Shown here in pieces: positions 1-64,000 of a stretch of 64,000 nt of DNA (its first letter is position 1; every line of letters begins with the position of its first letter). The stretch is from positions 43,646,001 to 43,710,000 of the forward strand of contig NC_133167.1 of NCBI RefSeq assembly GCF_040802235.1, in the 5' to 3' direction. The position numbers and the translations under genes are program-made. Origin of the DNA: Manis javanica. Lineage: Eukaryota > Chordata > Mammalia > Pholidota > Manidae. The notes under the pieces were generated by a model. It was not told the origin of the DNA and made no database searches. It saw only the letters and a program-made list of their open reading frames with translations.

Positions 1-954
1 AATGTTGCTGGTAAAATGTTTTAACCTTGTTCTCTTAAACTGACAACAGTTTAGTAAATGACTATCTTTATGAGCAGAATTGAAACATCCTTCTCTCTAC
101 TTGATCCCTCCAGAGTTTAAAAACTTTCAGTGACTGTTTTTGTATTCCATGGCAGTATGTCTATTTGCACGAGTTCAATAAGAATCTGCTTTCCTTGTGA
201 GAAGACTACTTAAGAACACTGGTTATACTACCAGGGCTTTGACTGGAATGTCGTACCTGAGAGACATGTGTATAAACTCAGATGTGAACAACTTTAAAGA
301 ACTAAGATTGACTTTATAAAGCCAACAAAACCCCTTGGAAGAACTGGCCTGGTACCTTGCTTACAGAGTTCCCAGCAGCCTTACCAGGTGAGTAAAGAAG
401 GTCACTTCCTGGCAGGTGCAGAGACCTCGAGAAGAGAAGAATTCATCCAAATCTACAGGTACTGCAGGCAAAGCCTGATGGCAAGTCTGGCTTGGCTGTC
501 TGGCCTCAAGAGGCCTTTAAAAGTTCAATCTGAAATTCCTTACAAAAAGTTCCAGCAAAGCATATTTAAAAGAGCCTGTGTAATCAATTGCTCTTCTTGC
601 TGCACCTGTGCAAATAATCAAGCCAGCTGTTAATTATTTTCTTAACCTAGTTACTTCTGGTAAAAATGAGAGTGATTTTAGAGAGAAGTATCGTTTCAAT
701 AATGCAGCCTCCTTCCAGAATAAAAAATCCAACTCCAGATGTTGCTACATAACCTAATAACACAATTTGTTTTATCTTGCCTAGAAGCCACAAAACTGCA
801 AATAGTAATAAAAATGAAACCTAGAATAGAAGCGCCAGCCTTCTGAAGCCCTCTCAACTGACCAGTGATGGAGACCTAGCTGCACCCTTTACTGCGCCCC
901 CTTCTCAGCATGAAGCAGCCAGAGCGGTCATCACCCCTCTTCCCTAGCAGCAGC
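1..954. other. AT-rich sequence without a recognised gene
   Basis: No reading frame here looks like a real protein and no repeat family could be named with confidence. A strong splice-donor-like string (CAGGTGAGT) lies at about 386-394, but no exon on either side can be supported. The part from about 770 to 950 is less AT-rich. It could be the 3' untranslated part of another class I ERV, because a retroviral env fragment starts right after it, but this was not established. Confidence 0.4.
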
Positions 955-1788
955 TAGAGTCTCTATCTGTAGAAGAAAGAATGAGACCATACCCATAGCC
1001 TTCCCTGGTAAAAACAGGTATTTAATCCCTCCTCCCGAGGGATAGTGGGCTTGTAACACTGGAGTGACCCTATGTGTCTCTACTTCTGCCTTCAACTCCT
1101 CCCATGATTTCTGTATCATGGTCCAGCTGGTGCCCAGGTTGATGTATCATGATGATCTCTCATTCGTAGCTGAATTTGAACCTAAGCATAGATAAAGAGA
1201 GAGCCGGTCTCGCTGACCTTAGCCGTGTTGTTAGAGATAAGAGTCGCAGCTGGAGTGGGAACGGAGGCAGTCGCTATTGTTCAAGGGAACCAGCATTATG
1301 AAAGACTAAGGACTGCTATTGATGAAGACCTAAAAACCATAGAGCAATCCATTACAAAACTTGAAGAATCTCTGACTTCCCTCTCTGAGGTAGTCTTACA
1401 GAATAGACGAGGGCTAGATCTGCTGTTCCTAAAAGGAGGAGGACTGTGTGCAGCTTTAAGAGAAGAATGCTGCTTTTATGCAGATCATTCCGGGATAGTA
1501 AGAGATTCAATGTCAAAACTTAGAGAAAGGCTAGATCAGAGGAAGAGAGAGCGAGAAGCAGGCCAAGGACTGTTTGAATCTTAGTTCACTAGGTCCCCGT
1601 GGTTTACAACCCTGATATCCACTCTGGCTGGGCCCCTACTCATCCTTGTGTTGCTTCTAACTTTAAGACCCTGCATGTTAAACCGGTTAATAACTTTTGT
1701 TAGAGAAAGAGTGAGTGCCGTTCATGTACTAATGTTGAAGCAACAATACCACTCACTCACCTCACAAGAAGATACAAACATTCCATGA
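955..1788 (+). pseudogene. Gammaretrovirus-like env remnant: end of surface subunit plus transmembrane subunit
   Basis: This is the 3' part of a class I (gammaretrovirus-like) envelope gene in an endogenous retrovirus. Reading in one frame from about 955 to 1200 gives a surface-subunit C-terminus, with a conserved cysteine region (CNTGVTLC near 1050) and a basic stretch near 1190 where the furin site would be. The transmembrane subunit continues in a different frame from about 1225. It shows the heptad-repeat region, the immunosuppressive-domain-type [10 protein letters not shown] (about 1396-1425) and a CX6CC motif. A hydrophobic anchor and a short cytoplasmic tail end at 1786-1788. Lesions seen are a stop near 1042, a stop and frameshift around 1195-1220, and a stop at 1582-1584 just before the membrane anchor. 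It cannot make a full envelope. The 5' part of the provirus is absent or outside the window. The LTR begins 31 bases downstream. Confidence 0.85.
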
Positions 1789-1819
1789 TTGGAATGCCCC
1801 AAAAAGAGAAGTGGGGAAA

Positions 1820-2311
1820 TGTAGGATCTGAAGAATCAAAAGTTAGCATAAGTACAGCCATCTTAAGGCCTAAATACCACCCCCTAACCCAAAAGAAGGA
1901 AAATCATTAGAATCTTGAAAAACAAGTTAGTTAGCCTGTGTCAATTGTAGTGACCTTTAGTTAACTAACCGTAAATCAGTTAATCATACACGCCTAGCTT
2001 ATCTTTCTAGAACCACCCTAGACATTCCGTAGGTGATCTCATCTAACCAGACCCCAGGATGTGGCGCCAGCAAAAGATTTATGAGCCTATAGAAAAAACC
2101 CTGTATTGTGATTATAGAAAATTCTACCCCTTTTGAAAATGCTATAAAACCTTCTGCCTTAGTGTGCTCGGGGTCCTCGTTGAGACCTGCTGCGACAGGC
2201 TGACTTGGACCCCAACTAGTTGGCTTCCGAATAAATTCCTCTTGCTTGTTGCATCAAGAAACGTCTTTGGTGAGTGATTTGGGGCGGCGCCTTCCTCAGG
2301 GGAATCCAACA
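1820..2311 (+). repeat. Class I ERV 3' LTR
   Basis: The LTR starts TGTAGGATC directly after a purine-rich tract (about 1801-1819) and ends GGAATCCAACA, giving a TG...CA element of 492 bp with imperfect inverted ends. It has TATAAA at 2143-2148 and AATAAA at 2230-2235. A GT-rich stretch follows the poly(A) signal, so U3, R and U5 can be placed roughly. It belongs to the env remnant just upstream. A class III LTR begins only 16 bases later, so two unrelated proviruses abut here. Confidence 0.8.
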
Positions 2312-2327
2312 ATAGCTGTTATATTAT

Positions 2328-2631
2328 TGTGGGGCAGTTGGGGTTCCTATGGCCAGGATTCTCACTGAACTTAAACCACCTGATGATGTAACTGGCCTGT
2401 TGCTGAACTGCCGCTTCCACACCCATTGGCAATAAGCTATTATTGCTCTATATAGAGAGCTTGGCCCAGTGCTCTGGGCGGAGGTAGAGATGTTAGTCCT
2501 CAACCTACCACCTAGAGAACAAGCCAGGTTGATATACCCTTTCACCCCAAAGAACGTTTTGCTGTCAATTTCTTTGGTCACATTGAATCCATAGCGATCT
2601 TGCCCGGGGGCTGAAACCCATTGGCAAGACA
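2328..2631 (+). repeat. 5' LTR of the ERV-L-like provirus
   Basis: The 304-bp LTR runs from TGTGGGGCAG to GCAAGACA. It shares most of its length with the 3' LTR at 5788-6089. A palindromic TATA-like string, CTCTATATAGAG, lies near 2447 and could serve as promoter. The primer-binding site should begin 2-3 bases after 2631 (TGGTGAAAGTCAG...), but I could not assign its tRNA. Confidence 0.8.
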
Positions 2632-3530
2632 GTTGGTGAAAGTCAGCAGGGTTCACTGTTGACCAAGGAAAAAGACAGGCTGCCCTTATGGGAGGGGTGC
2701 TTCAGCGGGCTGCCCCTGTGAATGGGGAAACAGTGGATCGTCCCCCAATGGGTATGTGGTCTGAGGTGGCTTGCCTCCTAGAGGACTGGGCCCCACCCCA
2801 GGACTGGAAGTAGGTGGAGGTGACACCTGACACTGTAGGGGTGGCCCTTGGTATAGTAAGCAGATCATTTGAGAAGCAGAGTGCCCGTGAGGCAGCAGGG
2901 ACTGTGGATTGGCTGCTTCTCACAGTATTAAAAAGGTCTACAGAAGAGACCCAAGAAATGGCAGCATGAGAACGCAAGCTGTAAACTTCTGTGGATTCCC
3001 TGAGGAGGGAAATGGCATTGATGAAAAAGGAGGTGGCACAAGAACACCAGCAGCAAGGGGCCACTGGAGAGGTAAACAATTCCTTACTGGATGAGATGGC
3101 AGCGCTGCCAGGTGTTCTGAAGGAGGAAGAGGCCATCAAGGAAAAAGACGAACTCCTGAGGAAGCACAGGCGGAGGTGGCATGAGAACGTCAGCTGCAAA
3201 GCATTGAGCTGAAGGTGAGAGACCTTCTGAAGACTGAGGTAGCATTGCTGTGAGGCACAGTAGACAAGGTAAAGGTTGTAGCAGGGTAGGCACTCCGGGG
3301 AGTGGAGAGAAAGGTGCCACCAGCCCCAGAAATGGAGTTGCTGGAGCAGGATGAAGGGGTGGTGCTGGAGGCACTGACGCCTCCAGTATTGAAAGCACTC
3401 CCAGTGGTTGTAAAGAAAAAAAAAGACCCAGCAGCTGAAAGTTCCCCAAGGAGAAGAGCAGCCCCTCCCCAGGTTGTGGAGCACTCTGTGGTCCGCCCCT
3501 ATACTCAGGCTGAGCTGGTGGCTGTGGGAC
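2632..3530 (+). pseudogene. ERV-L-like gag remnant
   Basis: This is a decayed gag-like region read in two overlapping frames. About 2991-3200 gives a charged, heptad-like stretch rich in Glu, Lys and Leu, as in the coiled-coil N-terminal part of ERV-L Gag. About 3302-3530 carries proline- and lysine-rich sequence ending in a VVRPYTQAEL-type segment that resembles Gag capsid of class III elements. Stops and frame changes separate the parts. A long open frame on the opposite strand over 2702-3577 is a low-complexity mirror and not a gene. The family assignment is inferred from its position between the LTR and RNase H and from sequence character. Confidence 0.55.
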
Positions 3531-3589
3531 TTAGGGGTGGATGGAATTGTTCTGTTGGGATCGGAGATGGGAATCACACAGTGCCATCA

Positions 3590-4569
3590 GCTCCAGAAAT
3601 GGAAGAGCAGCCAATGGGCAGGGTTGTGGGCTGTGTGGCTTGTGATCATCCAGCAGCCCTGCTCTATGGTTGTCTGCACTGACAGTGGGGCTGTCTATCA
3701 GGGCTTGACCCTGTGAATACCAGCCTGGTACTATGCCAACTGGCTGGTTGGTCACCGACCCCTTTGGGGCCAAGAATTGTGGCAAGACTTATGGGCCTGT
3801 GGTCAGACTAAAATAATCACAGTATACCATGTGTCAGGTCATTTGCCACTGGCATCCCCAGGAAATGAGGAAGCAGATAAATTGGCCCAGATACATTGGT
3901 TAGAAGGAAAGCCTGCCTCTGATGTAGCCCAATGGCTACATGAACGTTTTTTGCATGCAGGGCAAAAGACAATGTGGGCTGTAGCCCGTCAGCGGGGCTT
4001 GCCTTTGACCTTTGAAGAAGTTAGTAGGGCCCAGTAAGAGTGTGTCGTGTGCTCCAAAAGGGACTTACACCGAGTTCCACAGCAACATGGGACAATAGCT
4101 AAGGGGCCTATACCTCTCATCAGGTGGCAGATAGACTATATAGGGCCTCTACCTGTGTCAGAAGGATATCGGTATGCCATGACTTGTGCAGACACAGCTA
4201 CTGGACTTCTGGTTGCTTTTCCTACCTTTGTGCAGACCAGCAGACGACCAAAAGAGACCTGGAGCATCTCTTTGCTGCCTATGGCTGACCACAGGTAATT
4301 GAGAGTGATCAGGGCACCCATTTTACTGGACATACACTGAAAGAATGGGTGCAACAGCTGGGAATCAAATGGAAGTTTCATGTGCTGTATAATCCTATCA
4401 CAGCAGGCATGAGGGGCACAATGGCTTGTTAAAATCCAGACTAAAGTCAGATACCAATAGTCTGCAGGGATAGTCAGTCCCCTTATGGACCATGCTACAG
4501 CATTTGAATGAGAGACCCTGAAGGGGAGCCCTGAGCCCTGTAGACATGTTAACACATATGGCTACCCCC
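3590..4569 (+). pseudogene. ERV-L-like pol remnant: RNase H and integrase
   Basis: RNase H is recognisable from about 3590 to 3890: a TDS motif near 3670, then VYHVSGH and a GNEEADKLA-type motif near 3820-3880. It would degrade the RNA strand during reverse transcription. Integrase follows. It has an N-terminal zinc-binding pattern (HX3H near 3940, CX2C near 4047), a first catalytic Asp in WQIDYIGPL (about 4125-4150), the DTATGLL region near 4195, and a third acidic region in ESDQGT near 4305. Lesions include a stop at 4035-4037 and frame changes near 3710 and 4290. The reverse transcriptase that should precede RNase H is missing. The reading frame is cut at 4570 by a reverse-oriented LTR. 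Confidence 0.8.
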
Positions 4570-5032
4570 TGTCTTGCCAATGGGTTTCAGCCCTGGGCAA
4601 GTTCACTATGGATTCAATGTGATCAAAGAAATCAACAGCAAAACATTCTTGGGTGAAAAGGTTATACCCAACTTTATTTCCAGGTGGCAGGTCAGTCACT
4701 AGAATCCCATTCACTCAGAGTGAATCTGCATGCAGCAAGCCAGTCTCTGCCTCTGGGCCCCTCTATCTGCACAGCCATCCTCTGGGACTCTCTGCATGGT
4801 CATCCCACACAGCCATCCTCTGGGCTTCTGTCCTTGGCACTGCCACACTCCAGCCTCTGCTCTGCTCTGCTCTCCTGCAGCCTTGCAGCCCTGCCACTGT
4901 GTCATGCCCAGAGCACTGGGAGGAGCTCTTTTTATAGAGTCAACAGCCATGTATTGCCCACAGGTGTGCAGTGAGCTAGTCAACCAGGGTCAGGTGAGAA
5001 TCCTGGCCACAGGAACTCTCATTTTATCCACG
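4570..5032 (-). mobile_element. Reverse-oriented related LTR inserted in the provirus
   Basis: The first bases (TGTCTTGCCAATGGGTTTC) are the reverse complement of the 3' end of the surrounding provirus's own LTRs. The last part (GAGAATCCTGGCCACAGGAAC near 4997-5017) is the reverse complement of their 5' end. At about 463 bp it is longer than the provirus LTRs, so it is a relative rather than a copy. The flanks CCCCC and CTCCC are consistent with a degraded 5-bp duplication. It looks like a solo LTR that landed in integrase in the opposite orientation. Confidence 0.75.
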
Positions 5033-5787
5033 CTCCCCTAAACAATTGCAAGTACAAACCATGGAAGAATCACTGAAGTGGAGGTTTGGCCACCAGAATA
5101 ACATCTTGCTGCCAGCACCAACTGCAGTGAACCCCAGAGACTCCATTGAGTGGATGTGACCTTGGGCCTTTCAATACATGGACCAACGATGCCAGGATGC
5201 TTCTCAAATGATCTCCTGGCACCTTGGGAACAAAGCCTGGAAGCTGGCCTCCTGTGTATTCCTGAAATAACAGCAGAGTGGCTGCCAAAGGTCACAGTAG
5301 TATATCCTGAAAGCCAGATGGTAGAAGCGTCTTACTGGGGAGTTTTGTTTTATCATTCTGGCCAGTACATGCACCTCTAGTAGCACTATATATAGACCCT
5401 TCAGTAACCCCCGCGGGGAAAGGAGTAAAAGTATGGTATACTAGACCTGGAAGGGACCCCCTTCCTGCTACAGTCCTATCACAGGACCACTCTCTTGAAT
5501 GCATCCTACCTGATGGACAAGATTTGCCTATGTTGGTGTCATTACAAAATATATCTTATCACCCCTAAAGTCTTTGAGGATTGGGAACTTCCTCTGGCTT
5601 GAGAATTATTATAATTTTTGTTATGTGTATCAAAATCTTGCTGAATCCTAATTTTTATTATCTATTGTTGTTATCCTCTGTTGCTATTGTGGAATCTGGT
5701 TACAGTGCTCCAGCTTTCTAGCACAGGGACCATTGTGGAAAATTGAAAGTGTGTAGATTGTAAGATGAGAATCCTGGAGGGGTGGAG
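5033..5787 (+). pseudogene. Tail of ERV-L-like internal region, with polypurine tract
   Basis: This resumes the provirus interior after the inserted LTR. Frames contain many stops, and no env domain is recognised. A hydrophobic run near 5640-5700 is visible but too broken to name. The last bases, GGAGGGGTGGAG at 5776-5787, form a purine-rich tract right before the 3' LTR and would be the plus-strand primer site. Confidence 0.5.
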
Positions 5788-6089
5788 TGTGGGGAAGTTG
5801 GGGTTCCTATGACCAGGATCCTCACTGAACTTAAACTACCTGATGATGTAACTGGCCTGTTGCTAGGCTACCGCTTCCACACCTTTAGGCAATAAGCTAT
5901 TATTGCTCTATATAGAGAGCTTGGCCCAGTGCTCTGGGTGGAGGCAGAGATGCTCGTGCTCCACCTGCCACCAGCAGAACAAGCAGGGTAATAAACCCTT
6001 TCACCCCAAAGAATGTTTTGCTGTCAATTTCTTTAGTCACATTGTATCCACAGCGAACTTGCCCAGGGCTGAAACCCATTGGCAAGACA
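5788..6089 (+). repeat. 3' LTR of the ERV-L-like provirus
   Basis: The 302-bp LTR runs from TGTGGGGAAG to GCAAGACA and is followed by the ATTAT target duplication. It aligns along its whole length with the 5' LTR at 2328, with scattered differences. This shows that the insertion is old but still complete at both ends. Confidence 0.8.
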
Positions 6090-6094
6090 ATTAT

Positions 6095-6689
6095 ATGTAT
6101 GGTTTTAGTATAGGATTTTTCAACTATAATTAAGGTAAGGACATTAAATAAATGCAAAAGGATCAAAACAACATACACTTAATGTAATTTAGTAGTATTT
6201 TTTTCAAGGAGGCTAGTATAGAAAAACTATTGAGATAACATATTATCTCAATATATTTCTATCCACAAATCTGAGGGGATCATCAATTTTATTTAACAGC
6301 TTGAGATCCAGATATTCTAAAGACATAACTTGCACCTAATTAAACTGAAATTTTTCACATTACAACATAGCCTCTTTTAACTACCAAAACTATTGTAAGG
6401 ATGTATTTTAGAGTTTTGTTTCTATTTCTGTTGTTAAAAAATGCATTACAATGGTGAGCACATCTTGTACATGTAGCGAGTAGGAAATACAGTGAAGCTA
6501 TCCTGTGTACAGATACTACTCACAAGTGTTGCCTTTGATTTTAATGAGACAAAATGTAAACATGTATTTAGAAATTGTTTAGAAATATGATAGGGAATTT
6601 TAACAAAATTAACGAGCATTTTTTTTTGTTAGTGACATGTTATGCCTGATTGACTATACTGAATACTGAACCTTGTTTACATTGTACTA
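6095..6689. other. AT-rich stretch, nothing recognised
   Basis: No coding region, RNA gene or named repeat could be seen. Short A/T runs only. Confidence 0.4.
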
Positions 6690-8665
6690 TTTAATATTTT
6701 TGAATTAACTATACATACAATAAAATATACATATCTTTCATGCTCAGTATGATGAATTCAGACAAAAGCATACACTCCTTAAACCCATAACTCTTTCAAA
6801 ATTGGCTATTTTTCATCAGAAACTTCCCTCGTGTCAATTTTCAATCTGTGTCCTCACTGCACCCCTCAACAGAGGCAAACTCTAGTCTAATTATAATCAC
6901 CATAAATAACTTCACCTCTTTTAGAAATTCATATAAATGCATTCATACAGCATGTAGTCTTTCATGTCTCCTTTAGGTTTTGCTCAAAATAATATTTTTG
7001 TCAATCATTCATGGTGCTACATGTATCAGTATTTTTAAAATTTTTATTGCTGTGTCGTATTCAATTGTATGAATATATCACAATTTGTCAGTCTTTTCTT
7101 GTGGACACTTGAAATTTTTCCAGGTTTTGCTTATTATAATTAAAACTGCTATGAACATTTTTGCACAAGTCTCTTTTGTGTATATGTTTTCCTTTTTTTT
7201 TTTCTCTTTTGGTTAAATATGTAGGAGGGGAATTTCTGAGTCACAGGATAAATATATGTCAAACTTTATAAGAAACTGAAAAACTTTTAAAAAGCAATTG
7301 TAATTTATATTTACACGTGCAATGTATGAGAGTTCCCCTTGCTCCAGATCTTTGCCTATATTTTTTAATGACTGCCTTTCAATTGTGGCCTTTCTGGTAG
7401 ACATGAAGTGGTATTTCAAAGTGGTTTATATTCTCATTTCACTGACACCTAATAATGTTCAGCATCATTTCATGTACTTATTGGCTATCTGTATTTCTTT
7501 CTTTGTAACAAATGTGTTGAATTCTTTTGTATACTTTAATAAGTAACATTTTGTTCCAATCTGTACATTCATTTTCTTAAGGTTGTCTTCTGAAAAGCAG
7601 AAGTTTTAATTAGATTAAGCCCAACTTATTGGCTTTCAGTATGTTTAGAGATTTCCCTTCCTCTTTTAGTTAACTGCTTGTTCCAGGTCATGAAGATAGT
7701 CTCCTCCATTTTCTTCTAAAATTTTTTTTAGTTTCAGATCTAATATTTAGGCCTACGATGCATCTCAAATTAATTTTTTGTGTATCTTGTGGGATAAGTT
7801 TCAAGTTTACTTTTTCCTCACATGGTATTTACTTATTCAGCACTATTTCCCATTGAATATTTCCCACTGAATTTTTCTGGTGCTTTGCTGAACATGAATT
7901 GAACACAGATGGGCAATTCTATTTCTGGGCTCTCTATTCTTCTCCATGACTATATTTAAATATCCTCAGCTCAGTAATAACATGGCTTGGATTACTGTAC
8001 CTTCATAGTAAAACTTAAAAGCATCTTAGTACACTGATGGACAGTGACTGCAATGGGGCATGCGGGGGACTTGATAATATGGGTGATTGTAGTAACCACA
8101 TTGTTTTTCATGCGAAACCTTCATAAGAGTGTATATCAATAATACCTTAATAAAAAAATTATACATAAAAAAATCAAATGTCAGTCCTCTAGTTTTGTTC
8201 TTTTTCAAGATGGTGTTAGCTAATCTAGGACCTTTGCATTTTCACATAAATTTGGAATCACCCTGTTTCTAAAATATATCTTGATGTGCTTTTGATTGAG
8301 ATTGTATTGAATCTATTCATCAATTTGTGAGACTGAACAAGTTAACAATATTGAGTTTTCCAATTAAGGAACACTGCATATCCCTCCATTTATTTAGGTA
8401 TTTTAAATTTCTTTCAGCAATGTTTTCTAGGTTCAGTGTGGGAATTCTACACATCCTATGTTATGTCTATCCTTTTATTCTGTTATAAATACTCTGTTTA
8501 ATTTTCAATTATTTATTGCTTATATATGGAAATGCAATTGATATCATTGAATTTATATACTGAGACCTTGCTTATTTATTAGTTTCAGTTGTTTTATATT
8601 TACAGATTGCATAGATTTTCAAAAAACAATCATGTTATCAGAGAAGAAGGATGGTAAAACTCTCC
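6690..8665 (-). mobile_element. Old antisense L1 (L1M type), 3'UTR and ORF2 fragment
   Basis: The reverse strand follows an old mammalian L1. The 3'UTR-like part spans about 6690-7000. ORF2 C-terminal and reverse-transcriptase sequence follows, with characteristic strings such as the reverse complement of the AAAGCTGCTATGAACAT type near 7145. All frames are broken. The element is interrupted at about 8027-8165 by a plus-strand L1 3' end and then continues. The subfamily cannot be named exactly by eye. Confidence 0.75.
8027..8165 (+). mobile_element. Short 5'-truncated L1 3'UTR fragment
   Basis: TGATGGACAGTGACTGCAAT at 8034 begins an L1 3'UTR that ends in TATATCAATAATACC plus an A-rich tail. 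The same 3'UTR type is found on the antisense L1 at 35.8 kb. It differs from the younger L1s at 22, 49.5 and 56.8 kb, which end in ATGTAATTGTAGATTAA-type sequence. It is inserted in the older antisense L1. No clear target duplication survives. Confidence 0.75.
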
Positions 8666-11600
8666 TTTCTGTACTTTATGCTTTTTGTTTATTTTTTTGT
8701 TTTATGTACTAAGACATTTGTAAAAATAAATAGATATGGACATTCTTTAATTGGTTCAGATAATGATTCTAGAAAAGGTAGTAAACACAAATATCCTTTG
8801 CCCCTTTACATTTTGTTTCTTCCTTGTTTTCCATTTTCTGCCTCCTCATTAGCTCCTAAGGTCCCCAGCTAGCCTTTCTCTAGTTTCTTTGTAATTGTTT
8901 AAAACTACAGTGCATCTAAATATCTCATACATAACCAGGCTGACTCTTTAAATTAATAGTAATGGACTCATCTATTCATTCATCTACCTTGAAATAAAGT
9001 TTACTTCAGCTTATTGACAACATTTTTAAATGTAGTGCAAAAGATTGAATAAGGGATGGTACCATAATGACTCATACAACTGACCTTGGGTAAGGAGCAC
9101 ACAATATATTGGATATATTAGTTAGGAATAAAATTTGAAAATGATATCGATGACTCCAAGGTTATCATCCCTCTTGCAGTATTCTTCACAGAGACCTGCT
9201 TCTGAAGGAAAAAAGATGATTTTGTGTACCAGTGAATATTAAGTAAAAAGTATGAATTATCCATGAAAAAAAATTGTTGAAAATTAACTTTTCTTTGGCA
9301 TCTTGATCCATGATCTCTTATGCACTTTTTAACTCAGAGCATCACAAAGGCTTATGTTGTTATTCTGCTTAAAAATATGAAAGAAAAAATGCATACTTCT
9401 TTAAAGTTAGAACATAAAAAAATAGATACTTTAAAGAAAATATATACATGAAATTGTAGTAGGCATTAGTCTCACTACATAAACTTAAATGGGCAAAAAA
9501 ATGTTACAGTACTTTACATTTTTAAGCAAATTAATTCTAACCATACGATCCCATTCTACTTCCATGTCTAATGGGATTCCTTATCCACATGTGGAACATG
9601 ACTGTGAAAACGTCTTTGGAGTTTGGATCACAACAAAAGTCAGACATCTACCCAGTGTTGGTTGTTCATTACCTACTGCCTCTGAAATGCCTATTGGCCA
9701 AGTCTGCATCACCCTCTGAGGCCCAGGTACCCAGTTGTTTTTGCATCCAGTTTGGACACAGGGATTTTTGCTGAAGCCCAGAATCCCAGTGTTGAGAATC
9801 TCTGTGGTTATCAGTCATCTTCCTTTTTGTACTTAGGATTTGAGTAAAACTATGTGACTGTGCAAAGCCTCAATTGTGTACACAATTTACTTTTACCCAA
9901 ATTCTTTCATGAACAAGATGCAATTTATAAGCCTCTGTATGTATTGAATACTTTTAGTAATGGAAGTACTATTGTATATTTAACTACTAGACAAGTTAAA
10001 AAGCTAACAAAAATAGCATATGTCTGTGAAAAATTAATAGAAACTAAGTTTTAAATACTTATATTTAATATGAATATAACACAAAACTAAACATATAAAG
10101 ATAAAATGCAGTAAATTACAAATAACTGTGTAACTAAAAATACACACCCATAAAAAGATCTTAAGATACTATGTCATACAATTAAAATATGTAATTATTT
10201 TAATAGTCTATTACATGTACAGTGATAGCTATTGTAGTGGTGCTCACATTTTCACCATATCCTCACAGTGTAGGTTAAGTCTCCCGCAGGTAAACTATGA
10301 ATAAATGTAAATGACTATAAAAGCCTTTGTAATTAGCAACAATCATTTCTTTGTAAAATACATGGAGACATAAAAAATACAGAAAGGACACAATTCAAAA
10401 GCTAATATATGGATGATATCCTGTTTGCTGAACAAATCTGTCATTAAACAGTCACATTTTCAACCTTCTTACATCACCCCAACTTCATTCTGTCTCCTCT
10501 TAGGGTTCTGGCCTAAGAACATTGGCAATTATCTCTAATACTCATGAATTGATCTGTGTATATGGTTTACATGGCTTCCAATTCCCTCCATCATCCATCC
10601 ATAGACCTTTGGCTTTCCCTTTCAGAAATATGTTATGGTATGTCAGTTAGACATATTATTTGGGAATGACAAATTGTGAGAGTTAACTGAAGTGTGAAAT
10701 GCCCTACTCTAGGATCCATATCATGAAAAGAACAAAAAGAACTTTGTGCCAAGGCCTTGATGTTTAAAGGGTTCCAAAATCAAAATATATTTTTAAAAAG
10801 GCTGTGGATGTTTTAAGGTCCCTTCAGTCTAATTAAGTACTCCACTCACACATTTCCAGTTTGATATCATCAGAACTGGATGAAATCAGAGCAAAAGATC
10901 AGGAACTTTGGGCTCACAATTTTGCAATCAAGGGCCCCCTCTTTCCCCTTTAGCCCTCGCCCACTTCTCACCCTGCACCACGCACATGCATACTTAGCTC
11001 CATGTGTTTGGGTATGTACATCTAAGACTGCTTGCCTGAGGAGACAAAGTGCTCCATGACAGACATGTCAGCATTGTATATTTTAGACCATAATATAATA
11101 CAATATAAATCTCTAACTTAAATTAAGTTTATGTGAACATTATTATTTAAGTCAAAATGTATGTAAGAGAGTAGTACTTGAGGTATTAAATATTTTGTAA
11201 GGCAAAGAGTCCCAATAATTTTATGTTTTATTAGACTAGCCACAGCAAACTGTTGGCTCATAGGCTGAATGCAGATTTTTCAACACAATAGTGGAAAATG
11301 AGAACAAAGTCTGAAATTTGCATAAAAATGCATATTACAGGCTTTTCTTAATAAGTTAGATCTAACAAGGGAAGGCCACATTGCTGCTTTTGAATGAATG
11401 CCCCTTTTGATGAAGAATGTTCTTTTGAGTTCTCCAAAACAATTATCAGCCTCTTTCAGTCATATGAAAAGTGACTATATTTCCCCCACTGACCTAGTAC
11501 AGTCCTGTTTTACACTTGTAACATTTCATTCTCAAATACGAACATTTTCATTCTGAGTAGTCTCCCAGTTTAATTAATAACATCCATGGACATGCTATTC

Positions 11601-12313
11601 ACTTACCTTTCTGGTTCCTAAAGAGATTTATTCAACCACCATGAACGTGTAACAGCAGACACTGCTCAATAACTCTAAATGACCGTTACTGCAATTACTT
11701 CACTTCCTCTGGTAAAAGACCTTCAGCCACAAAGACCCTCGCTGGAACACTGGAGTATAAATCATGAATTTTTTTCATCTAGAACTGGTAATAAAAGTCT
11801 CTGTCTTCTCTGACAAGGGAGTTTTCAGGATGTAAGTACAAACTTGTCTATGGCCATGTCTCCAATGAAGAAGCCAACAGATAAAGGGAAGAAAAGATGA
11901 AAGCCCCATTTACTCTTCTACAGGTACATATTAATAATGAATAAAAGCTTATTTCCATTGTTACTGTCATCCATGACTTTGCTAACTATGAGGGTAATAT
12001 GCTTCATTTTTATTGAGCCACATATAGTTTGGTTTCTGGTAAGTTACAAACAAAAAGCATAATTTACTTCATTCTAATAGCTCATTTTTATTTAAATATT
12101 CAAATATAAAGAAAATTATACATGTATCAGTGAAATAACTCAGTATCTTTCCTCTTCTTTTATATTTAATCTTATGAATCATGATCTGTTTCTTTATTTA
12201 ACACTTTCTTCCATATTCTCCTAGAGAAGAAGGAAGAGACTATGCATATGCCCAGAAAAATTTGAAGAAATCGTAGGAATCATATTCTCTAACATTTTAA
12301 TTTTAAAGACATC
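8666..12313. other. AT-rich intergenic stretch, nothing recognised
   Basis: No supported gene, RNA or named repeat was found. Open frames are short and compositionally like the background. It may contain decayed repeats beyond recognition by eye. Confidence 0.35.
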
Positions 12314-12654
12314 TGCTGTAGTCTGAATTTGTGTCCTCTGAAATTCTTATGTTGAAAACCTAACTCCCAAAGGTAATAGTAAGTGGGGACATTGGGAGGT
12401 GATACCTCATGAGTGAGGATCCCTTATGAATAGTATTAGTCTTCTTATAAAAGAGATACCACAGGGCTCCCTAGTTCCTTCCACCATGTAAATACTAAAG
12501 AAAGTCTGTGACCTGGAAGTAAGCCCTCACTTAGCCATGCTGGCACCCTGATTCTGGACTTGCAGCCTTCGGAACTATGAGAAATAAATTACTGCTGTTT
12601 ATAAGCCATCAAGTTTGTGGCATTTTGTTGTAGCAGCCCAAATGAAATAAGATG
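12314..12654 (+). repeat. MaLR solo LTR of MLT1A type
   Basis: The order of landmarks matches the mammal-wide MLT1A LTR. They are TCTGAATTTGTGTCCTCTGA near the start, GGGAGGTGATACCTCATGAG, CTTATAAAAGAGATACCACAG, TTCCACCATGTAAA, GCTGGCACCCTGATTCTGGAC, and GAGAAATAAATTACTGCTGT carrying the poly(A) signal. The end is CAGCCCAAATGAAATAAGATGA. About 340 bp, a single LTR with no internal sequence. The family name is from memory of the consensus. Confidence 0.8.
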
Positions 12655-12849
12655 AAATCACAGAAAGATTCAGTAAAAAAAAATCACTTATATTTAATCA
12701 CTTATATACAATGTAGTGCCAAATAAAATTATTTTTTGTGCATTAAATTTCTAGCTCCATTTACTCTTCTACTTTTAGTTTGTCATAATCTTATTTTTGG
12801 GAGAGGGACTTGGTAGTGGTTGCTGACAATTGAAATGGAGTCATTTACT

Positions 12850-14765
12850 CAATTTCATTAAAAAAAATAAAATACCTAAAAGTAAATAAAACCAAGGAGA
12901 TGAAAGACCTATACTCTGAAGACTAGAGGAATTAGAAGAAAGAAATCAAAAATGACATATAAATTAAAAGAATTACTATTGTTAAGGTATCCATACTCCC
13001 CAAAGCAACCTGCAGACTAAATGTAATACCCATCAAAATAGCATTAGTATTTTGCACTGAACTAGAATAACCCTAAAATTTATGTGGAACCACAAAAGAC
13101 CCTGAATATCCCAAAGGAATGTTGAAAAGGAAGAACAAAGCCAGAGATATCACAATACCAGATTTCGAATTACACTACAAAATGAAAGTGTTGAAAAAGA
13201 ACAAAGCTAAAGATGTCACAATACCAGATTTCAAACTATACTACAAAGTGATAGTAATCAAAGGAGTATGGTAATGGCAAAAAATAGACACAGATTAATG
13301 GAACAGAACAGAAGCCTAGAAATAAACCCACATTCATGTGTTCAATTAACCTATGGCAAAGACGGCAAGAATATACAATGGGGAAAAGACAGTTCCTTCA
13401 ATAAGCGGTGCTGAGAAAACTGGAGAGCTATATGCCAAAGAATAAACTGGACCACCAGCTTACAGCATACACAAAAATAAACTCAAAATAGATTAAAGAC
13501 CTAAATATAAAACTTGAAACCACAAAACTCCTAAAGGAAAACATAAGCAGTAATGTCTTAGACATCAGCCTTACCAATATTTTTCTGGATCTGTCTCTTT
13601 AGACAACGGATATAAAGCAAAAATAAACAAGTTGGACTATAGCAAACTAAAAGCTTTTGCAAAAGAGAGGATAATAAACAAAACTAAAAGGGAACCTACT
13701 GAATGGGGGAATATGTTTGCAAATGACATATCTGATAAGGAGTTAATACTCAAAATATATTAAGTATTCATATAACTCAACACCAAAGAAAACCAAATAA
13801 TCTGATTAAAAAATGGGCAGAGGACCTGAACAGACATTTTTTCCAAAGAACACATTCAGGTGAACAACAGACACATGAAAAGATGCTCAGCACCACTAAT
13901 CATCAAGGAAATGCAAATCAAAACCACAATGAGACACTACCTCACACCACTCAGAATGGCTAATATCAAAAAGAAAAGGAATAGCTAGTATTGGCAAGGA
14001 TGTGGAGAAAAATGAAGGAACCCTTGGTTATTGTTGGTGGGAATGTAAATGGGTGCAGCCTCAAAGGAAAAAAAATATGGTGATTCAAAAATTTAGAAAT
14101 ACCATATGACCTAGTAACTCCTCTTCTGGGTATTTACCTGAAGAAAACAAAAACATTAATTTGAGAAGATATATGCACCACTATGTTTATTGCAGCATTA
14201 TTTACAGTAGCCAAGATATGGAAGCAACCTAAATGTCTGTCAGTAGATGAAGGCATAAAGAATATGTAGGCATATGTACATATGCACATACATACACAAT
14301 GGAATATATCTCAGCCATAAAAAAAATTGAAATCTTACCATTCACAACATGGATGAACCTAGAGGGTGTTATGATAAGTGAAATCAGTCAGACAGACAAA
14401 GACAAATACCATGATTACCACATAAAGGTGGAATCTAAAAAACAAAATGTAAAACAGAAATAGACTCATGAATAAAAAGAACAAATTGGTGGTCCAGAGG
14501 GTAGAGAGTTAGGAAGATGGGCAAACAGTTGAAGGGGATTAAGAGGTACAAACTTCCAATTATAAAAATAAATAAGCCACAGGGATGACAAGTACAGCAT
14601 AAGGAATATAACCAATAATATTTAATAGCTTTGTATGATGACAGATGGTAACAACACTTGTGGTCAGCATTTCAGTATGTCTATAATTGTCTAATCACTA
14701 TATTGTATGCCTGAAATCAATGTAATATTGGTCACCTATACTTCAATAATTTTTTTCATTTGAAA
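12850..14765 (+). mobile_element. Old L1 (L1MA-like), 3' half of ORF2 plus 3'UTR
   Basis: This 5'-truncated L1 is in sense orientation. It starts inside ORF2 (GATGAAAGACCTATACTCTGA near 12900) and runs through the reverse-transcriptase C-terminal region and the cysteine-rich end (near 13990-14060). The 3'UTR resembles L1MA ends, with TATTGTATGCCTGAAATCAA and an A-rich tail near 14755. Many stops and indels. A 69-bp tandem duplication is present at 13122-13259. Confidence 0.8.
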
Positions 14766-14845
14766 AAACAAAAAAATGAAATGGATTCATTTATTTCTTT
14801 TTTAGGAGAGACACTCCCCTTTCCCTTATGACTTACAGTGATAGC

Positions 14846-15185
14846 TGACTTTTACTGACCACCATTGTAAGGGCTCTTAATGTTCTTTTTCCATTTAATC
14901 CCTGCAACAATTAGTGGTTAGACGTACTGATATAATCAGTATTTTTTTATATTTGGTAATTTTTCCAGGGTAATTCACATAATCATTGCAACCATTTTTA
15001 AAAGAATCTGTTGTTTAGCTTATTTTTATTTCATGTATTTTTGTAAGCCACTGAAAGTATTTTTTATAACCAGGCAAGTTTAAATAAATGAAGTATAGAT
15101 TCCACGAGTTATCCAAGATCACATTGCCTAGTAAAGAGCAAAGCCAGGACACAGATTGCCTAATCCCAAGTCCAGAGCCATTTTA
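14846..15185 (-). repeat. MIR SINE, reverse orientation, interrupted
   Basis: The segment near 14846-14945 (CATTTAATCCCTGCAACAAT) and the segment near 15095-15185 (ATCCAAGATCACATTGCCTAG, then AGCCAGGACACAGATTGCC) correspond to two consecutive parts of a reverse-complemented MIR core. Roughly 140 bases of unrelated AT-rich sequence lie between them. Confidence 0.65.
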
Positions 15186-15477
15186 TAAGGAAGTTTGATA
15201 TAAAGCAGTAAGCAGTAGGCTCTTGAAATAAGCAGTCATGAAATTCTTCAAGATTGAATACATTCAGTGCTGAGCCATCATTCTGGACATATTATTGATA
15301 ACTGTAATGTGTCAGACTATTAAATACTTCAGTGACTGTTAAGAACTACTCTAGGAAATGGTAGAGTACACTAATGTTTTACTCCCAGGGTTAATGAGAC
15401 TTGGAAGAAGCCTGTAAAAATCTCTGAACTGAGACTAAGCAGTCAGTACACCTGGTCACACACTCTTCAGGATAATT

Positions 15478-15491
15478 AAAAAGCACTTTCT
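15478..15491 (+). repeat. 5' target-site duplication of the chimeric L1
   Basis: AAAAAGCACTTTCT, 14 bp, is repeated perfectly at 24121-24134. The bases before it read AATT, so the insertion site is TT/AAAA, the standard L1 endonuclease target. Confidence 0.9.
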
Positions 15492-17066
15492 GGAGGAGGT
15501 GGAGCCAGGATGGCGGCATGAGTAGAGCAGTGGAAATCTCCTCCCAAAAACACATAGAGCTATGAAAATATAACAAAGAAATCTCTTCCTAAAATAGAGA
15601 CCAGAGGACACAGGACAACATCCAGACCACATCCACACCTGCAAAAACCCAGCGCCTTGCCAAGGGGGTAAGATACAAGCCCTGGCCCGGCGGGACCTGA
15701 GCGCCCCTCCCCCCGGCTCCCGGCGGGTGGAAAGAAACCGGAGGGGGTTTTTTGTTTTTTTGGTGAGTGCTTTTTCGAAGCCTTAAAGGGACAGGGACCC
15801 CATTGCTAGGGAGGCAGGGCAGCGGGACCGGTGAGCGGGTGCCTGGGACCAGTGCCTGAGGACAAAGAATATCGCGCATTTTTCCCTACAGGACCAGTGG
15901 GCAGGTGCCTGAGACTGGCGCCTGAGGACGGAGGAAATCGCGCTTTTTTCCCTTTTTTTTTTCTCTTTTTGGCGAGTGCTTTTTGGAAGCCTTAAAGGGA
16001 CAGGGACTCCGGTGCTAGGGAGGCAGAGCAGCAGGACCTGTGAGCGGGAGGCTGGGACCAGTGCCTGAGGACAAAGAATATCCCACGTTTTTCCCTGCGG
16101 GACCGGAGGGCGGGTGCCTGAGACCAGCACCTGAAGACGGAGGAAATCGAGCGTTTTTCCCCTTTTTTTTTCTCTTTTTGGTGAGTGCTTTTTGGAAGCC
16201 TTAAAGGGACAGGGACCCTGCTGCTAGGGAGGCAGAGCAGTAGGACCGGTGAGCGGGTGCCTGGGACCGGCACCTGAGGACAAAGAATATCACCCGTTTT
16301 TCCCTGTGAGACTGGTGGGTGGGTGCCTGAGACTGGCGCCTGAGGACAGAGGAAATTGCGTGTTTTTCCCCTTTTTTTTTCTCTTTTTGGTGAGTGCTTT
16401 TTGGAAGCCTTAAAGGGACAGGGACCCCAGTGCTAGGGAGGCAGAGCAGCAGGACCAGTGAGCGGGTGCCTGGGACCAGCACCTGAGGACAAAGAATATC
16501 GTGCGTTTTTCCCTGAAGGACTGGTGGGCGGGTGCTTTTTGGAAGCCTTGAAGGGACAGGGACCCCGGTGCTAGGGAGGCAAGGCAGCAGGACCAGTGAG
16601 CGGGTGCCTGGGACCGGCGCCTGAGGACAAAAAAAATTGCCTGTTCCCTCTCTCATTGTTGCTGTTGTTGTTTTGGTTTGGAGAGTGCTTTTTGGAAGTC
16701 TTAAAGGGGCAGGACAGGACACTTAGACCAGAGGCAGGGAATCTAGGGATCTCTGGGCACTCTAACCCCCTGGACAACAGGGAACACAGAGGCCCCTTAT
16801 GGAGATAAATAGACTCCTGGCCGCTCCCCCTCCAACGACGCTCCACCACTTTGGAGGAGCAGCACCAGGCAGGCCACGCCCACAGCTACAGCAGAGATAA
16901 ACTCCATAGCAAACGGGCACATAGCAGAAGCCCTGTCTGCACACAGCTGACAAGCATAAGCCATTAGAGGTCGCTATTCTCCCAGGAGAGGAAGGCCACA
17001 AACCAACAATAAGGGAAGCTCTTCTAGCGGTCACTCGTACCAGCTCTGCAAACTATCTCTATCACC
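15492..17066 (+). promoter_or_regulatory. L1 5'UTR/internal promoter with 209-bp tandem monomers
   Basis: The L1 5' end begins GGAGGAGGTGGAGCC and has an AGGATGGCGGC string near 15518 that resembles a YY1 site, as in other mammalian L1s. From 15762 to about 16700 a unit starting G(G/C)(T/C)GAGTGCTTTTTGG is repeated. Starts are at 15762, 15971, 16180 and 16389 (exactly 209 bp apart), followed by two shorter units at about 16531 and 16680. The units are GC-rich with several CpGs (GCGCGTTTTTCCC type). Such arrays act as promoters in mouse L1s; here that role is inferred. The L1 at 51.36 kb has a shorter 5'UTR with a single unit. Confidence 0.8.
15762..16700 (+). repeat. Tandem repeat array, about 4 full plus 2 partial units of 209 bp
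   Basis: Each unit includes CTTAAAGGGACAGGGAC, TGCTAGGGAGGCAGAGCAG, GGACAAAGAATATC and a T-rich end (CCTTTTTTTTTCTCTTTTTG). The first units are spaced 209, 209 and 209 bp. The later ones are deleted to about 142-149 bp. Similarity between units is high, so the array formed shortly before this copy inserted. Long open frames on the minus strand here only reflect the repeats. Confidence 0.85.
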
Positions 17067-18044
17067 ATGAAAAGGCAAAACTACAGGCAGACAAAGGTCA
17101 CAGAGACAACACCTGAGAAGGAGACAGACCTAACCAGTCCTCCTGAAAAATAATTCAAAATAAAAATCATGAACATGCTGACAGAGATGCAGAGAAAAAT
17201 GCAAGAGCAATGGGATGAAGTCCGGAGGTAGATCACAGATATCAGGAAGGAGATCACAGAAGTGAAACAATCCCTGGAAGGATTTATAAGCAGAATGGAT
17301 AAGATGCAAGAGGCCATTGAAGGAATAGAAGCCAGAGAGCAGGAACATATAGAAGCTGACATAGAGAGAGATAAAAGGATCTCCAGGAGTGAAACAACAC
17401 TCAGAGAACTATGTGACCAATCCAAAAGGAATAATATTCGTATTATAGGGGTACCAGAAGAAGAAGAAAGAGGAAAAGGGATGGAAAGAATCTTGGAAGA
17501 CATAATTGCTGAAAACTTCCCCAAACTGGGGGAGGAAATAATCGAACAGACCATGGAATTACACAGAACCCCCAACAGAAAGGATCCAAGGAGAACAACA
17601 CCAAGACACATAGTAATTAAAATGGCAAGGATCAAGGACAAGGAAAGAGTTTTAAAGGTAGCTAGAGAGAAAAAGGTCACTTTTAAAGGAAAACCCATCA
17701 GGCTAACGTCAGACTTCTCGACAGAAACCCTACAGGCCAGAAGAGAATGGCATGATATACTTAATGCAATGAAACAGAAGGGCCTTGAACAAAGGATACT
17801 GTATCCAGCACGACTTTCATTTAAATATGATGGCGGGATTAAACAATTCCCAGACAAGCAAAAGCTGAGGGAATTTGCTTCCCAAAAACCACCTCTACAG
17901 CGCATCCTACAGGGGACTGCTCTACATGGGAGCACTCCTAAAAAGAGCACAGAACAAAACACCCAACATATGAAGAATGGAGGAGGAGGAATAAGAAGGG
18001 AGAGAAGAAAAGATCTCCAGACAGTGTATATAACAGCTCAATAA
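17067..18044 (+). pseudogene. L1 ORF1 (RNA-binding nucleic-acid chaperone), two stops
   Basis: ORF1p packages L1 RNA as a trimer. The start is ATG at 17067 (MKRQNYRQ), aligned with the same start in the L1 at 52191. About 325 codons. Residues about 30-115 form the coiled coil. The RRM follows (NNIRIIGVPEEEE near residue 124). The C-terminal domain has TPRHIVIKMARIKDKE, then the REKKVTFKGKPIRL and LQARREW motifs. Stops occur at codon 29 (17151) and codon 55 (17229). The frame is open from 17262 to the end. The C-terminal tail is about 120 bp shorter than in the L1 at 52-53 kb. The first stop looks like a CAA to TAA change, because the other copy reads CAA. Confidence 0.9.
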
Positions 18045-18119
18045 GCGAGCTAAGATAGGCAGTAAGATACTAAAGAAGCTAACCTTGAACCTTTGGTAAC
18101 CACGAATCTAAAGCCTGCA

Positions 18120-21100
18120 ATGACAATAAGTACATATCTCTCAATAGTCACCCTAAATGTAAATGGACTTAAGGCACCAATCAAAAGACACAGAGTAATA
18201 GAATGGATAAAAAAGCAAGACCCACCTCTTTGCTGCTTACAAGAAACTCACCTTAAACCCAAAGACAAGCATAGACTAAAAGTCAAGGGATGGAAAAACA
18301 TATTTCAGGAAAACAACAGTGAGAAGAAAGCAGGGGTTGCAGTACTAATATCAGACAAAATAGACTTCAAAACAAAGAAAGTAACAAGAGATAAAGAAGG
18401 ACACTACATAATGATAAAGGGCTCAGTCCAACAAGAGGATATAACCATTCTAAATATATATGCACCCAATACAGGAGCACCAGCATACGTGAAGCAAATA
18501 CTAACAGAACTAAAGGGGGAAATAGGCTGCAATGCATTCATTTTAGGAGACTTCAACACACCACTCACCCCAAAGGATAGATCCACCGGGCAGAAAATAA
18601 GTAAGGACACACAGGCACTGAACAACACACTAGAACAGATGGACCTAATAGACATCTATAGAACTCTACATCCAAAAGCAACAGAATATACATTCTTCTC
18701 AAGTGCACATGGAACATTCTCCAGAATAGACCACATACTAGCCCACAAAAAGAGCCTCAGTAAATTCCAAAATATTGAAATTCTACCAACCAATTTTTCA
18801 GACCACAAAGGTGTAAAAGTAGAAATAAATTCTACAAAGAAAACAAAAAGGCTCACAAACACATGGAGGCTTAACAACATGCTACTAAATAATCAATGGA
18901 TCAATGAACAAATCAAAATAGAGATCAAGGAATATATAGAAACAAATGAAATCAACAACACAAAGCTCCAACTTCTCTGGGACGCAGCGAAAGCAGTCTT
19001 AAGAGGAAAGTATATAGCAATCCAGGCACACTTGAAGAAGGAAGAACAATCCCAAATGAATAGTCTAACATCACATTTATCGAAACTGGAAAAAGAAGAA
19101 CAAATGAGGCCTTAAGTCAGCAGAAGGAGGGACATAATAAAGATCAGAGAAGAAATAAACAAAATTGAGAAGAATAAAACAATAGCAAAAATCAACGAAA
19201 CCAAGAGCTGGTTCTTTGAGAAAATTAACAAAATAGATAAGCCTCTAGCCAAACTTATTAAGAGAAAAAGAGAATCCACACAAATCAACATAATCAGAAA
19301 TGAGAACGGAAAAATCACGACAGACTCCACAGAAATACAAAGAATTATTAAAGACTACTATGAAAACCTATATGCCAACAAGCTGGAAAACCTAGAAGAA
19401 ATGGACAACTTCCTAGAAAAATGCAACCTCCCAAGACTGACCAAGGAAGAAACACAAAGTTAAAAAAACCAATTACGAGGAAAGAAATTGAAACAGTAAT
19501 CAAAAAACTACCCAAGAACAAAATCCTGGGGCCGGACGGATTTACCTCAGAATTTTAACAGACACAAAGAGAAGACATAATACCCATTCTCCTTAAAGTG
19601 TTCCACAAAATAGAAGAAGAGGGAATACTCCCAAACTCATTCTATGAAGCCAACATCACCCTAATACCAAAACCAGGCAAAGACACCACCAAAAAAGAAA
19701 ATTACAGACCAATATCCCTGAAGAAAGTAGATGCAAAAATACTCAATAAAATATTAGCAAAGAGAATTCAACAGTATATCAAAAGGATCATACACCATGA
19801 TCAAGTGGGATTCATCCCAGGGATGCAAGGATGGTACAACATTCAAAAATCCATCAACATCATCTACCACATTAACAAAAAGAAAGACAAAAACCACATG
19901 ATCATCTCCATAGATGCTGAAAAAGCATTTGACAAAATTCAACATCCATTCATGATAAAAACTCTCAGCAAAATGGGAACAGAGGGCAAGTACCTCAACA
20001 TAATAAAGGCCATATATGATAAACCCACAGCCAGCATTATACTGAAAAGCAAGAAGCTGAAAGCATTTCCTCTGAGATCGGGAACCAGACAGGGATGCTC
20101 ACTCTCCCCACTGTTATTTAACATAGTACTGGAGGTCCTAGCCACGGCAATCAGACAAAACAAAGAAATACAAGGAATCCAGATTGGTAAAGAAGAAGTT
20201 AAACTGTCACTATTTGCAGATGACATGATATTGTATGTAAAAAACCCTAAAGACTTCACTCCAAAACTACTAGAACTGATATCGGAATACAGCAAAGTTG
20301 CAGGATACAAAACTAACACACAGAAATCTGTAGCTTTCCTATACACTAACAATGAATCAAAAGAAAGAGAAATCAGGAAAACAATTCCATTCACCATTGC
20401 ATCAAAAAGAATAAAATACCTAGCAATAAACTTAACCAAAGAAGTGAAAGACTTATACTCTGAAAACTACAAGTCATTCTTAAGAGAAATTAAAGGGGAC
20501 GCTAATAAATGGAAACTCATCCCATGCTCATGGCTAGGAAGAATTAATATCGTCAAAATGGCCATCCTGCCCAAAGCAATATACAGATTTGATGCAATCC
20601 CTATCAAATTACCAGCAACATTCTTCAATGAATTGGAACAAATAATTCAAAAATTCATATGGAAACACCAAAGACCCCGAATAACCAAAGCAATCCTGAG
20701 AAAGAAGAATAAAGTTGGAGGGGGGGGTATCTCACTCCCCAACGTCAAGCTCTACTACAAAGCCATAGTAATCAAGACAATTTGGTACTGGCACAAGAAC
20801 AGAGCCACAGACCAGTGGAACAGATTAGAGACTCCAGAAATTAACCCAAACATATATGGTCAATTAATATTTGATAAAGGAGCCATGGACATACAATGGC
20901 AAAATGACAGTCTCTTCAACAGATGGTGCTGGCAAAACTGGACAGCTACATGTAGGAGAATGAAACTGGACAATTGTCTAACCCCATATACAAAGGTAAA
21001 CTAAAAATGGATCAAAGACCTGAATGTAAGTCATGAAACCATTAAACTCTTGGAAAAAAACATAGGCAAAAACCTCTTAGACATAAACATGAGTGAACTC

Positions 21101-21940
21101 TTCTTGAACATATCTCCCCGGGCAAGGAAAACAACAGCAAAAATGAGCAAGTGGGACTACATTAAGCTGAAAAGCTTCTCTACAATGAAAGACACCATCA
21201 ATAGAACAAAAAGGAACACTACAGTATGGGAGAATATATTTGAAAATCACAGATCCGATAAAGGCTTGACGTCCCGAATATATAAAGAGCTCACACGCCT
21301 CAACAAACAAAAAACAAATAACCCAATTAAAAAATGGGCAGAGGAACTTAACAGACAGTTCTCTAAAAAAGAAATACAGATGGCCAACAGACACATGAAA
21401 AGATGCTCCACATCGCTAATTATCAGAGAAATGCAAATTAAAACTACAATGAGGTATCACCTCACACCAGTAAGGATAGCTGCCATCCAAAAGACAAACA
21501 ACAACAAATGTTGGTGAGGCTGTGGAGAAAGGGGAACCCTCCTACACTGCTGGTGGGAATGTAAATTAGTTCAACCATTGTGGAAAGCAATATGGAGGTT
21601 CATCAAAATGCTCAAAACAGACCTACCATTTGACCCAGGAATTCCACTCCTAGGAATTTACCCTAAGAATGCAGCAATCAAGTTTGAGAAAGACAGATGC
21701 ACCCCTATGTTTATTGCAGCACTATTTACAATAGCCAAGAATTGGAAGCAACCTAAATGTCCATCGGTAGATGAATGGATAAAGAAGATGTGGTACATAT
21801 ACACAATGGAATACTACTCATCCATAAGAAGTGGAAAAATCCAATCATTTGCAGAAACATGGATGGAGCTGGAGAGTATTATGCTCAGTGAAATAAGCCA
21901 AGTGGAGAAAGAGAAATACCAAATGATTTCACTCATCTGA
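18120..21940 (+). pseudogene. L1 ORF2 (endonuclease-reverse transcriptase), five lesions
   Basis: ORF2p nicks the target and reverse-transcribes the RNA. I chose the ATG at 18120 (MTISTYLSIVTLNVNGL), the usual L1 start; an in-frame ATG at 18093 also exists. The apurinic-type endonuclease, residues 1 to about 240, keeps LNVNGL, CLQETH, LGDFNT, SRIDHI and SDHKGV. The reverse transcriptase from about 19590 keeps the FADD active site at 20213-20224. The cysteine-rich end lies near 21485-21580. Total length of about 1274 codons equals a normal L1 ORF2. Lesions are a stop at 19113, a frameshift with stop near 19457-19465, a stop near 19556, a stop at 21002, and TGA at 21515 (a CGA to TGA change by comparison with the copy at 48.9 kb). 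Confidence 0.9.
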
Positions 21941-22312
21941 GGAGTATAAGAACAAAGGAAAAACTGAAGGAACAAAACAGCAGCAGAATTACAGAACCCA
22001 AAAATGGACTAACAGGTACCAAAGGGAATGGAACTGGGGAGGATGGGTGGGCAGGGAGGGATAAGGGGGGAGAAGGAGAAAGGGTGTATTAAGATTAGCA
22101 TGCATGGCGGCGGGAGGGAGGGAGGGGAGTGTGGGCTGCACAACACAGAGAGGACACGTAGTGATTCTACAACATTTTGCTAAGCTGATGGGCAGTAACC
22201 ATAATGAGGTTGTTAGGGGGGACCTGATATAGGGGAGAGCATAGGAAACATAGTATTCTTCATGTAAGTGTAGATTAAAGATTAAAAAAAAAAAAGAAAA
22301 AAAGAAAGAAAA
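21941..22312 (+). other. L1 3'UTR with G-rich tract and internal A-rich end
   Basis: After the ORF2 stop the sequence has a polypurine region, including GGCGGCGGGAGGGAGGGAGG (about 22107-22126), a candidate G-quadruplex as is typical of L1 3'UTRs. Then come AACACAGAGAGGACACGTAG and the closing TTCATGTAAGTGTAGATTAA with an A-rich tract at 22283-22312. In an ordinary L1 the element would end here, as do the L1s at 54.5 and 56.95 kb. Here it is followed by more transposed sequence. Confidence 0.85.
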
Positions 22313-22470
22313 GGGGGGTTACTCCTTGATAGGATAAAACTATTGGTAAATCAAAGATCAACGCATGCTTTAAATATCCTTAATATTGATCACTTAAAGG
22401 GTGTCAGATGATCAGCTATGGAGGTACTCTTTTCTGATAATATTCCTTTCTCTTAATAAAAAAAAAAAAG
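22313..22470 (+). other. Extra polyadenylated module between L1 3'UTR and env segment
   Basis: About 158 bp of unrelated sequence end in AATAAA (22455-22460) running into an A12-type tract (to 22469). It is not present in the second chimera copy, where the L1 A-tract joins the env segment directly (49700/49701). I do not recognise it. It could be an earlier or separate transduced 3' flank, or an insertion into the A-tract of this lineage. Confidence 0.55.
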
Positions 22471-23790
22471 CAGTTCCTGTGTGCTGACCTCCAATGAGTT
22501 CTGCACAGTGGTATAGAGGGCATGTCAAAGTGTGGGCAAAGGGTCTGTTTGTTTCTATGCAGAAGATCAAGGCCTAGCTTGGATACCCAGAAAATGAACT
22601 AAGATACAATATGAGGAGGAGCTTCCAGCATCAGCACTCTCTGGAGGACTCGCGCCAGGGGGATTATCATCAAAAAGCCTCCACAGGGATCCGGGCGATG
22701 CTGCGGTTGTGGCTGCATCCACCCCACCGTTTCCTGGACTTGCCATAGGAATGAGGAGGGAGATGTCTAGGCTGGCATGTGCATACAGTGAGACAACGAA
22801 TTTGACCGGATATGTACTGTTGGAACTCAACCAGGAGTTGCGAGGGGTACAAGTTGTAGCACTCCAAAATCTTATGACTATAGAATATCTATGGTTAAAA
22901 GAACATATGGGATGTGAACAGATCCCAGAAATGGGCTGCTTTAATTTGTCTGATTTCTCTCAGACTGTTCAAGTAGAGTTGGACAATATTCATCGTATCA
23001 TAGACAAATTTTCACAAATGCCTAGGGTGCCTAAATGGTTTCCTTGGCTTCACTGGAGATGGATGGTAATTATAGATTTGCTTTGTTTATGTCACTGTAT
23101 TCCTATTATGTTAATATGTGTGTGCAAATTAGTTAGTAGTTTAAACCTATACATACTTATGGTACTCTACAAGAAGATATGTCAAAGAAATAATCAATCC
23201 TCCCATGTTTTCTTCCATATGCTACCTCTATAGCTTTTCTTCTTCCTTCCTAATTACAACCCTTAAATAGAATTTGTGCCTCATATCGAATTTACCGAGT
23301 ATTACAATTCCTCCAGGTGGTAAAGATACCTCGAGACAAGTGCTGGGCATAGAAGCCACAGGGCATAAATCTGCAAAGAAGTAAAAAGCTAACCTTTTCA
23401 AACAATATGGCTTCTCTCTCACTTACCAACTTTACATTTCCCTGTATGGCCCCGGAAGATGACTGGTTAGCCAGAGACGGGTAAGATTCCTCAAGGGAGG
23501 AACAACCTAAGACAGGCACAGTCACAGGGGGGCCATCAGGTGAGAAATTGGGGATCAACAGAGGTGAGGCTCAGAACCTCACCCCTCCTGCTTTGAGAGA
23601 AATCTTCTTCATCCGTGGATGTTTTGCTGCCCTTGTCTAGCCTGGATTAATACTTAGTCCATAGGCACACACCTGATCATCTACATTTGCCCTCTTACAG
23701 CACTAAACTATGTTTTCTACCTTTATCTTGCATCTACCTACCACTTCAGCATTTTATTAAAAATAAAAATAATAATAATAAAGGGAGAAA
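22471..23790 (+). pseudogene. Captured retroviral env transmembrane region to polypurine tract
   Basis: This is the 3' part of a retroviral envelope gene. An open stretch at 22709-23233 (174 codons) encodes, in order, a helical region (VALQNLMTIEYLWLKEHMGC), a two-cysteine loop (GCEQIPEMGC), a second helical stretch (VELDNIHRIIDKFSQMP), a tryptophan-rich membrane-proximal part and a hydrophobic anchor (MVIIDLLCLCHCIPIMLICV). There is no CX6CC motif, so it resembles class II/lentivirus-type rather than gammaretrovirus-type transmembrane subunits; this is inference. The fusion peptide and surface subunit are missing or degraded. The ATG is arbitrary. About 550 bp of 3' non-coding sequence follow, ending in a polypurine tract, AAAGGGAGAAA, at 23780-23790. 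The same segment recurs at 49701-51015. Confidence 0.7.
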
Positions 23791-24113
23791 TGTGGGATCA
23801 ACATATAAATCAAGTATAAAAATCAAACGAATATTCATATTTGACCTGATTGTTTATAGGTCAAAATGCGTGATCAAAACCGAAAGTTTCTGTGATGACT
23901 GCCCTTGTACTGTTCACCATGTAAGAACTTATTCACTATGTAAGAATTCGTTCACCATGTAAGAACTTGTTCGTTATGCTTCAGAAGATTGGAGACTGAC
24001 GAGAATTAGGCTTGAGATTGATTAATGATTGTACACTGAGCACTGACCCCCCTATACTGAATTTTATTGTTGTTAACAACCATTTGATCAATAAATATGA
24101 GAGGTGCCCTGTC
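23791..24113 (+). repeat. Truncated retroviral LTR (U3-R) used as L1 3' end
   Basis: The LTR begins TGTGGGATC right after the polypurine tract and runs 323 bp. It has a 19-bp direct repeat (GTTCACCATGTAAGAACTT) three times at 23912-23968. AATAAA lies at 24090-24095, and the sequence turns into poly(A) at 24114, 18 nt after it. U5 is absent. This is what a polyadenylated viral-type RNA would give, so the LTR was copied from RNA that ended in R. The copies at 51016-51338 (323 bp) and 55679-55975 (297 bp) end at the same base. Confidence 0.85.
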
Positions 24114-24127
24114 AAAAAAAAAAAAGC
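24090..24127 (+). terminator. LTR poly(A) signal and poly(A) tail of the chimera
   Basis: AATAAATATGAGAGGTGCCC with cleavage after GTC and an A tract at 24114-24125. Part of the A run overlaps the target duplication. Confidence 0.85.
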
Positions 24128-24134
24128 ACTTTCT
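24121..24134 (+). repeat. 3' target-site duplication of the chimeric L1
   Basis: AAAAAGCACTTTCT, identical to 15478-15491, lies directly after the poly(A). It fixes the 3' boundary of the insertion beyond the LTR. Confidence 0.9.
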
Positions 24135-24699
24135 TAAATTATTTTTTTACCTTTATCCCTTGTAATTAAAATGAAGGAAGTGTGTAGAAGAAAAGTGTAA
24201 ATTAGATCACTGGGAGTATATTTTAACTCTAGACCAGACCAAAATACAGAATTCAATCAGGTTTCACAGTTTTATTATTTAGCTTATGAAAGGTGAGATT
24301 AAATGGTCAAGCCATTCTCAATTACATAAGCCTTTTGTTCCTTATTTCTCTTGTCCTTCTGGTAAGAAAATATCCCTGATATTGTGTAATTGGAGTCTCT
24401 GGCATGTGGCAGATTGTGTTTTCTGGAAAACAGACTCTAAGGCAAAGGTTTGTATACAGAATGTTAATCAGGGATTAACACTTGTGGGAAAAAAAGGAAG
24501 CAGAATTTTCCAGAGGGAGAAGTAGAGCTGTGATGCAGGTCCGAAAGCCTAAGTCAGCCCTGCTGGGGAAATCTGAAGCTGAACTGGCCTGCCAGACTTG
24601 TCAGGTGCCAGCACCAATCACTGGATCTCAGCCACCCCAGAAAGGACTTGACCTGGAGTGAGTCATTGCTCTGCACCATTTATAACATAAACTATATTT
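24135..24699. other. Unassigned sequence, possibly an old repeat
   Basis: No gene seen. The part near 24410-24660 is less AT-rich and looks like a decayed interspersed repeat, but I could not name it. Confidence 0.35.
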
Positions 24700-25080
24700 T
24701 TCCCACTGATTTGAAACATCACTTAAAAAATATACAAGGTTATACGTTTGTCCATTATTTGTACTGAAATCCTCAAACTTTATGGTATTGGCTAAACTCC
24801 AGTAAAATGTTGACAAGATGTGGTAGCAGGTATCCTTGCCTTTTTCATAATAAGAATGTTTCTAATATTTCCATGTTAACTAGGATATCTGTAGTAGATT
24901 TCTGATTGGCACAATTTATGAAGTTGTGTTCTACTTCATAAGAGACTCCTGTTCTATGCTTAGTATGTTAATAAATTTTTTGAACATTTAAATAGTTGGT
25001 TATATGTTCTCTTGTTTCATCTCAAAGTAGATGATTATTTAATGATAAGGCTCTGTAGCTAATGGAATTGATTGGCATGA
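24700..25080 (-). mobile_element. Old antisense L1 ORF2 fragment
   Basis: The reverse strand of the part around 24800-25000 follows the L1 reverse-transcriptase region. AGCAGGTATCCTTGCCTTTTT at about 24825 matches the antisense of the conserved GGATG.CCACTCTC region. It is strongly diverged and has no open frame. Confidence 0.65.
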
Positions 25081-27639
25081 TCTTTCAATCCTCCATATAT
25101 CCACTCTTCCCACGGCCTCATTACAGAAGTTTATTTCTCCACCTCTTGACTTTGGGCTGTGCATGTAACTAGTTTTAATCAACAGCAAGTGGGTAGAAGT
25201 CACTCTATACCATTTTGGAGCCTAAACCTTAAGTTATATTGTTTTCACTCATCCTCATGTGCTTCTGGCTCTGCTGTGAAAGGAAAATGTCCTGGCTAGC
25301 CTGATGGCCCAAGCAGAATGAAGATAAGAAATACATGGAGAGATATTAAAATCACATATGATTTTTGCTTTTACATACAGAAATGAGATTAGTCTTAATT
25401 TCTCTTGTTTGATGCTGTTCTGTTTTTGGTATCAGAGAGTATTAACCTTCTAAAATGATAATATATGACACAGAATTTCATCTGGTCTATGACTATGACA
25501 GTGTATGCAAAATTGCCAATCATTTGGTTTTATCAAATCACTTCATAATTTTTATCAATTACTTATCTTTTTTATTATCTTCCTTCTAGTCTTTTTGAGT
25601 TTTAAATTTTGGTTGTTATTTTTAAGCTTCTTGAATTGATATTTAAGAATATTGTTCTCAGAGAACTGTATTGGTGTACTGTATATATTTTATTATTTAA
25701 TATATTATCATTCAATATTAAATAGTTAATTATTTCTATTTTTCTCTTACTGAAATATATGCAAAATATATATTCTTTCAATTCCAATGACAAGTAAATT
25801 ATGTATACTTAGTTCACTGATTTTTATTGTTTTGTCATAAACCATGATATTAAACAGTTTTAATTTATTGAGATTCATTTGGCTTACTTCTACATGTTAA
25901 ATATTATGAATACTTCAAATATATTTGAAAATAATGTGAATATTATATATTGCTTCTTGGATTCATAATTCTATGTGTTTGCATGTATACACCCTCATAA
26001 ATACATTAAAGAAGCTTTTAAATTATGACATTGATATTCTCTTTATTTCTCCATTAAATTTTCTATTACTGGAATTTGAGGGGAAAATATTATAAATAAG
26101 TATTTTCAATATATAGGATTTATTATTAGTAATATGTATGTTTTAATTACATGATAAAATATAAGTATGAAGAATTTAAATAGTTTATACACTTTAATCC
26201 TTGGTTACAAATACTAAATAGCTTTACTAAATACTGAGTAAAGATAAAATTATACAATGACCTTCAATACATTAAATATACAGTTTAACTGTACTAAGAA
26301 AAACAGATGATGGAAGATGTAACTTGGTTCTTTTTTTACAGCTGTTTATATGTTTTGTAAGTGCAGTCCCAGATAGCTTAAGTGTGATGGACATTGATTA
26401 ATACATGTGACTTTGTTACTACAGTGATGGACATTATGGAAGAAAAGAAATAATTCTCTGAGTGCTGCCACGTTCAGATGAAAGAATGAATTTAAACAAT
26501 TACTAAACTTGTTGCTTCTGAGTCCTTGTTCCTCAGTGAAACATTAGACTTGACAACATCAAAAACAGTCCGAAATAGAGGAAACAAATACTCTCATTTC
26601 AAAAACTGTATTTTCCCCATCACCAAGAAATGCACTGGGTTTAGTTTATAAGTCAGTCTCTTTCATGTGTAGCTTGTGTAAAGTATTTAATCATCTCTTA
26701 ATAAATTGACCAAAAATTTTAAGAAACAACCTCAGAGAGGTGCCACTCGGTCACTCTTAGGTGCAGATTTATCCATGTTTAGCAGCACAATTCCAATTCA
26801 TGGGACTCACCACACAGAAAAAAAAAGTTATGAATTTATTGAAAGCCAAGGAAATATGACTGATGTCCACTGCCACTTACTAAAACTGTCAGTAAAGTGT
26901 GATATGTACAAGAAACTCAGTCCACTCTTGATTAGTCATGTTAATTGGGGTAAAAAATAGCATAATCTGTTTGAATCTAAAAATAAATTCCTAATGTTTC
27001 ATTATGCAAATAACCTTTTCCCCATCTAACCTCTTCATGGAGACTAAGAAGTTTTACTTTTTTTACATGTAATAATTTGAAATGCACTTTATTTTTCTGC
27101 CCCTGTCAACCTTTTGGTAGGAGTCTAAAATCAGTTGTATGATGATGGATAATCAGACAGCCAGAAAAAAAGGTCTTTCTACTTTCTCTATTACCTCATG
27201 GATAAACAAAGAAAATACAAGTAAGTGGCACCTCTCTCGGGTAACCAGACATAATTTGACGAACCTGTTTGACTCCGTATCTCCTGTTTCTCACCGTGCA
27301 CTGTACGACAGGTAGGTTTACCAAGCAGTCTCCTTGATGTTCTGTTGTCCCTTCATGACTGTTCCACCTGGAGGACAGAGATGATAGCAACTAAGGGGAA
27401 CAGAAGGAGAAAAGCAAGCACACATGTAAGTGAAACACTGCAGAGGAGACAGATGTCAATAGATCATTGACTAAATGATTATTTAATGATAACGCTTAAT
27501 GATCGTCCGTCATACTTCCAGCAAGTTCACCATAATTTCAAAGAATGATACTCTTAAGCACAAAATCACTTTCCTTATAGTTCAAGACTTATATAGCTCT
27601 AAAGATTGATCCATGGACCAGCCTCAAAAACGTTTGTTT
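25081..27639. other. AT-rich intergenic stretch with possible old repeats
   Basis: No gene recognised. About 25120-25350 resembles an old mammalian interspersed repeat of unknown family, and 25430-26050 may include weak antisense L1. A 14-bp inverted repeat, AGAGAGGTGCCACT, occurs at 26734-26747 and, inverted, at 27224-27237. Confidence 0.35.
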
Positions 27640-28010
27640 TAAATATTATATCTCCAAAGCTACTTCCTGCTTTCAGCCTTTTTATCTGTTGTCCCTCTTT
27701 CTAGAATGATCCTTCTCTCCTATTCTTCACTTTACCATTCCCTTTCCAATATTCAGGTTTTAAACCACATATTTGCCACCCAAAAAGGCACAATCTTACC
27801 AAATATAGTTCCTCAATAAACCATTCAAGCTGTAGTCCAATACCTCACAGTTTTATTAAAGATACAGATAACCACCTAACAGCAGTCATCACCATGTGAA
27901 ATTGTCTCACATAATTGTTTGCTTATTCATTTACTATCTAGATAGATATTGACATATAAGGACTTTTTCACTGTGAAACCCTTGTTCCTAGGGTAGTGTC
28001 TGTTTCACTG
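27640..28010 (+). repeat. L2 LINE 3' end
   Basis: The order of landmarks follows the L2 3' end in sense orientation: a pyrimidine-rich CTTTCTAGAATGATCCTTCTC part, GTCTCACATAATTGTTTGCTT, then the TAAGGACTTTTTCACTGTG and TTGTTCCTAGGGTAGTGTCTG parts. Diverged, non-coding. Confidence 0.65.
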
Positions 28011-28984
28011 CCAAGACTAAACCTAAGTGGTTATGACCACACACTGTTGGTTAGTAGCAGAAAAATCAGAAGTACCATTATCTGTTGGGTGAAAATTGAT
28101 AAAAATTTGAGCTCTATAGGTATGAGATCATGTCAGAAAACCATACTTGATAATATGTGTTTTTAAAGTTTTAAAATAAACATGCTAAATTAAGTAATTC
28201 TAGTCATATTTGTCTTTTATGTGATTTTGAATATTATTGTTCACAAAAGAATATTTTTTATCTTAATTTGACTAGTCTAAAAATTTAAGAATGAAGAGAA
28301 AAATGTAAATGTGATATATTTGATAGATACAAAGCCAAGAATTGATTACACTTTGAAATATATCTCAATTGTAATTTGTTCACTAGTATAAATTATAATA
28401 ATCCACATAAATTCTAATTTAAAAATAGTTTAGTTTCAATCTCAGATGAAAATAGAAAATGGAAGCTATGATTCATTAGTGTTTACTTTAAACCACATTG
28501 ACAATGATTTTGCATAATAAACATTTTGATATTTTTTATTCCTGAAATTGTCATTGATTATGATAGTCTTTTTTCATGGAAGACGGATCTTGAATTAAGC
28601 TGACATTTAACATTTCATTTACTTGGTTGAAGTAGATAAGATTAAATGACATTATACCTTTGAAATCCATGGACAATAGGAGACATAAAAAAAATGTGAG
28701 CATTCAGACTACAGGGAGACCTTGTACAAATCTGAATGTCTGTTGGGCATACTGTAGGATGACTTAAAATAATACTGTTGCTTTAATAAAAATTGGACAT
28801 ATCCCTAACACTTTCCTACCACTTCAACAAATATATGTACTTTAAACTATAAAATAAGTTAGTATTTTTCTCAGCATTAACATAGAAAATGTTTTGTCAA
28901 AATTATTGAAAGAGATTTTTAGTTATTAGCACAGTAAAAACTAAGTAGGCTAAAAACATAGTTAGGATTACAAAACACTTTTTT
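28011..28984. other. AT-rich stretch containing one arm of a diverged duplication
   Basis: About 28011-28210 is alignable with 30470-30700 (shared CAGAAAAATCAGAAGTACC / CAGGAAAAATCAGAAGTACC and flanks). The remainder is AT-rich with nothing recognised. Confidence 0.4.
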
Positions 28985-29330
28985 AAGATTAAATATGATT
29001 GACATACAGCAGTATACATTTAAGGTGTACAGCATAATGATTTTGACATTTACCATGAAATTACTAACACCTTTAGTAAACTTCCATCATTTCATATAGA
29101 TTCAATTAAAAAAGAGAAAAATACTTTTTTTCCTCAGAACTCTTAGGATTTACTCTTAACTTTCATGTATGGTATACAGCAATGTTAACTATAGTCATCG
29201 TGTTGTACATGCGGTCAAAAGGTACAAACTTCTGTTTATAAGATATTACTAGGGATGCAATGTATATATTTATCACCTTTAATAGAATTTAGTTTAAAAT
29301 ACATATATATATAATTTTTAGTTAGAAGTC
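28985..29330 (+). mobile_element. Old L1 (L1M) 3'UTR fragment
   Basis: TTTAAGGTGTACAGCATAATG near 29020, AACTCTTAGGATTTACTCTT near 29140 and TAACTATAGTCATCGTGTTG near 29185 follow the order of the conserved L1MA/L1MB 3'UTR. No coding capacity. Confidence 0.75.
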
Positions 29331-30229
29331 CTTTACTTGGGTGGATATTCATATCTAGTGTTGTCTCCTTTCTGGGCTTTGTTCTTTAAGTCTTAACTAT
29401 ATTTATTTTTCCTGCACTAGAGTTGCCCAGTGAGTAAAAGACCTGGTTCTCATTTCTTGTGGCCGAAGCCAAATACAGAAACCTCACTGAATCCACCTGA
29501 GGAGATTCTAGGAATCTTGCAGCCATTCATCTTATTACCAGACACAGAACACAATTATTTTTTGAATGATAATAAAATCATATTAATTATAATAAATAAT
29601 GTGATTACACTGAAAGAGAGGGGAACACGTTTTTATTCAAACAAAGGTTATATGTGGAAAAACTATTTTCTTCTCAAACAAAATTCTACTTTTAAAAATC
29701 ATGCTACATTTTAGTTTGTTTCATTTATAAATTATGAATTCCTTGTAATTTTTTGTCCTGGCATTGGTAATTGCCTTTTCCAAAAACAGAAAAGATATTT
29801 ATATTTATCTTATTTTGAAAAAGTTCCAGAGCCATTATTTGGACAATCATGAGGTCTGAACACCTGTCCAGACACTAAGATTCTAACACTTTGAACTCTG
29901 TAGCCACGCCTACTGGGATATAATTTGCTTGATTCACTAGGGATTGGTGGCCTATTCCCAAGGTAGCTGGCCGGGCAAGCATTGAGAATTCTGCCCAAAC
30001 ACAAACTCTATTGATAGTTGGAAGCTAACCTATTTGATACCAAGTTACAAAGAGCAAAGCAACATAAATTCTGAAAGATACAGCAAGCAAAAGGCAGATG
30101 TAAAAGGAAGCAGAGTAGAGAAGGGGCAATCAACAGAGTTACTAGGAAAAACACAGGAAAGATAGCAAGGAAGTGACTGGAAATTTTAAGACTTCCAAAG
30201 TTGGAGTTGAGTGTTAAGAGTTTCTGTGA
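29331..30229. other. Intergenic stretch, nothing recognised
   Basis: An open frame at 29430-29714 (94 codons) has no recognisable domain and AT-rich background composition. About 29830-30000 is less AT-rich and may be an unidentified old repeat. Confidence 0.35.
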
Positions 30230-30435
30230 TATCTGAAAAATATCCCGAAATTCTTGAGGGCAAAGGTTTTGTTGCCATATTTCCTAACTGCCCCCTATCC
30301 CTTTAAAATAAAGCTTGTTCATTTTCTATCTCTACACTAAAATGTAAGGGCTTTTCTACAATGAAACTCTTATTCCTAGAACAGAGTCTGGTACCAAATC
30401 GATGCCATTAAATACTCACTGAAAATAAATAAAAC
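30230..30435 (+). repeat. L2-like LINE 3' end fragment
   Basis: Strings such as TCTTGAGGGCAAAGGTTTTG, TCCTAGAACAGAGTCTGGTA and a final AATAAATAAAAC resemble the L2 3' end in sense orientation. It aligns in part with the L2 copy at 27.9 kb. Confidence 0.5.
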
Positions 30436-32739
30436 ATAGAAGATGTGATTGACTGAGGTAGAGGGTTCACGGTTTCACTGCCGGGAAAGTAGTCACAGAT
30501 GTAAGCTTTACTGGCTATTACCACACACTCTGCACTGGTGGCAGGAAAAATCAGAAGTACCCTTACCCATTGGCTGGAAGTCAATGAAGAAATGGGTTCT
30601 ACAGGTAGATGTAAGATATCAGAGAATCAAGTTTGATAATATATAACCTTATTTTTGACTTTTAAAATATATGTGACAAAGTAAACAATTTTAGCCACAC
30701 ATTTTTCAGTGATTTTGATATTTTTTCAGGACTTACGTGTAGAATCTAAAACACTATTAGTAATTCGCTATATTACTTTATCTGAAAAGATCTTATAGTT
30801 TCCTTTTAATTGTACATTTGGAATTTTTGATTTCCTATTGATGGGAAATTGTACATTTGGTGATATTTTATTTAGAATTATTAAGTATCTATAAATATAA
30901 AGATAATATATTCTTAAAATACACTTTGAGTAGTATTGGAAATTCCAAGACTTGTATTAGTAGCTGCAGACAAAAAATGGTTTTAAATGTGAAGAGATGA
31001 TCACCTGGAGTAGATTATTGCTATATCTTGCAACTTTGCAGTGTTTTCTTAATTTTTCTACGTTGTCAAACCATTAATGTGTTAGATTCCAAGCAATATG
31101 TATTGCTTCTTAGCCCCAAACTTTAATTGAAAATTCCATTAAGATACTAATCCATTACTATCATCACCACCACCATCAAAATTATCCGTACTGGTTATTT
31201 AAAAGACGGTGAAAAAGAAAGATAGAGAACATTTCTCTTCTTACAACATATGCATCTCTAACTTGATCTCCATTGACCATTTTCACTTTTTATCTACCCC
31301 TGCAAACTAATGCCTGCAAACTAATCACCTAATATTGTTTATTGCTGCTATGGGTCATTGAACCTAAAATACATTCTTCTCTTTTTCTGGAAATTCTTCG
31401 CTTCCAAATTCTGTTTGTTTCCTGTAACACCTTGTTTAAATACCAATGCCCAAAAAGGCTTCTTCCTTATTTAGAGTAAGACTTTTCTTATTCTGAAATT
31501 CTCAGTGTTTGCACGTTTTATATCTATTATTATATTTTGCTTGTTGTTTTTCCTTACATATATTTGTATACGTGTGTGTGTGCATATATAAAGACCTCTC
31601 TCTCGAAAGTCTTTTTAACAGAAACACACTTTCTATTTATCTGGGTTTTTATTCAGGTCCAAAGAAGTGATATGTCATTTATTAAGAGGGTAATAAATAT
31701 AATGAATGAACATGAAATTAACACTTGACCAAAAGAGAAAGAAGTAGGTAAAAAAAAACTAAAGACAATCTCCCAATAATATTTTCTGTGAGTGGTGAGT
31801 GTATGTGTGTGCACACACATAACATGGTTTCATTAGTTACTTGGGAACATTCTTGGAATGACTTTTCTTCTCAGAGATGTTGCATGTTTTCCATATCTAT
31901 CCCTTGCAGAGCTGGTAAGAAAGGTATAACATACAGATTTGACCTGGAAGCTTTCAACTTGTTCAGATGTGGACTCTAGGTTAAGACTGAGAAGAACTAC
32001 TAGCTACAGGGATAATTCTCACCTGTAGATTATAGCATTGTGCTTGCATTCCAAGATTTGCAGTGAGGACTGCATAATATCAAATTACACTTACACTCCT
32101 AAAGGAGTTATTTCATTTCTCTTAGTTAATTCTCCCGGTATCTAAGTCTTATGTCTTCTATCTTACATATATGGTGTTAAAATTATTTCTTATAAGAATC
32201 CTGTTGCATCAGAACTAAACTTCCCTAGAAAGTGGAATTATCATTGTTGTTATATCTATCATATTTTGAAATATGAATTTCAAATGCAGAAATTGCCTCC
32301 TAAATATTCTACCTCACATAATCAGAATAGGAAATTTTTATTCATCAATTTTTATTTCAAGGCTTCTGATAAATCTCTATAATTTTTCACTAACTCCTTT
32401 TCATTTTCTTCCGATTTTTCTTAAGAACTTTAGTCTATGCTTAACAGATTCCTGATATGCAGAAAAGTCAGTGAAGCTTAATATAATTTATTTGTAGTAT
32501 GGTCTTTTAAAAATTGTTCCTCTCCTCAAATGTTTTTAAGACTTCTTGAAGATTTCATTTATAATACTATTTTATGCATCTTAAAAATCTGGAGTTAATT
32601 AATTTCTGGGTAATTTCTTTTACATTTATATTAGCACTTTATCCAAAAATGCACAGAAATATAACAGCACTTTGCATCGAAGGTGATCTGCATCTTTGAT
32701 TTATAATCTTTGTTCATTTTTAGTTGTTTATATTTTTAA
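30436..32739. other. AT-rich intergenic stretch
   Basis: It contains the second arm of the diverged duplication (30470-30700). Around 31270-31510 there is weak L2-like sense sequence (AATGCCCAAAAAGGCTTCTTC). No genes are supported. Confidence 0.35.
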
Positions 32740-32980
32740 TTCTGTACTGAATTATAACAAATACAGAGGAAAGTATATGAATCATAAATTACTAGGCTGA
32801 TGAACTTTCAAAGTGAATGCACCTGGGTAACGAGCATCTGGATCAAGACACAGAACACCAGCCTCCAGAAGCCTCCTCATGAGCCCGGCCAGGCACTGTC
32901 CTTCCTTCTCCAAATAACCATACCTTGACATCTAACACCACGGATGAGCTTTGCATGTTCTGGAACATATTACAAGGGAA
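32740..32980 (-). mobile_element. Old antisense L1M 3'UTR fragment
   Basis: The strings GCTGATGAACTTTCAAAGTGA, CGAGCATCTGGATCAAGACAC and AGCCTCCTCATGAG follow the reverse complement of a conserved L1M 3'UTR block (GATGAATTTTCACAAAGTGA and so on). Non-coding. Confidence 0.7.
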
Positions 32981-35099
32981 ACAGGAATGGTCCTTCCTAT
33001 TACTTGGCCCTCATTCTTTGACTTCATCCCCTTCAGTGACCTTTACCCTCACCCCACCTTCTGTGATCTTCTCATCTTTAATTAGTGCTCCACCTGGAAC
33101 ATCTTGTTTGCAATTATCCCACTTTTTGCCCATTCACTTTATATGACATGGTATTTTTAGTTCAAATTTCTTCGACATTGTTGACCCTGTGAAACATCAG
33201 GTCTGCCATGTTCTCATTGTCCATCACTCCCTTGTACCCTCACTCCCATGGCTCATCTTAGATTCGGTGCTCTTTAAACATTATTCACTGCCTTGCCCCT
33301 TCTCATTCCACAGCATTCACTGGCCAAAACCAAATCAATTTAACCCCAGCTCTCCACTTGACCTGCATCTGTCCCCAGAGCTGAGTGTGGCTGCTGGAAA
33401 AGAACACACTACGCTGGCTGGTCTAATTGTAAATTCAAGTCTTCAGATATGAAACTTCACAAAGCTTCCATGGTAAAAGTCACTTCGATTCTCAAAAATA
33501 ATGTTTTCATGTTTTTTCTTCTGTCTTCAAGTTTTTCATACCGACCCACTCTCAACTCATAACCTGGACTCATATTTCATGGAGAAAACAGAAAAAATCA
33601 GACAATAATTTCCTCAGCTTCTCACTATCAAATCTTCAACCCACCTGCCTCTGCTTAATTTCATATCTGACTTTTACAAACTGGGGCAGACTGAATATGC
33701 ACATAGATTTTCACTGTTCTGTGCATATAATCCATGGCACAAAATTCCACTTATCTCCTTGTTTATTTGGAGAAAACAATACAAGGAGACCCAAATCACT
33801 ACAAGTAGTCCTAACACCTGAGACTTTTCTTTTTACACTCTATTTTATGAGTTATCAGAGAAATCACACTCTGTGATTAATTTAAGAAATAATGCATGCC
33901 ATTCTGATTAATACAGTTATCCATTATTGTTCAAGTTATATTGGCTGAATTATTTCCTGGAAACACTGAAAGAGTGAAAGCATTATAACCATTTTGCAAA
34001 CACTATTAATTCTAGCTACCGGTTGCCTTTTATTTTACTCTTCAGATCAGAATACCTAACCTAAAGGTTAGAGTAATAAAAGCAATATTTTCACCATTAG
34101 TCAAAGATACATATTAACACTTAAAAAATAACCATTCTCTTTTTGTTCCAGAAACTATTCTGCAAGTGAAGTTACACATATTTGAAATATATAAAATACT
34201 CTAATCCTAGAAAAAGTGTGGCATAATTTTTTAATATGTTAAGTATTATCATATGAAGTCTGCAAATTTCCCAGTAAGAGTACTTGGTTTCCTGTAAAAT
34301 GACTAAATCATTTCTCAATTTCTCTGAGAGTCTCCCCCTGAAAAATAAGTAAGTGCATGTTATATGGCAAAATAAAACATAGTGGTTTATTAAACAGACA
34401 TGTTCTAATGGAGATGATATTTTTCTTGTCATAGACTTTTTAAATTCCAGATATAAATGCCAATTAAAAGTATTGAGATTCTTGATGGAACGTCTGTCAA
34501 ACACGATTAAGTGATCCACCCATTTTTAGGATCATAAATATGGAAAAATACCTAAGAGAATAAGAAATTCAGAAACAATTTTTATTTTATTTGCTTATAT
34601 AATCTGGGTTGAATCATTTTTTAAAAAATGTTAATGTTTAGGTTATAGGGAAAAATTCAATGGCTAACATCTTTAGTGTCTCAGATACCTTATTTTGCTG
34701 TGATGTGGTTTTTTTTTTACTCTATTTTCAGGTAGCCATTTGTGTACAATCATAAAATACCTTACTTCCATAAATTCTACCTTTATTAAACATTTTGCAT
34801 CATTCAGGTTGTAGATGAGATAGATCCAATCTTCTTCTCAAGAAACAATCATTAAGCAAATGCACATGGACATAAAACTTTCAATGAAAGTACTAAAGAC
34901 AAATTATATACAAAATTACAAAACAATTATAGAAAATAAAAATTATCCATAGATCTCCCGAAGTAGCAAAACGTGCTAATATGAAATGATGCTTCAGTTG
35001 AAGAGAAAATATTCCCAGGATTATCATGATTCTAACCTGTTGGATGGAGGATTTTATTTTTCAGAGTGTGGGAGAGAGCAAGTACTGCCAGAACTTGTA
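32981..35099. other. Intergenic stretch, nothing firmly recognised
   Basis: The pyrimidine-rich region 33000-33460 may be a decayed repeat but no family was assigned. The rest is AT-rich. Open frames are short and without domains. Confidence 0.35.
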
Positions 35100-35310
35100 A
35101 AACACTCATTATGTGTCAGCAACTTTCAAGGGTTTTGCATCTATACATAGTGTAGTGCTCTTAACAACCTTTTCACATAAGTACCATTATTATCTCATTT
35201 TTACTGAGGAACTAGGTACACAAAAGTTAAATTACGTCACAGCAATCACACAACAAATAAACAGCCAAGACAGAAGTCAGACCCTTAGATTTAGCTCCAA
35301 AAGCATCTTT
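35100..35310 (-). repeat. MIR SINE, reverse orientation
   Basis: AACACTCATTATGTGTCAGC, ACCATTATTATCTCATTTTT, ACTGAGGAACTAGG, then GTCACAGCAATCACACAAC and AGACAGAAGTCAGACCC occur in the order of a reverse-complemented MIR, nearly full length. Confidence 0.75.
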
Positions 35311-36158
35311 ACTGAACTGCTGTGGTAAGGTATCAACTCACATGAATTCAATTCATATACACATATTTTAGGAAATCTGAAATACTTTCATGCTGGCTCT
35401 TTCTTAATCCTATCACAGAGTGTTAACAGAACTTCTCACACAACCATGCTATCTCAGTTCCTTGCCTCTTAGGACTCATAGTCTTGTAAGACAAACTTTG
35501 GGAATATCTACTATTGTGGAAAGGAAAATGTATATAAAAATTATGAAATAAATTGTAGTACTTAAATATCTTTAGATACACCACAATAATTATGATATGA
35601 CCAGATTCTTAACATTTTCATAGATGTAATTCCTACTAGCCTGTTTCAAGTCTTTGTTAAATGATGACCCTCAGTAATACCTTCAGAGCACTCTTATTTG
35701 AAATTTCAGTTCTTACCACTCATCCACGGTTTTCTTAATTCAGTATACCCTTCTCTGATTTTCTTCTTTTCCATAGTTTTATCATTTGGTAACATGCAGT
35801 AGATATATTTTTTATTAAGGTATCATTGATATACAATCTTATGAAGGTTTCACATGAGCAACATTGTGGTTACAGCATGTTCACCCATATTATCAAGTCC
35901 CCCACACACACCCCACTGCAGTCACTGTCCATCAGCAGAGTAAGATGCTATAAAGTCACTACTTGTCTTCTCTGTGCTATACCCCCGTGCACCCCTACAT
36001 TATGTATGCTGATCATAATACCCCTTAATCCCCTTCTCTGTCCCTTCCCAACCACACTCCCCTTTGGAAACTGCTAGTCACTTCTTGGAGTCTGTGAGTC
36101 TGATGCTGTTTTGCTCCTTCAGTTTTGCTTTGTTGTTATACTCCACAAATGAGAGAAA

Positions 36159-39100
36159 TCATTTGGTACTTGTCTTTCTCTGTTGACTTACTACACTGAG
36201 CACAATACCTTCAAGCTCCATCCATGTTGTTGCAAATGGTAAGATTTGTTTTCTTCTTATGGCTGAATAGTATTCCATTGTGTATATGTACCACATCTTC
36301 TTTATCCATTCAACTACTGATGGACACTTAGGATGCTTCCAAATCTTGGCTATTGTAAATAGTGCTGCGATAAACATAGGGGTGCATATGTCTTTTTGAA
36401 TCTTGGATCTTGTTTTCTTTGGGTAAATTCCTAGGAGTGGAATTCCTGTTTGAAGTGGCATTTCTATTTTTAGTTTTTTGAGGAACTTCCATGTTGTTTT
36501 CCACAATGATTGAACAAATTCACATTCCCACCAACAGTGTAGGAGGGTTCTCCTTTCTCCACATCCTCACCAGCATTTGTCGTTCTTTGTCTTTTGGATG
36601 TTAGCCATACTAACTGGTGTGAGGTAATATCTCATTGTGGCTTTAATTTGTATTTTCCAATAATTAGCAATGTGGAGCAGCTTTTCATGTGCCTCTTGGC
36701 ACATGAATTTCTTCTGAATCTGAATTTCTTCCTTGGAGAAGTGTCTGTTCAGATCCTGTGTCTATTTTAAATCAGGTTATTTGCTTTTTAGGCATTGAAG
36801 CCTGTGAGTTCTTTATGTATTTTAGTTATAAGCCCCTTATCAGATCTGTTGTTAACAAATATATTCTCCCATACTGCAGGATGCCTTTTTGTTCTGCTGA
36901 TGGTGTCCTTTGCTGTACAGAAGAGTTTTAGTTTGATATAATCCCATTTGTTCATTTTTTCTTTTGTTTCCCTTGCCTGAGGAGGTGTGTTCAGGAAAAA
37001 GTTGCTCTTGTTTATATTCAAGAGATTTTTGCCTATGTTTTCTTCTAAGAGTTTTATGTTTTCATGACTTACATTCAGGTCTTTGATCCATTTTGAGTTT
37101 ACTTTTGTGTATCCAATTTCATTCTCTTACATGTAGCTGTCCAGTTTTGCCAACCCCAGTTGTTGAAGAGGCTGTCATTTAACCATTGTATATCCATGGC
37201 TCCTTATTGTATATTAATTGGCCCTATATGCTAGGGTTTATATCTGGGCTCTCTGGTCTGTTCCATTAATCAATGGTTCTGTTCTTGTGCCAGCACCAAA
37301 TTGTCTTGATTACTGTGGATTTGTAGTAGAGCTTGTAGTTGGGGAGCATAATCCCCCAACTTTATTCTTCCTTCTCAGGATTGTTTTAGCTATTTGGGGT
37401 CTTTTGTGGTTCCATATGTATTTTAGAACTAATTTTTCTAGTTCATTGAGGAATGCTGTTAGTATTTTGATAAGGATTGCATTGAATCTGTAGATTGCCT
37501 TAAACAGGATGGCCATTTTGATAATACTAAGTATTCCTATCCATGAGCACAGGATGTATTTCCATTTATTGGTGTCTTCTTTAATTTCTATCATGAGTTT
37601 CTTGTAGTTTTCAGGGTATTAGTTTTTCATCTCCTTGGTTAGGTTTATTCCTAGGTATTTTATTCTTTTATAGACAATTGTAAATGGAATTGTTTCCTGA
37701 TTTCTCTTGCTGCTAGTTCATCGTTAGTATATAGGAATGCAACAGATTTATGAGTATTAATTTTATATCCTGTAACATTGCCAAATTCAATTATTAGTTG
37801 TTATAGTTTTGGAGTGGATTATTTAGGGTTTTTTATGTACAATATAATGTAATCTACAAACAGTGACAGTTTTTCTTCTTCCTTACAAAGGATGCCTTTT
37901 ATTTCTTAGTGTTGTCTGGTTGTCATGGTTATGGCCTCCAGTACTATGGTGAATAAAAGTGGGGAGAGTGGGCATCCTTGTCTTGTTTCTGATCTTAAAG
38001 GAAAAGGTTTCAGTTTTTTGCTGTTATGTATGATATTGGCTGTGGGTTTTTTATATATGGCCTTTATTATGTTGAGGTACTTGCCCTCTATACCCATTTT
38101 GTTAAGAGTTTTTATCATAAATGAATGTTGACTTTTTCAAATGCTTTGTCATCATCTGTGGAGATGATCACGTGATTTTTGTCCTTCTTTTTGTTGATGT
38201 GGTAGATGATGTTTATGGATTTTCAAATATTGTACCAACCTTGCATCCCTGAAATAAATCCTCCTTTATCATAATGGATATCTTTTAATTGGGTTTGCTG
38301 ATATTTTGTTGAGTATTTTTGCATCTTTGTTAATCAGGGATATTGGTTTGTAATTTTCTTTTTTTGTGGTGTCTTTACCTGGTTTTGATATTAGAGTGAT
38401 GCTGGCCTCATAGAATGAGCTTGGAAGTATTCCCGCCTCTTCTACTTTTTGGGAAACCTTAAGGAGAATGGGTATTATGTCTTCTCTAAATGTTTGATAA
38501 AATTCAGTGGTGAAGCCATCTAGTCCAGGAGGTTTGTTCTTAGGTAGTTTTTTTATTACCAATTCAATTTCATTGCTGGTAATTGGTCTGTTCAGATTTT
38601 CTGTTTCTTCCTTGGTCAGTCTTGGAAGGTTGTATTTTTCTAGAAAGGTATCTATTTCTTCCAGATTATCCAATTTGTTAGCATATAATTTTTCATAGTA
38701 TTCTCTAATAATTCTTTGTATTTCTGTGGTTTCCATAATGATTTTTCCTTTCTAAATCTGATTCTGTTTATGTGTGTACACTTTCTTTTTATCTTGATAA
38801 GTATGGCTACGGGTTTATCTATTTTGTTTATTTTCTTGAAGAACCATGTCCTGGTTTCATTGATTCTTTCTATTGTTCTATTCTTCTCAATTTTATTTAT
38901 TTCTGCTCTGATCTTTGTGATGTTCCTCCTTCTACTGACTTTGGGCCTCATTTGTTCCTCTTTTTCTAATTTTATTATGTGAATTTAGACTGTTCATTTG
39001 GGATTCTTCTTATTTCTTGAGGTAAGCCTGTACTGCTATATACTTTCCTCTTAGAACTGCCTTCACTGTATCCCACAGAAGTTGTGGCACTAAGCTGCTA

Positions 39101-39907
39101 TTTTCATTTGTCTCCATATATTGCTTGATCTCTGTTTTATTTGGTCATTGATCCATTGATTATTTAGGAGCATGTTGTTAAGCTTCCATATGCTTGCCAG
39201 CATTTTTGTTTTCTTTGCATAATTTATTTCTAGTTTCATACATTTGTGGTCTGAGAAGCTGATTGGTACAATTTCAATCCTTCTGAATTTAATGAGGCTC
39301 TTTTTTATGGCCTAATCTAGAAAATGTTAAGAAGAATGTGTATCCTCCTGCTTTTGGGAAGAGTGTTCTGTAGATGTTTGTTAGGTCCATCTGTTCAAAC
39401 GTGTTGTTCAGTGCCTCTGTGTCCTCACCTATTTTCTGTCTGGTTGATCTGTCCTTTGGAGTGAGTGGTGTGTTGAAGTCTCCTAAAATGAATGCATTGC
39501 ATTCTATTTCCTCCTTTAATTCTGTTAGTATTTGTTTTACATATTTGGGTGCTCTTAATTTGGGTGCATAGATATTTATAATGGTTATATTCTCTTGTTG
39601 GACTGAACCCTTTATCATTATGTAATGTCCTTCTTTGTCATGTTACTTTCTTTCTTTTGAAGTCTATTTTACCTGATACAAATACTGCAACTCCTGATTT
39701 TTTCTCCCCATTTTTTGCTTGAAATATTTTCTTCCATTCCTTCACTTTTAGTCTGTGTATATCTTTGGGTTTGAAGTGAGTCTCTTGTAGGCAGCATATA
39801 GATGGGTCTTCCTCTTTTATCCATTCAGTGACTCTATGTCTTTTGATAGGTGCATTCAGTCCATTTACATTTAGGGTGATTATCAGTAGATATGTACTTA
39901 TTGCCAT
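36159..39907 (-). pseudogene. L1 ORF2, antisense copy, multiply broken
   Basis: The start is at 39907 (MAISTYLLIITLNVNGL). Endonuclease motifs CLQETH and LGDFNT are visible in separate open pieces (39638-39907 and 39289-39618). Reverse-transcriptase pieces follow at 38269-38736 (NKPPGLDGF region) and 37906-38118 ([11 protein letters not shown]). C-terminal pieces lie at 37310-37594, 36788-37021 and 36159-36506, the last ending with the YTMEYYSAI region. At least seven frame breaks. It cannot encode an enzyme. Confidence 0.85.
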
Positions 39908-39982
39908 TGCAAGCTTCAGATCTGTGGTTACAAAAGGTTCAAGGGGAGTTCATTTACTATCTAACAATCTATGTTAACTCAC

Positions 39983-41091
39983 TTATTGTGCTATTACACA
40001 CACGACGTAAAGGTTCATTTTTTCCCTCTCTTCTTTTTCTTCATCTTCTACTCTTTATATGTTAGTTGTCATATTCTTTACTCCTTGTGTGTCCCTTGAC
40101 TGACTTTTTGGGTAGGTGATTTAATTTTGAATTTGTTTAGTAATTCATTGGTCTACTTTCTTTACTGTGGTTTTATTTTCTCTGGTAACAGCTGTCTAGC
40201 CTTAGGAGCCCTTCCATCTAGAGTAGTCCCTTTAAAATACACTGTAGAGATGGTTTGAGGGAGATAAATTCTCTCAACTTTTGCTTATCTGAAAATTGTT
40301 AAATCCCTGCTTCAAATGTAAATGATAATCTTTCTGGGTAGAGTATTCTTGGTTTGAGGCCCTTTTATTTCATTGCATTAAATATATTATGCCAGTGCTT
40401 CTGGCCTGTAAGTTTTCTGCTGAGAAGTCTGAAGATAGCCTGATGGGCTTTCCTTTGTATGTGATTTTTTTCTCTCTCTCTGGCTGCTTTTAATAGCCTG
40501 TTCTTATCCTTGATCTTTGCCATTTTAATTATTATATGTGTTGGTGTTGTCTTCCTTGGGTCCCTTGTGTTGGGAGATTTATGTGCTTCCACAATCTGAG
40601 AGACTAGTTCCTTCCCCACACTGGGGAAGTTTTCAGCAAGCATTTCCTCAAAGACACTTTCTATCTCTGTTTCTCTCTTCTTCTTCTTCTGGTAACCCCC
40701 TATAATGCAAATATTGTTCCCTTTGGATTGGTCACAGAGTTGTCTTATTATTCTTTAATTCCTAGAGATCCTTTGTTCTCTCTCTGCCTCAGCCTATTTG
40801 TGTTTCTGTTCTCTAATTTCTATTCCATTTGCCATCTCCCCTGCCTCTTCTAATCTGCTTTTAAATCCCTCCATTGTATGTTTCATTTCCAATACTGTAT
40901 TTTTTCAAAGTTTCTATCTCTTTCTTGAAGTTGTCCCTGAGATCCTTAATATTTTTCTGTAGCTCCGTGAGCATGTTTATGATTTTTATTTTGAAATCTT
41001 TATCAAGCAGATTGGTGATTTCAGTTTCACTGAGCCCTCTTCTGGTCTTTGAGGGATTTTTGGATCAAAGAAGATTTTTTTGCCTTTTCAT
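39983..41091 (-). pseudogene. L1 ORF1, antisense copy, broken
   Basis: The ATG at 41091 (MKRQKNLL) aligns with the ORF1 start of the other L1s. The best preserved piece, 40365-40643, covers the RRM to C-terminal domain (AENFPSVGKEL, TPTHIIIKMAKIKDK). Several stops and frameshifts elsewhere. The equivalent stop is near 39983. It retains the long C-terminal tail that the chimera copy 1 lacks. Confidence 0.75.
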
Positions 41092-42072
41092 ATTCCTACT
41101 GAATAATATGGAATAATTACTTTGTGTAGGCAGCACCCTGTAGTGCCAAGAAGCTCTACTCTCTGGAGCTGCCCAGCACCTGGAGCAATGGTGGGGGTTG
41201 CAGGTGAGCAGCACCAGTGCCTGCTTGGAGGAAAGGGCTCTTTCCTGCTTCCTGTCCACAGTGCCTGCCTCCACTGCTAGGGCCAGTGAGCTTAGCACAC
41301 AGGGGGAAGTCTCTGCATTATACCTCTTTAGCTTTCATTGGCAGGGCTGCCCTCTGGCTGGCTTGGTGCAATGGCAGGGGCAGTAGGTTTGTGAGCCACT
41401 ACTGGCCAATAGAAAGGATAGATAGGCTATGTATTGCAGTGGTGGGCCTCAGGGCTGCATTGTCAGCCAGGAGGATGGAGCTTGGGAAGCTCCTGAAAGT
41501 TCCTAATGTGCTAGCTGAGGGTGCTGGGATGATTTTGTCCACCTGTCCTTTCTCCTGAGCAGCAAGCTCTGTGCAATCCTTGCCCCTTTAGTAGCCCACT
41601 CACTTTTGGGAAGTCTTTCAAAGCACTTGCCATTCTTTTGTCCCAGAGCAGCTACCTTTGGGTACCTGTATTCCACAAGTGGCTGGAATCTCAGTCTCTC
41701 CATGCATTCTGCCTGTCTTTGCTTTCCAGACCCTCTAATCTCCAAAGCACCATGTAATGTGGGTTTCTGCTATCAAAGTAGTACTCCAGGGGTGAGTATT
41801 TAGCAGTCCTGGGCTTCTGCTCCCTCCCCACTCCATTTCTCTTCCTCCCACCTGTGAGCTGGGATGGGGCGGGGGGCTTGGATCCTGCTGGATTGCAGCT
41901 TTGCTAACTTACCCTTTTCCTTGAGGTCTTCTCTTTTCCCAAAATGTAAGCCATCTGTTGGAGCCTTCTTTCTCATCTCTATTTTAGGCTTAGTTGTATT
42001 TGTTGTGTTTTCTTGTTAAATGTGGTATTGGGAGGAGATTTCTGCCTCACTTCTCATGCTGCCACCATTATC
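41092..42072 (-). promoter_or_regulatory. L1 5'UTR of the antisense copy
   Basis: A GC-richer stretch of about 980 bp begins, on the minus strand, with AATGGTGGCAGCATGAG. This is the counterpart of the GATGGTGGCATGAA start of the L1 at 51.36 kb. No tandem 209-bp array is present. Open frames on both strands here are by-products of base composition. Confidence 0.7.
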
Positions 42073-43569
42073 CAACTCTGTAATAGATATTAATTATGTT
42101 TACCATTAATGTCTGCCTTCACAGATCACTGCCCCATTAGAATACGAAATCCTTGAAAGAAAGGCTGTATGTTCAGTGATGTATATCTGGCACATAATAC
42201 ATTGGTACATGCCAGGAACTCCATAAATATGTTTAGTGCTAAGAAAATCATCAGTAAATCATCATAAAATAAATTCACACTGTATTATTAATGTTCCTAG
42301 GAGATGTGGCCAGAATTACATTTCTGAACTTTTTTTAATCTGAGATGTATTTCTACAATTTATTTGTATAGAAAAGGTGTATAACTTTTATGTATTTAAT
42401 GTGACATTAAAGCTGCCTATATAAGTCATCAGTGATTACCTAGCTGTTGAATAATACTTTCAGTTTAAAAACTGGTTAGTGAAAAGTCACATACTATGCT
42501 GAACAGTGAAAAAAATTACTAATTTTCAAATTCACTTAATGTCCTTGAGGTTCAGTTTTCCCATGTATTAAATGAAGACAGAAATAGTACACATCTCATA
42601 AGTCATTATGAAGGATATGTGAGATAACTTACATAATGGTTTTTTTAAATAGTGTTAACTCATGTTGTTACACAAGAAAGGATGGCAGGTCGATCTGGAT
42701 GGCTATTTGGGGACTTTTTATAGAAACACTGTCATTAGTGAGGATATTTTTCCCAGATTCACTTAGATTTGCTTAGCTATTGATTATTTCACTTTCAAAT
42801 GTCTTAGGATGGCAATACATATCATACGTATATAGACCATGTCTGTGTCTACACAACATCCTAACCAAACTACAGAAATATATATGCACATTTGTTTTCC
42901 TCACCAATAAAATTTCACTAATCTCATGCTAGTTGATAACCATGCCTTTGAGACCAATTGATATCAATGTGCCAGTAATGTAGATTGTTTGCAATGTATA
43001 CTTGTGATGAAATCATAACTTGGTTTGTATAAGAAACAAAATAATTTTTCAGCTTTTGCCATCATAGGCCAGCATTATTCCAGATGATGCCATCATACTG
43101 CAGTCCTTAAAGTACCTCTGAGAATAGAAGGGTTAGGGGCAACTTGATTTATCTCATATAGAGAAAATGATAGCATTTTCTTTGGAATTTGGCAGCTCTC
43201 AGATGAAGAAAATCTGAATTGTCACTCTATAACAGATCTGATTATACTTTTATGTAAACTCTACATGGTCACCATTTTGAATTCTTTGGATACAAAGAGA
43301 CAATAAGCACAACTTAATCAGTTTATAAAGATTTTTAAATCAGACACAAAACCATCCCAAACTTTCAGGACTATGAAAAAACTAACAACCCATTTGGCAT
43401 TTAAAATACTGTTTATTGACTCAATCTGATAAGTTTATCAGTCACCAGTATTCTTAATACTAGAAATTACATGCGTTGGCTGGTACTTCAGTGCTCTAAT
43501 AAATGAGATCTTTTTTTGTATAAAAACATTTTTTAATGCTGTCTCAAATATTGATACATATACTAGAAA
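42073..43569. other. Intergenic stretch with old MIR and L2 pieces
   Basis: No gene seen. About 42125-42240 (ATACGAAATCCTTGAAAGAAA, TCTGGCACATAATACATTGG) is a weak sense L2-like 3' end. About 42525-42650 is a MIR, listed separately. Confidence 0.45.
42525..42650 (+). repeat. MIR SINE fragment
   Basis: TGAGGTTCAGTTTTCCCATG, TAAATGAAGACAGAAATAGTA and TATGTGAGATAACTTACATAA follow the sense MIR core (cf. CTCAGTTTCCTCATCTGTAAAATG and what follows). Confidence 0.7.
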
Positions 43570-43730
43570 TAGCTAGAGAACTTCTTTAAAATGCTGATTT
43601 TTCTATATAGCCTCCACTTTTCTTTAATTTGGATTCAATAGTTCTGGAATGAGGCTTAGGAGAATCTGCATTTTAATAAGCAAACTCACTAATTATGGTT
43701 CTATTGATTGTAGACCACACTTATAGCAAG
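43570..43730 (+). repeat. MER5A-like DNA transposon remnant
   Basis: AGAACTTCTTTAAAATGCTGA, ATTCAATAGTTCTGGAATGAG, AGAATCTGCATTTTAATAAGC and TGTAGACCACACTT occur in the order of a non-autonomous hAT element of MER5A type. The terminal inverted repeats are not clear. Confidence 0.65.
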
Positions 43731-45449
43731 ACTGCCCTCAGTCTATTACTCAAAACTTAACTTTTTCTTGGTGCAAGGAAACGAGAATGTGAAGTAGTGT
43801 GAAAAAAGATAGATGGGTGCTTTCTGGACAGTAAATTCTCCTGAAATTGGAGCCCTTGACACAAAATCTTTTTCCATCAAAACAACATGCTACTGTGTCT
43901 CTGCAAGAGGAAATACTGTACTCTAAGGAATAGAAACCCACTTTGAAAATCATTGGTGATGTGGGCTAGAGCTGAGGATTACTACACTAGGAAACAGTCC
44001 CTAGTATCTGAGAGGCCATAAAACAGCAATGATTTATGTCTTGTTAATGCTGTGTCCACCATGGACCTTTACTTATTGCAATCACTAAGGGACTCAGGAT
44101 AATGAAATGGCTACTGCTGACTTCTATGTCAGAGGACAGGGGAAAGCTCTAATATGTGCTGACACAAGTAAATGCCAGGCTCTCACTTCAACAGTTAAAG
44201 GCTTATGACTCATTGGCTAAAACAAGATACTAAGCTATTTTCAAATATAAAAGACAGGAGTGCACCCCTACTATGAGCCTTAAAAGTGGGGAGATGGCAG
44301 GGGAGAGATAGGTATATTTGGTTAATAGCAATTATAACTATCACAAGTCACAAAATTCTCTTTTTGTGAACTGCTCCTGACCATTTAGCTGTCAACTAAA
44401 GACACTGTGATTCAGGAATATCTACATGTGAAAAATGCTGTGCATGGGCTAATTAGACATCAGCACTATGTCTGCTCCAAACAGATGGCAGATATATAAA
44501 ATCTACTGAAATAGAAAGAAGAAACTTTACTTATTGAAAGATGTTCTGCATATTATCGACAGAGAAATTTGTTCTATTGACTGTAATTTTTTTTACTATA
44601 AAATGATTCATTTTCTGACCAGTGCAGCTTCACTAGTTTTTCTGTAAACAAAATTCATCATCTCGAACTGCCTTTTGATTAGTTTAATTAGAATTTCTGC
44701 TTCACTGTCACTAAACAAGAGAAATTTAAGGAGTAGGAAAATGTCAGAGATTTGCCTTAGTAATAATTCAACATAGAACAATATAGAATTTTTTCACATA
44801 GTGGAAGGTAACTAACCTTTTAAAATACAAGTCCATTCCTAAACAATACATCTTTCCTCTAAAATTTTTAATAGACTTTCCACTTAAAATTTTATGATAC
44901 CTTTTATCTTTTGAAATAGCACTTTCTTCTTTACTCTTCTAAAATAATGTAATTGCTTTTATTATTTTGTTTGCTTTTATGTTATCTATCAAGACACTAC
45001 TTTTTCACTGTACAATAAGGAGTCACTATAGCCACTTTATTTTTATTATCTTAATGAATACACTTAAATTTATTCAGTTCTTTAAAAGAAACCAATGTCA
45101 GTAAAAAATTGAAGTATTCACATTATGCTTGCAAAGAACAATTTAAAATGTTTATCTAATTTAAGAACAGTTTTAGTTTCCATTTTATAAGAATTTACAT
45201 ATCTAATATATGAAATACATACATACAGAAGTTATTTTAAAGGCCCATTTATTTCATTAAAGTCTTTCATTATTTTTATTAATTGTATGGCATTATTTGG
45301 CCTCAATTATTTAAAGGAAAACTAAAAAGGTGGATATATGTAAAAGACGTAAGTTAATAACTATTAGTTTGAACAGATTATTGATGAATTTTAAATTATA
45401 CCATTGCTAGTAGAGTATGGAAAATATAATCAATTATTGTGTAATATCT
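43731..45449. other. AT-rich intergenic stretch, nothing recognised
   Basis: No supported gene or named repeat. Small open frames have no domain. Confidence 0.35.
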
Positions 45450-45585
45450 TTCTACATTGATAGGTAGTGACCACGCTAGAGGGGGTGAGGATTTAATAAT
45501 ATGGGCAACTGTTGAACCACTGTGTTGTATATTTAAAAACAACATAAAATTGTATATCAATGATACCTCAAAAACAAAGTATGTA
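45450..45585 (+). mobile_element. Old L1 3' end fragment
   Basis: GATTTAATAATATGGGCAAC, TGAACCACTGTGTTGTAT and TTGTATATCAATGATACCTC match the older L1 3'UTR type seen at 8.03 kb, more diverged. Sense orientation, ending in an A-rich stretch. Confidence 0.6.
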
Positions 45586-46379
45586 CTCTGAGAAAGAAAA
45601 TTCTACCATTGAGCTACTGGACAATTTAGGGTTGTTTCCTTTTGACTGGTCAAAGCCTTACACACATTCTGATTTGATACTGAAAATAAGTTCAGTTTCA
45701 TGTGCATCAAATTAATGAAATGAAATTATAGCATTCTTTGTAGACACGAATAGAAGAAAATATACAGAGAGTCTACTCACTATCCCATCTATCATATCAG
45801 TGAGAACAATCTGTACACTGCATTCAAGTTCACCAAGAAGTTCATTAAGTCTCTTGGAGGACCTAACAGCTTCTTCTTATTGCTGAGCCTCAAACTCAAT
45901 ATCCCATGTTTCATATTTCTGTTATCACATCATACTACTTTTAATATCAAAACTTGTGCCAGTTACTTATTGCTGCATTAAAAAAAAGAACTCAAAAACA
46001 CTGCATCCCAATTGAGATTCAGAAATACAAATAAATTAAGAATAGCTCATTTCTTCTCTTTAGTGACTATTAAAAAGTAAAACCACACAAAATAAATTTT
46101 AGTAAGGTGAAAGGATAAGTGGAAGTAAAATATTCCAGTATTTTTGCTCTAAGAAGTGATAGAAGCACCAGTTTATTTAAATTGGAATGAATCAGTGGTA
46201 TGACATATAATCTCTAGTATAATCACTACAATTGTTAAAGGATGTCAAAAAATTCAAGATAGAGAAAAAAGCTGAAATGTAAAAGAAGATGATAAAGAAG
46301 ATAAAATGGAATACAAATCAGATGGGTCAAGCAGCAAAAAATATAGTAAGATATTAGGTTTAAACACAACTTTTTTAGT

Positions 46380-47098
46380 AACTGCTATAAATGTAAGTCA
46401 AACAAATATTTCAATTAAAAGACAAAGATTATCAGATTTCAAAATCCAATCATATGCTGTTTATATAGACACACCTTAAATACCAAAAAATGGAACATAG
46501 AAAGTAAAAATTTTTTTAAACAGCATGCAACCAAAAGTAAGATGATACAGCTACATTAATTTCAGATTGAAATAGGTCTTAAACAAAGAAAGAAAGTGAT
46601 AAGGAGGGATGTGAAATAATGGTAAAGGGTCTTAAAATTTTATGAGCCCAGTAACTTAGTATTAAATGTACAATGCAGACAAATGACATAGTTTACAAGA
46701 AGGAGACAAACTCACAATCACTTTGGAAAACTTAACACTTTTTACTTCTGGAATTGAGGAAGCAAGTTTATTCAGAGAATAAAAGATCTGAGGAACAAAA
46801 TTAATCACATTGACCTATGTGATACAGTAATATATACTCTTGTCAAGAGCACTAGAACATTTACTAAAATTGGCCAAGTACTGGACTAAAATATAAGCTT
46901 TAACAAGTGCTAAATAAATTATACACTAAGTTATCTTAACAAAATGGAATTAAGTTGGACCTCAGAAACAAAATATAACTAGAAAATATCCAAAAGATTG
47001 AAAATTTAATTTACAAAATGAAAAGTTGTGGGTCAACAGGAAATCATACTGGAAAATAGAAAATATTTTGAAAATGATGGTTAAAATGGAACACGTTT
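46380..47098 (+). mobile_element. Old L1M ORF2, first of three segments (host of the nest)
   Basis: Sense-strand, strongly diverged L1 endonuclease region. TGCTATAAATGTAAGTCAAAC near 46385, TCAATTAAAAGACAAAGATTATC near 46411 and TAATGGTAAAGGGTCTTAAA near 46619 track the L1 ORF2 order. It stops at TTTAAAACAG, where younger L1s inserted. It continues at 54508-55407 and 56986-57240. No open frame of length. Confidence 0.75.
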
Positions 47099-47109
47099 AA
47101 AACAGAAGG
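47099..47109 (+). repeat. Target duplication, first of three copies
   Basis: AAAACAGAAGG. The same string is at 51350-51360, and AAAACAGAATGG is at 54496-54507. The preceding bases are TTT, giving a TT/AAAA endonuclease site. Confidence 0.8.
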
Positions 47110-47114
47110 GTTGC

Positions 47115-49350
47115 CCCACCAAAAAAGAAAATTACAGACCAATATCACTGATGAATGTAGATGCAAAAATACACAATAAAATATAAGCAAACAGAATTCA
47201 ACAGTATATCAAAAGGATCATACACCATGACCAAGTGGGATTCATCCCAGGGATGCAAGGATGGTACAACATTCAAAAATCCATCAACATCATCTACCAC
47301 CTAAACAAAAAGAAGGAAAGAAACCACATGATCATCTCCATAAATGCGGAAAAAGCATTTGACAAAATTCAACATCCATTCATGATAAAAACTCTCAGCA
47401 AAATGGGTATACAGGGCAAGTACCGCAACATAATAAAGGCCGTATATGATAAACACACAGCCAACATCATACTGAACAGTGAGAAGCTGAAAGCATTTCC
47501 TCTGAGATCAGGAACCAGACAGGGATGGCCACTCTCCCCACTGTTATTTAACATAGTACTGGAGGTCCTAGCCACGGCAATCAGACAAAACAAAGATATA
47601 CAAGAAATCCAGATTGGTAAAGAAGAAGTTAAACTGTCACTATTTGCAGATGATATGATACTGTTCATAAAAAACTCCAAAACTACTAGAACTGATATCG
47701 GAATACAGCAAAGTTGCAGGATACAAAATTAACACACAGAAATCTGTAGCTTTCCTATACACTAACAATGAGCCAATAGAAAGAGAAATCAGGAAAACAA
47801 TTCCATTCACAATTGCATCAAAAAGAATAAAATACCTAGGAATAAACCTACCAAAGAAGTGAAAGACTTATACTCTGAAAACTACAAGTCACTCTTAAGA
47901 GAAATTAAAGGGGACACTAACAAATGGAAACTCATCCCATGCTCATGGCTAGGAAGAATTAATATCGTCCAAATGGCCATCCTGCCTAAAGCAATATACA
48001 GATTTGATGCAATCCCTATCAAATTACCAGCAACATACTTCAATGAATTGGAACAAATAATTCAAAAATTCATATGGAAACACCAAAGACTCCGAATAGC
48101 CAAAACAATCCTGAGAAAGAAGAATAAAGTAGGGGGGATCTCACTCCCCAACTTCAAGCTCTACTACAAAGCCATAGTAATCAAGACAATTTGGTAATGG
48201 CACAAGAACAGAGCCACAGACCAGTGGAACAGATTAGAGACTCCAGAAATTAACCCAAACATATATGGTCAATTAATATTTGATAAAGGAGCCATGGACA
48301 TACAATGGCAAAATGACAGTCTCTTCAACAGATGGTGCTGGCAAAACTGGACAGCTACATGTAGGAGAATGAAACTGGACAATTGTCTAACCCCATATAC
48401 AAAGGTAAACTCAAAATGGATCAAAGACCTGAATGTAAGTCATGAAACCATTAAACTCTTGGAAAAAAACATAGGCGAAAACCTCTTAGACATAAACATG
48501 AGTGAACTCTTCTTGAACATATCTCCCCGGGCAAGGAAAACAACAGCAAAAATGAGCAAGTGGGACTACATTAAGCTAAAAAGTTTCTGTACAGCAAAAG
48601 ACACCATCAATAGAACAAAAAGGAACCCTACAGTATGGGAGAATATATTTGAAAATGACACATCCGATAAAGGCTTGACGTCCAGAATATATAAAGAGCT
48701 CACATGCCTCAACAAACAAAAAAACAAATAACCTAATTAAAAATGGGCAGAGGAACTGAACAGAGAGTTCTCCAAAAAAGAAATACAGATGGCCAACAGA
48801 CACATGAAAAGATGCTCCACATCGCTAATTATCAGAGAAATGCAAATTAAAACTACAATGAGGTATCACCTCACACCAGTAAGGATAGCTGCCATCCAAA
48901 AGACAAACAACAAGAAATGTTGGCGAGGCTGTGGAGAAAGGGGAACCCTCCTACACTGCTGGTGGGAATGTAAATTAGTTCAACCATTGTGGAAAGCAGT
49001 ATGGAGGTTTATCAAAATGCTCAAAACAGACCTACCATTTGACCCAGGAATTCCACTCCTAGGAATTTACCCTAAGAACGCAGCAATCAAGTTTGAGAAA
49101 GACAGATGCACCCCTATGTTTATCGCAGCACTATTTACAATAGCCAAGAATTGGAAGCAACCTAAATGTCCATCGGTAGATGAATGGATAAAGAAGATGT
49201 GGTACATATACACAATGGAATACTACTCAGCCATAAGAAGAGGAAAAAATCCTACCATTTGCAGCAACATGGATGGAGCTGGAGAGTATTATGCTCGGTG
49301 AAATAAGCCAAGTGGAGAAAGAGAAATACCAAATGATTTCACTCATCTGA
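47115..49350 (+). pseudogene. L1 ORF2 C-terminal two thirds (copy 2), broken
   Basis: The reverse-transcriptase FADD motif is present near 47647. A 14-nt deletion near 47675 relative to copy 1 shifts the frame. A further frame change lies near 47850, and TGGTAA near 48192 replaces a TAC codon. A frameshift lies near 48720 and another near 49245. The cysteine region ([18 protein letters not shown]) near 48915-48970 keeps the arginine codon that became a stop in copy 1. Confidence 0.85.
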
Positions 49351-49700
49351 GGAGTATAAGAACAAAGGAAAAACTGTAGGAACAAAACAGCAGCAGAATT
49401 ACAGAACCCAAAAATGGACTAACAGGTACCAAAGGGAAAGGAATTGGGGACGATGGGTGGGCAGGGGGGGAATGGAAGGGGAGAAGAAGCGGGGTATTAA
49501 GATTAGCATGCATAGTCGGGGGAGGGAGAAAGGGGAGGGAGGGCTGTACAACACAGAGAGGACAAGTAGTGATTCTACATTTTGCTATGCTGATGGACAG
49601 TGACCGTAATGTGGTTTTTAGGGGGGACCTGATATAGGGGAGAGCATAGTAAACATAGTATTCTTCATGTAAGTGTAGATTAAAGATTAAAAAAAATAAT

Positions 49701-51015
49701 CAGTTCCTGTGTGCTGACCTCCAGTGAGTTCTACACAGTGGTATAGAGGGCATGTCAAAGTGTGGGCAAAGGGTCTGTTTGTTTCCATGCAGAGATCAAG
49801 GCCTAACTTGGATATCCAGAAAATGAACTAAGATACAATATGAGGAGGAGCTTCCGGCATCAGCACTCTCTGGAGGACTCGTGCCGGGGGATGATCATCA
49901 AAAAAGTCTCCACAGGGATCCGGGTGATGCTGCGGTTGTAACTGCGTCCACCCCACCATTTCCTGGACTTGCCATTGGAATGAGGAGGAAGATGTCTAGA
50001 CTGGCATGTGCATACAGTGAGACAACGAATTTGACTGGATCTGTACTGTTGGAACTCAACCAGGAGTTGGGAGGGGTGCAAGTTGTAGCGCTCCAAAACC
50101 TATACGACTATAGACTATCTACGGTTAAAAGAACATATGGGATGTGAAGAGATCTCAGAAATGGGCTGCTTTAATTCGTCTGACTTCTCTCAGACTGTTC
50201 AAGTACAGTTGGACAATGTCCATCATATCATAGGCTAATTTTCACAAATGCCTAGGGTGCCTAAATGGTTTTCTTGGCTTCACTGGAGATGGATGGTAAT
50301 TATAGATTTGCTTTGTTTATGTCACCGTATTCCTATTATGTTAATATGTGTGTGCAAATTAGTTAGTAGTTTAAAACCTATACATACTTAAGGTACTCTA
50401 CAAGAAGATATGTCAAAGAAATAACCAATCCTCCCATGTTTTCTTCCATATGCTACCTCTATAGCTTTTCTTCTTCCTTCCTAATTACAACCCTTAAATA
50501 GAATTCGTGCCTCATATCGAATTTACCGAGTATCATAATTCCTCCAGGTGGTAAAGATACCTCGAGACAAGTGCTGGGCATAGAAGCCACAGGGCATAAA
50601 TCTGCAAAGAAGTAAAAAGCTAACCTTTTCAAACAATAAGGCTTCTCTCTCACTTACCAACTTTACATCTCCCTGTATGGCCCCGGAAGATGACTGGTTA
50701 GCCAGAGATGGGTAAGATTCCTTAAGGGAGGAACAATCTAAGACAGGCACAGTTGCAGGGGGGCCATCAGGTGAGAAATTGGGGATCAACAGAAGTGAGG
50801 CTTAGAACCTCACTCCCCCTGTTCTGAGAGAAATCTTCTGCATCCATGGATGTTTTATTGCCCCTGTCTAGCTTGGATTAGCACATAGTCTACAGGCACA
50901 CTCCTGATCATCTACAATTGCTCTCTTACGACACTAAACTATGTTTTCTACCTTTATCTTGCATCTACCTAACACTTCAGCATTTTATTAAAAATAATAA
51001 TAATAAAGAGAGAAA
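49701..51015 (+). pseudogene. Captured env transmembrane region, copy 2
   Basis: Homologue of 22471-23790. The helical region through the two-cysteine loop is recognisable, but the frame changes near 50095. A stop also falls near 50237, so no envelope product is possible. The 3' non-coding part, the A-rich AATAATAATAA stretch and the polypurine-like AGAGAGAAA before the LTR are conserved. Confidence 0.75.
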
Positions 51016-51338
51016 TGTGGCATTCACATATAAATCAAGTATAAAAATCAAACAAATATTCATATTTGACCTGATTGTTTATATTTCATAATGCGTGATC
51101 AAAACCGAAAGTTTCTGTGATGAATGCCCTTGTACTGTTCACCGTGTAAGAACTTATTCACTATGTAAGAATTCGTTCACCATGTAAGAACTTGTTCGTT
51201 ATGCCTCAGAAGATTGGAGACTGAAGAGAACTAGGCTTGAGATGGATTAATGACTGTGCATTGAGCATTGACCCCCCTATACAGAATTTTATTGTTGTTA
51301 ACAACCATTCTATCAATAAATATGAGAGATGCCCTCTC
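51016..51338 (+). repeat. Truncated LTR (U3-R), copy 2
   Basis: 323 bp from TGTGGCATTC to GCCCTCTC, with AATAAA near 51315 and the same poly(A) point as copies 1 and 3. The 19-bp repeat occurs three times from 51137. Confidence 0.85.
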
Positions 51339-51349
51339 AAAAAAAAAAA

Positions 51350-51360
51350 AAAACAGAAGG
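51350..51360 (+). repeat. Target duplication, second of three copies
   Basis: AAAACAGAAGG lies between the poly(A) of chimera copy 2 and the 5' end of the next L1. It serves as the 3' duplication of copy 2 and the 5' duplication of the L1 at 51361. Its last GG may already be the first bases of that L1. Confidence 0.75.
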
Positions 51361-52190
51361 ATCGAGGTGGAGCCAAGATGGTGGCATGAATATAGCAGTG
51401 GAAATCTCCCAAAACCATATATATTTTTGAAAATACAACAAATACAACTATTCCTAAAAGAGAGACCAGAAGACACAGGACAACAGCCAGACTACATCTA
51501 CACCTACGAGAACCAAGTGCCTCACAAAGGGGGAAAGATACAAGCTGCGGCGCAGCAGGACCCTAGTGCCCTTCAACCCAGCTCCCAGTGGGAAGAGAGG
51601 AGTCGGAGCAGGGAGGGAGAGGGAGCCCAGAACTGCTAAACACCCAGCCCTAGCCAACCACACCAGAGCACAGACACACAGCGTGGAGTGCTGGATACTA
51701 GGGAAACAGGACAGTAAGACCTGGGAGTGGTCCCTACAGCTGGTGCCCCTGGGACAAAAAAAAGCAAATGTATTTTGAAAGTCTTAAAGGGACAGTGACC
51801 CCACAGCGGGATGGAAGCATCCCATGACACTTAGACCAGCAGCTGGAAACCAAAGGAACTCCAGGTGCCATAACCCTCTGGGCAGCAGCATAGCTGGGAG
51901 ACCCCTCACAGCAATAAACAGCATCCTGCCCATTTCCCCTCCACGTGACTCTGCCATATTCAAGCAGCCGCTTGAGGCAGGCCAGGCCTACAGCAACTGT
52001 GGAGCTCCACAGCAGCCGGGCAAGAATCAGAGACTCCATCTGCACGCAGCTGGCCAGCACAAGCTGCTAGGGGTCGCTGTTCTCCCAGGAGAGGAAGGCC
52101 ACAAACCATCAAGATGGGACATTCTCCCAGCTGACACAGGTGCCAGCTCCATACAACTACCTTTAGCTCCATACAACTCCCTTTATCTCC

Positions 52191-53294
52191 ATGAAAAGGC
52201 AGAATTTGATACAAACAAGACTAACCCAGACATCCTCCCATGAGAAGGAATCTGGGAGGATAGACCTAACCAATCTCCCTGAAAAACAATTCAAAATAAA
52301 GGTCATAACCATGCTGATGGAGATGCAGAGAAATATGCAAGAGCTAAGGGATGATTTCTGGAAGGAGAATACAGAAATGAAATGATCTCTGGAAGGATTT
52401 ATAAGCAGAATGGATAAGATGCAAGAGGCCATTGATGGAATAGAAACCAGAGAACAGAAACACATAGAAGCTGACGCAGAGAGAGATAAAGGATCTCCAA
52501 GAATGAAACAATATTAAGAGAACTGTGTGACCAATCACAAAGAAACAAAAACAAAGAAACAATCCCAGAAAAATCTTCTGGGATACCAGAAGAAGAAGAG
52601 AGAGAGAAAGGGATAGAAAGTGTATTTGAAGAAATAATTGCTGAAAACTTCCCCAAACTGAGGGAGGAAATAATCGATCAGACCAAGGAAGTACACAGAA
52701 CTCCCAACAGAAGGACAACACCCAAGGAGGACAACACCAAGACACATAATTAAAACAGCAAAGATCAAGGACAAAGACAGAGTTTTAAAGGCAGCTAGAG
52801 AGAGGAAAAAGGTCACCTACAAAGGAAAACCCATCAGGCTACCATCAGACTTCTCAACAGAAACCTTGCAAGCCAGAAGAGAATGGCATGATATATTTAA
52901 TGCAATGAAACAGAAGGGCCTTGAATCAAGGACACTGTATCCAGCATGATTATCATTTAAATATGAAGGAGGGATTAAACAATTCCCAGACAAGCAAAAG
53001 CTGAGGGAATTTTCCTCCCACAAACCACCTCTACAGGGTATTTTACAGGGACTGCTCTAGATGGGAGCACACCTAAGACTAAAAAGATGACACCAGGGAA
53101 AATAAAATCACAGCAAAGAAAGCAGACCAACCAAATACTAACTAAACACAAAAAATAAAATCAACTACCCACAAAAGCAGTTAAAGGAAATATAAAAGAG
53201 CACAGAATAAAACAAGCAACATATAAAGAATGGAGGAGGAGGAATAAGAAGGGAGGGAAATAAACATCAGTCTGTGTTTATAATAGCTCAATAA
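52191..53294 (+). pseudogene. L1 ORF1, broken
   Basis: It starts MKRQNLIQTRLTQ at 52191, with a 64-codon first open piece covering the N-terminus and start of the coiled coil, and TGA at 52383. Coiled-coil, RRM and C-terminal regions can be traced in shifted frames to about 53040. A long lysine-rich tail follows to the stop near 53292. About 120 bp of that tail are absent from chimera copy 1. Confidence 0.8.
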
Positions 53295-53337
53295 ATGAGT
53301 TAAGTTAGTAAGGTAGTAAAACAGCTAACCTGAACCT

Positions 53338-54341
53338 TTGGTAACCACGAATCTAAAGCCTGCAATGGCAATAAGTACGTATCTTGCAATAATCACCCTA
53401 AATGTGAATAGACTAAATACACCAATCAAAAGACACAGAGTAATAGAATGGATAAAAAAGCAAGACCTATCTATATGCTGCTTACAAGAGACTCACATCA
53501 AATGGATAAAAAAGCAAGACCCATCAATATGCTGCTTACAAGAAACTCACCTCAAACCCAAAGACATGTATAGGCTGAAAGTCAAGGGATGGAAAAACAT
53601 ATTTCAGGCAAAGCAAACAGCGAGAAGAAAGCAGGGGTTGCAGTACTAATATCAGACAAAACAGACTTCAAAACAAAGAAAGAAACAAGAGATAAAGAAG
53701 GACACTACATCACTACATAATGATAAAGGGCTCAGTCCAACAAGAGGATATAACCATTATAAATATATATGTGTCCAACACAGGAGCACCAGCATACGTG
53801 AAACAAATACTAACACAACTAAAGGAGGAAATAGAAAGCAATGCATTCATTTTAGGAGACTTCAACATGCCACTCACTCCAAAGGACAGATGCACCAGAC
53901 AGAAAATAAGTAAGGACACAGAGGCACTGAACAACACACTAGAACAGATAGACCTAATAGACATCTAAGGAACTCTACATCAAAAAACAACAGGATACAC
54001 ATTCTTCTCAAGTGTGCATGGAACATTCTCCAGAATAGACCACATACTAGGCCACAAAAAGAGCCTCAGTAAATTCCAATAGATTGAAATTCTACCAACC
54101 AACTTTTCAGACCACAAAGGTATAAAACTAGAAATAAATTGTACAAAGAAAACAAAAAGGCTCAGAAACACGTGGAGGCTTAACAACATACTCCTAAATA
54201 ATCAATGGATCAATGAACAAATTAAAATAGAGATCAAGGAATATATGGAAACAAATGACAACAACAACACAAAGCCCCAACTTCTGTGGGACACTGTGAA
54301 AGCAGTCTTAAGAGGAAAGTATATAGCAATCCAGGCATACA
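53338..54341 (+). pseudogene. L1 ORF2 endonuclease portion with 54-bp internal duplication, truncated
   Basis: The ORF2 start region (MAISTYLAIITLNVN at 53365) is followed by an exact-length tandem duplication of 54 bp (53449-53502 and 53503-53556). It repeats the WIKKQD.SICCLQETH segment in frame, so the catalytic Glu motif is present twice. LGDFNM and SRIDHI-type motifs follow in other frames. The sequence ends at the internal deletion junction near 54341; there is no reverse transcriptase. Confidence 0.8.
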
Positions 54342-54495
54342 ACACAGTGAAGACAAGTAGTGATTCTACAGCATCTTACTACACTGATGGACAGTGACTG
54401 TAATGGAGTGGGCGGGACTTCATGAGGGGGGCAGCCTAGTGAACATGGTGTTCTTCATGTAATTGTAGATTAATGATAACAAAAAAAACAGAAAA

Positions 54496-54507
54496 AAACA
54501 GAATGGT
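54496..54507 (+). repeat. Target duplication, third of three copies
   Basis: AAAACAGAATGG follows the A-rich end of the L1. It most likely shows the original sequence of the old L1M host. Confidence 0.7.
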
Positions 54508-55407
54508 CAACTCACCCTAATTAATACAGGATAAAAGACAATTGTGTTACCTTTACTGACTATCCGAGAACAAAGAAAACTGAAAATTAGACCTAATTAT
54601 CTATGTCAAGACTTAGAAAACCAAAAACCAAACACTATGAAATAGAAGGAAATGAAAAATGATAAAAATGAAAGTTGAACTTAATGAAAAGCCAAGTAAA
54701 TACAATAGAGAAAATTAACTATACAAAAAGTTTAGCTTTTTACTTGTAGCATAACAAAATTGATACAAGGTAAAATAGAAAATCTGAAAACTGTTTGTTT
54801 TAAACCCACCTGCCCTGCCTTACCTCCTTTTGGTTAAACTTTTATGAAATATATACAACTCAGAGGTACAAGTTTGAGGAAGTCAGCATCTCACAGGGAG
54901 ATCCTTGACTCATGTTGTATAACTAATGAAGGAACATTACTCATTTCCAGGACTAAGGCAGACAGTTCTTCACATATACATTTTGGGTTCCAGGGAATCA
55001 AACCCAGACTTCAGAGTAATTAACAGCTTGATTATGCAAATCTTTCTCTCCCTTAATGTCCACATTCCTGTTTTATGGAATATCAACTAATCAAATTACC
55101 TTCATCTAAGTCTTTGTCTCAGGATCCACCTTTTTTTTCCCCCTTTTCAACACAGGGAAAACAGTACAGTACGGTTTCAAGTAATTTGGATCTGTAATTT
55201 AAAAACTCACAAAAAACTCCAGGCTGGTTTCATGAGTGAATGCTACTAATCATATACAAATTCTCCCACAGAATAGAAAAAGAGGGAAGACTTCTGAACT
55301 CACTATAAAAGGCAAACATAACCTTGACAGCACAACCTGACCAGAAGATTAAAAGAAAAATCAGGCCAATCTGTCTCACAAATATTGAAATGAAAATTCT
55401 AAATAAA
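54508..55407 (+). mobile_element. Old L1M ORF2, second segment of the nest host, with unassigned middle
   Basis: TATGTCAAGACTTAGAAAAC near 54602 and GAAAATTAACTATACAAAAAG near 54710 continue the host L1M after the inserted elements. About 54800-55200 is less certain. GACAGCACAACCTGACCAGAA near 55325 and AATATTGAAATGAAAATTC near 55381 are again L1 reverse-transcriptase region. All frames are broken. Confidence 0.65.
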
Positions 55408-55422
55408 AAATTAGCAAACTGA
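55408..55422 (+). repeat. 5' target duplication of the 55.4-kb L1
   Basis: AAATTAGCAAACTGA matches AAATTAGCAAATTGA at 56971-56985 with one difference. The preceding A-run gives a T/AAAA type site. Confidence 0.75.
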
Positions 55423-55497
55423 TCCAATAAAAGCTTGACATCCAAAATATATAAAGAGCTCACAGACCTCAACAAACAAAAAGCAAATAATCCAATT

Positions 55498-55514
55498 AAA
55501 AAATGGGCAGAGGA
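55498..55514 (+). repeat. 5' target duplication of the LTR-tail insertion
   Basis: AAAAAATGGGCAGAGGA; its partner at 55980-55996 is AAAAAATGGACAGAGGA (one difference). The preceding AATT gives a TT/AAAA site. Confidence 0.8.
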
Positions 55515-55979
55515 CCTTGCCTAGCTTGTATTAATACTTAGTCTATAGGCACACACCTGATCATCTACATTAGCCCTCTTACAGCACTAAACTATGTTTT
55601 CTACCTTTATCTTGCATCTACCTACCACTTCAGCATTTTATTAGAAATAATAATATAATAACAATAATAAGGAAGAAATGTGGGATTCACATACAAATCA
55701 AGTATAAAAATCAAATGAATAATCATATTTGACCTGATTGTTTATAGTTCATGATGCGTGATCAAAACCGAAAGTTTCTGTGATGACTGCCCTTGCACTG
55801 TTCACCATGTAAAAACTTGTTCACCATGTAAGAACTTGTTCGTTATGCTTCAGAAGATTGGAGACTGTTGAGAATTAGGCTTGGGGTTGATTAATGATTG
55901 TGCATTGAGTTCCCTATACAGAATTTTATTGTTGTTAACAACCATATGATCAATAAATATGAGAGATGCCCTCTCAAAA
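55515..55979 (+). mobile_element. LTR-tail-only insertion (chimera tail, copy 3)
   Basis: About 460 bp equal to the last part of the chimera tail. It starts at a point corresponding to about 23632 in copy 1 (TGCCTAGCTTGTATTAATAC) and includes the A/T-rich pre-LTR stretch. The LTR from 55679 to 55975 ends GCCCTCTC plus poly(A). The 17-bp duplication and the poly(A) show L1-type retrotransposition. The LTR lacks one of three 19-bp repeats and a few bases, hence 297 bp. No L1 sequence is attached. It is either an extreme 5' truncation of a chimera RNA or an independent mobilisation of the retroviral 3' end. Confidence 0.85.
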
Positions 55980-56985
55980 AAAAAATGGACAGAGGAGCTG
56001 AACAGACAGTTCTTCAAAGAAGAAATTCAGATGGCCAACACATGAAAAGACACATGAAAAGATGCTCCACATTGCTAGTTATCAGAGAAGTGCAAATTAA
56101 AACCACAATGAGATATCACCTCACACCAGTAAGAATGGCTACCATCCAACAGACAAACAACAACAAATGTTGGCGAGGTTGTGGAGAAAGGGGTACACTG
56201 CTGCTGGGAATGTAAATTAGTTCAACCATTGTGGAAAGCAGTATGGAGATTCCTCAGAATGCTCAAAATAGAAATACCATTTGATCCAGGAATTCCACTT
56301 CTAGGAATTTACCCTAAGAATGCAGCACTCCTGTTTGAAAAAGATAGATGCACCCCTATGTTTATCACTGTACTTTTTACAATAGCCTAGATATAGAAGC
56401 AACCTAAATGTCCATCAGTAGATGAATGGATAAAGAAGAAGTGGTACATATACACAATGGAATACTACTCAGCCATAAGAAACAAACAGATCCTACCATT
56501 TGCAACAACATGGATGGAGCTAGAGGGTATTATGCTCAGTGAAATAAGCCAGGCAGAGAAATATAAGTACCAAATGATTTCACTCATATGTGGAGTATAA
56601 GAACAGAGGAAAACTGAAGGAACAAAACAGCAGCAGAATCACAGAACCCAAGAATGGACTAACAGTTACCAAAGGGAAAGGGACTGGGGAGAATGGGAGG
56701 GTAGGGAGGAATAAGGGTGGGGAAGAAGAAAGGGGGTATTATGATTAGCATGTATAATGTGGGGGGTGGGGGAAAGGGGAGGGCTTTGCAACACAGAGAA
56801 GACCAGTAGTGATTCTACAACATCTTACTATGTTGATGGACAGTGACTGTAATGGGGTTTGTGGGGGGGACTTGGGGTAGGGGAGACCCTTGTAAACATA
56901 ATGTTCTTCATGTAATTGTAGATTAATTATAACAAAATAAAATAATATAAAATAAAATAAATTTTTTTAGAAATTAGCAAATTGA

Positions 56986-57240
56986 ATCCAGTAACACATT
57001 AAATGAAGACAATGGGTCGCAACCCTTGGGATTACTGCAATAATATAAATGTAGTCAAGCATTTGAAAACTCCATCAATATTATTCACCACATCAAATGA
57101 ATGAAGAAGAAGAATCAACTCAATAAATATAAAATAAGTATTTGAAAAACTCAATATCCTTTCAGAATCAAAGTGCTCAGCATACTATAAACTGAATGAA
57201 AATTCTGTGATCTTTTAATGGTATCAGATTATGTACATCC
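56986..57240 (+). mobile_element. Old L1M ORF2, third segment of the nest host
   Basis: ATTACTGCAATAATATAAATG is filler-like, but AAAACTCCATCAATATTATTCACCACATC near 57067 and AAACTCAATATCCTTTCAGAATC near 57147 follow the L1 reverse-transcriptase order directly after the preceding host segment. This confirms one old element split by younger ones. Confidence 0.6.
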
Positions 57241-58779
57241 AAATATCCTCAAATACCACTCATAATGAAGAAATGAAAATTTTCTCTGCAAATTTGGGAG
57301 TAAGGCAAAAATGCCTGCTCTAAAACAGAATCATTAATTATAGGAAAAATTAAAGTCTGTGCCAACTGATAGAATGCAGTGAGAACACAGCATTAATTTT
57401 ATAGTATTCTTGCCAAATAACCTAATCTAATATGGGGACACATCAGAGGGACACCAAGAGAACATTTCTACACAAGAAATGCCTTGTAATCTTCAAACAT
57501 GTCAAGGTTAAAGGAGTCAAGGAAACACTGAAGAATCAGAAGACCAAGAGAGATTAAAAATATGTGACAAAATGAATTTGTGATTCTGAACTGGAGAGTT
57601 TGCTGTAAAAGACATTATTGTGACATTTGGCAAAATCTGAATGGAATGATTTTAGATGATAGTAATGTATCAATATTAATTTCCTACTTCTGATGATTGT
57701 AATACAGTTATTTATGAGAATGTTCTTGTTTGCCAAATAAGTATTTCAGGAGACAGGACTTCACTTCTGTAATTTAGTCTAATGGTTTAGGCATGGAGGT
57801 GGGGGAGGCCTTTGTATTGCATGTGCAACATTTATGTAACTTTGAGATAACTTTTTTTAATTCTAGAATCTATAGGGGAAACCTACGTTGTTAAGGTGTT
57901 TTTACCTTTCTAAGCATTTAAATAATGTACTGATTTCAAATTTGCTTTCTTTATTTTACATAGATGATTCTTTCCAGAATTATAACTGGGTCAAATCAGT
58001 CAGCGTTTCAGAATCAGCTTTTAAAGGCATGGTTCTCAAGGTGTTTACTTATTAATTATACTTCTTACTCTTATTACTAAGCATGAATATATATTTTAAA
58101 CCTTTTTGGTCTTTTGCTTTAGGTTCTAAAAATTCATTACATTTATTAATATGCTGATAAATCTGTATTGGTATAATAATGCAACTTGATATGAGGTAAG
58201 GGAAAAACAAAACAGTTCCTGATAGACTTTGTTGTTTGTATTTAATAGACTGTGTTTCTAAAGAAGTATACTTAATTATAATGACTATGTGAGTAGTAAG
58301 GAACTACATTTGACATGCTGACTTACGGTTTTTTCAAGGGTGGGTTTTATATTACATTTTTCATTGCTAAAATTCAGGAAAAAGTCATTGGACTGCTTGT
58401 ATATACTAAACTACTTTTTTTTAATGATAAAGGAAAGGTATTGATATTTATCAGACTTACAGATAGACCATTAATTCTTCACAAACTACTGCAAAATTTG
58501 GCATTCTAGGTATGTATTTATATTATTACAAATAAGAATATTGCCCACTCAATAAAATTGTGCATATGCTGTGTGAAATAGAAGCTAATTTTTCACTAGA
58601 GTAATAATGGTATTAAAATTTAAAAACAGACAAATGAACTTTGATCAGTAGAATCAGTATTGTTATGGTTATAATTACTTCCACAAAATATCATTTCTCC
58701 ATTTAACATTTGAATGACATGACTTATGATTATCATGAAATTGTTTGAGTCATCTTAACAACCATTGCATAAATTTCCC
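57241..58779. other. AT-rich intergenic stretch
   Basis: About 57560-57850 resembles an ancient interspersed repeat (ATCAATATTAATTTCCTAC, then GAATGTTCTTGTTTGCC), family not identified. No gene is supported. Confidence 0.35.
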
Positions 58780-59900
58780 ATTTAAACAAGGGATGAATTG
58801 CCATTTATTCATTAAGTGTGTGTTTATCATATGCTTACTATTTTCCACACTGGTTATATGGTGGATATTTAGGTTGAGATGAAGATGCTGTTAAAATATG
58901 AGTATCTACTTATGCAAAAAAAATTCTATATTTCTCTCTTCAAAAGACCTGAAATCAATAGTAATTTTAATTTTTTAACTCAAAATAATTAAATATCCAT
59001 TATCTATTATCTAAGTTCTTCAACAATGTATGAGGTATAAAGATAGACTAAGTGTAGCACTAGATTCATAAAATAAAATAAAATAGGGGAAACAACATAA
59101 CATTAATACAGTTTGTGACAATTTTCATAAAAGTGAAGCAAAGGCAATTGACATAATATTAGATAAGGGATAGATCACAAAGGAAATATTGGGCCTTGAA
59201 TAAATTTGTGTGCCAGGGAACTAGTATGAATTTATTTGGGGTTTGTTTCTAAATCTATGGGAGGATTATTGATACTACTTTCTTCTCAGCCCATTCCATG
59301 GACTTTTCTATGTGTTTTATGCCCGAGTAATGTTTTCTAAAATATTTTGAAAATATCTATTCATGGAAAGTGAATTTTCTTTTGTATAATAATTTAACAG
59401 TTACTTTTGAAATTTAAAGGGGAGATCTTTAAGGAGAAAATAATACAGATGTCTGATAGATACTGAAAAACAAATCATAAAACTGTTATGCCATGGTACA
59501 TGGTTAAAATGATGGCACCAGAATGAATAAATGAATTTTGAATGTCAGAGGGATTAAGGGATTAAGATTAAGATTTGATGAAAAAGTAAACAGTCAAAAA
59601 AAGAAGAGCATTTCAGTATGAGGGTACATAATGGGCAAAAACCTCATGTAGGCATATATAAGGAGTGCTTGCCAGGAAAGGCCAGTGTGGCTGAAATGAA
59701 GGTACACAGCAAAGTGAAATATGAGATTAGACATAAAAGTAGGGATTGGATTTTTGTGGGACCATGTAGGCCAGCTGAAGAATCTTGGTATTTATCATAA
59801 GAGCAGAGGGAAAACCATAGAATTTGCAATGGAGAGGTGACATGTATAGATTTGTCATTTGGAAAGATTGCCTGCTTTTTAGCAAATATTTACTAGAAAG
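58780..59900 (+). repeat. Ancient mammal-wide repeat, family not named
   Basis: The 5' part (TTTATTCATTAAGTGTGTGT near 58803) and the 3' part (AGAGCATTTCAGTATGAGGG near 59605, GCCAGTGTGGCTGAAATGA near 59681, GACCATGTAGGCCAGCTGAAG near 59760, GGTGACATGTATAGATTTG near 59836) occur in the order of a long old interspersed repeat common in mammalian genomes. I remember its pattern but not its name. Short open frames in it are not genes. Confidence 0.45.
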
Positions 59901-61042
59901 AAACCAGAACAAATATGACAAAAGGGCTAAAATGTTAGTCATACAATATTACCACTCTATGGTTTAGAAACATGAAACAAACAGTTATGACAGTTTCTCC
60001 AGGTTAAATCCTCACTGTGGTTTTCCTTCCTTTTGCTTCTCTCCAAAAGATTTCTGGGTCCAAGCATTTACTCTGCTTCTTGAATCCCCACGGTTCTGTG
60101 TGGCAGAATGGTTTTTCTTATAGGTTCCTGACTATCTAATAAGGTTCAAATGGTTCTATTGTACTGTAAACCATTTATTCATTTATTCAACCCTGGGTAG
60201 GCTACCATGAATATACTGTGTCTCCTTATTCTAATTCCAGCATTCTTTAGATCCACAGATATTTGTAGAAGCTCCATGTTCCATCCTTCAAAACCTTCCC
60301 ACCCTACCATTGCTACTTAGGGAATGAAAATGCATCCAGATCCTCTTACAGAACATGTGAAACCCATAAGAGACCATTTATGTCCCCTCAGATTCTTCCC
60401 TTTCCCACACATATAAGCCACTGCCCCATATATATGAACTACTGCAGAATATGGTACAAGGCCAAATGGAGCCTTTCGTGGATTTTGTCCAGGGAAATAG
60501 GTACTGGTACCTGGAATCAATTATTTCTCCAGAGAGTTGTGTGCTTTTAGTGAGAAATCATAGTGAGCACAATCATGATAAATAGGTATACTGATTGTTA
60601 TTGGGTTTATCATTATTTTTAGTATATTTTAGAAGACAGAAATAGAGAACACACATTAGTTTTAATATACTTGTGCTTCCAATTCAATACCTGAACTATT
60701 CTTAATCTCATTGAATTTACCTCTGTATCTCCTCCTTTCTATGTTGAAATCCTTGTTCTCAATGATGCCAATATATACATATGCTTTATCCTATGGAAAA
60801 AATATACTGCAGTCAGAATAATAAAACCAACAGTACAGTCACCAATATGATTATTAAAGACAAACTGTTGTTAGTATACCTAGAAATTTCATTCATGTTT
60901 ACTTCTAGCAATTGTTCAACATTGTAGGTAAAACTGTAACATTTCCAGAATCTCCCACCTGGCTTTAGTGCATCTTCATACAATAGTTGTTTCCAGGGGG
61001 TGGAGAGAAGTAGTCCATCTCCATTTAAATAGGTAATTACAA
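59901..61042. other. AT-rich intergenic stretch, nothing recognised
   Basis: No supported gene, RNA gene or named repeat. Confidence 0.35.
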
Positions 61043-61226
61043 CGGCGAGCAAGGGCTTATCTGGACCAGAGAGGTTGGGTGGGGGGGCTCTTCTTCTACA
61101 GCCCGGTCACAAGAGACATGGGGGAGCGGATGTGGACGACTGCTTGTAAGAAATAAACTTTATTTCTCCCTTTGACTGATTTCATTTTCAAAGGTATTTG
61201 CCCAGGATTTTCCCCCTGGAGTTACA
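61043..61226 (+). repeat. GC-rich LTR-like fragment with poly(A) signal
   Basis: A short block much richer in G and C than its surroundings, with CpGs. It contains AAGAAATAAACTTTATTTCTC (AATAAA at about 61151) followed by about 70 bp ending CCCCCTGGAGTTACA, which looks like R-U5 of an ERV LTR. TTACAA occurs at both edges (61037-61042 and 61222-61227) and could be a 6-bp duplication, as class II ERVs make. The 5' end does not start with TG, so it may be truncated. The assignment is tentative. Confidence 0.4.
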
Positions 61227-61801
61227 AATATATTTTAGTAATTATTTTAATAAATTATTTGCCCGCTTAGCATAACATATTTCCATAAAAATTTTTGACA
61301 TTTTTGGAAATTCCTGTAAGATTCTGAAGTTGTATTAAAATAAATAACCACTTGATAAAATAACTTGGGAAATGCCATTATTCTTTGCTATCTGTGTTTT
61401 GTTTTCGAAAATAACCCTATAAGAATTTCAAATCTCTTTCATTCCTACCTACTCTATCTCTTCTAATACCCAAACCCCATTAGGACATTTCTTTATAGCA
61501 TAATCAGCCTTAGGAACTATAATGAAGAGGGAAATACATATTATACCACAGTTATGTAAGCACTGTTCTTTAAAAAGAAAAGCCATTGCATTTTTCCCCA
61601 AACTGTACTTGAAATACATTATTAAATGCTATCTTTAGGAAAACAAGAATCTATACACATAGAATAAGGCTTATAAAGATATGTACATGTGTATTTGAAA
61701 TAGGACCTATTCTTGACTCTATGGTTTATAATGTTTAAATCATGTTAAAATTCATTTTGTTTCTTTTAATATATCTCAACCATCCATTTTTCAACAATAT
61801 C
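61227..61801. other. AT-rich stretch, nothing recognised
   Basis: No supported feature. Confidence 0.35.
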
Positions 61802-62903
61802 TTTTTTTTGGTATCATTAATCTACAATTACAGAAAGAACATTATGTTTACTAGGTTCCCCCCTTCACCAAGTCCCCTCCATATATCCCTTCACAGTCAC
61901 TGTCCATCTGCATAGTAAGATGCTATAAAATCACTACTTGTCTTCCCTGTGTTGCACAGCCCTCCCCGTGCCCCGCTCATGCACTATAAATGCTAATCGT
62001 AATGCCCTCTTCTTTATCCCCGCCCTAATCCCTCCCTTCCCACCCATCGTCCCCAGTCCCTTTCCCTTTGGTAACTATTAGTCCATTCTTGGGTTCTGTG
62101 ATTCTGCTGCTGTTTTGTGCCTTCAGTTTTCCTCTGTTCTTATACTCCACATATGAGTGAAATCATTTGGTACTTGTATTTCTCTGCCTGGCTTATTTCA
62201 CTGAGCATAATACCCTCTAGCTCCATCCATGTTGTTGCAAATGGTAGGATCTGTTTTTTTCTTATGGCTGAGTAATATTCCATTGTGTATATGTACCACA
62301 TCTTCTTTATCCATTCATCTACTGATGGACATTTACGTTGCTTCCATATCTTGGCTATTGTAAATAGTGCAGCAATAAACATAAGGGTGCATCTGTCTTT
62401 TTCAAACTGGAGTGCTGCATTCTTGGGGTAAATTCCTAGAAATGGAATTCCTGGGTCAAATGGTATTTCTATTTGAGGATTCTTAGGAACCTCCATACTG
62501 CTTTCCACAATGGTTGAATTAATTTACATTCCCACCAGCAGTGTAGGAGGGTTACCCTTTGTCCACACCCTCGCCAACATTTGTTGTTGTTTGTCTTTTC
62601 ACTGATGGCGATCCTTACTGGTGTGAGGTGATATCTCATTGTGGTTTTAATTTGCATTTCTCTGATGATTAGTGATGTGGAGCATCTTTTCATGTGCCTG
62701 TTGGCCATCTTAATTTCTTTTTTAGAGAACTGTCTATTCAGCTCCTCTGTCCATTTTTTAATTGGATTATTTGCTTTTTGTTTGTTGAGGTGTGTGAGCT
62801 CTTTATATATTTTGGATGTCAATTTTTATCAGATCTGTCATTTATGAATATATTCTCCCATACTGTAGGATACCTTTTTGTTCTATTGATGGTGTCCTTT
62901 GCT
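61802..62903 (-). mobile_element. 5'-truncated antisense L1 (ORF2 end and 3'UTR)
   Basis: On the minus strand it starts in the ORF2 C-terminal region (AAAGGACACCATCAATAGAAC at about 62880-62900). It continues through two open pieces (62469-62822 and 62140-62508) covering the [13 protein letters not shown] and cysteine regions and the YTMEYYSAI end. It finishes with a 3'UTR and a T-run at 61802-61809. The 3'UTR is like that of the L1 at 56.9 kb; no retroviral tail. The two open pieces overlap in different frames, showing one frameshift near 62490. Confidence 0.85.
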
Positions 62904-64000
62904 TTTTTATGATTAGACGTGTTGAAGGGTACATGTAATATTTATGTGATAAAAGCTTAATTTTTTCTTAAATATGGATTTGGAAACATGATGAAAGCTT
63001 AATGTTCACTTTAATATGGATTTGGATCTATCACAATTAAAAATGTGTTGTATCATGAGTATTTCCTCTTGTGGGCTTTGAAAATACATCCTTACTGATT
63101 ATAACATAAAAATCCATAGTCAGCTGCAAGCTATTCAGGACTATATGGATAAGTATAAGTGATTTGACAATGAGTCAACTTCTTATGCATATAGAAAAGT
63201 GCCTTGTTTTCAAGAGCAATTCAATTATAGCCTTTCAAAAAGGAAAGATATTCTGAGTGTGCTGGGTTATTTGCAATAACTGCTTCTCAGCTTCCTATTA
63301 ATATAGATGACGAATACAGTTTCTTATGAAAAATTCGAATTTTTATAAATTATAAATTTGTAAGGTTGTCTTTATTGTAACTTATTTAAATAAGTAAGTT
63401 TACCTAAAGTAGTTTATAATCACAGATTTAATATACTACTTTAGTGAATGCTCAGACCGCTGCTATAAATGATACCAAAATTTTTATTTAAATTATGAGG
63501 ACTCTCATACAAGGAAATTAAGTAGCAAATAGCAAGATCAAAATCATAGATAAAAATTTGTGTTTTGGAAAACACAAATTTCCATCTAACAAGAGCAATA
63601 TAGTTTATTTTATTTATACTAAATTATAATACCTGTTTTCATTGCAGAAAAAATGAAATTTAGACAATTAAAACATGTATGGCTAAATGACAATCAAAGC
63701 ATTTGTAATTTTTATTTTTCCTTTTACAACATTATTATCTTGGATATTCAGATTTGGTCTCCTACCACCCTTGACCCTACAATTACCTATTTTTAGTGTG
63801 TAATTCCACTTGAAACATGGGGGGTTTGTTCTGTTTTGTTTCATTTTTAATGTGAGAGTAAAATTTCCAAAAAATGATTTAAGATTAAATTGCTTTAAAG
63901 TTATTTACATTTATAAACTGCAGTATGCCAGACAGAACTTAGAGCCAATCAATATATCCTCAAGCTCCCTCTGTCCTTGTTCATACTTCTTATCTTGTTA
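62904..64000. other. AT-rich stretch, nothing recognised
   Basis: No supported gene or named repeat up to the window end. Confidence 0.35.

Follow-up and report, generated by a model that had tools for sequence, protein, structure and literature searches.

SINE-R elements are derived from the env-LTR part of HERV-K10. L1 3' transductions are common and mostly stay minor, and the known transduction families are small sets of copies whose tag comes from unique flanking sequence. One L1 3' transduction family is treated in excerpts of PMC6425141, while SVA is described in excerpts of PMC13174262 as a hominoid composite retroposon with an LTR part which is mobilised by L1. An alpha-like ERV family is reported among the MPERVs of Manis pentadactyla in excerpts of PMC12584738. 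No paper describing an L1 family with a retroviral env-LTR tail was found among open-licence full texts.

The window analysed here is a stretch of 64,000 nucleotides from Manis javanica (contig NC_133167.1, positions 43,646,001 to 43,710,000 of the forward strand). At 15478-24134 it contains a copy (designated U1) in which a full-length L1 is followed by 1.8 kb of retroviral env-PPT-U3-R sequence, all of it inside an exact 14-bp duplication. The features of U1 are:

15478..15491, + strand: target-site duplication of U1, 5' side, AAAAAGCACTTTCT
15492..22287, + strand: full-length L1 body with 5'UTR, ORF1, ORF2 (stops break the frame) and 3'UTR
Starts at 15748, 15957 and 16166, + strand: three 209-bp tandem units in the 5'UTR
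22288..22304, + strand: A-rich L1 tract at the join, A(n)(GAAA)n
22305..23779, + strand: C-terminal part of a retroviral env and the sequence downstream of it
22456..22467, + strand: env-internal A-run, the 3' boundary of a deletion in U2 and L092
22598-23230, + strand: TM-like frame in the env part
23780..23792, + strand: polypurine-tract-like run just 5' of the LTR, identified by eye
23791..24114, + strand: LTR U3-R without U5, ending in CA and then poly(A)
24115..24120, + strand: poly(A), running into the A's of the duplication
24121..24134, + strand: target-site duplication of U1, 3' side, AAAAAGCACTTTCT

The perfect 14-bp duplications reported around this unit in the preliminary description were borne out: they are exact, AAAAAGCACTTTCT was present only at 15478-15491 and 24121-24134 when the whole window was searched, and none of up to 2000 randomly drawn pairs of stretches of the same size shared a match this long. 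The unit begins with the L1 5' end at 15492. The first bases of the LTR (TGTGGG) overlap the end of the purine run, and an AATAAA is located at 24090-24095, approximately 19 nt upstream of the poly(A).

Pfam domains of both L1 proteins were above cut-off in U1 (PF02994, PF17490, PF03372 and PF00078), with Transposase_22 in ORF1 (2.5e-26) and endonuclease (1.1e-22) and reverse transcriptase (2e-42) in ORF2. U1, the one copy tested for retrotransposition competence, does not appear competent, as its ORF2 has stops; over the ORF2 part 19691-21937 there are 2 stops in U1 and 4 in U2, none in common. The codon-position bias between U1 and U2 was weak, 54 of 78 single-change codons being nonsynonymous against a random expectation of 80% (chi-square over positions, P =0.19). 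Pfam gave nothing for the env fragment of U1, even at E values up to 10. The fragment did match solved transmembrane (TM) chains of avian retrovirus (ASLV) with E about 1e-6, and among solved chains the ASLV TM was the closest to that of U1.

Two further copies of the tail are present in the window:

47099..47109, + strand: 5' duplication of U2, 11 bp, AAAACAGAAGG
47110..51349, + strand: copy U2, a 5'-truncated L1 with the env-LTR tail
51350..51360, + strand: 3' duplication of U2
55518..55976 (about), + strand: third copy (C3), 5'-truncated, comprising the end of the region before the PPT, PPT-U3-R and poly(A)

U2, listed previously as a second copy, has its own 11-bp duplication and the tail (L1 up to about 49690, env-LTR tail at about 49701-51339), but the join there has been altered by a secondary deletion of the equivalent of 22305-22455. 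Directly 3' of the U2 duplication lies the 5' end of another L1, which has its own 3' flank (AAAACAGAATGG); U2 and this adjoining L1 are two insertions at one site. C3, a tail alone which was absent from the preliminary description, lies inside another L1 and is flanked by an 18-bp duplication with two mismatches (AAAATGGGCAGAGGACCT / AAAATGGACAGAGGAGCT).

The source genome (2.56 Gb) was searched with a 21-bp pattern spanning the L1/env join, which occurred at 12,261 places with at most 1 mismatch, compared with 0 places for the reversed control. Among 20 sampled exact matches, all on one contig, the L1 3'UTR preceded the join in 19, the exception being L143. A junction probe, the check put forward earlier for telling a family from a pair of copies, pointed to a family: 40 of 1549 first-look candidates were scored, and every one of them, U1 among them, matched over a stretch beginning no later than base 3 and reaching base 451, with an identity of at least 95%. 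With probe 22312-22454, L1 and env were contiguous in 30/30 loci read, and over the whole 3.1 kb in 27 of these (U1 included). An LTR probe gave an A-rich tract directly after R in 30/30 loci read and U5 in none (U1 counted in; L018 and L019 are one place). Apart from the 20 join places and a set of further and older copies, these samples are skewed to U1-like copies. Tail-bearing copies span older to young. Scans of viral contigs and of plasmids yielded nothing; two matches of a short pattern to bacterial contigs were taken as chance.

Copies with distinct flanks were scored for duplications where the 5' end fell inside the fetched stretch. Perfect duplications were seen in 13 of these 19 copies, imperfect ones (judged by eye) in 3 and none in 3; the perfect duplications were 13-19 bp long and abutted the element, and 12 of the 13 start with AAAA. 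The family thus shows the TT/AAAA-type insertion, target duplications, poly(A) and 5' truncation of an L1, and three copies (U1, U2 and L007) show the structure of a 3' transduction, with a tag past the L1 A-tail, a new poly(A) and one duplication. It does not end in the 3'UTR and poly(A) of the L1 itself; copying extends to the end of the LTR R, and the family is therefore an L1 variant.

The outer duplication had been read as a sign of insertion as one unit. On its own it does not prove a single event, since the outcome would be no different had the tail entered the A-tail of an L1 at a later time, and the duplication of U1 by itself is compatible with a tail that is a separate retroposon, landing in the A-tails of L1 copies by insertions of its own; tail-only copies do exist, in the form of C3 and of most loci in the duplication-scored set. 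Such a nested insertion was kept at first and then rejected, as the genome-wide evidence settles for a single unit. An L1-3'UTR-only probe found the tail in 20/20 copies read (the best 20 of 39 scored matches besides U1), the join was identical in 9/9 further copies read (seven of these older), and L1 and tail distances were correlated, both among 45 mixed-age copies (r=0.88; 0 of 2000 shuffles) and among 32 similar copies (r=0.40; 1 of 2000 shuffles). The 5' ends of the tail-only copies are scattered, as expected of truncations, and an independent retroposon is accordingly given almost no weight.

A further alternative is that an ERV provirus was simply broken by an L1, without joint mobility, for which there is a parallel in Manis pentadactyla, where an L1 lies between env and the 3'LTR of ERV-Gamma.b9-Mpen (excerpts of PMC12584738). 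At the U1 locus, in contrast, neither two LTRs with U5 nor a short integration repeat were found: the 5' duplication directly abuts the L1 5' end, and beyond R come poly(A) and the 3' duplication, with no U5. Together with the same join at thousands of places, this makes an interrupted provirus exceedingly improbable. Thousands of places carry an L1-A(n)-env-PPT-U3-R-A(n) unit that was inserted in L1 fashion over a long period, and its L1 body and tail have diverged jointly in a ladder-like lineage (the tail tree is ladder-like); therefore, the 1.8-kb tail is the 3' end of the lineage.

The source genome also contains a related multi-copy ERV, with env upstream and an LTR running on into U5. 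The parental ERV with U5 and env called for in the preliminary description was thus found as a relative, and not as a direct parent, since the ERV copies compared were only 73-80% identical to the U1 tail. L082 was 16% apart on average from U1-like copies over the stretch of the 45-copy distance comparison. With a pattern for the end of R without A, a common U5 was seen in 3 of 18 matches, and one locus, L075, carries a solo LTR (TGTGGG...CA) bounded by GAGGG on either side.

Alignment to this ERV also corrected the L1/env join, previously put at 22456, to approximately 22305, as the alignment to ERV env already covers 22305-22455; 22305-22641 of U1 aligns to the ERV env piece L089, and identity between ERV env and U1 across the join was 76% over 338 columns. 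Two other candidates were rejected, namely 22312-22455 as a separate transduced piece and U1 as the founder (12 of its 14 duplication bases resemble 22465-22478), both stretches being env's own sequence. The ERV env ran uninterrupted through the join point in 19/19 copies read (of 40 scored), and the founder, an L1 still within ERV env, was not found among these 19 copies.

TTAAAA is the L1 endonuclease motif. Of 16 short ERV stretches, 12 have it intact at the join point and 4 have it altered, and the full TTAAAACAAAAAGGGGG is seen in 8 of the 16. As the family has (GAAA)n at the position where AAAACAAAA is found in most ERV stretches, the join, at about 22305, is placed approximately and not to the base. 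The position of the join at this motif bears on how the chimera arose, as it is predicted by L1 insertion and not by template switching, in which the L1 enzyme, while reverse transcribing an env-LTR RNA, would have moved onto the A-tail of an L1 RNA, the resulting insertion later becoming the source of the family. Such a jump would give an identical L1-A(n)-env-LTR-A(n) with outer duplications, and the ERV copies read did not include a founder locus, which would have ruled it out. Excerpts of PMC13174262 describe L1 chimeras that arose by template switching or RNA ligation, although in the chimeras of that paper's introduction the foreign RNA sits 5' of the L1. Template switching is consequently considered unlikely.

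The preferred reading, to which a probability of roughly 0.9 is assigned on sequence evidence, is of an autonomous-type L1 lineage with an acquired retroviral 3' end, founded by insertion of an L1 into an ERV env followed by read-through. An L1 would have inserted into the env of an ERV in the same orientation, by target-primed reverse transcription at a TT/AAAA site. RNA from the L1 promoter would then have run past the L1's own end, through the remaining env, the PPT and U3, and been cleaved at the end of R by way of the LTR AATAAA, and this L1-env-LTR RNA may have become the standard RNA of the lineage. The interpretation first offered for the locus (an L1 in an ERV env, use of the LTR poly(A) site and a mobile chimera) is thereby supported by the genome-wide join, the duplications and the ERV.

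It is hypothesised that the LTR poly(A) signal is advantageous to the lineage. More tentatively, and at somewhat less than even odds, the captured retroviral 3' end may have raised L1 fitness, the chimeric lineage taking over the L1 niche of the host and staying active until recently; this could reflect the strength of the poly(A) signal in the LTR, to which an element promoting RNA export or stability in the env-U3 tail may add. If so, replacement of the 3' end by LTR-derived sequence would be a route of L1 evolution, and SINE-R/SVA would be a second case, of separate origin, in which a retroviral 3' end was put to such use.

A transduced retroviral end has here become the 3' end of an L1 subfamily with thousands of places and a long history, such that an L1 has swapped the RNA segment on which its poly(A) use depends. 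The family is a natural experiment on the limits of L1 with regard to poly(A) signal strength and 3'UTR length, and its tail parallels the env-LTR end of SVA. Repeat annotation of the source genome may list thousands of these L1 tails as env/LTR fragments beside L1s.

Among known systems, the pangolin MPERVs resemble the tail in that an alpha-like ERV family is reported in Manis pentadactyla and the U1 TM is nearest to ASLV among solved chains. The L1-made processed pseudogenes of HERV-W likewise finish in retroviral U3-R followed by poly(A) and have target duplications (excerpts of PMC5537654), but are ERV RNAs moved in trans without an L1 body. In 5' L1 chimeras (U6/L1 and others) L1 and another RNA are likewise inserted as one unit, with the foreign part on the 5' side, and the excerpts of PMC13174262 do not present them as a propagating lineage. 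In L1 3' transduction families, as in the pangolin family, the L1 is read through into its flank up to a poly(A) signal further downstream, and the tag is copied serially; the pangolin tag differs in being retroviral and in being present in 20/20 subfamily members read, from older to young. SVA is similar in that its 3' part consists of ERV env and LTR with a poly(A) end and that it is moved by L1 proteins, and the pangolin family has an env-LTR 3' end of this type. SVA is, however, non-autonomous, with an Alu-like and VNTR body and no L1 coding body, whereas the pangolin ERV piece ends a full L1 with ORF1 and ORF2.

An exact 14-bp duplication was found to enclose a full L1 plus a retroviral tail (about 1.8 kb of the env C-terminal part, polypurine tract and LTR U3-R, ending in poly(A)) in the element designated U1. 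The L1/env-LTR chimera proposed in the preliminary description is real, although its extent is far beyond that envisaged there. Three copies are present in the window:

U1, 15478-24134: full-length L1 followed by the tail, enclosed by the 14-bp duplication.
U2, 47110-51349: 5'-truncated L1 with the same tail as U1 and its own 11-bp duplication.
Third copy, about 55518-55976: tail-only piece within another L1, absent from the preliminary description.

A domain search clearly recognised the L1 domains of U1. The two highest identities of its ORF2 piece were to Manis javanica L1 proteins (93% over 68% of the query and 87% over 77%), with all other relatives among the 120 listed at 79% or less; by this best-match argument a pangolin is the probable host. 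Judged from its sequence, U1 is a dead copy because of stops in its ORF2. Over the part of ORF2 that was compared, two stops occur in U1, and U2 carries four as well as short gaps; none of these is common to both copies, and the source from which they derive was therefore open there. The tail reading frame at 22598-23230 had no match in Pfam or NCBIfam, while it resembled ASLV TM chains among solved structures (E about 1e-6) and also matched 13 short unnamed proteins. The L1 ends of U1 and U2 form a cluster, supported at 100/100 and by 32 shared sites, that excludes three tail-less L1s in the window; the two copies diverge by 5.1% over the L1 part and by 6.6% over the tail. The L1 5'UTR of U1 is composed of tandem 209-bp units (15748-16713); the monomer-type L1 promoters of rodents are likewise built of tandem units.

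Within 51350-54500, another L1 starts where the 3' duplication of U2 ends, and past it comes AAAACAGAATGG, which repeats the target sequence almost exactly; here a single endonuclease site was used by two separate insertions of L1, with the target present three times. Elsewhere in the window, a different ERV fragment (1192-2634) includes part of env that Pfam matches strongly to TLV_coat (9.8e-58). An LTR-like repeat comes next; it recurs (89%) at 5788-6092, with an inverted piece lying at 4569-4720. Between these repeats, a weak match to RNase H (3717-4034; 3e-4, short of the curated cut-off) suggests that a further remnant of retroviral pol lies there.

The whole source genome (2.56 Gb in 63 contigs) was searched for further copies. 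When probed with the junction (22250-22700), it yielded 1549 first-look candidates; the 40 that were scored (U1 included) all matched across the join with at least 95% identity, starting no later than base 3 and running to the probe end, which indicates a family rather than two copies. With probe 22312-22454 (349 candidates), L1 and env were contiguous in 30/30 loci read (U1 included), and over the whole 3.1 kb in 27; the exceptions were L060 and L070, which start inside the L1, and L062, whose match ends at 22704. An LTR probe gave 958 candidates, and in the 30 loci read (U1 included; one place, L018 = L019, counted twice) an A-rich tract immediately followed R and no U5 was seen. A probe of the L1 3'UTR only gave 2868 candidates; the tail was present in all 20 read, the best 20 of 39 scored besides U1, one of which (L092) had an A-run-to-A-run deletion of the same kind as U2. 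The join pattern AAAGAAAAGGGGGATTACTCC was found at 12,261 places in the genome at no more than one mismatch, while its reversed control gave no matches. In 19 of 20 exact matches (an even sample from 100 listed, all on contig C1) the L1 3'UTR preceded the join, L143 being without it. Because some of the places listed resemble segmental duplicates and the sample includes an identical pair (L140 and L157), the 12,261 are places, not separate insertions. At about 1.82, 4.50 and 23.48 Mb of C1, join places repeat with equal spacing (about 4.4 and 58.5 kb), pointing to segmental duplications.

Flanking repeats were assessed in 19 loci, namely the 22 in which the matched part started inside the fetched stretch, less three LTRs with U5 (L075, L082 and L088). 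Thirteen carried a perfect 13-19-bp repeat at the 5' edge and past the A-tail, beginning with AAAA in 12 cases; three had an imperfect repeat, judged by eye (L021, L030, L031), and in three none was found (L004, L037, L087). Repeats of this kind are the signature of insertion by L1 target-primed reverse transcription. The L007 duplication encloses L1 end and tail jointly, as in U1 and U2; the other 12 perfect cases are tail-only truncations. Separately, L018/L019 (C17:4959026-4959727) is a tandem pair of U3-R units with an A-rich tract and a polypurine tract between them, an arrangement also suggested at L035. Tail copies L078 and L080 have about 210 bp after the A-tail in common (95%); this sequence may have been transduced in a second event, or the two may have inserted into copies of another repeat.

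The same join was present in 9/9 further tail copies from the R-end pattern set (a tenth, L077, was left out as its tail reaches the stretch edge). Seven, at 85-89% to the U1 tail, were clearly of greater age, and their L1 ends were of the ATTAATGATAACAAAA type; in this they resemble the tail-less window L1 at about 54470, which fits fusion onto that L1 type. Distances in the L1 3'UTR (146-bp stretch) and tail were correlated across 45 copies (r = 0.88; 0/2000 shuffles as high). With a single join in the copies read, insertions of the L1 type, the join at thousands of places and this correlated divergence, the earlier reading of a unit copied in the L1 manner is supported. Mean differences among 32 similar copies were 2.8% in ORF2, 5.2% in the 3'UTR and 3.8% in the tail, the closest pair, on different contigs, being 0.28% apart in the L1 part. 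The tail tree (midpoint root; bootstrap not fully settled) was ladder-shaped, with ERV L082 adjoining the oldest copies. If neutral change proceeds at about 2.2e-9 per site per year, an age of about 1-3 million years would follow for the youngest tips (0.002-0.007 changes per site) and of about 12-29 million for older ones (0.027-0.063).

The R end was followed by two non-A bases at 18 places, three of which had about 115 bp of further sequence in common (U5). L075, seated in an L1, is a complete LTR (TGTGGG...CA) flanked on either side by GAGGG; L082 has env plus an LTR with U5. Farther upstream at the L082 locus, L089 matches U1 22305-22641 unbroken (76%); therefore env also makes up the 150 bp that separate the A-runs of U1, and the true join lies at about 22305, not at 22456. 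Env sequence immediately preceding the join, used as a probe, gave 156 candidates, of which 40 were scored, at 86-100%. Env was uninterrupted at the join site in 19/19 ERV copies read of these 40 (the loci L119-L122, plus 15 others from 16 short stretches, one of which repeats L122), so that the founder locus, an L1 within ERV env, was not found among them. The search for the parental ERV yielded a related ERV with env and U5; the copies seen are too distant from the tail to be its direct parent.

TTAAAA occurred at the join point in 12/16 short ERV stretches and TTAAAACAAAAAGGGGG in 8/16; in the chimeric family the join has the sequence A(n)(GAAA)nGAAAAGGGGGATTACTCC, or one similar to it, with matches at 24 of the 68 loci that were scanned (U1 counted twice among them). 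The L1 endonuclease motif is given as TT/AAAA in PMC13174262. The founding L1 would have inserted into ERV env at such a site, and its transcript would have terminated at the LTR poly(A) site. The tail may plausibly have given the L1 a stronger terminator, because the U1 L1 end has two ATTAAA and no AATAAA, whereas R holds AATAAA about 19 nt upstream of the A-tail.

Among known elements, SVA has the same kind of tail, but its body is non-autonomous. HERV-W pseudogenes, as described in PMC5537654, have a U3-R-poly(A) end in common with U1-type elements. In the L1 chimeras described in PMC13174262, the foreign part is at the 5' side, whereas here the tail is at the 3' end. The mouse 'chimeric L1' is, according to PMC6500023, an engineered construct of part of L1 ORF2 and a MaLR LTR. 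PMC12584738 reports a gamma ERV in Manis pentadactyla whose env and 3'LTR are separated by an almost complete L1; it may be related to the founding arrangement, or else be a copy of such an element that was misread.
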